Part shown: positions 1 to 47,544 of the stretch, one piece after another
Numbering within the stretch: position 1 is the stretch's first letter
Layout: each line of letters begins with the position of its first letter
Assembly (NCBI GenBank): GCA_031263495.1
Contig: JAISFQ010000149.1
Coordinates: 1-47,544 of the forward strand
DNA length: 47,544 bases
Direction: 5' to 3'
DNA from: Candidatus Nutricula glyptotermitis
GTDB taxonomy: Bacteria; Actinomycetota; Actinomycetes; Actinomycetales; Bifidobacteriaceae
The notes under the pieces: generated by a model
Seen by the model: only the letters and a program-made list of their open reading frames with translations
What the model was told of the DNA's origin: nothing
Databases searched by the model: none
Made by a program: the position numbers and the translations under genes

Positions 1-18
1 CATCGTGTAACATGTACA

Positions 19-76
19 TATAGGTCTCCTTTTTATAGTTTGTTACTTTCATTAACTATATTACAGGAGACCTATA
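19..76. repeat. Two-tier hairpin at window edge
   Basis: A perfect 12-bp inverted repeat (TATAGGTCTCCT at 19-30 against AGGAGACCTATA at 65-76) encloses a second 7-bp inverted repeat (TATAGTT at 34-40, AACTATA at 54-60) with a 13-nt loop. There is no T run after it, so it is not a classical Rho-independent terminator. It may end the transcript of a gene outside the window or be another of the hairpin repeats typical of this sequence. Confidence 0.6.
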
Positions 77-135
77 CTTTTATGCAATTCCTAAATCCCA
101 CAGAAATTGAAACGCTACCCACTGCCCTCTACCCC

Positions 136-164
136 TTGCATGCAAGATCGAAATGTGCTAAACT
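136..164 (+). promoter_or_regulatory. Promoter of tRNA-Ile
   Basis: TTGCAT (136-141) and TAAACT (159-164) are separated by 17 nt. The predicted start falls about 18 nt before the tRNA. Assigned by resemblance to the sigma-A consensus only. Confidence 0.5.
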
Positions 165-188
165 TATTAACGTTGCTTTTTGTAATGC

Positions 189-262
189 GGGTCTGTAGCT
201 CAGGTGGTTAGAGTGCTTCCCTGATAAGGAAGAGGTCGCAGGTTCAAGTCCTGCCAGACCCA
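189..262 (+). tRNA. tRNA-Ile (GAT anticodon)
   Basis: The 74-nt sequence folds into a cloverleaf. The acceptor stem pairs GGGTCTG (189-195) with CAGACCC (255-261), with A262 as discriminator. The anticodon stem CTTCC/GGAAG holds a CTGATAA loop, giving anticodon GAT, and the T-arm carries GGTTCAAGTCC. The 3' CCA is not encoded. The last 19 nt overlap the 3' end of the convergent cysteine desulfurase gene. Confidence 0.95.
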
Positions 263-1542
263 CGCGCTGTTCTTTGTGCAAAAAAGGCGCTGACTTGCTT
301 TACGGCATCCAGCAACTTGTCAATATCGTCGTGGTTATTGTAAATGCCAAGCGATGCGCGAGCGGAAACTGGTATACCAAAATGGCGGTGAATTGGTTGT
401 GCGCAATGATGTCCAACGCGAATTGCGATGCCTTTTGAGTCCAAAAACTGCCCAATTTCATGCGGATGAATATCATCTAGCGTAAACGACACTACACCAA
501 TTCTGTTTTGCTTTGCAGCAGTGCCTAAAATTCGTGCCTGAGCAATGTTTTTAAGCTCGAGTAGATGTTCTAATAAGTCATTTTCGTGCGACATTATGTA
601 CTCAAAACCGACAGAGTTTATGTAATCCACAGCAGCGATTGCACCAATTATAGCCTCAATGTTTGGCGTTCCTGCCTCAAAACGCTGCGGTGCTAGGCGA
701 AATGTCGCAGAATCAATACCTACATATTCAATGACGGATCCGCCAGTCTTGGTGGGCGGCATATCTTTCATAACCTCATGCTTTGCATACAACACGCCTA
801 ATCCAGTCGGACCATACAATTTGTGCAGTGAAAATGCAGCAAAATCAATGTCCAATTTCTTTACATTAAGTTTTATATGTGGCACAGATTGACAGGCATC
901 TAAAACGATAAACGCATTTTTCGCATGTTGTCGCGCATATTTTACAATAGTTTCTACATCGGTTATTGCGCCTGTAACATTTGAAACATGCGTTAGCGCA
1001 ACAATTTTGGCATCGTGCAACAATTTTAGCGAAACTGTATCTGTTTTTATTACGCCATCAGAGTCAACAGGTAATGCATAAAGTTTCGCACCAGTTTTCT
1101 TGCACAACTGTTGCCATGGAACGAGGTCTGCATGATGTTCCGCTTCTGTGACAATTATTTTCGACTCCGCATCCAATTTGAAACGAGCCAAATCTAAGTT
1201 CTCCGCTTCCCAACTGGAAGTTTCAAGTAACAAATTAGCGTTTAGAAAGGAATCTGCGATTAAGTTTAATGATTCGGTCGCACCACTAGTAAACACAATT
1301 TCAGTTGCATCCGCGTTTATGAAATCTGCTAATTTTGCCCGTGCTAACTCATAGTTTTCGGTTGCCAAACTCTCCAAATAATAAGTGCTGCGATTCACTG
1401 TCGAATAAGTCGCAGAATAAAACTCGCGCATAGCATCAATTACTGCATTAGGTTTTTGCGCCGTAGCAGCGGAATCTAAGTATATCAACTCCTGTCCATT
1501 ACCTAATGGAGCATCAAATATCGGAAAATCTTTTCTGTACAT
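244..1542 (-). CDS. sufS: SufS-type cysteine desulfurase
   Basis: A 432-residue PLP-dependent class V aminotransferase-fold enzyme that takes sulfur from cysteine and passes it on, mainly for Fe-S cluster assembly. The PLP lysine lies in SLHKLYGPTG (about K241), and the persulfide cysteine lies in RVGHHCAQP (about C380), the motif of the SufS group rather than IscS. The ATG at 1542 is chosen because MYRKDFPIFD matches the usual SufS beginning and AAGGC lies just upstream. The frame stays open 30 codons further, but that extension reads into repeat B. No sufBCD or sufU neighbours are visible. The C-terminal tail (ARGSGRT) is encoded by DNA that is also the 3' end of tRNA-Ile on the other strand. 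The molecular role is well supported; the physiological partner is unknown here. Confidence 0.9.
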   Translation of the reverse strand: MYRKDFPIFDAPLGNGQELIYLDSAATAQKPNAVIDAMREFYSATYSTVNRSTYYLESLATENYELARAKLADFINADATEIVFTSGATESLNLIADSFLNANLLLETSSWEAENLDLARFKLDAESKIIVTEAEHHADLVPWQQLCKKTGAKLYALPVDSDGVIKTDTVSLKLLHDAKIVALTHVSNVTGAITDVETIVKYARQHAKNAFIVLDACQSVPHIKLNVKKLDIDFAAFSLHKLYGPTGLGVLYAKHEVMKDMPPTKTGGSVIEYVGIDSATFRLAPQRFEAGTPNIEAIIGAIAAVDYINSVGFEYIMSHENDLLEHLLELKNIAQARILGTAAKQNRIGVVSFTLDDIHPHEIGQFLDSKGIAIRVGHHCAQPIHRHFGIPVSARASLGIYNNHDDIDKLLDAVKQVSAFFAQRTARGSGRT

Positions 1543-1616
1543 TTTTGCCTTTACACTAATAATTTTAGCACAAATCGAGTAGGAATTTTGAGTGGGAGTA
1601 CTTCTGAGTGGGAGTA

Positions 1617-1770
1617 CTTCTGAATTCCGCACAGCGGAGCCAACAGGCGAAGCGTGATGCGGAATCTTAATTAATGCGTGAGCGCAAGCGAACTCATGTA
1701 CTTTAAAGTACAGGAATCGGCATAACGCCGATACTATTATTAAGATTCCTGCCTTCGCAGGAATTCAGAG
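1617..1770. repeat. Repeat B, copy 1
   Basis: A composite palindromic repeat. It opens with CTGAATTCCGCA, pairs locally with TGATGCGGAATCTTAATTAA, has a middle hairpin GTGAGCGCAAGCGAACTC (1678-1695), and closes with TTAAGATTCCTGC/GCAGGAATTCAG. The same layout recurs at about nine loci in this window. It separates sufS from gltD and has no coding content. Reading frames that enter it begin MRNSEV because ATGCGGAATTCTGAGGT is translated. Confidence 0.85.
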
Positions 1771-1804
1771 AGAGGACGCACGGAATTCTGAGAGGGAGCG
1801 CATA

Positions 1805-3307
1805 TTAACCATTAACTAATCTCAGTGCCATATCATTCACCTCAACACTCCTACCAAGCGCAATTCTACCGCCCAAGTATTCATTAATCTCAGACGCCAT
1901 TGATCTGCCTTCTGCAATCGCCCACACGACCAGCGATTGACCGCGTGCAGCGTCACCACCTGCGAAAACGCCGTCGATGTTCGTCATAAAGTGCGTATCG
2001 CGTGCTAGTGCTCCCCTGTCGGTAAGCGCGACACCTAATTCGTCTGCGAGTTCTGTTGCTTTTGGCGATTTGAAGCCGACAGATATTAACGCGATGTCAA
2101 CTGGAATCTCACGCTTTGTGTTCGGAATCGGTGTTATTTTGCCATTTTCAAAGTTTACGCCCTCCAAAACGGCGGTTTTAATGTGCTTGCCGGTAGAATC
2201 AGGCAGGAACTTTGTTACAGTAGTGGACCATAAATATTCGCCGCCTTCTTGCATCGAGGTTGATGGGTTGTAAGTGGATGGGTAAATGGGCCATGGCTGA
2301 TTATATGGTCGCTGGGCTGGTGGTTTTGCGAGAACTTGGAGCGAAGTTACATGCGCTGCGCCTTGTCTGAGTGCAGTTCCTAAGCAATCTGACCCAGTGT
2401 CGCCACCCCCGATTATGAGCACGTTTTTGCCTTTTGCATTAAGCGTATCTGGAACTGTATTGCCTGCTTGTGCGCCGTAATTCGTAACCTTATTGGACGC
2501 TGTAAGATATTCTAGTGCAAAATGTATGCCTTCTAAATCGCGCCCTTTCATGGCTAAGTCGTTCGGAATGCCAGTGCCGATTGCGATTGCAAGCGCGTCA
2601 TAATTTGCGCGTAATTCCTGCCAACTGACATCTTTTCCTGCTTGTGTGCTAGTTACAAAATGCGTGCCTTCCTGCTCCATTTGCTGTATGCGGCGGTCAA
2701 TATAATGCTTTTCCAACTTGAAGTTTGGGACGCCGTAACGGAGTAATCCGCCAAGCGCATCAGACTTTTCGTAAACCGTAACATCGTGACCTGCGCGAGT
2801 TAATTGTTGCGCACACGCCAAGCCGGCAGGACCGGAGCCTATTACCGCGACTTTTTTATGCGTTTTGTCGCTATTCTCTACTGTTTTCGGACGCAAAAGT
2901 CCATGCTGAACTACATAATCTGCAATAAACGCCTCATCTTGCTTGATTGTGACTGCTGGATTATTTATGCCAAGCACGCAGGACGCTTCGCAAAGCGCGG
3001 GGCAAAGTTTGCCTGTGAACTCGGGAAAGTTGTTCGTAAGTTCGAGACGATTGAACGCCGATTCGTAATCGCCACGCCACAGAAAATCGTTAAACTCAGG
3101 GATTAAATTGTGCAGTGGGCAGGCTGCGTGACAAAACGCAATTCCGCAATCCATACATCTGCTAGATTGTTTCGTGATGATTCGCAGAGTTTCCGATTCT
3201 GGAATGTGCGCATGCGTGTCGTTAAAGTCTAAAATGCGCTCGCGGGCTGGGCGATCTTTCATAATTTCGCGCGACGTAACTTTCAAAAACCCTTTTGGAT
3301 CAGCCAT
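1805..3307 (-). CDS. gltD: Glutamate synthase [NADPH], small subunit
   Basis: A 500-residue beta subunit of the heterodimeric glutamate synthase. It carries electrons from NADPH through FAD and iron-sulfur clusters to the alpha subunit. The N-terminal ferredoxin-like part has Cys at 51, 54, 59, 63, 102, 106 and 110. The FAD Rossmann motif GSGPAGLA is at about 157-164, the NADPH motif GGGDTG at about 300-305, and a GGDAARG motif lies near residue 450. The ATG overlaps the gltB stop by 8 nt and has GGAGGG upstream, so translation is probably coupled. The length is normal for the family, and the gene is complete. Confidence 0.95.
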   Translation of the reverse strand: MADPKGFLKVTSREIMKDRPARERILDFNDTHAHIPESETLRIITKQSSRCMDCGIAFCHAACPLHNLIPEFNDFLWRGDYESAFNRLELTNNFPEFTGKLCPALCEASCVLGINNPAVTIKQDEAFIADYVVQHGLLRPKTVENSDKTHKKVAVIGSGPAGLACAQQLTRAGHDVTVYEKSDALGGLLRYGVPNFKLEKHYIDRRIQQMEQEGTHFVTSTQAGKDVSWQELRANYDALAIAIGTGIPNDLAMKGRDLEGIHFALEYLTASNKVTNYGAQAGNTVPDTLNAKGKNVLIIGGGDTGSDCLGTALRQGAAHVTSLQVLAKPPAQRPYNQPWPIYPSTYNPSTSMQEGGEYLWSTTVTKFLPDSTGKHIKTAVLEGVNFENGKITPIPNTKREIPVDIALISVGFKSPKATELADELGVALTDRGALARDTHFMTNIDGVFAGGDAARGQSLVVWAIAEGRSMASEINEYLGGRIALGRSVEVNDMALRLVNG

Positions 3308-6300
3308 GCAACCCTCCTAACAGTTCATTCCATTTCGTCGGATTTACCGCAAACTCTTTCTCAATATCGATGCCTTCTGCTTGCAGTTTGCCCAGTTCAC
3401 GCGACATATACGCATACTGTTTCGGCGTAATCTTAGTGATTCTCGTAAGCGCGTTTTGCCAATCAATAAGCAATGCTTTTGCGACCTTGGAATCGGTTTC
3501 GCTCACGTATTCCTTGATTAAACTTAGTATTTCTTGGCGTTCCCAGTCTGTAATCTCGGCAGAATCTAGCGTTAACATGTGGAAATTGCCTACTTTTAAC
3601 TCGTCGGGGTTCAGTTTTTTGATGTCTAAGTCCAAAATGTATGCATCGCCACCCAAGAAACCTGCGCATAAGTTTTTGCCAGTTTTACCTAGGATTAATA
3701 CCTTGCCACCTGCCATATATTCGAGCGCGTGGTCGCCTGTGCCTTCCGAGACGAACGTCGCGCCCGAGTTTCTGACCGCAAATCGCTCCCCTACCAGCCC
3801 ATTGAAAAATCCCTTACCGCCAGTTGCGCCAAAGCCTGTGACGTTGCCTGCGATTACGTTTTCGTCCGCAGGAATTGCCAAGTCAGTAGGCATTTTTACG
3901 ACTATTTTACCGCCCGACAACCCTTTCGCGGAGTAGTCGTTCGTGTCTCCTGTGAGCCTTAATGTGACGCCAGTGGGCAAGAATGCGCCGAAAGATTGCC
4001 CTGCTGAACCTACAAAATCGATGTCAATATCGCCGACTTTTTCGCCTTTCAACTTGCGCTTTGTGACACCAGAGCCAAGCATCGCGCCGACTGCCCTGTT
4101 TGTGTTGTTAATATCTAGTTTGAACTGCACATTTTCGCCGTATTTAAGTGCTTCGACTGACATTTTAATCAACTCGTAGTCGATCGACTTATCTATCGAA
4201 TGCTTTTGCTGTTTTGCGTGGTGACGTGCAGAATGTTCATGAACTGTCGCTGGTTTGTGAAGTAATGCAGTTAAATCGAGCGTGGACGCTTTCAGTTTTG
4301 ATAAATCGCCTATTGGAGAGTCGTTCGCGAACAAATCATCCCGCATTTGCAGGCATTCAGTATGCCCAACTGCTTCTTCTAGCGTTTTGAAACCGAGTTC
4401 TGCCAAAATCTCGCGCACTTCTTCCGCAATAAACGTAAAAAAGTTCACGACGCTTTCGACTGTGCCTTTATACTCCGCACGAAGCACTGGATCTTGCGTC
4501 GCTATGCCTGCTGGACAGGTGTTTTGATTACAAACGCGCATCAAAATGCAACCTTGCGCAATCAGTGCACTCGTCGCAAAACCAAACTCTTCCGCGCCCA
4601 AAAGTGCCGCAATTACGACGTCGCGCCCAGTCTTAATCTGCCCATCGCATTGCAAGATTACCCTGTCACGAAGGTCATTTGCGACCAAAGTCTGCTGTGT
4701 TTCCGCAAGCCCAATTTCCCAAGGCGTGCCTGTATGCTTAATCGACGACTTCGGAGCAGCGCCAGTTCCGCCATCGAAACCCGAAATCAAGATGACATCT
4801 GCGTGCGCCTTGCTAACTCCTGCCGCAATCACGCCAACACCTGCTAGCGACGCCAATTTGACGTGAATACGCGCACTTGGGTTAGCGGTTTTCAAGTCCA
4901 AAATGAGTTCTGCCAAATCTTCAATCGAATAGATATCGTGATGTGGCGGTGGGGAAATTAGCGCGACACCGGGAGTGGAGTTCCTGACTTTTGCGACCCA
5001 CGGATACACCTTTTCGCCTGGTAAATGCCCACCTTCGCCGGGTTTCGCGCCCTGTGCAATCTTTATTTGCAAGTCCGTCGCATTCACTAAGTATTCGCTT
5101 GTAACACCAAATCTTGCACTCGCGACCTGCTTAACGCGCGAATTTAGTTCCCCTGACGCCATTCTCTCGCTCGCTTCGCCACCTTCGCCCGAATTCGATC
5201 TCGCGCCCAACAAATTCATCGCTTTTGCCATCGTTTCGTGCGCTTCATTTGATATTGACCCGAACGACATCGCCCCAGTTCCGAACCGCTTTACAATCTC
5301 GCTAACTGGCTCCACATCGTCTGGTTTTATCGCGCTTCTAGCACTTTCGCCCTGTTCATTGGTGTTTTTTACATCTAAAAGTCCGCGAATCGTAAGTAAA
5401 CCGTCTTGTTGCTCATTCGTAATCTCGGCGTAACGTTTGTAAAGCGAATAATCATTACGTTGTACCGCTGTTTGCAGGTAAAATATGCTTTTCGGAGAGT
5501 TTATGTGTGGATCCGCGTTGTCCCTATACTTATACTCGCCGCCTGCTGGGAGCGTAGATATAGTTTTTTGTTGATTAACTACTACTGCGTCTGTGAGTTG
5601 CGCGTTGTAATATTCGTATGCCATTTTGTGACGCGCATAAGTTTCTACTGCGAGTTCCTGTAGGCCAATTCCGCCGATTTTGCTGGTCGTACCTGTAAAA
5701 TATTTATCAATTACTGCGTCCGAAATGCCGACTGCTTCGAAAATCTGTGCGCCGCGGTAGGACATAATAGTCGATATTCCCATTTTTGACATAATCTTCA
5801 AAACGCCAGTTCCGAATGCCTTAATCAGGTTTTGTTCTGCCAACTTTTGCCTGTCTACGAGTGGTTTTTGTGCGTTGTCGTCTGTGAACTTAATTATGCC
5901 TTCTTGAACGGCAGTTTGTGCGATATCGATTGCCATGTATGGGTTCACAGCAGCCGCGCCATAGCCGATGAGCAGGGAAATATGATGAACTTCGCGCGCA
6001 TCACCTGCTTCGACGCACATGGAAATCTGCGTGCGAGTTCCATGCCCCAATAAATGCTGATGAACTGCGCTTGTCAGTAAAAGTGATGGAATCGGCACAA
6101 GATTTTCGGCAGAATGCTTATCTGTCAAAATCAGGAAGTTTTTGCCCGCTTTAATGCCTTCGTCAACTTCCGTAAATATAGTGTTTAACCTGTTCTCGAG
6201 CGCATTTTCGCCCATTGTAACATCGTAAACGCCATTTATCGTCATGACACGAAAATCCTTAAAGTCGAGATGATATATTTTGCTCATTTCGTCGTTCGTT

Positions 6301-7967
6301 AGGACTGGAAATGGGACGTTCAATTTCATCGCGTGTTCGGGCAAATCGGCAAGTAAGTTCGGCTCAGGACCAATTTTGCTCGTAATGCTCGTCACAATTC
6401 TCTCGCGCAGATAATCAATCGGCGGATTCGTAACTTCTGCAAAATGTTGCTTGAAATAGTCGAACAGTAACCTGGGTTTGTCGGACAAAACAGCAAGTGG
6501 CGTGTCGATTCCCATAGATCCGATCGGCTCTGTTCCCGTTTCTGCCATCGGTTTTATCAGTAAGTTTACGTCTTCGTATGTGTAACCGAAAGTTCGAAGC
6601 AGCCGTTGCCATCTGTCGTTATCTATATTTTCCTGCTCATGCGCTTGTATTTCGCCAAACTCCACTGTTTTGCCAGTAAGCCATTCTCTGTATGGATGTT
6701 TCGCTGCAAGTTGCTTTTTTATCTCAGTATCGCCTACAATTCTGCCCTTTACAGTATCTACGACGAGCAATTTTCCTGGCTCCAACCTGCCTTTTTTGAC
6801 AATTTCCGCGTTATCAAACGGCAAAACACCAGTTTCCGACGCCAAAACGACTGTATCTTTCGTCTGCCAAAATCTGCCCGGTCTCAGCCCATTTCGATCA
6901 AGGCACGCGCCGACAATATCGCCGTCCGAAAAGGAAATCGACGCGGGTCCATCCCACGGCTCAATTAAGGACGAGTTGTATTCGTGAAATGCGCGGATAT
7001 CGTCGTCCAGTGAATCGTCGTTTTCGTAGGCTGGCGGAATCATCATCATGAGCGAATGTTCAATACTTCTGCCTGCTAGATGCAACAATTCCAGTGCTTC
7101 ATCAAAGGACGCAGAATCGCTTACGTCGGGCGTCAAAATCGGCTTTAAGCACTCAAAATCGCCGAATAAATCGGTCTCAAACTTGCTTTGCTTGGCGTTA
7201 AACCAGTTCCTGTTACCGCGAATCGTGTTAATCTCGCCGTTGTGCGCAATCATGCGGAATGGATGTGCGAGCGACCACTTCGGAAAGGTGTTCGTGGAAA
7301 AACGCGAGTGCACAAGCGCAATTTTCGCCTTGTATGCAGGGTTATTTAGGTCTTTGAAGAACTGAATCAGTTGATATGTCGTCAGCATGCCTTTCATGAC
7401 GATAGTTCTCGACGATAGCGACGAAAAATACACGCCTAACTGGTGTTCTGTAAGTTTACGTAGGCGAAACAGTTTGCGTTCTAGGTCAATGCCTTTAATG
7501 TAACTACCCGATTCGTTTTGCGCTGTGAGCACGACTTCTTTGAATGCAGGCATGGAGTTTAATGCGGTATCGCCAAGTCCGTTTGCGTTTATCGGCACAT
7601 CTCGCCATTTATGCACAGTAAAACCTTCGCTTTTTGCCAACTCATCGAACTGCTTTACCTGCTCATGCAGTGCATTAGTATTGTTTTCTAACATCGCAAC
7701 GCCGATCGCATATTCGCCTAGAGCAGGCAGTTTTACGTCAGGCGCGATAACTTTTCGCACGAATTCGTCAGGAATGTTGGTCATGATTCCTGCGCCATCG
7801 CCAGTATTTTCCTCCGCACCAACTGCACCGCGGTGGTTCAAGTTTTTGAGCACGAGCAGCGCATCCTCGACTGTCTTATGCGTGCTCACATTTTTCAGCG
7901 ACGCAACAAAACCGACACCACACGCATCTCTCTCATACGAGGGGTCATATAGCCCAAACTTTTCCAT
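3300..7967 (-). CDS. gltB: Glutamate synthase [NADPH], large subunit
   Basis: A 1555-residue alpha subunit that makes two glutamates from glutamine and 2-oxoglutarate. The class II glutamine amidotransferase domain should start at Cys16 (ACGVGF) after removal of a short propeptide. The central domain is followed by the FMN-binding synthase domain (RSNSGEGGEASERM) and the [3Fe-4S] cysteine pattern C-x5-C-x4-C in CILMRVCNQNTC, then the C-terminal GXGXG beta-helix. The start is ATG at 7967 with AAAGGT upstream. It is transcribed with gltD from a good promoter at 7990-8018. Together the two genes form the ammonia-assimilating GOGAT. Nothing in the sequence suggests damage. Confidence 0.97.
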   Translation of the reverse strand: MEKFGLYDPSYERDACGVGFVASLKNVSTHKTVEDALLVLKNLNHRGAVGAEENTGDGAGIMTNIPDEFVRKVIAPDVKLPALGEYAIGVAMLENNTNALHEQVKQFDELAKSEGFTVHKWRDVPINANGLGDTALNSMPAFKEVVLTAQNESGSYIKGIDLERKLFRLRKLTEHQLGVYFSSLSSRTIVMKGMLTTYQLIQFFKDLNNPAYKAKIALVHSRFSTNTFPKWSLAHPFRMIAHNGEINTIRGNRNWFNAKQSKFETDLFGDFECLKPILTPDVSDSASFDEALELLHLAGRSIEHSLMMMIPPAYENDDSLDDDIRAFHEYNSSLIEPWDGPASISFSDGDIVGACLDRNGLRPGRFWQTKDTVVLASETGVLPFDNAEIVKKGRLEPGKLLVVDTVKGRIVGDTEIKKQLAAKHPYREWLTGKTVEFGEIQAHEQENIDNDRWQRLLRTFGYTYEDVNLLIKPMAETGTEPIGSMGIDTPLAVLSDKPRLLFDYFKQHFAEVTNPPIDYLRERIVTSITSKIGPEPNLLADLPEHAMKLNVPFPVLTNDEMSKIYHLDFKDFRVMTINGVYDVTMGENALENRLNTIFTEVDEGIKAGKNFLILTDKHSAENLVPIPSLLLTSAVHQHLLGHGTRTQISMCVEAGDAREVHHISLLIGYGAAAVNPYMAIDIAQTAVQEGIIKFTDDNAQKPLVDRQKLAEQNLIKAFGTGVLKIMSKMGISTIMSYRGAQIFEAVGISDAVIDKYFTGTTSKIGGIGLQELAVETYARHKMAYEYYNAQLTDAVVVNQQKTISTLPAGGEYKYRDNADPHINSPKSIFYLQTAVQRNDYSLYKRYAEITNEQQDGLLTIRGLLDVKNTNEQGESARSAIKPDDVEPVSEIVKRFGTGAMSFGSISNEAHETMAKAMNLLGARSNSGEGGEASERMASGELNSRVKQVASARFGVTSEYLVNATDLQIKIAQGAKPGEGGHLPGEKVYPWVAKVRNSTPGVALISPPPHHDIYSIEDLAELILDLKTANPSARIHVKLASLAGVGVIAAGVSKAHADVILISGFDGGTGAAPKSSIKHTGTPWEIGLAETQQTLVANDLRDRVILQCDGQIKTGRDVVIAALLGAEEFGFATSALIAQGCILMRVCNQNTCPAGIATQDPVLRAEYKGTVESVVNFFTFIAEEVREILAELGFKTLEEAVGHTECLQMRDDLFANDSPIGDLSKLKASTLDLTALLHKPATVHEHSARHHAKQQKHSIDKSIDYELIKMSVEALKYGENVQFKLDINNTNRAVGAMLGSGVTKRKLKGEKVGDIDIDFVGSAGQSFGAFLPTGVTLRLTGDTNDYSAKGLSGGKIVVKMPTDLAIPADENVIAGNVTGFGATGGKGFFNGLVGERFAVRNSGATFVSEGTGDHALEYMAGGKVLILGKTGKNLCAGFLGGDAYILDLDIKKLNPDELKVGNFHMLTLDSAEITDWERQEILSLIKEYVSETDSKVAKALLIDWQNALTRITKITPKQYAYMSRELGKLQAEGIDIEKEFAVNPTKWNELLGGLHG

Positions 7968-7989
7968 AAATACCTTTTGCTAAGTTAAA

Positions 7990-8018
7990 AGTATACATTG
8001 GTTTTGAGGTGGATGCAA
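7990..8018 (-). promoter_or_regulatory. gltBD promoter
   Basis: On the minus strand TTGCAT (8018-8013) and TATACT (7995-7990) are 17 nt apart, close to the sigma-A consensus. The leader before the gltB ATG would be only about 15-20 nt. Confidence 0.65.
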
Positions 8019-8033
8019 ATATTAATTAGTAAT

Positions 8034-8208
8034 GAGTAAGGAGTAAGGAGTAATGAGTAAGGAGTAATGAGTAAGGAGTAATGAGTAAGGAGTAAGGAGT
8101 AATGAGTAAGGAGTAGTGAGTAAGGAGTAGTGAGTAAGGAGTAAGGAGTAAGGAGTAAGGAGTAGTGAGTAAGGAGTAAGGAGTAAGGAGTAATGAGTAA
8201 GGAGTAAT
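8034..8208. repeat. Heptanucleotide array, 25 units
   Basis: Exactly 25 tandem units of 7 bp (175 bp), each GAGTAAG, GAGTAAT or GAGTAGT, with no indels. The array lies directly upstream of the gltBD promoter. Because 7 is not a multiple of 3, the top strand has stops in all frames and the bottom strand is open in all frames. That explains the spurious LLITPYS-type reading frames seen at every copy. Confidence 0.95.
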
Positions 8209-8261
8209 GCGGTTAGTTAATAGTTAATAGTTAATAACGAATAAGTAATAGTTAATAATTG

Positions 8262-8626
8262 GGAATAGGAATTCATTTCATTCATGCTTTTATTGCTCGC
8301 ATCGCTCGCGGGAATCTGCATTCGCGTTGCGAATACTCTTATTGCGCTGCGTCAGCGTGCGCTACGCACCCGCTGACTTGCGCATTGCTTGGATTTTTCA
8401 TACTGAAAAATCCAAGCCTCTGCTGTAAAGTTACTTTTTGTTTAAGAGTTACTCTGCAGCAGAGTGGCTTGGCTTGGCTACGCCAAGCCAAGCCTTAGCG
8501 CAACTTTCAAAAGAACGAGCGAGTAGCGAAGTTGTTTTGGAAGTTGCGCGGGTAGGAGTGTGAGCGCAAGCGAACTCCGATTCATGCGTAGCGAGCAGTA
8601 CTCTTAATGCCACGCAGTACTTCTAT
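8262..8626. repeat. Repeat A, copy 1 (hairpin cluster)
   Basis: A non-coding stretch made of consecutive hairpins. They are GTCAGCG/CGCTGAC (8351-8377); GCTTGGATTTTTCA with its complement around a 3-nt loop (8387-8417, perfect 14 bp); CTCTGCTG/CAGCAGAG; GGCTTGGCTTGGC/GCCAAGCCAAGCC around TAC; GCGCAACTTTC/GAAGTTGCGC; and GTGAGCGCAAGCGAACTC (8560-8577). Other copies are at 19098-19660 (inverted) and 25690-26010. No transposase or open frame is present. Confidence 0.85.
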
Positions 8627-8815
8627 TCAGAATTTAGCACCGCGAAACGAAGTGTAGCGTGATGCGGAATCTTAGAATAAAGCATGAGCCGTTAGGCGAA
8701 CTCCGTTAATCGCATTGCTTCGCAATACTTTGTTTTAAGATTCCGCATCAAGTGCGGAATTCTGAGGTGGAGTAGTGCGGAATTCTGAGGTGGAGTAGTG
8801 CGGAATTCTGAGGTA
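8627..8815. repeat. Repeat B, copy 2, with tandem terminal units
   Basis: A degenerate left end (TTCAGAATTTAGCACCGCG) is followed by GATGCGGAATCTTAG, the hairpin ATGAGCCGTTAGGCGAACTC, ATTGCTTCGCAAT, and TTAAGATTCCGCATC. The right end GTGCGGAATTCTGAGG is repeated three times in tandem, about 23 bp apart. Confidence 0.8.
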
Positions 8816-8862
8816 AAACATGAGCAAACCAAGAAACAAAACCCAAACATCCAAAACCAACT

Positions 8863-9036
8863 CCCCCAACCTGACCAAAACGCCAGAGCGAATAATATAA
8901 CTTCAGAACAGATTAAAAATACATTATATTTACGAAGGGTCAAATGCTCAATCGCATTTTCCTCCCCCAAGGGTACAGGAGAAAATATAATGTATTTTTA
9001 ATCTGTTCTGAAAAAGTTGTGTTTTCAGCGAAGTAA
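8863..9036 (+). repeat. Long-stem element L
   Basis: A constant C-rich lead (CAACTCCCCCAACCTGACC) and GAGCGAATAATATAACTTC are followed by a perfect 30-bp inverted repeat (8902-8931 and 8983-9012). The loop holds the module-D hairpin (8937-8963) and a GGTACAGGAGAAAATA block. The element ends in GAAAAAGTTGTG and TTTTCAGCGAAGTA. An inverted homologue (element R, 13265-13610) lies on the other side of the surface-protein gene. It has the same flanks and GGTACAGGAGAAAATA block but unrelated arms. Confidence 0.85.
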
Positions 9037-9040
9037 CTTT

Positions 9041-9070
9041 TTGACATGGCACCCAAAACTGTGCTATAAT
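9041..9070 (+). promoter_or_regulatory. Promoter of surface-protein gene
   Basis: A perfect TTGACA (9041-9046) and a perfect TATAAT (9065-9070) are 18 nt apart. This gives a 5' leader of about 70 nt. It begins 5 nt after the end of element L. Confidence 0.75.
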
Positions 9071-9149
9071 TATTAACAGTATGTTTTGTTTAACAGATGA
9101 AATAGGGTGGTGCGTGTGAAAGTAATGGGTAAGTACAGGAGGATTACGT

Positions 9150-12100
9150 ATGAAAGACCTATTTCGAGCATTCGCTCACCGAAGCGAATCAATTGATGTT
9201 GCCGTCCCTCTATTCAAAGAGTCGGGAGATAGCATGGGAGTTAATAGTAGTAGTGTTAGGGCATATAAGATAAATGCAAAAACTTCTTTTGCGTTGTTGT
9301 TTATGTTTATTGCAGTATTGTTTGCAGTCTTTGCAGTTAATAATATAAATGCAGTTGCACCTACTAAGTTAACTGGCGTTACAATAAACGCTACTAATGT
9401 ACAGGGTGAATTGGCATTTACACTTTCTGCAGATCAGCACGATTCTTATGCGATAAAGATTGTCGATAAAGCAGGAAATACGGTTAAAAATATAACTAAT
9501 ATACAAAAAGGCGTGACTAGTTACAAAGTAACTAATTTAAAGCCTTCTAGTTATGATATTACTGTATCTGCTGTTGGGAGCAAGTCGAGAGATAGTGTGG
9601 TAGGTAATGTAAACGTTGTCATTAAAGCGAAAAATACTGATTATTCAGGCAGGTTTGATGATATAGACAGGCTGAGTAAAGGAAGGGCTAATGCTATTCA
9701 GTGGCTGTATCAATATGGCATAACGACTGGCGGAGATCCTAAAGATGTTAGCAAGTATTTGCCTGCTAAGGCTGTTAATCGCGGTTCAATGGCGCAGTTC
9801 TTGCATAGAATATCAGGAAGCCCGGTGACCAGTAAGAAGTATCTAAAAGTTTCTGATTTGAAAGGACTTTCAGCGGAGCGCCAAGATGATATTCGTTGGC
9901 TTGCAGCAGAGGGAATTACTGTGCTACAAATAGGTAATAGATATAAGCCAGCGGCTGTCGTTAATCGAGGTGCGATGGCAGAGTTTCTTTATAAAACAGC
10001 TGGATCGCCTGAGTATGCTATGACTGCAGCGGATAAAGCGCAGGTGCATGACATTAATCGCGTAAAGACAAATGTTCCGAGACAAAAGGCTATTGCTTGG
10101 CTAGTTAAAATGGGCATTTCTGTCTTAGATGCAGGAGATAACTATAATCCGCAAAATCCAGTTAATCGCGGGTCAATGGCTGAATTCTTGCGGAAACTTT
10201 ACCTTAGAATAATGGTTCCTGCAGCTTCACAAGTATCAGCTAATAATGATAGTTTAGTGCCAAACCAATCCTTTACTTATAGGACGCATAAGGTGACATT
10301 TGATGCAAATGGCGGTACAACTCCTGACCATCAAATAGTCCCTGTTGGGAATAAGGCAATTCCTCCAACGACTAGTAGGCAATACTACGCTTTCGCAGGT
10401 TGGTATACAAATGCTGATGGAACTGGTTCTAAGTTTGATTTTGCAACGCCACTCACTAAGGATGTTACACTTTATGCTGCTTGGAATGCTGTCAATGTTA
10501 TATTCTCTAGTGAATACACTTATGATGAAACTACTCTATCAGAATTGTTAACGTTGAAATTTAACATACCAATCGATTCTATTGATGGTGCAGTAGATGG
10601 GGCGCCTTATATGCTAACAACGTCAGATGACCATAAAACTGTTTCGATTGCTTTAACTGGAAGTGAAACAGGTGAAATAAACATTCCAGCATTTACGTTT
10701 ATAGCAATTAATGGGACAAAAATCGACAGTACAGCGACTATTCTTTTCAAAGTAGATGGAGAAGGGACTAGGGAATACTTATCCGATTTAGGAACTTTCC
10801 AGCTTGATTTTATAAACACGGAGGAAACTTATTTTGTTGCTGTGACAGATTATGCGCAAGATATAAAATGGATACACTTCTCTAGTGATTCTGATATTCT
10901 GACTACTCTTAGTGACATCGCTAGTCAAAATGAAGAAATCGACTTATTCTACTTTACAATTGTAGATGATTTAGATGCAGATCTAATCACTATCAAAGGA
11001 ACGGTGGATAGTGAAGCAAATGTAACTATTCCTGCTGGTTACACAGTAATTGTCGAAAATCAACTTGCAGTCGAAGGGGTTTTAGATATTTATGGAGTAC
11101 TAATTGTTCCTGCAGATGCTGAACTTACAATTAGCGGAACGATGACGCTACATGGCTCACTTTTGGTGCAGAATGACTACCTAGCGGCTCAAGCAGACGA
11201 AGCGGGTGGAAGATTAGTAATCGAAAGTAACGCAGAAGTCGTGGTGAGTGGAACTGCTACTGTTGAAGAAGGGTCTCAAATTGAAACCAGAGGAACAGTG
11301 ACAATAGATACTGATGCGACGCTTACAATTGAAGGCACTCTAAGAGTGGCAGCAGGGGCTGAAGCGGGCAAAGTCGAGGTTAAAGGCACTCTTGAAGTAA
11401 AAGGAAGTCTAACTGTCGAAGAGTCGAGTGTTCCTGGTGAAAGTGCTGGTAAGATTGAACTTAGTGGCAAGTTGATAATCGATGAGGAAGCGAAAGATAC
11501 TATTGAGATTCCAGATGGCGCACTTGAAGTTAAAGAAGGTGCAGATATTGAAGGTGGAGCAGATATTAAATTAGAGATTAATGTTTCAAATGCTGACGAT
11601 TTGAGCAATGCGATAAAAGCATCATCTACTGCAGATGGAGTAGGTCCAGAAGTTCTGATAAGATTGACTGAGGATTTCTATTCTGCAGTTAATCAAGGTG
11701 CAACGCTTCTAAACATCGGAGGAACTCCAGAAAACACTACGCCAATCACGATTCAAGGTTTAGGGACAGAGAGTGCAAATCCAAAACTCGAAGTAGGTGT
11801 TGCTATTACTACGCCAAACATTATTCTGAAAGACACGAAAATTGAGGTAACAGATGTCACAAAGACAGCGAAGTTGAAGTGGACAGAAACTGATTTCTAT
11901 CGCATAGCACTTGAAGTTTCATCGCTTGATGCAGATGGCGTGACAGTCGTAGCTCCTGCAATCACGGGTGTCGTAATTGACAATTGTGAAGTTACCATTA
12001 CCAATACATCATCAGATTCTGCTGACGCATGGACTGGTGGCGTTCACGTTACTAATTCACCTGATTCTTTTACGATTACGGACAGCAAGGTTACAGCGAC

Positions 12101-12842
12101 AGGAAAGACCACTTATGCAGTTGCAGCACTTATGCTCCACGCAGTTCCGAAGGTATTAACCGTCACAGGCAATGAGTTTCTTGGGAAATATGCTCAAGCA
12201 GCACCTAATAGCGCGAGGTATGACGCACCTGCATCAGCAGTGTTTTTCGTCAGAATCTATGACGATGCCGTTATTGATAGCATAAACTTTAGCAATAATA
12301 CGTATGGATTAGGCACGGATACTCTGCCAGAAGTTGGGACTGCATATAGCGTTTACATTAACAGTAGAACTTCAGAAGAGCCGACTATGGCTGGCGTGGA
12401 TGCGCTTAGAAACGATTATTTCTCGACGTTCGGTTCTTTATGGGCGACAGATGATGCGACCGATACAGACAGTGCAACCAAGCAAGTGTTGAATGCGCAC
12501 GTTGCAGATGTTACAGATGATGAGATTGGTTTTGTATTTATAGGAGAAGCGATAAAATACCAAACCAAGAACATGTTTGAACTCGAACAGTATCGCATAA
12601 AGGACGCTAAGGTAACCGATATCAGCAATTATGGCGATTGCATAAACGAAGCAACCGATGAGTACGATTGGGACACAGCATGTACTAATACTTTTTGCGG
12701 AACTCCAAATATCGGTAATACGTCATTCTATGGAAACCGTACAGTTACTGATGGCGAAGCGGATGCATTTGATCCTAGCGGTAGCGATAGATATTTCTAC
12801 TATACATATCTCACAAAAGATACGGACAATGTACCAGGTTGA
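9150..12842 (+). CDS. Large surface protein: SLH-like, InlB-type and beta-helix repeats
   Basis: A 1230-residue exported protein. A hydrophobic stretch (about 46-63) ending NAVA is a signal peptide or anchor. A fibronectin-like segment follows (about 71-160), then three actinobacterial SLH-like repeats (about 168-224, 232-286, 298-352) with NRGSMAQFL, NRGAMAEFL and NRGSMAEFL. A Listeria-Bacteroides (InlB B-type) repeat spans about 381-445 (VTFDANGG...FAGWYT...VTLYAAW). A long region of short beta-strand turns (about 620-820, with units such as VEVKGTLEVKGSL) suggests a beta-helix. There is no LPXTG motif, so the SLH-like part may bind the wall. Cysteines cluster near the end (GDC...TACTNTFCG). 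ATG at 9150 has AGGAGG upstream; ATG at 9234 (residue 29) also has GGGAGA and would give a more usual signal peptide. It probably acts in adhesion; the ligand is unknown. Confidence 0.85.
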   Translation: MKDLFRAFAHRSESIDVAVPLFKESGDSMGVNSSSVRAYKINAKTSFALLFMFIAVLFAVFAVNNINAVAPTKLTGVTINATNVQGELAFTLSADQHDSYAIKIVDKAGNTVKNITNIQKGVTSYKVTNLKPSSYDITVSAVGSKSRDSVVGNVNVVIKAKNTDYSGRFDDIDRLSKGRANAIQWLYQYGITTGGDPKDVSKYLPAKAVNRGSMAQFLHRISGSPVTSKKYLKVSDLKGLSAERQDDIRWLAAEGITVLQIGNRYKPAAVVNRGAMAEFLYKTAGSPEYAMTAADKAQVHDINRVKTNVPRQKAIAWLVKMGISVLDAGDNYNPQNPVNRGSMAEFLRKLYLRIMVPAASQVSANNDSLVPNQSFTYRTHKVTFDANGGTTPDHQIVPVGNKAIPPTTSRQYYAFAGWYTNADGTGSKFDFATPLTKDVTLYAAWNAVNVIFSSEYTYDETTLSELLTLKFNIPIDSIDGAVDGAPYMLTTSDDHKTVSIALTGSETGEINIPAFTFIAINGTKIDSTATILFKVDGEGTREYLSDLGTFQLDFINTEETYFVAVTDYAQDIKWIHFSSDSDILTTLSDIASQNEEIDLFYFTIVDDLDADLITIKGTVDSEANVTIPAGYTVIVENQLAVEGVLDIYGVLIVPADAELTISGTMTLHGSLLVQNDYLAAQADEAGGRLVIESNAEVVVSGTATVEEGSQIETRGTVTIDTDATLTIEGTLRVAAGAEAGKVEVKGTLEVKGSLTVEESSVPGESAGKIELSGKLIIDEEAKDTIEIPDGALEVKEGADIEGGADIKLEINVSNADDLSNAIKASSTADGVGPEVLIRLTEDFYSAVNQGATLLNIGGTPENTTPITIQGLGTESANPKLEVGVAITTPNIILKDTKIEVTDVTKTAKLKWTETDFYRIALEVSSLDADGVTVVAPAITGVVIDNCEVTITNTSSDSADAWTGGVHVTNSPDSFTITDSKVTATGKTTYAVAALMLHAVPKVLTVTGNEFLGKYAQAAPNSARYDAPASAVFFVRIYDDAVIDSINFSNNTYGLGTDTLPEVGTAYSVYINSRTSEEPTMAGVDALRNDYFSTFGSLWATDDATDTDSATKQVLNAHVADVTDDEIGFVFIGEAIKYQTKNMFELEQYRIKDAKVTDISNYGDCINEATDEYDWDTACTNTFCGTPNIGNTSFYGNRTVTDGEADAFDPSGSDRYFYYTYLTKDTDNVPG

Positions 12843-12881
12843 TATTCAAAAACAGGTAGGTATTAAGTGAAGCGCGTTGTT

Positions 12882-12911
12882 GGGGGAGGTTATTTCCTCA
12901 TTCCCTCCCCC
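12882..12911. terminator. GC-rich hairpin after surface-protein gene
   Basis: GGGGGAGG (12882-12889) pairs with CCTCCCCC (12904-12911), 40 nt after the stop codon. The stem is strong, but no T run follows, so termination is a guess from position and stability. Confidence 0.4.
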
Positions 12912-12998
12912 ATTTCCCCCTGTTATATCCCCCGCATTACCAAAGTTCTTGATATTGCTCCACAATTAGTGTACTATATTAACTGTAAGTTTTGATTT

Positions 12999-13145
12999 AA
13001 TACTTTGATTAGTTATGGAGACTTGCCTGAGTGGCCGCTGGCGCTATTGCGAAAGCAATATAGCCAAAAGCAACAAAGTGGCGCCCTGCAAAGGGTGTCC
13101 CTTTCGGCTAGTGTTTATAAGAATTTAATACTTTGATTAGTTATG
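12999..13145 (+). pseudogene. Broken duplicate of tRNA-Ser 5' end
   Basis: The first 21 nt of the intact tRNA-Ser (GGAGACTTGCCTGAGTGGCC and the next G) are repeated at 13017-13037, together with the 18 nt upstream. The copy then runs into unrelated hairpins: GGCGCTATTGC-GAAA-GCAATATAGCC, and AAAGGG-TGT-CCCTTT. The second resembles an inverted stretch of the tRNA's variable centre. AATACTTTGATTAGTTATG occurs three times (12999, 13127, 13160). No complete cloverleaf can be formed, so this is a remnant and not a gene. Confidence 0.7.
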
Positions 13146-13162
13146 AAAAGATTGATTATAAT
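13133..13162 (+). promoter_or_regulatory. Promoter of tRNA-Ser
   Basis: TTGATT (13133-13138) and a perfect TATAAT (13157-13162) are 18 nt apart. The tRNA starts 16 nt downstream. The -35 lies in one of the three direct repeats. Confidence 0.5.
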
Positions 13163-13177
13163 ACTTTGATTAGTTAT

Positions 13178-13264
13178 GGAGACTTGCCTGAGTGGCCGAA
13201 AGGGGCACCCTGCTAAGGTGTTATAGGCGTTCGTCTATCCGGGGTTCGAATCCCCGAGTCTCCG
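13178..13264 (+). tRNA. tRNA-Ser (GCT anticodon)
   Basis: An 87-nt class II tRNA. The acceptor stem pairs GGAGACT (13178-13184) with AGTCTCC (13257-13263), discriminator G. The anticodon GCT is at 13212-13214. There is a long variable arm (TATAGGCGTTCGTCTA) and a GGGGTTCGAATCCCC T-arm. CCA is not encoded. Element R begins immediately after it. Confidence 0.95.
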
Positions 13265-13610
13265 CATGTACTTCGCTGAAAACACAACTTTTTCATGAAA
13301 AATAAGAAATATGTTTATTCTTTTTTGTTTGCTACGCAAATAATAAATCATTTTTATTTTCTCCTGTACCGACGAAGCGGTCGTTACATCTTACTTGATG
13401 TTATGCTTGACATTAAAGTGCTGCATACCTAATCTAACTGTTACCGCTTCTTGGTGAAGTCGAAAATAAAAACAATTTATTATTTGCTATACATTTGGTA
13501 AAAAACATAAACATATTTCTTATTTTTCATGAAGTTATATTATTCGCTCAGGGTTAAGGTCAGGTTGGGGGAGTTGGGATTGATTGTTGGGTTTTGTTTG
13601 TTGTTTGGTA
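13265..13610 (-). repeat. Long-stem element R (inverted homologue of L)
   Basis: Read on the minus strand it has the same lead as element L (CAACTCCCCCAACCTGACC), then GAGCGAATAATATAACTTC. Next comes a stem of about 70 bp: 25 bp perfect (TTCATGAAAAATAAG...) at 13294-13318 with 13509-13533, then interrupted pairing including AGCAAATAATAAA. A loop of about 100 nt has a GAAGCGGT/ACCGCTTC pair. GGTACAGGAGAAAATA follows, then the complementary arm and GAAAAAGTTGTG with TTTTCAGCGAAGTA. The arms share no sequence with those of L. A partial second copy of the lead lies at about 13635-13695. Confidence 0.85.
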
Positions 13611-13702
13611 GACGTGGGTGATGCGCGGCGAGAGCTAGATGTTGCTCGGGGTTAAGGTCAGGTTGTGGGTGTTTTTGCTTGAGTGTTGGGTTTATCTCAT
13701 AT

Positions 13703-13811
13703 TTGTCATCTAGGTAGCGTGTGAAACGCGCGACACGGGATCTGGCTTCTTCGCGCGTAACGCACTTTCTCGCTACCACAGATCCCGCATCGCTTCGCTG
13801 CTAGATGACAA
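13703..13811. repeat. Repeat C, copy 1 (MITE-like)
   Basis: A 109-bp element bounded by perfect 11-bp inverted ends TTGTCATCTAG and CTAGATGACAA. It has internal complementary blocks ACGGGATCTG and CAGATCCCG. A second full copy in opposite orientation lies at 16600-16710, and fragments lie at 25623-25669 and 40868-40885. There is no coding capacity, so any movement would depend on a transposase elsewhere. Confidence 0.8.
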
Positions 13812-13819
13812 GGGGTACT

Positions 13820-13905
13820 TCTGAATTCCGCACCGCGAAACGAAGTGTAGCGTGATGCGGAATCTTAATTAATGTGTGAGCGGCATAGCCGTGAACTCAT
13901 GTACT
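13820..13905. repeat. Repeat B, copy 3 (half)
   Basis: Only the left half is present: CTGAATTCCGCACCGCGAAA, then GTGTAGCGTGATGCGG with AATCTTAATTAA. It is followed by the hairpin variant GTGAGCGGCATAGCCGTGAA, whose inner stem is CGGC/GCCG. It lies directly upstream of the aldolase promoter. Confidence 0.75.
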
Positions 13906-13935
13906 ATTAGAGTAGAAGTGCTCGCGTTAGCGAAG

Positions 13936-13964
13936 TTGTATTCGGTTTCAAAATGTGGTACAAT
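13936..13964 (+). promoter_or_regulatory. Promoter of fba
   Basis: TTGTAT (13936-13941) and TACAAT (13959-13964) are 17 nt apart. The leader would be about 65 nt. Confidence 0.5.
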
Positions 13965-14037
13965 AATAAGTAACGATAGTGCACGCAGCAAATTGCCTGC
14001 AAAAGTATAGTCGCACTATTTGGAGATTGGAGAAAAT

Positions 14038-15060
14038 ATGGGAATTGTATCACCTGAGAAGTATAATGCGATGTTGGATCGCGCGAGGGAAAAAGGCTTT
14101 GCGTATCCTGCAATCAACATTACTTCTTCGCAGACACTGAATGCCGCAATGAAAGGCTTTGCGGACGCAGATTCTGATGGAATTGTGCAAGTTTCAGTAG
14201 GCGGTGGTCAGTATGCATCTGGGCAACAGTTGAAGGATTCTGTAATGGGTTCTTTGGCTTTGGCGCAGTATGCAAGAGTTTTGGGTGCAAAGTATGGCGT
14301 AAACATTGCGATTCATACGGATCACTGTGCTGAAAAGTATCTAGATTCGTGGCTCCGTCCACTTCTGGACATCGAGGCTAAGCAGCATAAAGCAGGACAG
14401 CCTACTTCATTCAACTCACATATGTGGGATGGATCATCGGTAACGCTTGATAGAAACTTGGAGATTGCAAAAGAGCTACTTGAAAAAACTAGCGCACTTG
14501 ACATGATTTTGGAGGTTGAAATCGGCGTCGTCGGTGGCGAAGAAGATGGTGAAAAGGCGGAAATTAACGAAAAGTTATATACGACGACTGATGACGCATT
14601 GAGGACAGTCGAAGCGCTAGGACTTGGTGAAAAAGGTCGCTATACAACTGCGTTAACATTCGGAAATGTGCATGGAGTCTATAAGCCAGGTGCTGTAAAA
14701 CTTCGTCCTGAACTTTTGGGCACGATTCAAACAGAAGTCGGAGCGAAAGTGGGCAAAGAAAGACCATTTGACTTAGTGTTTCATGGCGGTTCTGGCTCTT
14801 CTGCAGAAGAAATTGCACTTGCTGTCAAAAATGGCGTGATTAAAATGAACGTTGATACTGACACGCAGTATGCATTTACTAGACCAATCGCAGGATTTAT
14901 GTTTGAAAATTACGATGGAGTCATGAAAGTTGATGGCGAAGTCGGTAACAAGAAGAAATATGATCCTAGAGTTTGGGGCAAGATTGGCGAGGAGAGCATT
15001 AGCCAGAGAGTGGTTGAGGCTGCTCAGCAACTTGGTTCTGCTGGAAAGAGTATGCATTAA
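14038..15060 (+). CDS. fba: Fructose-bisphosphate aldolase, class II
   Basis: A 340-residue zinc-dependent aldolase that splits fructose-1,6-bisphosphate to dihydroxyacetone phosphate and glyceraldehyde-3-phosphate. Visible family motifs are HTDHC, the metal-ligand segments EVEIGVVGGEEDG, FGNVHGVY and VFHGGSGS, and the phosphate-binding NVDTDTQYAFTRP. The length and EEDG insertion fit the long actinobacterial/E. coli FbaA type. ATG at 14038 is preferred (TTGGAGA 6-12 nt upstream); an in-frame TTG at 14020 would add six residues. A glycolytic role is expected. In a bifidobacterium, aldolase would mostly serve gluconeogenic or shunt needs, which is inference. Confidence 0.95.
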   Translation: MGIVSPEKYNAMLDRAREKGFAYPAINITSSQTLNAAMKGFADADSDGIVQVSVGGGQYASGQQLKDSVMGSLALAQYARVLGAKYGVNIAIHTDHCAEKYLDSWLRPLLDIEAKQHKAGQPTSFNSHMWDGSSVTLDRNLEIAKELLEKTSALDMILEVEIGVVGGEEDGEKAEINEKLYTTTDDALRTVEALGLGEKGRYTTALTFGNVHGVYKPGAVKLRPELLGTIQTEVGAKVGKERPFDLVFHGGSGSSAEEIALAVKNGVIKMNVDTDTQYAFTRPIAGFMFENYDGVMKVDGEVGNKKKYDPRVWGKIGEESISQRVVEAAQQLGSAGKSMH

Positions 15061-15070
15061 CTTTTCGTTT

Positions 15071-15160
15071 AGACCCGAGAATCCTTACGTCTTTGTAACA
15101 AAAGTCTGGCATCGTTATGTGTATAGTTTGCATTTTCGACGCTTTTGGATTTTTGGGTCT
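15071..15160. other. Structured intergenic region after fba
   Basis: AGACCCGAGAATCC (15071-15084) pairs over all 14 positions with GGATTTTTGGGTCT (15147-15160) when G-U pairs are allowed on the plus-strand RNA. It encloses 62 nt. There is no T run after it. It ends exactly at a likely -35 for the next gene. It could be a terminator-like end of the fba transcript or a leader structure. Confidence 0.45.
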
Positions 15161-15188
15161 TGCACTCTAATTAAAAAAGGAGTAGTAT
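15160..15188 (+). promoter_or_regulatory. Possible promoter of the 115-residue membrane protein
   Basis: TTGCAC (15160-15165) and TAGTAT (15183-15188) are 17 nt apart, 28 nt before the start codon. Confidence 0.4.
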
Positions 15189-15215
15189 TATTGTAGAAGG
15201 TTTTCGAGGAGGAAG

Positions 15216-15563
15216 ATGAGCGAATATGATCAACTTGTAGAAGAGGGCAAGAAATTGGCTGAGTCACTTACTAGTACCGGCGAGATTGATGCCGTCGTGA
15301 CGACTGCAGTGACGCATGCTCCCGTAGAGGTAGAAGAAGAGAGCACTTACTTCGAGCAAAATGTTGGACTAGCACTCAACAAAACGAGGTTGCTTGTGTA
15401 TATAGTCGGCGTTGTCTCCGGGCTCTTGACGTTGATTTTCACGTTGGCGCACGTTTACGGAGCGATTCCGAGAGATTTGGCGGATACGATTCTGATTTCG
15501 TTATTGACATTTGTGTCTACGCTATCAGGACTTTTTGGCATTACGAACTTCGTAAAGAAGTAG
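15216..15563 (+). CDS. Small two-helix membrane protein, function unknown
   Basis: A 115-residue protein with a strong ribosome site (GAGGAGGAAG) directly before ATG, so it is probably a real gene. Residues 1-55 are acidic and soluble. Two hydrophobic helices follow at about 59-81 (LLVYIVGVVSGLLTLIFTL) and 88-111, and the protein ends in NFVKK. The layout resembles small holins, but no family is recognised and no phage genes are nearby. It stands alone between fba and xerD with its own likely promoter. Confidence 0.7.
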   Translation: MSEYDQLVEEGKKLAESLTSTGEIDAVVTTAVTHAPVEVEEESTYFEQNVGLALNKTRLLVYIVGVVSGLLTLIFTLAHVYGAIPRDLADTILISLLTFVSTLSGLFGITNFVKK

Positions 15564-15668
15564 TGCATGTTAATAACTGTTGCAAATTTTATACCAATTT
15601 AAGCACCACTTATTACCGAATTTTTTGTGATTGCCACGTTTTTGGCGCGATTAGAGTAGAGTATAAGT

Positions 15669-16574
15669 ATGTTTGAAACGCTTTTAAGGCAATTTTTATC
15701 GTACGTTCGGGTAGAAAAGAGCCTGTCTAAGAACACAGTCGATGCGTATGAACGAGATCTTACGCATTATTTGGAGTATCTTACTAGCATTGACATGCAA
15801 GACATCGCTACTGTTACGCACAAAACGATTGAAACATATCTTGCGTCGATTAAAAATGGTAAAATTGACGCAGAACTCTCTGCTTCATCAAAAAGACGTG
15901 TACTTTCATCGATTAAGCAGTTGCATAAGTTTGCGAAATCCGAAGGTTATGCTGAAACAAATCCCTCTTTGGATGTGGAGACGCAGAAATTGCCGAAACG
16001 GTTGCCACGTGCGCTCACAATTGACGAAATGCAACGAATGATTGATATGTCAGAAGGTGATACTCCAATTCAAATGCGCGATAATGCCTTGCTAGAATTT
16101 ATGTATGCAAGTGGGGCTAGAGTCAGCGAAGTAAGTTCATTAGATATTGATGACATTGATTTTGAGGTGAAAGTCGTTAGATTATTTGGCAAGGGCGCAA
16201 AGGAACGTATTTTACCGCTCACTGACCGTGCACTCGCCGCAATCTGGCACTACACAGAAAAGTTTCGCCCGATTCTTGTTGAAAAAGGTCGCGGAACTGC
16301 GCGTTTGTTCGTAAACACTCGCGGGAATCCACTCACTAGACAGAGCATCTATTTTGTCATTCAACATGCTGCAACTCATGCTGGAATTACAAAAAAAGTG
16401 CACCCACATTCTATACGGCATTCTTTTGCCACGCACCTACTTGAAGGCGGCGCAGATGTCAGAATTGTGCAAGAACTACTCGGACATTCCAACGTCGTAA
16501 CTACAGAAATCTACACTGAGGTCAGTAAAGAAACACTTAAAGAAAATTACGCATTATATCACCCAAGAATGTAA
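15669..16574 (+). CDS. xerD: Site-specific tyrosine recombinase XerD/XerC
   Basis: A 301-residue Xer recombinase that, with its partner, resolves chromosome dimers at dif. An N-terminal core-binding SAM-like domain (1-95) is followed by the catalytic domain, with the pentad R151 (ARVSE), K175 (GKGAKER), H247/R250 (HSIRH), H273 (LLGHSN) and Y282 (EIYTEV). The ending (KENYALYHPRM) is closer to XerD than XerC, but the two are not separable with certainty here. The start ATG has only a weak ribosome site (GTAGAGTATAAGT). A phage integrase is unlikely because the length and C-terminus are of the housekeeping type. A full repeat C follows it. Confidence 0.88.
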   Translation: MFETLLRQFLSYVRVEKSLSKNTVDAYERDLTHYLEYLTSIDMQDIATVTHKTIETYLASIKNGKIDAELSASSKRRVLSSIKQLHKFAKSEGYAETNPSLDVETQKLPKRLPRALTIDEMQRMIDMSEGDTPIQMRDNALLEFMYASGARVSEVSSLDIDDIDFEVKVVRLFGKGAKERILPLTDRALAAIWHYTEKFRPILVEKGRGTARLFVNTRGNPLTRQSIYFVIQHAATHAGITKKVHPHSIRHSFATHLLEGGADVRIVQELLGHSNVVTTEIYTEVSKETLKENYALYHPRM

Positions 16575-16599
16575 AACGGGCGAACTAATACTTTTTCTT

Positions 16600-16710
16600 T
16601 TGTCATCTAGCAAGCGAATGCGATGCGGGATCTGCATCAGCAAGAAAACACGTACAGCCCTTGAAGCCAGATCCCGTGTCGCGCACTACCGTACGCTACC
16701 TAGATGACAA
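16600..16710. repeat. Repeat C, copy 2 (MITE-like)
   Basis: A 111-bp element with TTGTCATCTAG/CTAGATGACAA ends and internal GCGGGATCTG and CAGATCCCGT blocks. It is inverted relative to the copy at 13703, so the two bracket fba, the small membrane gene and xerD. It stops 5 nt before the end of the convergent permease gene. Confidence 0.85.
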
Positions 16711-16715
16711 GTGCA

Positions 16716-18077
16716 TTACTCATATTGGAGCGCGTCAATCGGGTTTTTCTGACTTGCCTTAATCGCCGGCAACGTTCCAGCCAAGAACGCAATCAGCATA
16801 ATCATCACGACCACTATCAGCACATTCTGTGGCGCAAACTGTATGAGCGTGAAGCCTGGCATATCTTTCGTAAACAGGTCAAACGCGATAGAGTTTATAA
16901 TGCCACCTGCGCCAAGCGATGCTAAAATTGCGAGCACAGAGCCCCAAAAACCAATCAGAATCGCTTCCATCGAGAAGTTCGTGAACACTCTTATGCCACT
17001 CATGCCCATCGCCTTCATCAACCCAATCTCACGCGTACGCTCAGAAACGGACATGTAAAGCGTGTTGATAATGCCAAATGCGGCTGCTAAGAGTGCGATT
17101 GCGGCAAAACCGATCAGCACGATAGTAATTCCGTCAATCACATTTTTCACTATGCCAATCATATCATCAACTGTAATCGCCTGAAAATCCATATCTTCGA
17201 GCTTATTTGTTATCTCGTCTAACCTCTCGTCAGTAACTGGTTCATCAATTTGCGCATATGAGCCAAAAGTTCCAGGTTGCATTTCACTTGGCACACCCTC
17301 ATATATGTAATCGTTCATGTCGTCCACAAGTGCCCTATTTGCGACATTTTGCATTGCATCAGCAAGCATAATTGAAGGCGTAGTAACACCTGTAATTTTC
17401 GCAGTAAACGTTTTTAACTTCCCAGTTATCGTATTTTTCGCCGCAATTTTTACATTTTTACCGACCGCCTCATCCGCATGCTTTTCTGCAGTGTCATCCG
17501 CATCGCCACTTAAATGCACGATTCCAAGTGGTTCTAAATAGTCCAAACCAATGACAATCTCATAATCACTCGCGCTATCTGCCACTATTTCGCCCGACAT
17601 CAAATCGTAGTTATTTTGAAGGAGCGAAATGAACCCAGATATACTAAACTCATATTTTTCACCGCCATCATATTCTACATACGCAGCACTTACAGAATGT
17701 GGCGTATCGGCGTCTTTAATGCCATCAACAGCGCGAATCTTATCTAAATCCTCCGAAGTAATCGGAATCATTCTCCCAGCACTTCCTGATTGACTATTTG
17801 CAGCGTCTGGATTATATTTCGCTGGTCCACTATCCGTTTCCAAATCCATAGAGTCCATTTTGTGCTGCACGAGCATAGTTCCTTTACCGCCAATTCCCGA
17901 AATCTGCGAGTCGATATAATCGTTCACACCAGCATTCAGCCCAAGTGTGAGCGAAAGTGTAAACGAGCCTACAAATATCGCAATAATCGTCAATATAGCA
18001 CGACTTTTACTGCGCAACATGTTCATCTGAGCACTCCAAACAGTGCTACCAATCTTTCCAATAAAATTCATCTTCAT
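16716..18077 (-). CDS. ABC transporter permease, FtsX/MacB type
   Basis: A 453-residue membrane protein. A first helix (about 26-48) is followed by a large extracytoplasmic MacB-like domain (about 50-300), then three helices (about 313-338, 360-390, 412-438). The segment YMSVSERTREIGLMKAMGMS is the usual FtsX-domain signature after the second helix. Such permeases act mechanically with a LolD/MacB ATPase, exporting peptides or lipophilic substrates or signalling envelope stress. The partner ATPase is directly upstream on the same strand. ATG at 18077 has GGAAGG upstream. The substrate is unknown. Confidence 0.85.
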   Translation of the reverse strand: MKMNFIGKIGSTVWSAQMNMLRSKSRAILTIIAIFVGSFTLSLTLGLNAGVNDYIDSQISGIGGKGTMLVQHKMDSMDLETDSGPAKYNPDAANSQSGSAGRMIPITSEDLDKIRAVDGIKDADTPHSVSAAYVEYDGGEKYEFSISGFISLLQNNYDLMSGEIVADSASDYEIVIGLDYLEPLGIVHLSGDADDTAEKHADEAVGKNVKIAAKNTITGKLKTFTAKITGVTTPSIMLADAMQNVANRALVDDMNDYIYEGVPSEMQPGTFGSYAQIDEPVTDERLDEITNKLEDMDFQAITVDDMIGIVKNVIDGITIVLIGFAAIALLAAAFGIINTLYMSVSERTREIGLMKAMGMSGIRVFTNFSMEAILIGFWGSVLAILASLGAGGIINSIAFDLFTKDMPGFTLIQFAPQNVLIVVVMIMLIAFLAGTLPAIKASQKNPIDALQYE

Positions 18078-18187
18078 AATTACCTTCCAATTTTAATGAA
18101 TAATGTATAATTAATAATGAATAATTGAATCGGCGTTCGCATTCGCTCACAATTAATTATGAGCACGCAAGATGTGCGAATTCCGAA

Positions 18188-18219
18188 TCTCATTATTCCT
18201 TACTCATTACTCATTATTC
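18188..18219. repeat. Short heptamer tract forming a gene end
   Basis: A minus-orientation run of GAGTAAT/GAGTAAG-type units (CTCATTATTCCTTACTCATT on top). The last codons and the TAA stop of the ABC ATPase gene lie inside it. Confidence 0.6.
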
Positions 18220-18923
18220 ACTATCCTCCCGTCTTTCAGAACAATCCTGCGCGAACATTTTGCCGCAAGTTCGGGGTCATGCGTCACGACAATCAATGTA
18301 ATGCCTAGATTCTTATGCAGTCCGAACAGCAAATCTTCGATCATCTCGGAGTTCTCAGAGTCCAAATTGCCTGTTGGTTCATCTGCGAACAACACATCAG
18401 GGTTATTGATAATAGCGCGCGCAATGCAAACTCTCTGTTTCTCGCCGCCCGACAAATTACGTGCCTTGTTCTTAAATTTATCCTGCAAACCGACACTTTC
18501 TAATGCCTTAACAGCGTCCTCTCGCTGCTTATTATGCTTATACCAACCGATTTTTTCAGGTAGCATGACATTATGCAGCACACTATCATTCGCGTTCATA
18601 AAGAACTGCTGAAACACGAAGCCAAAAGTCTTATTCCTAAGCGCGTTCAGTTCCTTATTGCGAAGCGACGCAGTCTGCACACCGCCAATATACAAATCGC
18701 CCTTCGTAGGCTTATCTAACGAAGCAAGCAAGTGCATGAGCGTGGATTTTCCAGATCCAGACTTGCCAATTATCGCGACGCTTTCGCCTTTTTCTATGCT
18801 AAAAGTGACGCCTTTGAGTGCCAAAAACTCACTTTCGCCCTTACCATATGCCTTTACCAAGTTATCGGTCTCTATGACAATATCTGCCAAGTTACCTCTT
18901 TTGGTATTATGCGTTGTAACCAT
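18207..18923 (-). CDS. ABC transporter ATPase, LolD/MacB type
   Basis: A 238-residue nucleotide-binding subunit. Walker A is GKSGSGKST, the signature is LSGGEKQR, Walker B is VLFADEPTG, and the H-loop is in VVTHD. This family pairs with FtsX-type permeases, and the permease gene lies 129 bp downstream, separated by a repeat stretch. ATG at 18923 has a strong GGAGGT 5 nt upstream. The C-terminus ends in NNE followed by TAA, and these last codons fall in a heptamer-repeat tract. The protein may have been slightly trimmed or extended by the repeat. Confidence 0.9.
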   Translation of the reverse strand: MVTTHNTKRGNLADIVIETDNLVKAYGKGESEFLALKGVTFSIEKGESVAIIGKSGSGKSTLMHLLASLDKPTKGDLYIGGVQTASLRNKELNALRNKTFGFVFQQFFMNANDSVLHNVMLPEKIGWYKHNKQREDAVKALESVGLQDKFKNKARNLSGGEKQRVCIARAIINNPDVLFADEPTGNLDSENSEMIEDLLFGLHKNLGITLIVVTHDPELAAKCSRRIVLKDGRIVNNE

Positions 18924-18995
18924 AAGTTACCTCCTTATATATAACATTACCCCGTTTGGGATGTAAGCGCAATAGGGGTTAACCCTGAAAAATAG

Positions 18996-19031
18996 TTAAT
19001 AATGAGTAATGAGTAGTTAGTAATGAGTAAT
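18996..19031. repeat. Short heptamer tract upstream of ABC ATPase
   Basis: A few irregular GAGTAAT-type units (TAATGAGTAATGAGTAG and TTAGTAATGAGTAATT) sit between the ATPase gene and repeat A copy 2. Confidence 0.6.
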
Positions 19032-19097
19032 TGGGAATCGGAATTCGCGTTGCGAATACTCTGATAGCGTTGCGTGAAACGCAACGCGTTTGATTCG

Positions 19098-19660
19098 GAG
19101 TTCGCTTACGCTCACACTTTTATTCGCGCAACGCACAAAACAACTTCGCTTACGCTCTACTGCTCGTTACGTACACAAAGGAGTTCGGCTTACGCCTCAC
19201 ACTCTAACCTCGCAACTTTCAAAACAACTTCGCTTACGCTCTACTGCTCGTTACGTACACAAAAGAGTTCGCTTACGCTCACGCTTTTATTCGCGCAACG
19301 CACAAAACAACTTCGCTTACGCTCTACTGCTCGTTACGTACACAAAAGAGTTCGGCTTACGCCTCACACTCTAACCTCGCAACTTTTCAAAACAACTTCG
19401 CTTGCGCTCGTTCTTTTGAAAGTTGCGCTTAGGCTTGGCTTGCCATAGGCAAGCCAAGCCACTCTGCTACAGAGTAACTCTTAGTACAAAAGTTACTTTA
19501 CAGCAGAGGCTTGGATTTTTCATTCTGAAAAATCCAAGCAATGCACACGTCAGAGGGCGCAAAGCGCACGCTGACGCAGTGCTATAAGAGTATTCGCAAA
19601 GCGAATGCCGTTTCCCGCGAGCGATAGCGAGCGCAATTATTAACTATTAACTGGCGCGTT
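19098..19660. repeat. Repeat A, copy 2 (inverted) with expanded tandem module
   Basis: The region 18924-19725 has no gene. From 19380 to 19632 it is repeat A in inverted orientation. The hairpins are GGCTTGGCTTGCC-ATA-GGCAAGCCAAGCC, the perfect 14-bp GCTTGGATTTTTCA stem with TTC loop, and GTCAG/CTGAC. Upstream, one module is amplified: CAACTTCGCTTACGCTCTAC begins at 19141, 19225 and 19308, with a variant at 19393. The intervals of 83-85 bp alternate between two linker types, so the true unit is about 168 bp repeated twice. Long reading frames here are artefacts. Confidence 0.85.
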
Positions 19661-19725
19661 GCGATTAACTATTAACTAACCGCATTACTCCTTACTCATT
19701 GTAATAGCATTGCAAAGTAACTCCC

Positions 19726-21432
19726 CTACCCCAGCACATTTCGTCCCGGTATCGCGTCCAACAAGTTCTTAGTATACGCCTGAACTGGGTTGTTGAACAC
19801 TGTTTCCGTGTCGCCTGCTTCGACGATCTTGCCGTTTTCCATGACGACTGTGTTGTCAGCGACTAGGCGGACGACTGCTAAATCGTGCGTAATGAACAGG
19901 TACGTGAGCCCAAGTTCCGCCTGTAAGTCGTTTAGAAGCATGAGTATCTGCTGTTGCACAAGCACGTCAAGCGCACTTACTGCTTCGTCCAGAACAATCA
20001 TCTCGGGGTTCAAAGTGAGCGCACGCGCAATTGCAATGCGTTGACGCTGACCGCCGGAGAGTTCGTTCGGATACCGCGTCGCAACAGATGCGGGCAGTTC
20101 GACCATGTCAAGCAGTTCAAGCATGCGTTTTCGCTGTTCCTCCTTCGTGCCGATTTTGTGAATTTGCAGTGGTTCTTCAATGGCGCGACCGATTGAAAAC
20201 ATCGGGTCAAGCGAACCATATGGGTTTTGGAACACAACTTGCACATGCGAGCGGAACTTTTTCGCCAAGTCCTGCTTATTGATGAACTCTTTCATGTTCT
20301 GCCCGTCGTAATAAATGTCGCCGTTCGTGATGCCAAGTAGTCCCAAAATCATGTTCGCGACTGTCGATTTGCCTGAACCAGATTCGCCAACTATTGCAGT
20401 CGTTTTACCTGTTGGCACATCGAATGTAACGTTGTCGACGGCTGTCAGTTTCTCTTTCTTACCGCGAATATCAAAAACGCGCGTCAAGTTCCTGACTTCG
20501 ACCAAGTTTTCGCGCCTGTCAGCAGAGCCGTGCAGACCCCCCCCCTGTTTGGCAGCATGATGAAACTCCTTCACAGATTGTATGCGCGTCGCAGCAATGG
20601 ACGGCGCAGCAGCGATAAGTTTTTTGGTGTATGGGTGCACTGGGTTCTTCAAAATCTCAAGCGACGGACCAGATTCGACAATCTCGCCCTTATACATCAC
20701 TATCAACTTTTCCGACCGTTCAGCAGCCAAACCTAAATCGTGCGTAATGAACAAAACCGCAGTTCCCAACTCTTCGACCATGGTGTCCAAGTGATCCAAA
20801 ATGACCTTTTGCACAGTCACATCGAGCGCACTTGTAGGCTCATCTGCGATCAGTAAGTTCGGGTTATTAGCGAGCGCAATTGCGATAAGCACGCGTTGTC
20901 TCATACCACCCGAAAACTCATGCGGATACTGCTTTAACCTATCAAACGCGTCTTTTAAGCCAGCATTTTCAAGTGCTACAGCGGCGCGTTTTTTGAGTTC
21001 CGCCTTGCTTAGTTTCTTTTCGCCAGTCTTTGTGACGTTTGCAGCGATTGCCTCCTCGACTTGCTTGCCGATTTTGTGCACTGGGTTCAAGTTACTCATC
21101 GGATCTTGTGGCACAAGCCCGATTCCAGCACCACGAATCTCTTCAATAAGTTTCGATTTTGCACCGACCAACTCCCTGTTCACGAAGTCAATCGAGCCAC
21201 CAGTCACTTTGCCTGAACCTGGTAGCAAGTCAATTAATGCATGCGCAGTAGTCGATTTTCCTGAACCTGATTCGCCGACTATCGCGACTCTTTCGCCTGC
21301 CTTAATCTCAAACGACGCCTTTTTGACTGCATGAACTGTCACTTTATCTTTGCCATAACCAGCAGTGAACGTAACGTCCAAATCTCTGACTGTAAGGAGC
21401 GGTTGCCCTTTTCTTTCTTTTAGAGTACTCAT
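19726..21432 (-). CDS. Peptide ABC importer, fused double ATPase (DppD-DppF type)
   Basis: A 568-residue protein with two complete ABC domains that powers the DppBC permeases encoded upstream. Domain 1 has GESGSGKST, FSGGMRQR and LLIADEPTSALD; domain 2 has GESGSGKST, LSGGQRQR and MIVLDEAVSALD. The oligopeptide C-terminal motif follows each (HPYTKKL; QAYTKNLL). The linker after the first domain (KQGGGLHGSADRR) is encoded by a run of nine G on the coding strand (20537-20545). Slippage there would leave only the first ATPase. The ATG at 21432 lies 2 bp after dppC. Such fusions are common in actinobacteria. The substrate is probably a peptide but is not proven. Confidence 0.93.
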   Translation of the reverse strand: MSTLKERKGQPLLTVRDLDVTFTAGYGKDKVTVHAVKKASFEIKAGERVAIVGESGSGKSTTAHALIDLLPGSGKVTGGSIDFVNRELVGAKSKLIEEIRGAGIGLVPQDPMSNLNPVHKIGKQVEEAIAANVTKTGEKKLSKAELKKRAAVALENAGLKDAFDRLKQYPHEFSGGMRQRVLIAIALANNPNLLIADEPTSALDVTVQKVILDHLDTMVEELGTAVLFITHDLGLAAERSEKLIVMYKGEIVESGPSLEILKNPVHPYTKKLIAAAPSIAATRIQSVKEFHHAAKQGGGLHGSADRRENLVEVRNLTRVFDIRGKKEKLTAVDNVTFDVPTGKTTAIVGESGSGKSTVANMILGLLGITNGDIYYDGQNMKEFINKQDLAKKFRSHVQVVFQNPYGSLDPMFSIGRAIEEPLQIHKIGTKEEQRKRMLELLDMVELPASVATRYPNELSGGQRQRIAIARALTLNPEMIVLDEAVSALDVLVQQQILMLLNDLQAELGLTYLFITHDLAVVRLVADNTVVMENGKIVEAGDTETVFNNPVQAYTKNLLDAIPGRNVLG

Positions 21433-21434
21433 TT

Positions 21435-22379
21435 TTATCGCCTCGCTTTCGGATCAATCGCGTCTTGCAGTGCGTCACCAAGCAAAATGAACGTAAGCGA
21501 CGTCAAAACAAGCACTAAACATGGGAAAAACAACATGCCAGGCGCGACAATCATCGTATTCGTAGCGTTGGAAATATCCATACCCCACGATGCCGAATTG
21601 CCACCTAAGCCTAAACCTAAATAGGAAATTGATGCCTCAAGAACAATCCACGCGCCGACGTTCATAGTCGCAACAGCAATCACTGGCGCAATCGAATTTG
21701 GAAGCACATGCTGAAACATCCTGCCAAAGTTAGATAGCCCAAGTGCCTTGGCAGATGTGACGAATTCTTGGTTCTTAGCAGCCATAACATTCGCGCGCAT
21801 AAGTCTCGCAATCGACATCCAGCCGAATACTGAGAATATGAAAATCAACTTAAAAACGCCAGGAACGCCTTTCATCATCTGCAAAAAGACGATAAATGAA
21901 AGCATCGACGGAAGTGAAATGAAAATCTCAATCAAACGAGTCAAAATTGCGTCTAAGATTCCGCCCATATAACCTGCAACCGTACCAATTATTACACCAA
22001 AAAAAGCTCCTAAAAGCGTTACAATAATGCCAATTTGCAATGACGGTTGTGCGCCATAAACTAAGCGCGAAAATACATCGCAACCTTGAGTCGTGGTGCC
22101 AAGCAAATGTCCAGGGGCTCCGACTGGGAGTGATGAATCTGTAATCGCGCAATAAGTCGGGTCAATAGCCGTAAATATAGACGGAAAGAACACTGCGACC
22201 AGCAAAACAATCAAAAATGCAGTCGGAATATAAAACAGAGGATTTCTCTTCAACCTTGCCCACGCTTCACCCCAAAAACCCAAACTTTTTGCAGTTTCGT
22301 CAAGCGCATCGACTGTAATCACGTCCTCGTCCTCATTAAATGGTGCGACAAAGTGCTCAGCACTAATTGTATTAGTCAT
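21435..22379 (-). CDS. Peptide ABC importer permease, DppC type
   Basis: A 314-residue inner-membrane permease with about six helices. It has the long N-terminal cytosolic part of DppC/OppC, the extracytoplasmic LLGTTTQGCDVFSRL motif and the ATPase-contact loop TSAKALGLSNFGRMFQHVLPN. The C-terminus LGDALQDAIDPKARR is typical. The gene overlaps the end of dppB by one base and is followed by the fused ATPase, so it belongs to a four-gene importer. Confidence 0.92.
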   Translation of the reverse strand: MTNTISAEHFVAPFNEDEDVITVDALDETAKSLGFWGEAWARLKRNPLFYIPTAFLIVLLVAVFFPSIFTAIDPTYCAITDSSLPVGAPGHLLGTTTQGCDVFSRLVYGAQPSLQIGIIVTLLGAFFGVIIGTVAGYMGGILDAILTRLIEIFISLPSMLSFIVFLQMMKGVPGVFKLIFIFSVFGWMSIARLMRANVMAAKNQEFVTSAKALGLSNFGRMFQHVLPNSIAPVIAVATMNVGAWIVLEASISYLGLGLGGNSASWGMDISNATNTMIVAPGMLFFPCLVLVLTSLTFILLGDALQDAIDPKARR

Positions 22380-23317
22380 TATGCCACCTCCTTTCCGTAA
22401 CGGATTCTAGGATCAAGCGCAGCATACAAGCAGTCAATCACGATATTTGAGACAATGTAAAGTATCAGAAACAAGGTCGCAATCGTGACTACTGCCGGTG
22501 CTTCGCCGATTAATATATACTTATACAGCGTATTACCGACACCTTGAATGTTAAATATCTGCTCAGTCAGAATCGCACCTGAAAACAATGCAACCAAGTC
22601 AATGCCTAAATATGTAATGACTGGAATCATAGAGTTTCTGAAAATATGTCTACGAATGACCAACCCCTCGCTAATTCCCTTTGCGCGGGCAGTGCGGACG
22701 AAATCTGCGCCACGAACATCTGAAATTGATGCCCTAGTCAGACGTATAATCGTCGCAATAGATACAGTCGCAAGCACGAATGACGGCATCAACAAATGCA
22801 GAAAATCCATATGTGTGCCCACTGTGACAGGCAAAACTTTGAGCTGTATGCCAAACAGAAACTGCAACGCATAACCTAGAACCAGTGGCGGAATCGATAC
22901 AAGCACAAGGGAGGAAACCATAGTGAACGAATCAGCAAAAGATCCGCGCTTCAGCCCCACGAAAATGCCAAGCCCAACGCCTATTATTACCTCAAAAACG
23001 AACGCCAATGTGCCGAGCATCAAAGTGTTTGGGAATACTGACGCTATGACATCGATAATCTCTCTGCCTGCAAATGTCACGCCTAAGTCAAATGTAAATA
23101 AGCCTTTCAAAAAATATAAGTATTGAATTATAAACGGTTCATTTAAATGATACTGAGTGCGAATTATAGTGAGCGTCGCCTCAGAAACTGGCTTATCGCC
23201 AAATAGCGCTCGAACCGGATCTCCCGGCATCAAAAACACAAGGGCGTAAATCAACAGTGTCGAACCGATGAACACTGGTATAGCCTGCAAAATGCGTTTG
23301 AGAACATAGTTTAACAT
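22379..23317 (-). CDS. Peptide ABC importer permease, DppB type
   Basis: A 312-residue permease with the DppB beginning (YVLKRILQAIPVFIGSTLLI), the conserved FLMPGDPVRA, the ATPase-contact loop RTARAKGISEGLVIRRHIFRN and the ending DPRIRYG. ATG at 23317 is chosen because the family starts here. The frame is open to 23413, and a GTG two codons earlier lies closer to the GGGGGG tract that could serve as ribosome site. It is the first gene of the dppBC-ATPase group, 221 bp downstream of the binding-protein gene. Confidence 0.9.
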   Translation of the reverse strand: MLNYVLKRILQAIPVFIGSTLLIYALVFLMPGDPVRALFGDKPVSEATLTIIRTQYHLNEPFIIQYLYFLKGLFTFDLGVTFAGREIIDVIASVFPNTLMLGTLAFVFEVIIGVGLGIFVGLKRGSFADSFTMVSSLVLVSIPPLVLGYALQFLFGIQLKVLPVTVGTHMDFLHLLMPSFVLATVSIATIIRLTRASISDVRGADFVRTARAKGISEGLVIRRHIFRNSMIPVITYLGIDLVALFSGAILTEQIFNIQGVGNTLYKYILIGEAPAVVTIATLFLILYIVSNIVIDCLYAALDPRIRYGKEVA

Positions 23318-23466
23318 TACCACAATTCTCGTCCCCCCTTTTCTACCAACACGTACAAATCTGCCACGATTAAAGCGTAGTGTAACTAAAATAATGACAT
23401 ACAAAGCCCTCAAATAGGACTCTTACATTACGACAACAATGCGCCATAACTATTTAGCACCCAACC

Positions 23467-23510
23467 GCCGCCACTATCTGCTAGGTTTTACCCAAGAGGT
23501 AAGTGACGGC
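23467..23510 (-). terminator. Hairpin between binding protein and permease genes
   Basis: On the minus-strand RNA GCCGUCACU pairs with AGUGGCGGC (9 bp with one G-U) around an inner UUACC/GGUAA hairpin, with no U run. In this position such structures usually stabilise or partly end the mRNA so that the binding protein is made in excess. That role is inferred. Confidence 0.4.
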
Positions 23511-23538
23511 AGAACGGTGTGCGTTTATCTACCTACTC

Positions 23539-25248
23539 TTATTTTTCAAGATTAAGGAAATTAGGAACACCTTTCCAAGTGTTCGCAATTGTATCTCCTT
23601 TAATCACTAGTGAGTAAGCACCTTTACGAGTACCATCACCAATGAAAATCGCTGGCAAATCTTTCATTGCTAGTTCTTGTGCTTGTGTAAAGTAAACGTT
23701 TGCTTCTTCAAGTGTCGCTTGACCTGAGCCCAACGAAATCAAGTCATCAAAGTCTTTGTTTGAATACTTGCCTGTGTTTGCCGATCCACCAGTTGCGAAC
23801 ATCGGTTGCAAGAAATTCTCGACCGATGGATAATCTGGCTGCCAACCTGCACGATATGCGCCTTCGACTTTGAAATCGTAGCGTAAATCTAGCAACTCAT
23901 TGAATGTAGGCGTCGTTTTTGCTTCACCTTTGATGCCAAGAATGTTAACATAAGAGTTAACAATCGCGTCGTAGGTTTCTTTTCCACCTGAATCCGCATT
24001 GTACCATAAATCTAGCACTGGATCATTCCACTGGTTGATAGCATCCGCTGCTGCCCATGCTTCTTTAGCCGCAGGTTCATTGAACGAAAGAACTTCGTGA
24101 CCTGCTATTTCCTGATCACAACCTGAAATTGCCGCAATCTTCGGGCAAAATGCTACAGAATCAGTTCCTGAACCGTCACCGATGTTGTCACGGATTGACT
24201 GACGATCAATAGCCTGTGATATAGCCTTACGACGAAGTGCGCCTTCCTCATCTTGACCAAAGTGCTCCAAATAGTATGGAATCTCAATTGGATCAGTCTG
24301 AGGTGCAGTTTCTACGTGCCACTGAATGTCTGTCGAATCTTTAAATGCCTTGTAACGCTGTCCACCAGCAGACCCTAGAACATCTAGGTTACCAGCCTGA
24401 ACGTCGGACAATGCTGCGTCCATGTTGTTTCCTGCATATGCAATAAAGTCAAGACCGCCATTCTTTGGAACGAACGTACCTTTATAATTGTCGTCCTTAC
24501 GGATCGAAATCTTGGTGTCATGCTCCCAGACATCCAACTTATATGGTCCGTTCGTCTCCGGATGCTCGCCATATTCCTTAGTTACCTTACCATCAGCACC
24601 GAATGCTGTCTTTGGCAGTGGGTAATATGATGTATAGCCCAAGCGAAGCAAGAACATTGCAGATGGCGCAGTCAAAGTGATAGTGAATGCATAATCGCCA
24701 TCCTTTACCAAACCTTTAAGCGTCTCGCCTGCGAGTGCCTCTACGCGCTTTGCATAATCAGCATCGCTTTCACCCTCATCTTGCGCTGGGTTCAACGCAT
24801 CATATCCTTCAACAATATCAAAGAATGCTGAACCTCTCTGTGCATTTGCAGCGTTTGCTGTATAATTCCATGCATTAATGAATGAATCTGCATCCACTGG
24901 ACTGCCATCTGTAAATGTCCAGTCCTCCTTCAACTTAACGGTAAAGACCTTCGAATCTGTCGTCTCAATAGACTCCGCGACCTCATTTACTGCTTCACCC
25001 GCTGCTGAAAGGCGAACTAATCCGCTGTACATCACGTCAATCGGATCACCAGCGCATGTCTCGCCTGTGTCACCGGGAACGAGTGGACGCTCTGGCTCGC
25101 AACCTGAAACGCTTATAATCGCGTTCGGGTCGCCACCTGACGCAGCATCGCCACTACCGCTGTCTCCACTGCCACCGCAAGCGGTCAGACCAACAACAGC
25201 CAGTGCAAATACGCTCGCGCCCGCAATCAACTTAGATAACTTTTTCAT
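23539..25248 (-). CDS. Peptide-binding lipoprotein, SBP_bac_5 family
   Basis: A 569-residue solute-binding protein. A lipoprotein signal (KKLSKLIAGASVFALAVVG, then LTAC) puts the lipidated Cys at 24, followed by a Gly/Ser-rich linker. The mature part matches DppA/OppA: DVMYSGLVR, the TFTDGSPVDADSFINAWN segment, and the late GWQPDYPSVENFLQPMF motif common in peptide binders. The start has AGGAG upstream. It delivers substrate to the downstream DppBC and double-ATPase complex. Oligopeptide specificity is likely, though nickel or sugar derivatives cannot be excluded. Confidence 0.92.
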   Translation of the reverse strand: MKKLSKLIAGASVFALAVVGLTACGGSGDSGSGDAASGGDPNAIISVSGCEPERPLVPGDTGETCAGDPIDVMYSGLVRLSAAGEAVNEVAESIETTDSKVFTVKLKEDWTFTDGSPVDADSFINAWNYTANAANAQRGSAFFDIVEGYDALNPAQDEGESDADYAKRVEALAGETLKGLVKDGDYAFTITLTAPSAMFLLRLGYTSYYPLPKTAFGADGKVTKEYGEHPETNGPYKLDVWEHDTKISIRKDDNYKGTFVPKNGGLDFIAYAGNNMDAALSDVQAGNLDVLGSAGGQRYKAFKDSTDIQWHVETAPQTDPIEIPYYLEHFGQDEEGALRRKAISQAIDRQSIRDNIGDGSGTDSVAFCPKIAAISGCDQEIAGHEVLSFNEPAAKEAWAAADAINQWNDPVLDLWYNADSGGKETYDAIVNSYVNILGIKGEAKTTPTFNELLDLRYDFKVEGAYRAGWQPDYPSVENFLQPMFATGGSANTGKYSNKDFDDLISLGSGQATLEEANVYFTQAQELAMKDLPAIFIGDGTRKGAYSLVIKGDTIANTWKGVPNFLNLEK

Positions 25249-25436
25249 GTTACCACTCCTTATTACTTACTTTTCCTCTACAAAAGTTCCTTACATTGTA
25301 TTTAGCATATAGGTATATTGCCTAATTCAAAGAACTTTGTTAAAAAGTGTAGCATTATTCAACATTATATTAAGAGTTTTAATCAAGATTTTTACACAAA
25401 TTCAGCAATTTTGTGCGATTTTAGGTGCAAAATGAG

Positions 25437-25464
25437 TAAAATTTGAACGTACGTTCAAATTTTA
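25437..25464. promoter_or_regulatory. 28-bp perfect palindrome (candidate operator)
   Basis: The half-site TAAAATTTGAACGT is followed directly by its exact complement, with no spacer. The core TTGAACGTACGTTCAA resembles operators of TetR-family repressors. It lies 189 bp upstream of the binding-protein start. The intervening sequence (25249-25436) is AT-rich and holds no gene. No regulator gene is in the window, so the assignment is by form only. Confidence 0.45.
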
Positions 25465-25499
25465 ACGATTTGTTAAGAACTAAGTTGTGCTTCACTGTG

Positions 25500-25590
25500 G
25501 GGGATATTGCATTGCTACGCAATACTTCGTTTTAAGACCCCGCATCGGAGCGCGGGGTTCAGAGTGGGAGAGTGCGGGGTTCTGAGTGGG
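25500..25590. repeat. Repeat B, copy 4 (GC-converted variant)
   Basis: It contains ATTGCTACGCAAT, then TTAAGACCCCGCATCGGAGC and GCGGGGTTCAGAG. The usual TTCCGC/GCGGAA stem has become CCCCGC/GCGGGG on both arms, so pairing is kept. Confidence 0.75.
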
Positions 25591-25622
25591 AGTATGAGCG
25601 AGAAGGCACGTTACATTCTAAG

Positions 25623-25669
25623 AAGCCAGATCCCGTGTCGCGCACTGGCGTGCGCTACCTAGATGACAA
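25623..25669. repeat. Repeat C, right half
   Basis: The segment from AAGCCAGATCCCGTGTCGCG to CTAGATGACAA matches the right half of the copy at 16600-16710. The left half is missing. Confidence 0.75.
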
Positions 25670-25689
25670 GTGGCGTAGCAACGTGTTTG

Positions 25690-26010
25690 AATCGGAATTC
25701 ATTTCATTCATACTTTTATTGCGCTGGCGTATGGTTTCGCCTACGGCGCAACAATACTTGCGCATTGCTTGGATTTTTCAATATGAAAAATCCAAGCCTC
25801 TGCTGTGAAGCTGCTTTTAGTTTAAGAGTTGCTCTGCTGCAGGGTGGCTTGGCTTTGCGTAGCCAAGCCAAGCCGTAGCGCAACAAAGAAAACAACAAGC
25901 GAAAAGCGAAGTTGTTTTCTATGTTGCGCGAATAAAAGTGTGAGGCGTAAGCCGAACTCCGTTTTGTACGTAGCAAGGAGTACTCTTAATGCCACTGAGT
26001 ACTCTTTTTT
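25690..26010. repeat. Repeat A, copy 3
   Basis: It has the same order of hairpins as copy 1. The 14-bp GCTTGGATTTTTCA stem has loop ATA. GGCTTGGCTTTGC faces GCCAAGCCAAGCC. GCGCAACAAAGAAAACAAC faces GTTGTTTTCTATGTTGCGC, a stem whose sequence differs from copy 1 but still pairs, and GTGAGGCGTAAGCCGAACTC follows. It is non-coding. Confidence 0.85.
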
Positions 26011-26110
26011 CAGAATTCCGTATAGGAAAACGCGATTGAGCGTTTGACCCAACGAAGTGTAGCGTGATGCGGAATCTTAAAATAGTGCGTGAGCGATAGC
26101 GAACTCCTTA
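26011..26110. repeat. Repeat B, copy 5, with inserted module D
   Basis: CAGAATTCCGTA is followed by the module-D hairpin in reverse (26024-26050, stem AACGC/GCGTT). After it come AACGAAGTGTAGCGTGATGC, GGAATCTTAAAA and the hairpin GTGAGCGATAGCGAACTC. It ends 14 bp beyond the gatB stop codon. Confidence 0.75.
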
Positions 26111-26123
26111 TAATTGGAAAGTT

Positions 26124-27626
26124 CTATTTTTCCGCGAGTATTATCTCCCGCACTTTCTTAGCGTCCGCCTTACCCTGCGACTTTTTCATCACAATGCCGA
26201 TTATAACGCCGATTGGTTGCATGTTGCCGTTCCGCAGTTTTTCAGCAACATCGGGCTGCTCAGCAAGTGCTTCTTGGACAAACTTTTTGAGCGCAGAATC
26301 GTCGGACACAATCTCTAAGTTCTCGTTCGCGACGATTTCGGCAACTGTGCCTTTGCCTGCAATGACGTCTGTGATGATTTTACGCGCAATTTTATCGTTT
26401 ACCTTGCCGTCGTCGATAAGTTTTTGTATTTCAGCGACATTTTCAGGCGTTATCGCGAGGTCAGTTAGCGAAAGTGACGCTTCTTTTGCAATGCGCGAAA
26501 GTTCGCCGAGCCACCACTTTTTCGCATTGTGCGCACTCGTTCCATGCGTAACTGTCATTTCGACTAATGCTAATGCGTCGGCGTTCAGCACGTCTTGCAT
26601 GTCTTTTGGCGAAAAACCCCACTCTTTTGTTAGGCGTGCACGCTTGTGAGCAGGCAGTTCAGGCATTTCTGCGCGGATTTGGTCAATCCACTCGTCACTT
26701 ATAACGACTGGAACTAGGTTCGGTTCGGGAAAGTAGCGGTAATCGTCAGCGTTGGACTTTTCGCGCCCTGAGGTGGTGGAAGATGTCGCTTCGTGCCAGT
26801 GGCGAGTTTCCTGCGTGACTGTTTCGCCTTCTAAAAGTATGCTTGCGTGGCGAATGATTTCGTAATGCGCGGCTGCTTCGATGCTTCTGAACGAGTTTAC
26901 GTTCTTGGTTTCGGAGCGAATTCCCAATTTACCACTGCCTTTTGGCGAAAGCGATATGTTAATATCCGCACGCACATTTCCGCGCTCCATTCTAGCATCC
27001 GAGATTTCAAGTGTTCGCGCAATATCACGCAGTTCACGGACGTATTTTGCGATGATTTCGGGTGCATTTTCGCCTGCGCCAAATACTGGTTTCGTGACAA
27101 TCTCGATTAGCGGAACGCCTGCGCGGTTGTAGTCGACGAGTGAATATTGGGCACCGAAGATTCTGCCTTCTGCACCGCCGACGTGCGTATTTTTGCCAGC
27201 GTCTTCCTCCAAATGCGCTCGCTCAATATCTATGCGAAACATTTCTGTGTCGCTAATTTGCAGGTCAAGGTGACCTTCGCCGATTGTCGGTTCGTCGGAT
27301 TGCGATGTTTGGTAGTTCTTTGTGAGGTCTGGGTAATAATAGTTTTTGCGTGCAAAATAGGACTTTTTGTTGATTTTTGCGTTCAATGCGAGTCCGAGTT
27401 TGATTGCATATTCGACTGCTTTTTCGTTCAGAACTGGCAATGCACCTGGTAGACCTAGTGAAACAGGCGAAATAAGAGTGTTCGGTTCCGCGCCAAATGC
27501 GTTCGGAGCAGAGCAAAACAGTTTCGTCTTGGTTGACAATTCAATATGCACTTCGATTCCAAACACGACGTCAAAGTGCTTGAGCGCAGTTTCATAATCT
27601 ACGTAATTTTTAGGTTCTGTCGCCAT
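26124..27626 (-). CDS. gatB: Asp-tRNA(Asn)/Glu-tRNA(Gln) amidotransferase subunit B
   Basis: A 500-residue GatB, the tRNA-binding kinase-like subunit that phosphorylates the misacylated aminoacyl-tRNA and receives ammonia from GatA. Visible motifs include VVFGIEVHIEL, CSAPNAFGAEPN, KNYYYPDLTKNYQTSQ and DYRYFPEPNLVP, with the C-terminal YqeY-like domain (about 350-500). ATG at 27626 shares its A with the gatA stop (TAATG) and has GGAGG upstream. The frame is open 26 codons further within gatA but that part is not conserved. It is complete. Confidence 0.96.
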   Translation of the reverse strand: MATEPKNYVDYETALKHFDVVFGIEVHIELSTKTKLFCSAPNAFGAEPNTLISPVSLGLPGALPVLNEKAVEYAIKLGLALNAKINKKSYFARKNYYYPDLTKNYQTSQSDEPTIGEGHLDLQISDTEMFRIDIERAHLEEDAGKNTHVGGAEGRIFGAQYSLVDYNRAGVPLIEIVTKPVFGAGENAPEIIAKYVRELRDIARTLEISDARMERGNVRADINISLSPKGSGKLGIRSETKNVNSFRSIEAAAHYEIIRHASILLEGETVTQETRHWHEATSSTTSGREKSNADDYRYFPEPNLVPVVISDEWIDQIRAEMPELPAHKRARLTKEWGFSPKDMQDVLNADALALVEMTVTHGTSAHNAKKWWLGELSRIAKEASLSLTDLAITPENVAEIQKLIDDGKVNDKIARKIITDVIAGKGTVAEIVANENLEIVSDDSALKKFVQEALAEQPDVAEKLRNGNMQPIGVIIGIVMKKSQGKADAKKVREIILAEK

Positions 27627-29173
27627 TATTTTGCCTCCGTTTTCATGTTCACTGCCTGTTTTCCGAACTGTATTTTCTCGTAAAGCGCACCGTTTTTCTC
27701 GCATAATGCCTGTTCAAGCGCAGATCCGACGAAATACAACCTGTCGTCCATTTTGCCTGGTGCCATGATTTGGAAACCTATCGGCATGCCGTCCGCGCCC
27801 AGTCCAGAAGGCAAACTCATCGCTGGTGTGCCTGCTAAATTGACTGGAATCGTCGCGATGTCATTTTTATACATCGTCACTGGGTCGGCGGTCATTTTTT
27901 CGCCAATTTTGAACGCAGTGGTCGGTGCAGTAGGCGAAATTAATGCGTCGACTTTTTCAAATGCATTCGTGAAATCGCGCTGAATTAATGTGCGAACTTT
28001 TTGTGCACTGCCATAGTAGGCGTCATAATAGCCTGATGAGAGCGCATGTGTGCCCAAAATTATGCGTCGTTTCACTTCCTTGCCGAAACCCTTTGCGCGA
28101 GTTAAGCGCATCGTTTGCTCGGCGGACAGATTATCGCCGCAGGCGCGCAGTCCGTAACGCATACCGTCGAAACGCGCCAAATTCGACGAAACTTCGCTTG
28201 GCATTAAAATATAGTATGCGGCGAGTGAGTAATCGAAACTTGGACAATCGACTGTTTGCACTTCAGCACCCATTTCTTTCAGTAACTCTACTGCCGAATC
28301 GAAACTTTTTTGCACATCGTCCGCAAAGCCTTCGCCTGTAAGTTCGCGCACAATTCCTAACTTTACGCCATGCAAATCTTGGTTTTTGCCTTTTAATGCT
28401 GCACTTGCCATTCGGTTGTGGTCGTAATCTAATGATGTCGAGTCTTTTGCGTCGTAACCACCTAAAATTCCTTGCAAATACGCGGTATCTAGGACAGTTT
28501 TCGCGCATGGACCGAGTTGATCGAGTGACGACGCCATTTCTATTGCGCCGTAACGCGAAACACCGCCGTAAGTAGGCTTAACTCCGACAGTTCCAGTGAG
28601 TGCGGCTGGTTGGCGAATCGAACCGCCTGTGTCCGAACCGACTGCGAGTGGCGCGAGTGATGCCACAATTGCCGCCGCCGATCCACCGCCTGACCCGCCT
28701 GGAACTTTCGCCAAATCCCATGGGTTGTGCGTGATTTTATAGCCCGAATACTCAGTTGACGAGCCGATTGCGAATTCGTCCATGTTTGTTTTGCCTAAAA
28801 TCGGCAGTTTTGCGTCCTTAATTTTCGTCACAATGTGCGCGTCGTATGGCGGAATCCAGCCTTCCAAAATCTTGGACGCTGCAGTCGTTTGTATGCCTTT
28901 TGTGACTACGATATCCTTAATTGCGATAGGAACGCCTGCTAGCGGGTGCAATTTCTCGCCTTTCGCACGCAAATCGTCAACTTCCTTCGCGGTTTTAAGC
29001 GCTACGTCATCGGTTACTGTGAGATACGCGTTTACCTGCTCATCAAGCGCGTGAATGCGGTTTAGGTACGCACCAGTCAATTCAGTGGACGAAACTTGCT
29101 TTGCGTTAAGAAGTTCAGCCTGCTCATGCGCGGTAAGTAAAGTTAAATCGTTAGTGTTAATGTTATTCGCCAT
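27626..29173 (-). CDS. gatA: Asp-tRNA(Asn)/Glu-tRNA(Gln) amidotransferase subunit A
   Basis: A 515-residue amidase-signature enzyme that releases ammonia from glutamine for GatB. The Ser-cisSer-Lys triad is visible: K86 in PIAIKD, S161 in PGGSGGGSA, and S185 in [10 protein letters not shown]. Family members usually have GGSSGGS; here the second Ser is Gly, which is not the catalytic one. ATG follows the gatC stop without a gap (TAAATG), with GGAGG upstream. It forms an operon gatC-gatA-gatB. Confidence 0.97.
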
Positions 29174-29482
29174 TTAATCCTCCGCCAATATTTGTGGAAC
29201 CAAAAACATTCCGTCCTTCTGTTTAGGCGCTGCTGCGAGTGCACTTTTTTGCTCCAAAGTTTCGCCAACTGCGTCCTTTCTGAACACATTTTCGAGCGCA
29301 AACGGATGCGTAGTCCGCTCAACGTCATCATTCGCGACTTCCTGCACCTTGTTGATAGCGTCCGAAATCACGTTAAGTTCGCTGGTCAGCTCGTCTAATT
29401 CCTGCTCACTGAATTCAATTCGCGCCAAATCCGCCAAATGCTTGACTTTCTGCACCGAAAAATTCGTCTCTGCCTTTTCCAT
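29174..29482 (-). CDS. gatC: Asp-tRNA(Asn)/Glu-tRNA(Gln) amidotransferase subunit C
   Basis: A 102-residue small subunit that wraps around GatA and GatB and stabilises the complex. It has the usual start region (VQKVKHLADLARIEFSEQEL) and the ending KDGMFLVPQILAED. There is no ribosome site before ATG at 29482. A TATACT -10 lies 7 nt upstream, so the mRNA may be leaderless. Confidence 0.93.
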   Translation of the reverse strand: MEKAETNFSVQKVKHLADLARIEFSEQELDELTSELNVISDAINKVQEVANDDVERTTHPFALENVFRKDAVGETLEQKSALAAAPKQKDGMFLVPQILAED

Positions 29483-29489
29483 GGTTAAA

Positions 29490-29495
29490 AGTATA
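29490..29495 (-). promoter_or_regulatory. -10 element of gatCAB, likely leaderless start
   Basis: TATACT on the minus strand ends 7 nt before the gatC ATG, so transcription should begin at or next to the A of the start codon. No convincing -35 is visible; the upstream DNA is TAATTAATAGTTAAT-rich. Confidence 0.4.
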
Positions 29496-29545
29496 CACCT
29501 TTTATTTAATTAATAGTTAATAATTAATAATGAATAATTAGTAAG

Positions 29546-29608
29546 GAGTAAGGAGTAAGGAGTAAGGAGTAATGAGTAATGAGTAATGAGTAATGAGTAA
29601 TGAGTAAT
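29546..29608. repeat. Heptanucleotide array, 9 units
   Basis: Three GAGTAAG units are followed by six GAGTAAT units, preceded by TTAATAATTAATAATGAATA. It lies 50 bp upstream of the gatC -10. Confidence 0.9.
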
Positions 29609-29643
29609 GAGATTCGGAGTTCGCTATCGATCGTACTCTCTCT

Positions 29644-29779
29644 CAGAATTCCGCACGTAGATGCGGAATCTTAAAACTAGTGTGAGCGCATGCGAACACC
29701 ATTAAATGCATTCGCTTCGCTCATACATTAATTAAGATTCCGCATCTCGCTACACTTCGTTTCGCGGTGCGGAATTCAG
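29644..29779. repeat. Repeat B, copy 6 (complete)
   Basis: A full element. It begins CAGAATTCCGCACG and TAGATGCGGAATCTTAA, with the hairpin GTGAGCGCATGCGAACAC. The closing arm is TTAAGATTCCGCATC, TCGCTACACTTCGTTTCGCG and GTGCGGAATTCAG. It lies between the nadE and gatC ends of the gap 29483-29851, which has no gene. Confidence 0.85.
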
Positions 29780-29851
29780 AACAGGGGGTACTAGATGAGA
29801 ATGTAAGTCAGTTCGTACAACCCACATATTCTGGAACGCCATCTGTATGCG

Positions 29852-31507
29852 CTAAAACCGAGACGTAATCGGCAACCGTCTATCTCTGCCAAATGCGAGC
29901 GCGCTTACTTTTGGTCCAGGCGGATATTGACGACGCTTCCATTCGGCGCGATCCACCATGCGCACCACTTCCTCGACCAATTCGCGATCGTAGCCAGCGT
30001 TAATTAACTCATCTTTGCCATGCGCATTTTCGACGTATAACTCAAGCATTGCGTCCAAAACAGCGTAGTCAGGCAGGGAATCTTGGTCTTTTTGGTCTGC
30101 ACGAAGTTCAGCGCTTGGCGGTTTTGTGATGGAGTTTTTGGGAATTACCGAGCCGTTGTTTTTCTCAAACTCGTGCCCATTTCGCCAAACTGCAAGTTCA
30201 TAAACTTTGGACTTCAAAACGTCTTTTATTGGCGCAAAACCACCGACCGCGTCGCCATAAATCGTCGAATAACCGACTGCGAGTTCAGATTTGTTGCCAG
30301 TAGCAATTACGAGCGCGGATGGGTTGGTGTTTGCGTAATTCATCAAAATGTTGCCACGAATACGCGCTTGTATATTTTCCTGCGCGACGCTGCTCATCCG
30401 AAGTTCTGCGACATATGCGTCGTAAATTGGCTCGATTGACTGTATGCAATGTTTGAAACCGTTCAAGTTAACTGTTTCAAGTGCGTCGTCGATAGAACTT
30501 TTGGACGAAAACTTGGAAGGCATTAAGATTCCCATTACGTTTTTTGCGCCGACTGCGTCCTTTGCAATTACAGCACACAATGCAGAGTCGATTCCGCCAG
30601 ATAACCCCAGCACGACTTCGGTAAACCCATTCTTTTGCACATAATCGCGAAGCCCCAAAACTAGTGCGCGATAAATCGACTCGGTGTCGTAAGATTCGGA
30701 ATGTAACGCAAAGTTTTCCTGAGTAGGCGAGTTGTTTTTCTCGATGTCAACGACAAGTAATTCTTCGCGAAACTTTTTTGCCCGCGCGAACACTTTACCG
30801 CGAAACATGCAAAAACTTGCACCGTCGAACACCAAATCGTCCTGCCCACCGACCATATTTACATAAGTTAACGAAATGTCAGTGCCGTGAATTAGTTGGC
30901 GCGCAATATTGTAACGAGTCGACTGTTTTCTTACCTCAAACGGCGACGCATTAATGACGATTATGTGGTCAATGCGCGAATCTTTGTTGGTCGCCTTGAC
31001 GCGATCCGAAATCTGCTCCAAGTTCCAAATGTCTGCGCAGATAAAAAGCTGAAATCTCTCGCCATTCAGTTTGAAACTACCTTCTGACGTGCCTTCTTCA
31101 AACACGCGATATTCGTCAAAAACGCCAGTATTCGGCAAAAGATGCTTATCGTACTTCGTGATAATCTCGCCATTTAATATAGCATACGCAGAGTTTCTTG
31201 CGATTGCGACTCTATTCGCGTCAGGCGTGCGTTTTGTAGGCGAAAGCGTGCCGATGACTAGCATCAAATCAAGCATATCTTCGTCCGAACTGCGAGCGAC
31301 CAAAAAGTTGAGCGCGCGCTTTGATGCTTCCAAAAACGATCTCCTGAGTGCCAAATCTTCGACTGGGTAACCCGTCAACGCCATTTCAGGAAACACTACG
31401 ATACTTGCGCCTTTTTTCTTTGCGTCGACCGAAAACTGAATGATTTTCTTGAGGTTTCCGTCAAAATCGCCTACTGCACAGTCAATTTGGGCTAATGCTA
31501 TTTTCAT
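29852..31507 (-). CDS. nadE: Glutamine-dependent NAD+ synthetase
   Basis: A 551-residue two-domain enzyme that amidates nicotinic acid adenine dinucleotide to NAD+ with ATP. The N-terminal nitrilase-like glutaminase has E41 (VFPEMALTGYP), K121 (DKHLLPN) and C157 (FICADIW). The C-terminal synthetase has the P-loop LSGGIDSAL at about 302-310. The length is shorter than the M. tuberculosis-type enzyme (about 680) and matches the compact bacterial form. ATG shares its A with the gyrA stop (TAATG), so it is translated from the gyrase mRNA. Confidence 0.95.
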   Translation of the reverse strand: MKIALAQIDCAVGDFDGNLKKIIQFSVDAKKKGASIVVFPEMALTGYPVEDLALRRSFLEASKRALNFLVARSSDEDMLDLMLVIGTLSPTKRTPDANRVAIARNSAYAILNGEIITKYDKHLLPNTGVFDEYRVFEEGTSEGSFKLNGERFQLFICADIWNLEQISDRVKATNKDSRIDHIIVINASPFEVRKQSTRYNIARQLIHGTDISLTYVNMVGGQDDLVFDGASFCMFRGKVFARAKKFREELLVVDIEKNNSPTQENFALHSESYDTESIYRALVLGLRDYVQKNGFTEVVLGLSGGIDSALCAVIAKDAVGAKNVMGILMPSKFSSKSSIDDALETVNLNGFKHCIQSIEPIYDAYVAELRMSSVAQENIQARIRGNILMNYANTNPSALVIATGNKSELAVGYSTIYGDAVGGFAPIKDVLKSKVYELAVWRNGHEFEKNNGSVIPKNSITKPPSAELRADQKDQDSLPDYAVLDAMLELYVENAHGKDELINAGYDRELVEEVVRMVDRAEWKRRQYPPGPKVSALAFGRDRRLPITSRF

Positions 31508-34230
31508 TACTTTACCACCGATTCTGCTGTTTCGCTAGTTTCCACTACAGCGGCTTCTGCTGTTTCGCTGTCAACAGAAAGTTCGTCGCTTTTCGCACTT
31601 TCAGCATCACTCTCGCCCTTGTCGAGCACGAAGTTTTTGGCAATCGAAACTATGCTGTCACCTTCGTCAAACTTCGCGAAAATTACGCCTGAAGATGCCC
31701 TGCCAGTGCGCCTAATTTCGCCAACTTCCGATTTTATGATGTTTCCAGATTGCATTACCGCCAAAATCTCGTCCGCGTCCGTCACAATAAGCATGTCGAT
31801 GAAGTTTCCAGTTTTTTCGTTGATGTTTGCAACTTTTACGCCCTTTGACCCGCGATTCGTCTTTCTATAATCGACGACTGGGCTGCGCTTCGCATAACCG
31901 TTTTCCGTGATTACGAGCAAATCTATGTTCTCTAAATCGTCGGATTCGTTCAAAACTGTGGCTTTTAACAGGTGATCGCCGTCTACATAACGTTGCCCCT
32001 TGTTGCCAGCCGCGATTCTGCTCATCGGTCGAAGCATCGAGTTGGTAAGCGAAAATCTAGTCGCCATGCCTTTTTTGGAAACCATGAATATTTCGGAACT
32101 TTGGTTACAAATGCTGACGCTGATTAACTCGTCATCGTCGCGAAGTTTTAACACAATAACGCCACGTGACGCGGCTATTTTCGAATCCAAATCGGTCAGT
32201 GGAGTTTTCTTGACTATGCCATTTTTAGTCGCGAACACTATATATTCTGCGTCCGTAAACGAACCAATGTCGACTATTTCCTGAACTTTTTCGCCTTCCA
32301 TAAGTTGCAACAAATTCGCCACGAACTGCCCTTTTGAACCGCGCGAACCGTCCTGAATCTGATACGCCTTTAACTTATACATTCTGCCGAGATTCGTGAA
32401 AAATAGCAAAGTTCTGTGCGTCGAAGTTACCAAAAAGTGCTCGACGACATCGCCTTCTTTGAGTTTCGCTCCACGCACACCTCTGCCACCGCGGTGTTGC
32501 GTTTTGTAATTATCAGCAGTCGTGCGCTTGATGTAGCCTTCGCGAGTCATAGTGATGACGATTTCTTCTTCTTTGAGCAGGTCTTCGATGTCAAATTCGC
32601 CTGGATCTGGCAAGATTTCGGTGCGGCGCTTGTCCTTATATCTGCTCGTAACTTCGTCCATTTCATCGCCTACAATCTGCCTTTGGCGTTCAGGCGAAGA
32701 GAGTATGCCATTCAAATCAACTATGCGCGCTTCCAGTTCTGCGTGCTCATCGACTATCTTTTGCCTTTCCAATGCTGCAAGACGGGATAGTTGCATTGCC
32801 AAAATTGCGCGCGCTTGCACGTCGTCGATATTCAAAAGCCCTTTCAAACCTTCGCGCGCAGTGTCAACATCTTTTGACGCACGAATCAATGCAATGACCT
32901 CGTCAATCGCGTCCAGTGCTTTCAAATACGCGTTCAAAATGTGTATGCGTTCTTCAGCCTCGCGCAACAAATATTCAGTGCGCCTGACGATTACCTCGAT
33001 TTGATGTTTCGTCCAGTAACGAATGAAGCCGTCGAGCGATAAAGTTCTCGGTACGCCGTCTACAAGCGCGAGCATATTTGCGCCAAAACTCTCCTGCAAC
33101 TGCGTGTGTTTGTAAAGGTTATTTAGTACGACCTGCGGATTTGCACTTTGTTTTAGCACGATTACTAAGCGCTGACCAGTTCTGCCAGAAGTTTCGTCGC
33201 GCATGTCCGAAATGCCTTCAATCTTGCCATCGCGCACAAGTTCCTTAATCTTTGCAGCAAGTTTATCGGGGTTGACCTGATATGGAAGTTCGGTCGCGAC
33301 CAACTGCACTCTGTTGCCACGAATCTCTTCTTCGACGACTTTCGCACGCATAGTAATAATGCCACGACCTGTGCGATATGCGCTTTCGATACCTTTTTTG
33401 CCCAATATCGTAGCCGCAGTAGGGAAATCTGGACCTTTTACAATGCCAAGTAACGCTTCCAAAAGTTCTGAGCGAGTTGCGTCGTAATGATCCAAATGCC
33501 AATGAACGGCTTCGGTCAGTTCGGAAATGTTGTGTGGCGGAATATTTGTCGCCATGCCAACTGCGATTCCAGCGGATCCGTTCGCAAGTAGGTTCGGAAA
33601 ACGCGCAGGTAAAACGCTAGGTTCTAAGTTCTTGCCGTCGTAATTGGGCTCAAAATCGACCGTTTCTTTCTCAATATCGCGCACTAATTGCATGGCAAGT
33701 GGAGCCATTTTGCACTCGGTATAACGTGGCGCAGCAGCACCTTCCAAGCCAGGCGAACCAAAGTTTCCCTGCCCATCGATCAGTGGATATCGCATCGACC
33801 AATTTTGCACCAAACGCACCATCGCGTCGTAAATTGCTGCGTCGCCGTGCGGGTGATATTTACCCATTACATCGCCGACCACGCGCGAACACTTGTTGTA
33901 GCCCCTGTCAGGACGGTAACCACCATCGAACATCGCGTAAATAATGCGCCTGTGAACTGGCTTCATGCCGTCGCGAACATCTGGTAATGCACGAGAAACA
34001 ATCACGCTCATCGAGTAATCTAAGTATGCACGCTTCATTTCGGTCTGCAAATCGACCGCTTCAATATGCCCATGCACCACTAAATTGCCATCAGAATCGA
34101 TTACTGGCTCATTTTCTGTTGCAGTGCTATTTTCTACTGCGTTTTCTTGCACGCCGTTATTCGTATCAACTACTGCATCATCACTTGGTGCGTCGCTGTT
34201 CAAATCGTCTGTAAATTCGTTGTCTGCCAT
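31507..34230 (-). CDS. gyrA: DNA gyrase subunit A
   Basis: A 907-residue gyrase A, the DNA-cleaving subunit. The catalytic Tyr is Y170 (PRYTE). The quinolone region reads [10 protein letters not shown], with A131 and A132 at the positions of E. coli Ser83 and Ala84, and D135 equal to Asp87. The C-terminal wrapping domain starts with the GyrA box QHRGGRG. The N-terminus carries about 48 extra acidic residues (to about VIDSDGNLV), which some actinobacteria share in part. The C-terminal tail is Ser/Glu/Ala-rich. It lies 10 bp after gyrB and starts at ATG 34230 with AGGAC upstream. Confidence 0.97.
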
Positions 34231-34240
34231 AAAAGTCCTA

Positions 34241-36379
<2,139 letters not shown>

Positions 36380-36383
36380 TTAA

Positions 36384-36412
36384 ATTATACACGAGTTTTG
36401 GGAGGAATTCAA
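36384..36412 (-). promoter_or_regulatory. gyrBA-nadE promoter
   Basis: TTGAAT (36412-36407) and a perfect TATAAT (36389-36384) on the minus strand are 17 nt apart, about 30 nt before the gyrB ATG. Confidence 0.65.
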
Positions 36413-36527
36413 CCTTTATTTCGGAGTGTGTAGCACTCTAAAATGTCTGGGATTTTTTTATGTAACTCTTTTATTTCTGCAATAACCGCTCTTCGGAATC
36501 TAGCACAACTCCACCTCAGAATTCCGC

Positions 36528-36716
36528 ACAACTCCACCTCAGAATTCCTGCGTAGGCAGGAATCTTATAACAAAGTATTGCGTAGCAATGCAATTAAAGG
36601 CATTCGCCTAGTGGCTCATACTAGTTTTAAGATTCCGCATCACGCTACACTTCGTTTCGCGGTGCGGAATTCAGAGTGAAAGTGACTTGCTAGTACTCGC
36701 GGTGCGGAATTCTGAG
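36528..36716. repeat. Repeat B, copy 7
   Basis: It has a doubled left end (CAGAATTCCGCACAACTCCA then CAGAATTCCTGCGTAGGCAG with GAATCTTA) and ATTGCGTAGCAAT. The right arm follows (TTAAGATTCCGCATCACGCT to GTGCGGAATTCAG), then an extra GTGCGGAATTCTGAGG. The left stem uses TTCCTGC/GCAGGAA and the right stem TTCCGCA/TGCGGAA. Confidence 0.8.
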
Positions 36717-36748
36717 GTGAAGTATGAGCATAAGCGAACTCCGCATCC

Positions 36749-36840
36749 ATTACTCCTTACTCATTACTCCTTACTCATTACTCCTTGCTCATTACTCCTT
36801 ACTCATTATTCCTTACTCATTATTAACTACTCATTACTCA
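36749..36840. repeat. Heptanucleotide array (minus orientation)
   Basis: Units ATTACTC, CTTACTC and a few variants (CTTGCTC, ATTAACTACTC) fill about 90 bp just before the promoter of the second binding-protein gene. This array, repeat B copy 7 and the two divergent promoters account for the gap 36350-36894. Confidence 0.9.
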
Positions 36841-36844
36841 AGTG

Positions 36845-36873
36845 TTGCAAACGCCACCAACGCATAGTATACT
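36845..36873 (+). promoter_or_regulatory. Promoter of second importer operon
   Basis: TTGCAA (36845-36850) and TATACT (36868-36873) are 17 nt apart, 21 nt before the GTG start. Confidence 0.65.
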
Positions 36874-36894
36874 TATAAGTAGAAAGGTTTAACT

Positions 36895-38481
36895 GTGGAT
36901 AACAGCAGAGAAAGGCGTGTTGAAAGTGCAAAAGTTTGGCGTAAACACGTGAAACGAGCACTTGGAGTGCTTGGTGTTTTGGCGTTATTTGTTACGACTG
37001 TTGCGTGCTCAAAAGAGAGCGCGGATGGTAGTGGTAACAGCATCGAAAATGCGGATGGCAAAAGTAAACTCGCGATTGCTTTGACGCTTGCGCCGACGAA
37101 CTTGGACATCAGAAATACGTCAGGCACTGCGCTTGAGCAGGTGTTACTTGACAATGTGTACGAAGGATTACTGACGCTTGACGAGCGCAATTTGCCAGTT
37201 CCGTTGCTTGCCGACACTTATGAAGTTTCAGATGATGCGCTGAAATACACGTTTCGCATCATGACCGCCGTAACGTTTTCAAACGGCAATACGCTCACTG
37301 CAAAGGACTTCGAGTATTCGATTAACGACATTATTACGAATAAGTTAAAGAACTATGAGCAGTTGGACAGGGTTAAAAGCGTTGTAGCGCAAGATGATTT
37401 GACGCTTACGATTGAGATGAAAGCACCTGACGCGAATTTGCTGTGGAATTTGGCAGGCAGAATCGGCATTGCGCTCGACAGAACCGCGACAAATGACCTC
37501 ATGAACAGCGCAATTGGCACTGGACCATTCACGATTCCCGAGAGCGGTTGGGTGCAAGATCAGTCGCTTACGTTGCAGAAAAACGCGAATTATTGGGGTG
37601 GCAGGTCAAACGAACGCGCGAAAGTTGATGAGATTTTGATACGCTACATTCCAGATCCGAACGCTGCTGTGAATGCACTTTTGTCCGATGACGTGCAGGT
37701 TTTGGCGCCGATAGTCGAGAAAATGCAGGACGGAATAAGTGACGCGGACAAGGAGCGATTCGAGTTTCTAGTTGCCGAAGGTTCGGACAAATTCGTGCTT
37801 GCGTTCAATAATGCACGAGAACCGCTGACCGATATTCGCGTTCGCAAGGCAATTCGTTACGCTATCGACCACGACGAAATTATCGCTGCTCGTGGTGGTA
37901 AAGCGGACTTGAAATTAGGCGGTCCGATTCCAAAACTTGACCCTGGTTATCAAGACTTAACTTTGCTGTTTACATACGACGCTGAGCAGGCGAAATCGCT
38001 ACTCGCAGAAGCAGGTTATAATGATACGAACAAACTGAAACTTACGCTCAAATATTGCGCAACTGTTTATGGCGCAGAACTTGGAAGCATTTTGACGTCG
38101 CAACTCGCAAAAGTAGGCATTGAACTGGAAGTTATTAACGTAGAATTCGCTACGTGGCTACAAGATGTTTACACAAACAAGGACTACGATTTGTCGCTCG
38201 TCGACCACAACGAACCGCGCGATTTTTCCGCATGGGCTAATTCCGACTACTATTTCGGCTACGACAACCCCAAAGTCAAGGAACTTTACACCAATTCCAC
38301 GTTCGCAAAAACAGATGATGAGCAGGCTTCTCTCATTGCAACTGCCGCAAAACTTGTGTCGCAGGATGCCGCCGCCGATTGGCTGTTCAATTACAGAACC
38401 ACGCTTGCAATCAAAAAAGGCGTTTCGGGGTTACGAGCAAATTCGAACCAAACTAGGTTGCCATTGATAAATCTCTGGTAA
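36895..38481 (+). CDS. Peptide/solute-binding lipoprotein, SBP_bac_5 family
   Basis: A 528-residue binding protein. A charged 21-residue lead is followed by LGVLGVLALFVTTVAC, giving a lipobox (TVAC) with Cys at about 39. The mature part has VLLDNVYEGLLTLDERN, the TFSNGNTLTAKDFEYSIND segment and RVRKAIRYAIDHDEI, all usual in the DppA/OppA fold. GTG start at 36895 with AGAAAGG upstream. It is followed by two permeases but no ATPase. It is only distantly similar to the other binding protein at 23539-25248. The substrate is not known. Confidence 0.9.
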   Translation: MDNSRERRVESAKVWRKHVKRALGVLGVLALFVTTVACSKESADGSGNSIENADGKSKLAIALTLAPTNLDIRNTSGTALEQVLLDNVYEGLLTLDERNLPVPLLADTYEVSDDALKYTFRIMTAVTFSNGNTLTAKDFEYSINDIITNKLKNYEQLDRVKSVVAQDDLTLTIEMKAPDANLLWNLAGRIGIALDRTATNDLMNSAIGTGPFTIPESGWVQDQSLTLQKNANYWGGRSNERAKVDEILIRYIPDPNAAVNALLSDDVQVLAPIVEKMQDGISDADKERFEFLVAEGSDKFVLAFNNAREPLTDIRVRKAIRYAIDHDEIIAARGGKADLKLGGPIPKLDPGYQDLTLLFTYDAEQAKSLLAEAGYNDTNKLKLTLKYCATVYGAELGSILTSQLAKVGIELEVINVEFATWLQDVYTNKDYDLSLVDHNEPRDFSAWANSDYYFGYDNPKVKELYTNSTFAKTDDEQASLIATAAKLVSQDAAADWLFNYRTTLAIKKGVSGLRANSNQTRLPLINLW

Positions 38482-38494
38482 AGGCATTGGGCAT

Positions 38495-39619
38495 ATGCGA
38501 ACAAAAGCGAGATTTTTCCACATAAACCCCAGCATATCATATGTTTTACATCGCGTATTAATACTGTTCGCGAGCACAATTCTTGCAAGCATAATCATCT
38601 TCACTATTTTACGCATTTTACCAGGGGATACCGCAACTATTATCGCAGGCAAGGACGCAAGCGTGGGGCAAGTTGAAAGATTGCGCGAAAAAATGGGACT
38701 AAATGCGCCATTAATTGAGCAGTACTTTGAGTGGATTAAAGGCTTTTTTACTGGCAGTTTAGGCAATTCTGCTGTCGACAACACCAGCATTTCGGCGTCA
38801 ATTTGGCAAAAATCACTTGTAACTTTTCCGCTATGCATTCTGAGCCTACTGTTTTCTCTGATTATTGCGTTACCAATAGGCATTATGGCAGGAATGCGCA
38901 CGAATAAACAGAAAGTTGATGATAAAAATAGGGGTATTAAAATAAACAACTTTAATATTGCCAACTTTTTTGACTTTATTTTGCAAGGCGCGAGTGCGAT
39001 TCCAGCACTTTGGGCAGGACTTTTGATATTGTTACTGCTTGGAAAAGGAGTCGGCGTGCTTCCAATTTTGCCATCCCAAGGTTTTCCGCTCGGTGGGTTT
39101 GGTGTTTCGCCACAAGAAGCGTTTGTTTCACTACTTTTGCCTGCTCTTAGCGTCGCGATTATCGTTAGTAGCAGAATTATGCGTGTCACGAAAACCGAAA
39201 TACAGAAAGTTCAGGACGCAGATTTTATACGTTTTGCTATGTCAACTGGGAAAACGCGCTTAAATGCGATGCTTAAAATCGGTCTTCGTGCATCAGGAAC
39301 TGCGATTTTCTCAACTATTGCGCTTACGTTTGCCGAAATGCTGACGGGAGTGGTCGTCGTCGAAAAACTGTTCGCGTTGCCTGGGTTGTCGAGCATGCTT
39401 TTGCACGATATCGGCGTCAGAGATTTGATAAAAGTGCAGAGTGAACTGCTGTTATTAGTGTTGTTCATACTTATTTTAGGCATTGTTATAGATGTTATTT
39501 CGTCCATAATCGACCCTAGAATCGGGCGTAGGGAAACTAAATATTATGCTCAGTGGGCGGTTGGCGGTTTTAGGCGAAGTCGGGGGAGCAGAAACGTAAG
39601 AGAGCGGGGGAGTGCATGA
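38495..39619 (+). CDS. ABC importer permease, DppB type
   Basis: A 374-residue permease with the DppB-like beginning (YVLHRVLILFASTILASIII) and FTILRILPGDTATIIAG. The ATPase-contact loop is FAMSTGKTRLNAMLKIGLRASG, and the ending is SSIIDPRIGRRE. A hydrophilic insert (about 142-165, rich in K, D and N) lies after the second helix, and the C-terminal tail is long and Arg-rich (RRSRGSRNVRERGSA). It starts 13 bp after the binding-protein stop and overlaps the next gene by ATGA. Confidence 0.88.
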   Translation: MRTKARFFHINPSISYVLHRVLILFASTILASIIIFTILRILPGDTATIIAGKDASVGQVERLREKMGLNAPLIEQYFEWIKGFFTGSLGNSAVDNTSISASIWQKSLVTFPLCILSLLFSLIIALPIGIMAGMRTNKQKVDDKNRGIKINNFNIANFFDFILQGASAIPALWAGLLILLLLGKGVGVLPILPSQGFPLGGFGVSPQEAFVSLLLPALSVAIIVSSRIMRVTKTEIQKVQDADFIRFAMSTGKTRLNAMLKIGLRASGTAIFSTIALTFAEMLTGVVVVEKLFALPGLSSMLLHDIGVRDLIKVQSELLLLVLFILILGIVIDVISSIIDPRIGRRETKYYAQWAVGGFRRSRGSRNVRERGSA

Positions 39620-40407
39620 GAGTAAAGTTTTCCATATTTATGCTGTCGATAGTTGCACTTTCCGCTGTTGTATCGCTATTTTTGCCAAGCGACTTTGGAT
39701 TTTCGGCAGATGGATATTCTACTTTGCAACTTCCGAGTAGTGCGCACTTATTAGGCACAGATTCATCTGGTCACGATTTGTTTTTTGCACTCATAAAAGG
39801 CTCACTGACCAGCGCGATTTTGTGTATTTCCACGTTACTGTTATGTTTTGTAGTCGTATTTTTATTATGCATGCTGATTTCCGTTGCGCCAAAACGCTTG
39901 CAAGACTTGATTTTGGCGTTTTTGGACACGATGATTGCATTTCCGACGCTAATCATCGCAATGCTTATCGCAGCAGTGGCAGGTGGTTCACTGTTTGTAG
40001 TCGTAATAGCGTGCTCAGTTGCATATTCTGTCAATGCGACGCGCGTATTGTCCAACGAAGTGCGCAAAATCTTGGCGACCGATTATGTCACAAGCGCAGT
40101 CACAACAGGCGAATCAAAGCCTTCAATATTCGTCCGACACGTTTTTCCATCGCTATTGCCACTTTTAATTGTGCAATTATCCTATGCAACATCGTCAGTT
40201 TTGCTCGCGGAAGCAGGGCTCACATATTTGGGCTACGGCGCGCCACAAAACACAGCATCTTGGGGGCACGTCCTTTCCGATTCCGCTTCATTCATCCGCA
40301 CCGCACCCATAACTTTGCTGTTCCCCGGGCTTTTAATCACTATCACAGTCTTGTCGATTAATGTGGTGGGGGACTGGGTGGCTGGGAAAGTCGATCGCTT
40401 CGCTTAG
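39616..40407 (+). CDS. ABC importer permease, DppC type
   Basis: A 263-residue permease, shorter than usual for DppC (about 300) because the N-terminal cytosolic stretch is almost missing. It keeps LLGTDSSGHDLFFALIKG, the ATPase-contact loop TSAVTTGESKPSIFVRHVFPS, and LTYLGYGAPQNTASWGHVL. ATG overlaps the stop of the DppB-type gene and has GGGGGAG upstream. No ATPase gene follows; a heptamer array starts directly after the stop. It may borrow the double ATPase encoded at 19726-21432 or one outside the window. Confidence 0.88.
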   Translation: MRVKFSIFMLSIVALSAVVSLFLPSDFGFSADGYSTLQLPSSAHLLGTDSSGHDLFFALIKGSLTSAILCISTLLLCFVVVFLLCMLISVAPKRLQDLILAFLDTMIAFPTLIIAMLIAAVAGGSLFVVVIACSVAYSVNATRVLSNEVRKILATDYVTSAVTTGESKPSIFVRHVFPSLLPLLIVQLSYATSSVLLAEAGLTYLGYGAPQNTASWGHVLSDSASFIRTAPITLLFPGLLITITVLSINVVGDWVAGKVDRFA

Positions 40408-40436
40408 TTAATAATTAGTAATTAATAATTAGTAAT

Positions 40437-40506
40437 GAGGAAGGAGTAATGAGTAAGGAGTAATGAGTAAGGAGTAATGAGTAAGGAGTAATGAGTAATG
40501 AGTAAT
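40437..40506. repeat. Heptanucleotide array, 10 units
   Basis: One GAGGAAG unit, then alternating GAGTAAT and GAGTAAG, ending with GAGTAAT units, exactly 70 bp. It begins 30 bp after the permease stop. Confidence 0.9.
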
Positions 40507-40547
40507 GGATGCGGAGTTCGCTTATGCTCACACTCCACCTCAGAATT

Positions 40548-40835
40548 CCGCCTTTCGCAGGAATTCAGAGAACGTAAACTCCCACTCAGAACCGTGCACT
40601 ACTTCACCCCGCTGAATTCCGCACCGTGAGCGACAGCGAGCGAGATGCGGAATCTTAATTAAAGTATTGCGTAGCAATGCATTTAATGGAGTTCGCGCTT
40701 TGCGCTCACGCTATTTTTAAGATTCCAGAGGGTCGAACGCTTCTCGCGTTGGGTCGCAGGGGGTCAAATGCTCAATCGCATTTTCCTTCACCTGGGGTCA
40801 AACGCTCAATCGCATTTTCCTACACAGAATTCAGA
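40548..40835. repeat. Repeat B, copy 8, with three module-D hairpins
   Basis: A compact GAATTCCGCCTTTCGCAGGA palindrome comes first. Then comes a full left half (CTGAATTCCGCACCGTGAGC, GATGCGGAATCTTAATTAA, ATTGCGTAGCAAT) and GAGTTCGCGCTTTGCGCTCA. The right end is interrupted by module D in three forms: GAACGCTTCTCGCGTT (from 40729), AAATGCTCAATCGCATTT (40761-40787) and AAACGCTCAATCGCATTT (40795-40821). It closes with CAGAATTCAGAG. There is no gene between 40408 and 40886. Confidence 0.8.
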
Positions 40836-40867
40836 GTAAAAGTACTGCGCGACATTAAGAGTACCCC

Positions 40868-40885
40868 TTGTCATCTAGGTAGCGT
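40868..40885. repeat. Repeat C, left-end fragment
   Basis: TTGTCATCTAGGTAGCGT matches the left end of the 13703 copy and stops 1 bp before the stop codon of the MupG-family gene. The break therefore falls exactly at the gene end. Confidence 0.7.
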
Positions 40886-40886
40886 C

Positions 40887-41978
40887 TTACTTCACAAATC
40901 CGAATGGACGCCATCTGTCAAGCGAGTCAAGTAGCATCCGCTCATTTTCAGGCACGTGACCGACCACATTCTTATTGCCCTCATTTGGCATATCTTTCAG
41001 AATTATCTGAAGTTCACCCTTGTAATGCGCGTAGTTATCGTTCAAAATGACCACGTCGCCTCGCTTCAGTGGGCGAGTGTTGCCAGCAGGGAATGGTAAA
41101 TGCTTATATGTCATTCTGGGCCATGATGAACGCGCCATATAATCATTCTTATCTCCACGAACCATGTGCTCATGCTCATAGATCACCTTACGCTCGCTCT
41201 CATGCAACTCTTTCTCAAAGTCAATTTTGAACGTAGGCATAGTGAGGCAGGTCTTGCCCATAATTTCCAGTTCTTCATCCGTAGCAGCCTGATTACCGAT
41301 CAATATGTCATCCACATTACCTAACGCGACTAAATGTCTCACCTGCACATCTATCGGCAAGTTTCTGTGTATTTCGAGCGTGCACAACCCCTCGCGCACG
41401 GGCCATGGGCCAAAGGTGTCTGGTGCTTGCGATGATACAAATGCGGCAGTGTTCAAGCCATACTTCTTTACCTTTTCGTTAGAGTGATTGAAAAACTCCA
41501 AGTCCAAACCAGTATATCTTTGCGGATAAAAGTTGTGGCAAGTTAGAAACTTTGACATATTAGGGTTGTTAGATACGATTGACCCTACATTATCGTTACC
41601 CATACTGCCATTTACTTCAATATACAATCCATACTTATTGTATGTCAACATGCTTTCGCGCAGACCATCAAAACCTTGGTCTAATCTAATTCCATCCGCT
41701 CCTAGTTCTGAAAAGAATCCCAAGTCATCATAACTTATGCCTAATCTATCAAACACATAAGGAGCAACGTCCATGATTACTTCCATGTCATACTTGTGAC
41801 AATCGTCAATCATCTCACGAAACTCTGCCTTTACCTCATCTGGCGTTTTGCCTTCTACGCTCAAAAGGCAAGTAAACACGCGCTTAAACCCTGCCTTTCC
41901 CGCTTTGTCAATATATACCTTATTGTCCTCTGTTTTAGAGTGCTCTGGGTATATAGAAATGCCTAGTTTATTAGCCAT
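40887..41978 (-). CDS. MupG-family (DUF871) 6-phospho-sugar hydrolase
   Basis: A 363-residue protein of the DUF871 family. The studied member MupG is a cytosolic 6-phospho-N-acetylmuramidase in peptidoglycan recycling. The beginning KLGISIYPEHSK is typical. The TIM-barrel part (about 1-235) has GADGIRLDQGFDGL, YIEVNGSMGN and TCHNFYPQRYTGL; the C-terminal cyclophilin-like domain (about 245-363) has RGDVVILNDNYAHYKGELQI. ATG at 41978 has GGAGGAAA upstream; 25 further open codons are not conserved. It lies downstream of PTS IIB and IIC and probably cleaves the phosphorylated disaccharide they import. MurNAc-6P-GlcNAc is one option and another beta-linked amino-sugar product is possible. Confidence 0.85.
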   Translation of the reverse strand: MANKLGISIYPEHSKTEDNKVYIDKAGKAGFKRVFTCLLSVEGKTPDEVKAEFREMIDDCHKYDMEVIMDVAPYVFDRLGISYDDLGFFSELGADGIRLDQGFDGLRESMLTYNKYGLYIEVNGSMGNDNVGSIVSNNPNMSKFLTCHNFYPQRYTGLDLEFFNHSNEKVKKYGLNTAAFVSSQAPDTFGPWPVREGLCTLEIHRNLPIDVQVRHLVALGNVDDILIGNQAATDEELEIMGKTCLTMPTFKIDFEKELHESERKVIYEHEHMVRGDKNDYMARSSWPRMTYKHLPFPAGNTRPLKRGDVVILNDNYAHYKGELQIILKDMPNEGNKNVVGHVPENERMLLDSLDRWRPFGFVK

Positions 41979-42045
41979 TTTTCCTCCTTTAACTACTGCA
42001 CCACCCCTTTTGCCCTTCCACTGTTTCATATAGTTCGTTGCATGA

Positions 42046-42147
42046 AAAAACAAAGCAACAACGAACTCTGTTGTAAATTATCCGTTACGATTTATCACAA
42101 CAGGATAATGGAAACGCGAGAGAAATGAAAGAAACTCCCGCGTTTCC
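42046..42147 (-). terminator. Hairpins between PTS IIC and MupG-family genes
   Basis: On the mRNA strand GGAAACGCGGGAG pairs with CTCTCGCGTTTCC (42147-42135 and 42122-42110, 13 bp with one G-U). It is followed by ATTATCC/GGATAAT and GTTCGTTG/CAACGAAC pairs. None carries a clean U run. They may lower or uncouple expression of the downstream gene. Confidence 0.45.
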
Positions 42148-42178
42148 TGTATATTTTTGCAACATAAGTAATTTATAC

Positions 42179-43618
42179 TTAAGCTGTGCTTGGAGTTGCT
42201 CCCTCCTCTGCTCCTTGCTCTTTGTTAACCATTCCATTCGCGACAATCACGAAGATTGACCAAATTGCGAACGCAACTGCTAAGTCAATAAGAGCGACAA
42301 CTGCTGCTTGCCACGAGAAACCACTCGCCATAAACGCAATTATTATAGGCGGAGTAATCCATGGCATCTGAATAAACGGAGGTGGCATAAAGCCAATCGC
42401 CGTCGCTGCATACGTTATCACTGCCAAAATACATGGAACAAGAAGCCACGGAATGACGAATATCGGGTTCAACACGATAGGCAAACCGAATACGACTGGC
42501 TCGTTAATCTCGAAAACGCCCATCGGTGTCGCAAGTTTCGCAATCATCCTATACTCCTCACGCTTTGAGAATACAAGTATTGCAATCAAAAGCGCAAAAC
42601 TGGCTCCAGAGCCTCCTTGCCAGACTAAGTCAAACGATCCGCTTGTCCAAAGGTATGGGAACTGTGAAATGTCATGTGTTTGCTCCCAAACTGCGTTATT
42701 CTCTAACAGTGCTGGCAAATAAGTTCCACTCAAAACTGGCGTCATAATGCTCGCACCATGCAAGCCAAAGAACCACAAGAACTGCACCATAAACACTACG
42801 AGCACGACCCATCCGATACCTTGAGACGCGCCTAAGAATGGCTGTTGAATGAACTTAGCAATCAAATCCGCTAAAGCTTCTGGTATATCCGGGTTCGCTT
42901 CGTGAATCTTCCCGAGAATAAAACTCAAAAGTCCAGCACCGAATATAACGATTGCGCCTGGAATAATCGCAGCAAACGCCTGCGAAACTGCTGGTGGGAC
43001 CATTTCTGGTAACTTGATTGTAATCTTTGCGATAATAATCTTAGCAAAAATTATAGTGCCTATCAAACCAAGAATCATAGCAGTAAACAGACCGCCTGCG
43101 TTCAGGTAACTTACATTTAAGTTTCCCCAAGCACCAAGCGAAATTCCTGTCGCATCTACTGTTCCTCCAGCCGCTGTAATTTCATCAATCACCGTTTGCG
43201 AAAATGCCCCCCCCTCAGGAGCGCTCAATGAGGCTGATGCCGTCTGTGGCGTAATTGTGATATACGCAGCAGTCGAAACTAAACCAGCACTGATTTCGTT
43301 AACGCCATACGCTTTTGCCACGTGATAACCGATCGAAAACGAAAATATCAGCGCGAACATAGCGATTGTGCCCCACCATACGCTTCCATCGATGGTAATT
43401 AACCATTCCATCGCTTCTGGAACCGCTGGTAAGTTTAGCATCTCAGGAGCCATTAAGTCCCTGAAAATTGCATTAAACAGCACGGCGACTGAACCTGCCA
43501 TTGTGACAGGCATAATCGCAATAAACGAGTCGCGTATTGCGACCAAATGCTTCTGAGAACCAAATTTAGCCGCTATCGGCACAAAATGCTCCTCCATCCA
43601 TTGTGTAAATTTATCCAT
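42179..43618 (-). CDS. PTS IIC component, lactose/cellobiose family
   Basis: A 479-residue membrane transporter that moves a disaccharide while it is phosphorylated by IIB. It has eight or more helices and the motifs LWFFGLHGASIM, WTSGSFDLVWQGGSGASFAL and MGVFEINEPVVFGLPIVLNP that mark the CelB/LacE family. The IIB gene is 22 bp upstream; no IIA gene is present. A run of eight G on the coding strand (43207-43214, in the PEGGA segment) lies in an extracytoplasmic or loop part near residue 135. The specificity could be cellobiose, chitobiose or MurNAc-containing; only the family is certain. Confidence 0.92.
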   Translation of the reverse strand: MDKFTQWMEEHFVPIAAKFGSQKHLVAIRDSFIAIMPVTMAGSVAVLFNAIFRDLMAPEMLNLPAVPEAMEWLITIDGSVWWGTIAMFALIFSFSIGYHVAKAYGVNEISAGLVSTAAYITITPQTASASLSAPEGGAFSQTVIDEITAAGGTVDATGISLGAWGNLNVSYLNAGGLFTAMILGLIGTIIFAKIIIAKITIKLPEMVPPAVSQAFAAIIPGAIVIFGAGLLSFILGKIHEANPDIPEALADLIAKFIQQPFLGASQGIGWVVLVVFMVQFLWFFGLHGASIMTPVLSGTYLPALLENNAVWEQTHDISQFPYLWTSGSFDLVWQGGSGASFALLIAILVFSKREEYRMIAKLATPMGVFEINEPVVFGLPIVLNPIFVIPWLLVPCILAVITYAATAIGFMPPPFIQMPWITPPIIIAFMASGFSWQAAVVALIDLAVAFAIWSIFVIVANGMVNKEQGAEEGATPSTA

Positions 43619-43640
43619 TATTTCCTCCCTCTACACATTC

Positions 43641-43943
43641 CTACTCAAAAAGTGCCAGTGCCTCATCAAGCACTTTAGCACCATTCATCTGCCCATACGT
43701 CATCATATCAATGACAGTAACGGGCTTTTCATTATTTACTAGACCTTTCACCTTGTCCAATAAATAACGGACCTGTGGACCGAGCATGACCACGTCAGCC
43801 TCTTTCGACGCTGACTCTGCATCTGCTCCTCCGACAGCCCATATTTTTGCATCAATGCCCTTCTGGGCTGCTGTATCCTGCATGTTTTTGACTAAGGCAC
43901 TAGTCGACATGCCAGCAGAACACACTAGCAAAATATTTACCAT
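43641..43943 (-). CDS. PTS IIB component, lactose/cellobiose family
   Basis: A 100-residue soluble phosphocarrier. The phosphorylated Cys is C8 in LLVCSAGMSTSALV, and the rest has the small alpha/beta IIB fold (VMLGPQVRYLLDKVK). ATG at 43943 has a strong GGGAGG upstream. It receives phosphate from a IIA protein that must be encoded elsewhere and passes it to the sugar bound by the neighbouring IIC. It is the first gene of the IIB-IIC-MupG group. Confidence 0.93.
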   Translation of the reverse strand: MVNILLVCSAGMSTSALVKNMQDTAAQKGIDAKIWAVGGADAESASKEADVVMLGPQVRYLLDKVKGLVNNEKPVTVIDMMTYGQMNGAKVLDEALALFE

Positions 43944-44053
43944 ATTTTCCTCCCTTTTCAAATCACGTATAGCATATTGATGCACTTTTCATATACTATA
44001 CCATAAGCAAGCACTATCTTAAAAAAATGCACAATAAGATACTGCTTACAATT

Positions 44054-44082
44054 AGTATAGCATACATTATTTTCATAATCAA
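44054..44082 (-). promoter_or_regulatory. Promoter of PTS operon
   Basis: TTGATT (44082-44077) and TATACT (44059-44054) on the minus strand are 17 nt apart. The leader would be about 105 nt. A second -10-like TATAGTATA lies closer to the gene. Confidence 0.55.
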
Positions 44083-44150
44083 GATTTTCACAAAAGATAA
44101 ATATTTGAACATTCCCTCTGTCGCACTGCGTTCTTGAAAAGGACTCCACC

Positions 44151-44287
44151 TCAGAATTCCGCACCGTGAGCGATAGCGAGCGAGATGCGGAATCTTAATT
44201 AAAGTATTGCGTAGCAATGCAATTAAAACGGAGTTCCCTTGCGCTCACACTATTTTTAAGATTCCTGCTTTCGCAGGAATTCAGAGA
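44151..44287. repeat. Repeat B, copy 9 (complete)
   Basis: CAGAATTCCGCACCGTGAGC and GATAGCGAGCGAGATGCGG are followed by AATCTTAATTAA, ATTGCGTAGCAAT, GAGTTCCCTTGCGCTCAC, and TTAAGATTCCTGC/GCAGGAATTCAG. It accounts for most of the gap 43944-44326; the remainder is the PTS promoter and leader. Confidence 0.85.
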
Positions 44288-44326
44288 ACGATAAACTCCA
44301 CCTCAGAACCATGCGCAACTCCATTT

Positions 44327-45814
44327 TCACATCACGCATGCGTCAAGTGATGGATCGTCTTTTGGATCGATAGCTGGAGTAGGTGTAGGAGTTGAGTTGG
44401 TGTTTTGTTTTGTTGGATTGTTACTTGGCTGCTGCGTCGCTGTGTCACCATTATTCTTAGGAATGTTCCCACTGTTTTCGGCGTTTTCAGCACCTTTTGG
44501 TCTTTTTGCCATGTACTTTATTTCACCTACAGTAACTTTCTTGTCTTTTATCAACTCTTCCCACAAAACACTAGCATCAGGTGACCACTGAATCCTATTC
44601 GAATCGTATGGATATGTGTTCCATGGGACAGTCAACATGCCGATGTTGTAAGTTTTAACGTCCTTCATCGAATAAGCAATACCTACTAAATTCGTAAGTC
44701 CATATGACGATTGCACGCTTGAAACTGCTGAACCTGCAAAAGTGTAGAGTTCAGAAATGTTGCTTATCATGTCTTTACGCAAAATTTCTTTGACGAGTGC
44801 GGTTAATAGTCTCTGTTGACGCCCAATTCTAGTGATATCAGATCCATCACCTAATCCGATTCCCGTCCTCGCGCGTGCATATTCTAGTGCTTGCCAACCA
44901 TCTAGTTTCTGGCAACCAGCACGCAGAGTTAAACCGCCTGCTCCCCATGCGACAAGATCGTTCTCTATGCTTATATGTACGCCACCTATTGCATCAACAA
45001 TATCTTTAAATCCTGCAAAATCGACTATTACTGAGCCATTCATGCGAAGACCTGTGTTATGTTCGACTGTTTGCACGACGCATGCAATTCCTGATGACGT
45101 GTCTCCTGCATAATTATAGCCGACTCCGAATGCCGAGTTGAACATCTGTATACCTTGCGGATATGTTTCGCCTTTTGAAGTCACGCAAGCAGGTATATCG
45201 ACCATAGAATCGCGCGGAATCGAAACCAAATATGCAGTTTTTCTGTCTGATGAAATGTGCACGATAATATTCGTATCCGTATTTTGCACGCCATCTGCTG
45301 TGTCATCAATTTCCGCATTTTTTCCATCGCGACTGTCAATTCCGACGAGCAAAATGTTAATCGCATCTCCTGCTAACGGATCTAGCGGAGGTCTTTCTGC
45401 CTGTTCTAACATACCTTGATCGATGTGCCCTAATCTTGAAGTCATGTCAAAATATATGAATCCAAAAATCACGAGCGAAAAGGTAAGAATCGTGACTAGT
45501 AATCCCAAAAACACAGTGCGCACTTTTTTATAACTGCCAGTGAATAAAACTTTTGAGTGCCTTGGCATATTTTTTGACTTTTTTGCTGTCGACTTGCCAT
45601 TTTTAGATGTTGCATCTTCTACTGACCCATTAAGCCTAGACCATAACTCCTCGTTTAATTCCACATCTTCTGTACTGTGGTCGTCATTTTCAATTACTGT
45701 TTCATCAAGTGATGAAGTATCATCTGTTGCGCCCGATTCTGATTTTCCATTGGATAAATAGTTCGGAAGTGTAATTTTGTCACCACCATCTACGTTTTCG
45801 TCACTTTCTGCCAT
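44327..45814 (-). CDS. LytR-CpsA-Psr family cell-wall ligase
   Basis: A 495-residue membrane-anchored enzyme that attaches glycopolymers to peptidoglycan. An acidic cytosolic part (1-85) is followed by a helix (about 86-108, VFLGLLVTILTFSLVIFGF) and the LCP domain. The domain shows ILLVGIDSRDG, TDTNIIVHIS, VSIPRDSMVDIP, SVIVDFAGFKDIVDAIGGV and the ARARTGIGLGDGSDITRIGRQQRLL motif that binds polyprenyl phosphate. The tail (about 445-495) is Asn/Thr/Pro-rich. ATG at 45814 overlaps the stop of the small upstream ORF (TGATG). A TTG one codon earlier is also possible. Confidence 0.92.
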   Translation of the reverse strand: MAESDENVDGGDKITLPNYLSNGKSESGATDDTSSLDETVIENDDHSTEDVELNEELWSRLNGSVEDATSKNGKSTAKKSKNMPRHSKVLFTGSYKKVRTVFLGLLVTILTFSLVIFGFIYFDMTSRLGHIDQGMLEQAERPPLDPLAGDAINILLVGIDSRDGKNAEIDDTADGVQNTDTNIIVHISSDRKTAYLVSIPRDSMVDIPACVTSKGETYPQGIQMFNSAFGVGYNYAGDTSSGIACVVQTVEHNTGLRMNGSVIVDFAGFKDIVDAIGGVHISIENDLVAWGAGGLTLRAGCQKLDGWQALEYARARTGIGLGDGSDITRIGRQQRLLTALVKEILRKDMISNISELYTFAGSAVSSVQSSYGLTNLVGIAYSMKDVKTYNIGMLTVPWNTYPYDSNRIQWSPDASVLWEELIKDKKVTVGEIKYMAKRPKGAENAENSGNIPKNNGDTATQQPSNNPTKQNTNSTPTPTPAIDPKDDPSLDACVM

Positions 45815-45939
45815 CAATCACCACCAACTTTGTCTAAAATAAAAGGTTCACAAAATACGTTGCTTAAGTAGAAGCCTTTTTGCATAATGTTAATGCATTT
45901 TGGACTCTCTAACTCGTCTTTTTTGACTGCTTTAACCAT
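45814..45939 (-). CDS. 41-residue small ORF coupled to the LCP gene
   Basis: ATG at 45939 with GGAAGG 5 nt upstream opens a frame of 41 codons. It begins MVKAVKKDELESPK and ends FILDKVGGD. Its TGA overlaps the LCP start codon (TGATG). There is a basic N-terminus and two Cys (15 and 30), and no membrane segment. No family is recognised. It may be a small protein or a leader peptide for translational coupling. TATACT at 45979-45974 is a possible -10 about 35 nt before the ATG, without a clear -35. Confidence 0.5.
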   Translation of the reverse strand: MVKAVKKDELESPKCINIMQKGFYLSNVFCEPFILDKVGGD

Positions 45940-46027
45940 TTTTGCCTTCCATCTCATACACTGCACATATAATAGTATACACTCTTAAGTTGAAAAATAC
46001 CTTAAAAAATGCCATCACTTTTACAAT

Positions 46028-46483
46028 TCACGTCGCTTCGCTTGGTGGCGGAATTTGACACCAACGTAACGCTATAAGACTAGATACGTAAAGTAATAGC
46101 GAGAAAAGCAAAGTGACTAGGTCTTTTGTAAAGATATGCGCTACGAATTCATATTGCAGTAAATCCAAAAAAGTCAAAGTTTCACCGATGTAATAGCCTG
46201 CAAGCACGACGGAAACAATTTTCGCAGCACTCGCGATTAGAAAAGTTCGAGATGCAGAAATGCCTGTCAATTTCGGATTTTTGCCTTTCAGAAACTGCCT
46301 AACTGTGTATCCACGATAAAGTACAAAGGCACTTGCGAGAGTTAGAAATGCATAGACATGCAGATTAGAGTTGATGGGGAAAATGTTAAGGTTGCGAAAT
46401 GAGAGCGTGATTACAAAACCAAGCGCGACTCCGACCGCAAATTGCTTCAAAAACGTCAAAAACGCATGTAATTTGGAGTCCAC
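46028..46483 (-). CDS. DUF3180 family membrane protein
   Basis: A 151-residue protein with four predicted helices (about 12-32, 42-60, 84-103, 117-145). It resembles the actinobacterial DUF3180 family in the middle (ASRTFLIASAAKIVSVVLAG) and in the ending RWCQIPPPSE. The function of the family is not known. GTG at 46483 starts 4 bp after the stop of the SepIVA-like gene, so the two are cotranscribed. Confidence 0.75.
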   Translation of the reverse strand: MDSKLHAFLTFLKQFAVGVALGFVITLSFRNLNIFPINSNLHVYAFLTLASAFVLYRGYTVRQFLKGKNPKLTGISASRTFLIASAAKIVSVVLAGYYIGETLTFLDLLQYEFVAHIFTKDLVTLLFSLLLYVSSLIALRWCQIPPPSEAT

Positions 46484-46487
46484 GAGG

Positions 46488-47195
46488 CTACTCTTCGTCT
46501 ACTTCTTGCGCTTCCTCTCTTTCAAGCGCACGATTTTTAAGCTCTACTCTACTATTATTAGCGACTTTTACTGAATGCTCAATGTTATTTTGGATAATGT
46601 TAATGTCTTCAAGTAGCGATTTTAAGACTTTGTTCGCATATCTTTCAGCACCATGCACAAGTTTATCCGCCCTGGTTTTGGCATCTTTTACTATTAAATC
46701 GGCGGCATTTTCAGCATCCGAAGTCACTTTACTAGCGCGTTTTTTCGCTTCTTTAACGACATTTTCCTTCTCAGCAGCCTGTTCAGCGTTTTTTCTGCCT
46801 TTTTCAATAATCTTCCCCGCTTCCACTTTCGCATCATCTAGCGTATCGCGTGAAACTTTCAGAATCTGATCTGCATTAGCGAGTTGAGCAGGCAATTCGT
46901 TCTTAATGCCATTGAGCAAATTCATTACTTCATCGCGATTCAACTTCACAGTATCTTGCGAAAACATAGTCGTGACTGCTTCATTCACGAGTTCTATCAA
47001 TTGGTCAAGCAACTCGATTACCGATGCCGAATTGCTAGTAACTTCTGTCACAGCCTCACTGACCAGCGCATACGGCTGAATTTCCGGTAGCATCTCTTGC
47101 TCATCCGAATCTGGCTTCAAGTAAATATCGTCGCCATACGACATATCCTCATCGGCACGAAAGCCATAGACCACATCTTCGTTGTCACTTTTCAT
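46488..47195 (-). CDS. SepIVA/DivIVA-like coiled-coil protein
   Basis: A 235-residue soluble protein. An acidic N-terminus (1-40) is followed by an almost entirely helical, charged region. The segment about 120-195 (VEAGKIIEKGRKNAEQAAEK, then KRASKVTSDAENAADLIVKD) has the ATP-synthase-b-like heptad pattern of SepIVA and DivIVA proteins. These help place septum or polar growth in actinobacteria. ATG at 47195 with GGAGATA upstream is preferred to the GTG one codon earlier. A TACAAT -10 sits about 45 nt upstream next to a heptamer array. Assignment to SepIVA rather than another DivIVA relative is tentative. Confidence 0.7.
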   Translation of the reverse strand: MKSDNEDVVYGFRADEDMSYGDDIYLKPDSDEQEMLPEIQPYALVSEAVTEVTSNSASVIELLDQLIELVNEAVTTMFSQDTVKLNRDEVMNLLNGIKNELPAQLANADQILKVSRDTLDDAKVEAGKIIEKGRKNAEQAAEKENVVKEAKKRASKVTSDAENAADLIVKDAKTRADKLVHGAERYANKVLKSLLEDINIIQNNIEHSVKVANNSRVELKNRALEREEAQEVDEE

Positions 47196-47269
47196 CACTA
47201 TCTCCTTTAGAATTTAAAAACCTCGTCATATATATTGTAGCACAATTTTGGTAATGAGTAGTTAATAAT

Positions 47270-47388
47270 GAGTAAGGAGTAATGAGTAAGGAGTAATGAG
47301 TAAGGAATAATGAGTAATGAGTAAGGAGTAATGAGTAAGGAATAATGAGTAATTAGTAATGAGTAAGGAGTAATGAGTAAGGAATAAT
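47270..47388. repeat. Heptanucleotide array, 17 units
   Basis: Units GAGTAAG, GAGTAAT, GAATAAT and TAGTAAT run without indels for 119 bp, upstream of the SepIVA-like gene. Confidence 0.9.
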
Positions 47389-47435
47389 TGGGAATCGGAA
47401 TTCGCCCCACCTACAACTCAGCGTTAAAATAGGGA

Positions 47436-47505
47436 GCAAATTGCTAAGCATCTGGAACGAAGCGGTATTATAATACCGCGAGTGAACAGATGCAACGCAA
47501 TTTGC
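47436..47505. repeat. Symmetric three-tier cruciform
   Basis: Three nested perfect pairings share one centre: GCAAATTGC (47436-47444) with GCAATTTGC (47497-47505), GCATCTG with CAGATGC, and the central palindrome GCGGTATTATAATACCGC (47462-47479). The internal loops are symmetric, 3 by 3 and 7 by 7, and the two 7-nt loops are alike (GAACGAA and GAGTGAA). No gene is visible from 47389 to the end of the window. Confidence 0.75.
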
Positions 47506-47544
47506 CCATATTTTTAGATAATATGTCAAATTAAATATTTAAAA

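Follow-up and report, generated by a model that had tools for sequence, protein, structure and literature searches.

Dispersed hairpin repeats with co-varying arms whose 3' ends lie almost exactly at gene edges in Candidatus Nutricula glyptotermitis

Nutricula glyptotermitis belongs to the Bifidobacteriaceae and is associated with termites (PMC11707648). In the 47,544-nt stretch of its DNA that was analysed here (the window), two elements on opposite strands, L and R, share constant blocks around self-complementary arms that differ between them. The initial annotation described these arms as unrelated and as having been replaced together while pairing was kept. Are L and R the result of separate insertions, of selection for a structure, or of a mechanism that copies one arm onto the other? 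Their features are collected in Table 1.

Table 1. Positions of the features of elements L and R in the window, with the strand on which each is read
Feature	Position	Strand	Remark
L lead, C-rich and G-poor	8839-8885	+	one unit
L hairpin	8886-9033	+	GAGCGAA to TTTTCAGCGAAG
L 5' arm	8902-8931	+	arm class A
L 3' arm	8983-9012	+	perfect complement of 5' arm
L inner module	8937-8962	+	dispersed small hairpin repeat GGGTCAAATGCTCAATCGCATTTTCC
L conserved inner block	8972-8985	+	GGTACAGGAGAAAA
L constant 3' end	9022-9033	+	TTTTCAGCGAAG; 7 nt upstream of likely -35 box TTGACA (9041-9046), SLH gene
R hairpin	13271-13549	-	GAGCGAA (13543-13549) to TTTTCAGCGAAG (13271-13282)
R outer 5' arm	13500-13533	-	arm class B
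R outer 3' arm	13292-13325	-	
R inner 5' arm	13453-13487	-	continues into CGACTTCACC
R inner 3' arm	13336-13370	-	with GGTACAGGAG
R X core	13355-13466	-	internal loop CGACTTCACC/GGTACAGGAG and covarying stem GAAGCGGT/ACCGCTTC
R lead	13550-13693	-	two C-rich units
tRNA-Ser(GCT)	13178-13265	+	3' end 5 nt from R constant end

Between the two elements lies the gene of a 1230-aa surface-type protein (9150-12842) with an S-layer homology domain, a Listeria-Bacteroides repeat and a bactofilin-like stretch. Immediately before the intact tRNA-Ser gene lies a broken copy of its promoter and first tRNA part (12987-13120), which is 90% identical over 51 nt and carries a hairpin insert. Other dispersed nested palindromes (GATCCCG...CTAGATGACA and AAGATTCCGCATC...TGCGGAATTCTGAGG) occupy intergenic space at 13700-13870, 16600-16712, 29620-29790 and 36520-36800, and their arms also seem to change pairwise. 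Minisatellite-like GAGTAAGGAGTAAT runs are found close to gene starts at 8020-8200, 29500-29600, 40410-40510 and 47250-47430.

The blocks and arms of L and R lie where the initial annotation had placed them, and both elements have the lead, GAGCGAATAATATAACTTC, GGTACAGGAGAAAATA and GAAAAAGTTGTGTTTTCAGCGAAGTA in common. The inverted repeat of L is indeed perfect over 30 bp; in 60 Markov-simulated windows of matching composition, no perfect arm exceeds 14. R contains two nested arm pairs of 34 and 35 bp, the outer 94% and the inner 83% complementary. Folded as RNA on their own strands, L reaches -57.1 kcal/mol (z -9.6) and R -101.6 kcal/mol (z -14.2). Full closure of the basal stem (GCGAA..AACTTC against GAAAAAGTTGTGTTTTCAGCG) depends on G·T pairs and is therefore possible only on the strand of the element itself.

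Are the arms really unrelated? They are homologous: when they are aligned without gaps, 14 of 25 aligned pairs agree between L and R, and each of the 11 that differ has changed on both sides. The stems are not counterparts over their whole length, as had been assumed: that of R is longer because of a nested inner module absent from L, so that an extra arm pair and a structured core stand where L has GGGTCAAATGCTCAATCGCATTTTCC. Copies elsewhere in the same genome (G000, whose contigs carry the C numbers used below) bridge the two elements. C115 matches L at outer positions 3, 4, 6, 8 and 13 and R at inner positions 11, 19, 20 and 23-25, and in both C115 and C85 outer arms of the L type enclose inner modules of the R type. 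Of the proposed joint replacement the paired change stands, but not the wholesale exchange; judged from these alignments, arm change is stepwise or patchwork and not a swap for unrelated sequence. That two unrelated transposon ends were inserted independently, which the annotation had already doubted, is suggested only by the low similarity of L and R when those two are taken alone. The intermediates refute it, the arm classes align ungapped with nearly all differences paired, and we consider it scarcely credible.

L and R are members of a hairpin repeat family with about 49 copies, which were collected from the organism's own genome in searches that used L, R and constant motifs as queries, and whose arms covary. 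The count comprises 32 complete hairpins that were extracted, all of about 280 nt or shorter, and about 17 others that are truncated, armless or variant, in an assembly of 1.547 Mb with 76.95% completeness, that is, with 23% missing. Compared with solved chains, the GyrA of this genome comes closest to the mycobacterial type. The arms fall into class A (L, C85, C115, C151), class B (R, C81, C155), class C with the majority of copies, and D1/D2, the core of which differs from that of the other classes, plus C40 and C96. A small open reading frame after AGGAG in R (GGTACAGGAGAAAATAAAAATG) was rejected, as the arm classes do not preserve the frame. Conserved internal loops of two recurring kinds, CGACTTCACC/GGTACAGGAG and TTCGTAAAAGC/GCCTAGAA, enclose modules that interchange among copies: a covarying stem (GAAGCGGT/ACCGCTTC or GAGGAAGT/GCTTCCTC), a simple perfect hairpin (C40, C96), or the dispersed small hairpin repeat, nested up to four times in equal numbers on both sides (C132). 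Variants of the GTACAGGAG motif occur at two nesting levels in C34, C53, C147 and C127, and the cores contain invariant G·T pairs. The small repeat GGGTCAAATG...CATTTTCC is nested within single hairpins in equal numbers, up to four per side (L074, contig C132; L129, contig C89), which suggests that both arms are extended in one step.

Copies without paired arms, named in the initial annotation as the observation that would speak against it, do exist as a minority. The outer arms of the hybrids C29, C149 and C138 pair poorly, so a copy can persist without pairing, and C26 and C43 are armless. Slippage between the 11-bp direct repeats TTCATGAAAAA would leave such armless remnants; read in this way, they suggest that the hairpin forms in vivo. 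In three arm classes 99%, 96% and 100% of the cells are paired. Several contigs terminate within D1 copies, where assembly artefacts near contig ends are possible; C29, C149, L and R are all remote from a contig end.

What, then, is the unit that is copied? At five loci, D1 hairpins share 95.5% identity. The value is 59% for the 60 nt before them, 44% for the 100 nt further out and 48% for the 3' flanks, the latter two being about the level of unrelated sequence under the same aligner. The copied unit is thus the hairpin GAGCGAA...TTTTCAGCGAAG, independently of the lead. Lead units (34% C, 12% G) precede nearly all hairpins in arrays of one to several and, in the available DNA, always enter another lead unit or a hairpin. 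As to a target-site duplication, AGCGAA is present on both hairpin sides in nearly all copies but is identical everywhere; no empty site was found for comparison.

Can we tell which molecule folds? In the three arm classes, 12, 7 and 9 pairs have changed on both sides, a result reached by none of 500 shuffles, and sliding the structure loses the signal. When distinct states are counted once per class in segments picked by hand, there are 41 further Watson-Crick states, changed on both sides, and 33 wobble or unpaired states (23 G·T, 5 A·C, 5 other). An automated recount, which treats both strands alike because folding was done with G·T forbidden, gives 15 G·T versus 3 A·C after duplicate removal (one-sided binomial p ~0.004); both tallies are small and come from copies related by descent. 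The + strand fold is the more stable one in 22 of 32 copies, or 25 of 32 after shuffle correction. Constraint on a double-stranded cruciform, or neutral arm copying, predicts as many G·T as A·C mismatches, and the inequality therefore points to folding of the + strand alone. The folded entity is most likely this strand, as RNA or single-stranded DNA, rather than a symmetric cruciform, and selection of a single-stranded structure, one of the two options first proposed, does appear to operate. The bias is not general: in the small inner module it runs the other way (A·C 2, G·T 0). This counts against the mobile repeat proposed below, as do the low mismatch counts and the shared ancestry of the copies.

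The second option dispenses with structural selection: template switching during replication of quasi-palindromes copies arm onto arm and would keep any hairpin self-complementary. The perfect 30-bp arm of L is consistent with this, as is a second hairpin family in the genome that covaries too. The 41 double changes also include 11 transversions besides 30 transitions; transitions can go via a G·T intermediate, and for transversions there is no wobble intermediate. These transversions are found mostly in L and C40 and leave room for arm-to-arm copying. As an account of the whole family it is nonetheless improbable: the ratios of 15:3 and 23:5 depart from the equality that it predicts, and it leaves the conserved internal loops and the invariant G·T core pairs unexplained.

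The family consists of dispersed hairpin repeats with co-varying arms, and their 3' end lies almost exactly at gene edges. In nearly all copies this constant end faces a functional boundary: a stop codon, a tRNA or tmRNA 3' end, or a -35 box. The stop codon of a convergent ORF is 1 nt away in C155, C115, C29, C11a, C130 and C132, at distance 0 in C11b, -1 in C96 and -2 in C34, and a stop TGA falls within the element end in C85, C83, C89 and C101. Ten convergent ORFs were scanned, and those with a C-terminal domain match look complete (EF-G, DnaB, thioredoxin-reductase-like, pyrophosphatase, UppS). A tRNA or tmRNA 3' end lies 5-6 nt past TTTTCAGCGAAG in R, C26, C36a, C36b, C40, C145 and C149, and a likely -35 box, read by eye, about 5-8 nt past it in L, C81, C53, C9, C95, C41, C7 and C43. 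On the 5' side about 100-700 nt are taken up by other repeats, and genes run in either direction. Ancestral spacers that were very short, together with selection against insertion into genes, would explain part of this placement, its precision not fully.

The main rival explanation is a cis-acting RNA, an insulator or terminator in which the + strand lead, as a Rho-type rut site, and the strong hairpin stop transcription before it reaches the neighbouring gene, whether it would run antisense across a convergent gene or a tRNA, or into the next promoter. The tight fit of the 3' end to stop codons, tRNA and tmRNA ends and -35 boxes agrees with such a role, and so do the excess of G·T on the + strand and a C-rich, G-poor lead that is invariably followed by a hairpin or a further lead unit. 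On the other hand, lead-side genes are oriented toward the element in only about 6 of the 17 cases that could be read, no gene reads into L or R from that side, the lead has no evident promoter, and hairpins are copied independently of it. We hold a cis-acting role to be possible, though unlikely. An intrinsic terminator of the neighbouring gene was rejected; it would need the minus strand, where the mismatches become unfavourable A·C.

Outside its own genome the family has no match in 188 other genomes of the bacterial family (two covariance models), in about 395 other genomes of the order (one covariance model), or in phages, plasmids and viral contigs. A blastn search against 58 relatives gave no homologue and a single AT-rich match at chance level, and a contig pattern scan gave 11 matches in scattered phyla, about the number expected by chance (estimate ~15). 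Rfam returned only tRNAs at the gathering threshold and nothing else credible up to E 1. As to the machinery, a Y1 transposase (RAYT, PF01797) has no match in the 77%-complete genome in a search that was positive in five control genomes, and an rve-type transposase has no match there; an IS91-type Y2_Tnp has none either, in a search that carries no information, as no control was positive. The sole reverse transcriptase found is of the AbiP2-like defence type and unlinked to the element, on which ground a retron or group II origin was rejected. Its gene (L141, 859-2433; G000:C121) adjoins that of an H+-pyrophosphatase.

We give an even chance to the reading that a single non-autonomous mobile hairpin repeat, REPIN-like in its working, about 145-280 nt long and with C-rich lead units on its 5' side, has L and R among its copies. 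The genome shows many copies, recent copying of hairpins alone to unrelated loci, pervasive paired arm changes, mismatch types in favour of one folded strand and exchangeable inner modules. A transposase-like activity, with its substrate and identity, is what we infer beyond these observations. The copying machinery would act on the folded + strand, as single-stranded DNA or RNA, and would recognise two kinds of feature, the bulged constant base (GAGCGAA / TTTTCAGCGAAG) and the internal loops (CGACTTCACC/GGTACAGGAG or TTCGTAAAAGC/GCCTAGAA). The stem would be free to drift in sequence provided that pairing holds, and hybrids or deletions, with their non-pairing arms, would be dead ends. Arm-from-arm copying during replication probably restored some perfect stems, for example that of L. 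Against the mobile repeat stand the negative searches for a Y1 or rve-type transposase and an AbiP2 enzyme as the only reverse transcriptase, in a genome that is 23% incomplete, and random insertion alone does not explain a 3' end 0-1 nt from many gene boundaries. More tentative still is the wider description as a modular single-stranded hairpin that multiplies without a known transposase type, keeps a one-strand fold via co-varying arms, swaps inner domains and docks precisely at a stop codon, tRNA 3' end or -35 box.

Detectable transposable elements have been reported as lacking in the host clade (PMC11707648), and the L/R family is a mobile-looking repeat within it. Dozens of paralogous hairpins in one genome offer a natural experiment, in which strand-fold selection can be set against neutral arm copying via G·T/A·C asymmetry. 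Their gene-edge placement also raises the question whether repeats of this kind act as transcriptional insulators in symbionts with reduced genomes.

How does the family compare with known systems? Like integron attC sites, it has constant boxes flanking variable self-complementary arms, and one strand folds. The core sites of attC are R''/R' = RYYYAAC/GTTRRRY; on inspection the family has no such boxes, nor are there cassettes between its copies, and attC was rejected. A C-rich, G-poor lead followed by structure recalls Rho-dependent terminators (rut site plus pause), but most copies have no co-directional upstream gene. With MITEs and Correia-NEMIS or ERIC-type repeats (PMC2229807) the family shares being non-autonomous, multicopy and intergenic, with a long foldback beside gene ends and promoters; it differs in having no clear target duplication or visible parent transposon, and in its several arm classes, paired substitutions and exchangeable inner domain. 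REPINs are REP doublets that form hairpins and are mobilised by RAYT; their spacer is variable, its length and its pairing are important, and compensatory changes occur often (PMC3116915). The L/R family departs from them in its length of 150-280 nt, nested internal-loop modules, C-rich lead units and tight gene-edge placement, and in its ends, which are GAGCGAA and TTTTCAGCGAAG instead of GTAG/CGTC-tagged REP palindromes; we do not file it as a REPIN, since both RAYT (a Y1 transposase) and the REP tags were looked for and not found. The likeness lies in dispersed extragenic hairpins with conserved end motifs, a variable paired spacer and a proposed single-stranded intermediate; for REPINs, reads that span an excised hairpin have been seen. 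Conserved ends around a hairpin with compensatory changes in its variable middle are present here as well, and the layout for which the initial annotation knew of no described family thus resembles that of the REPINs.
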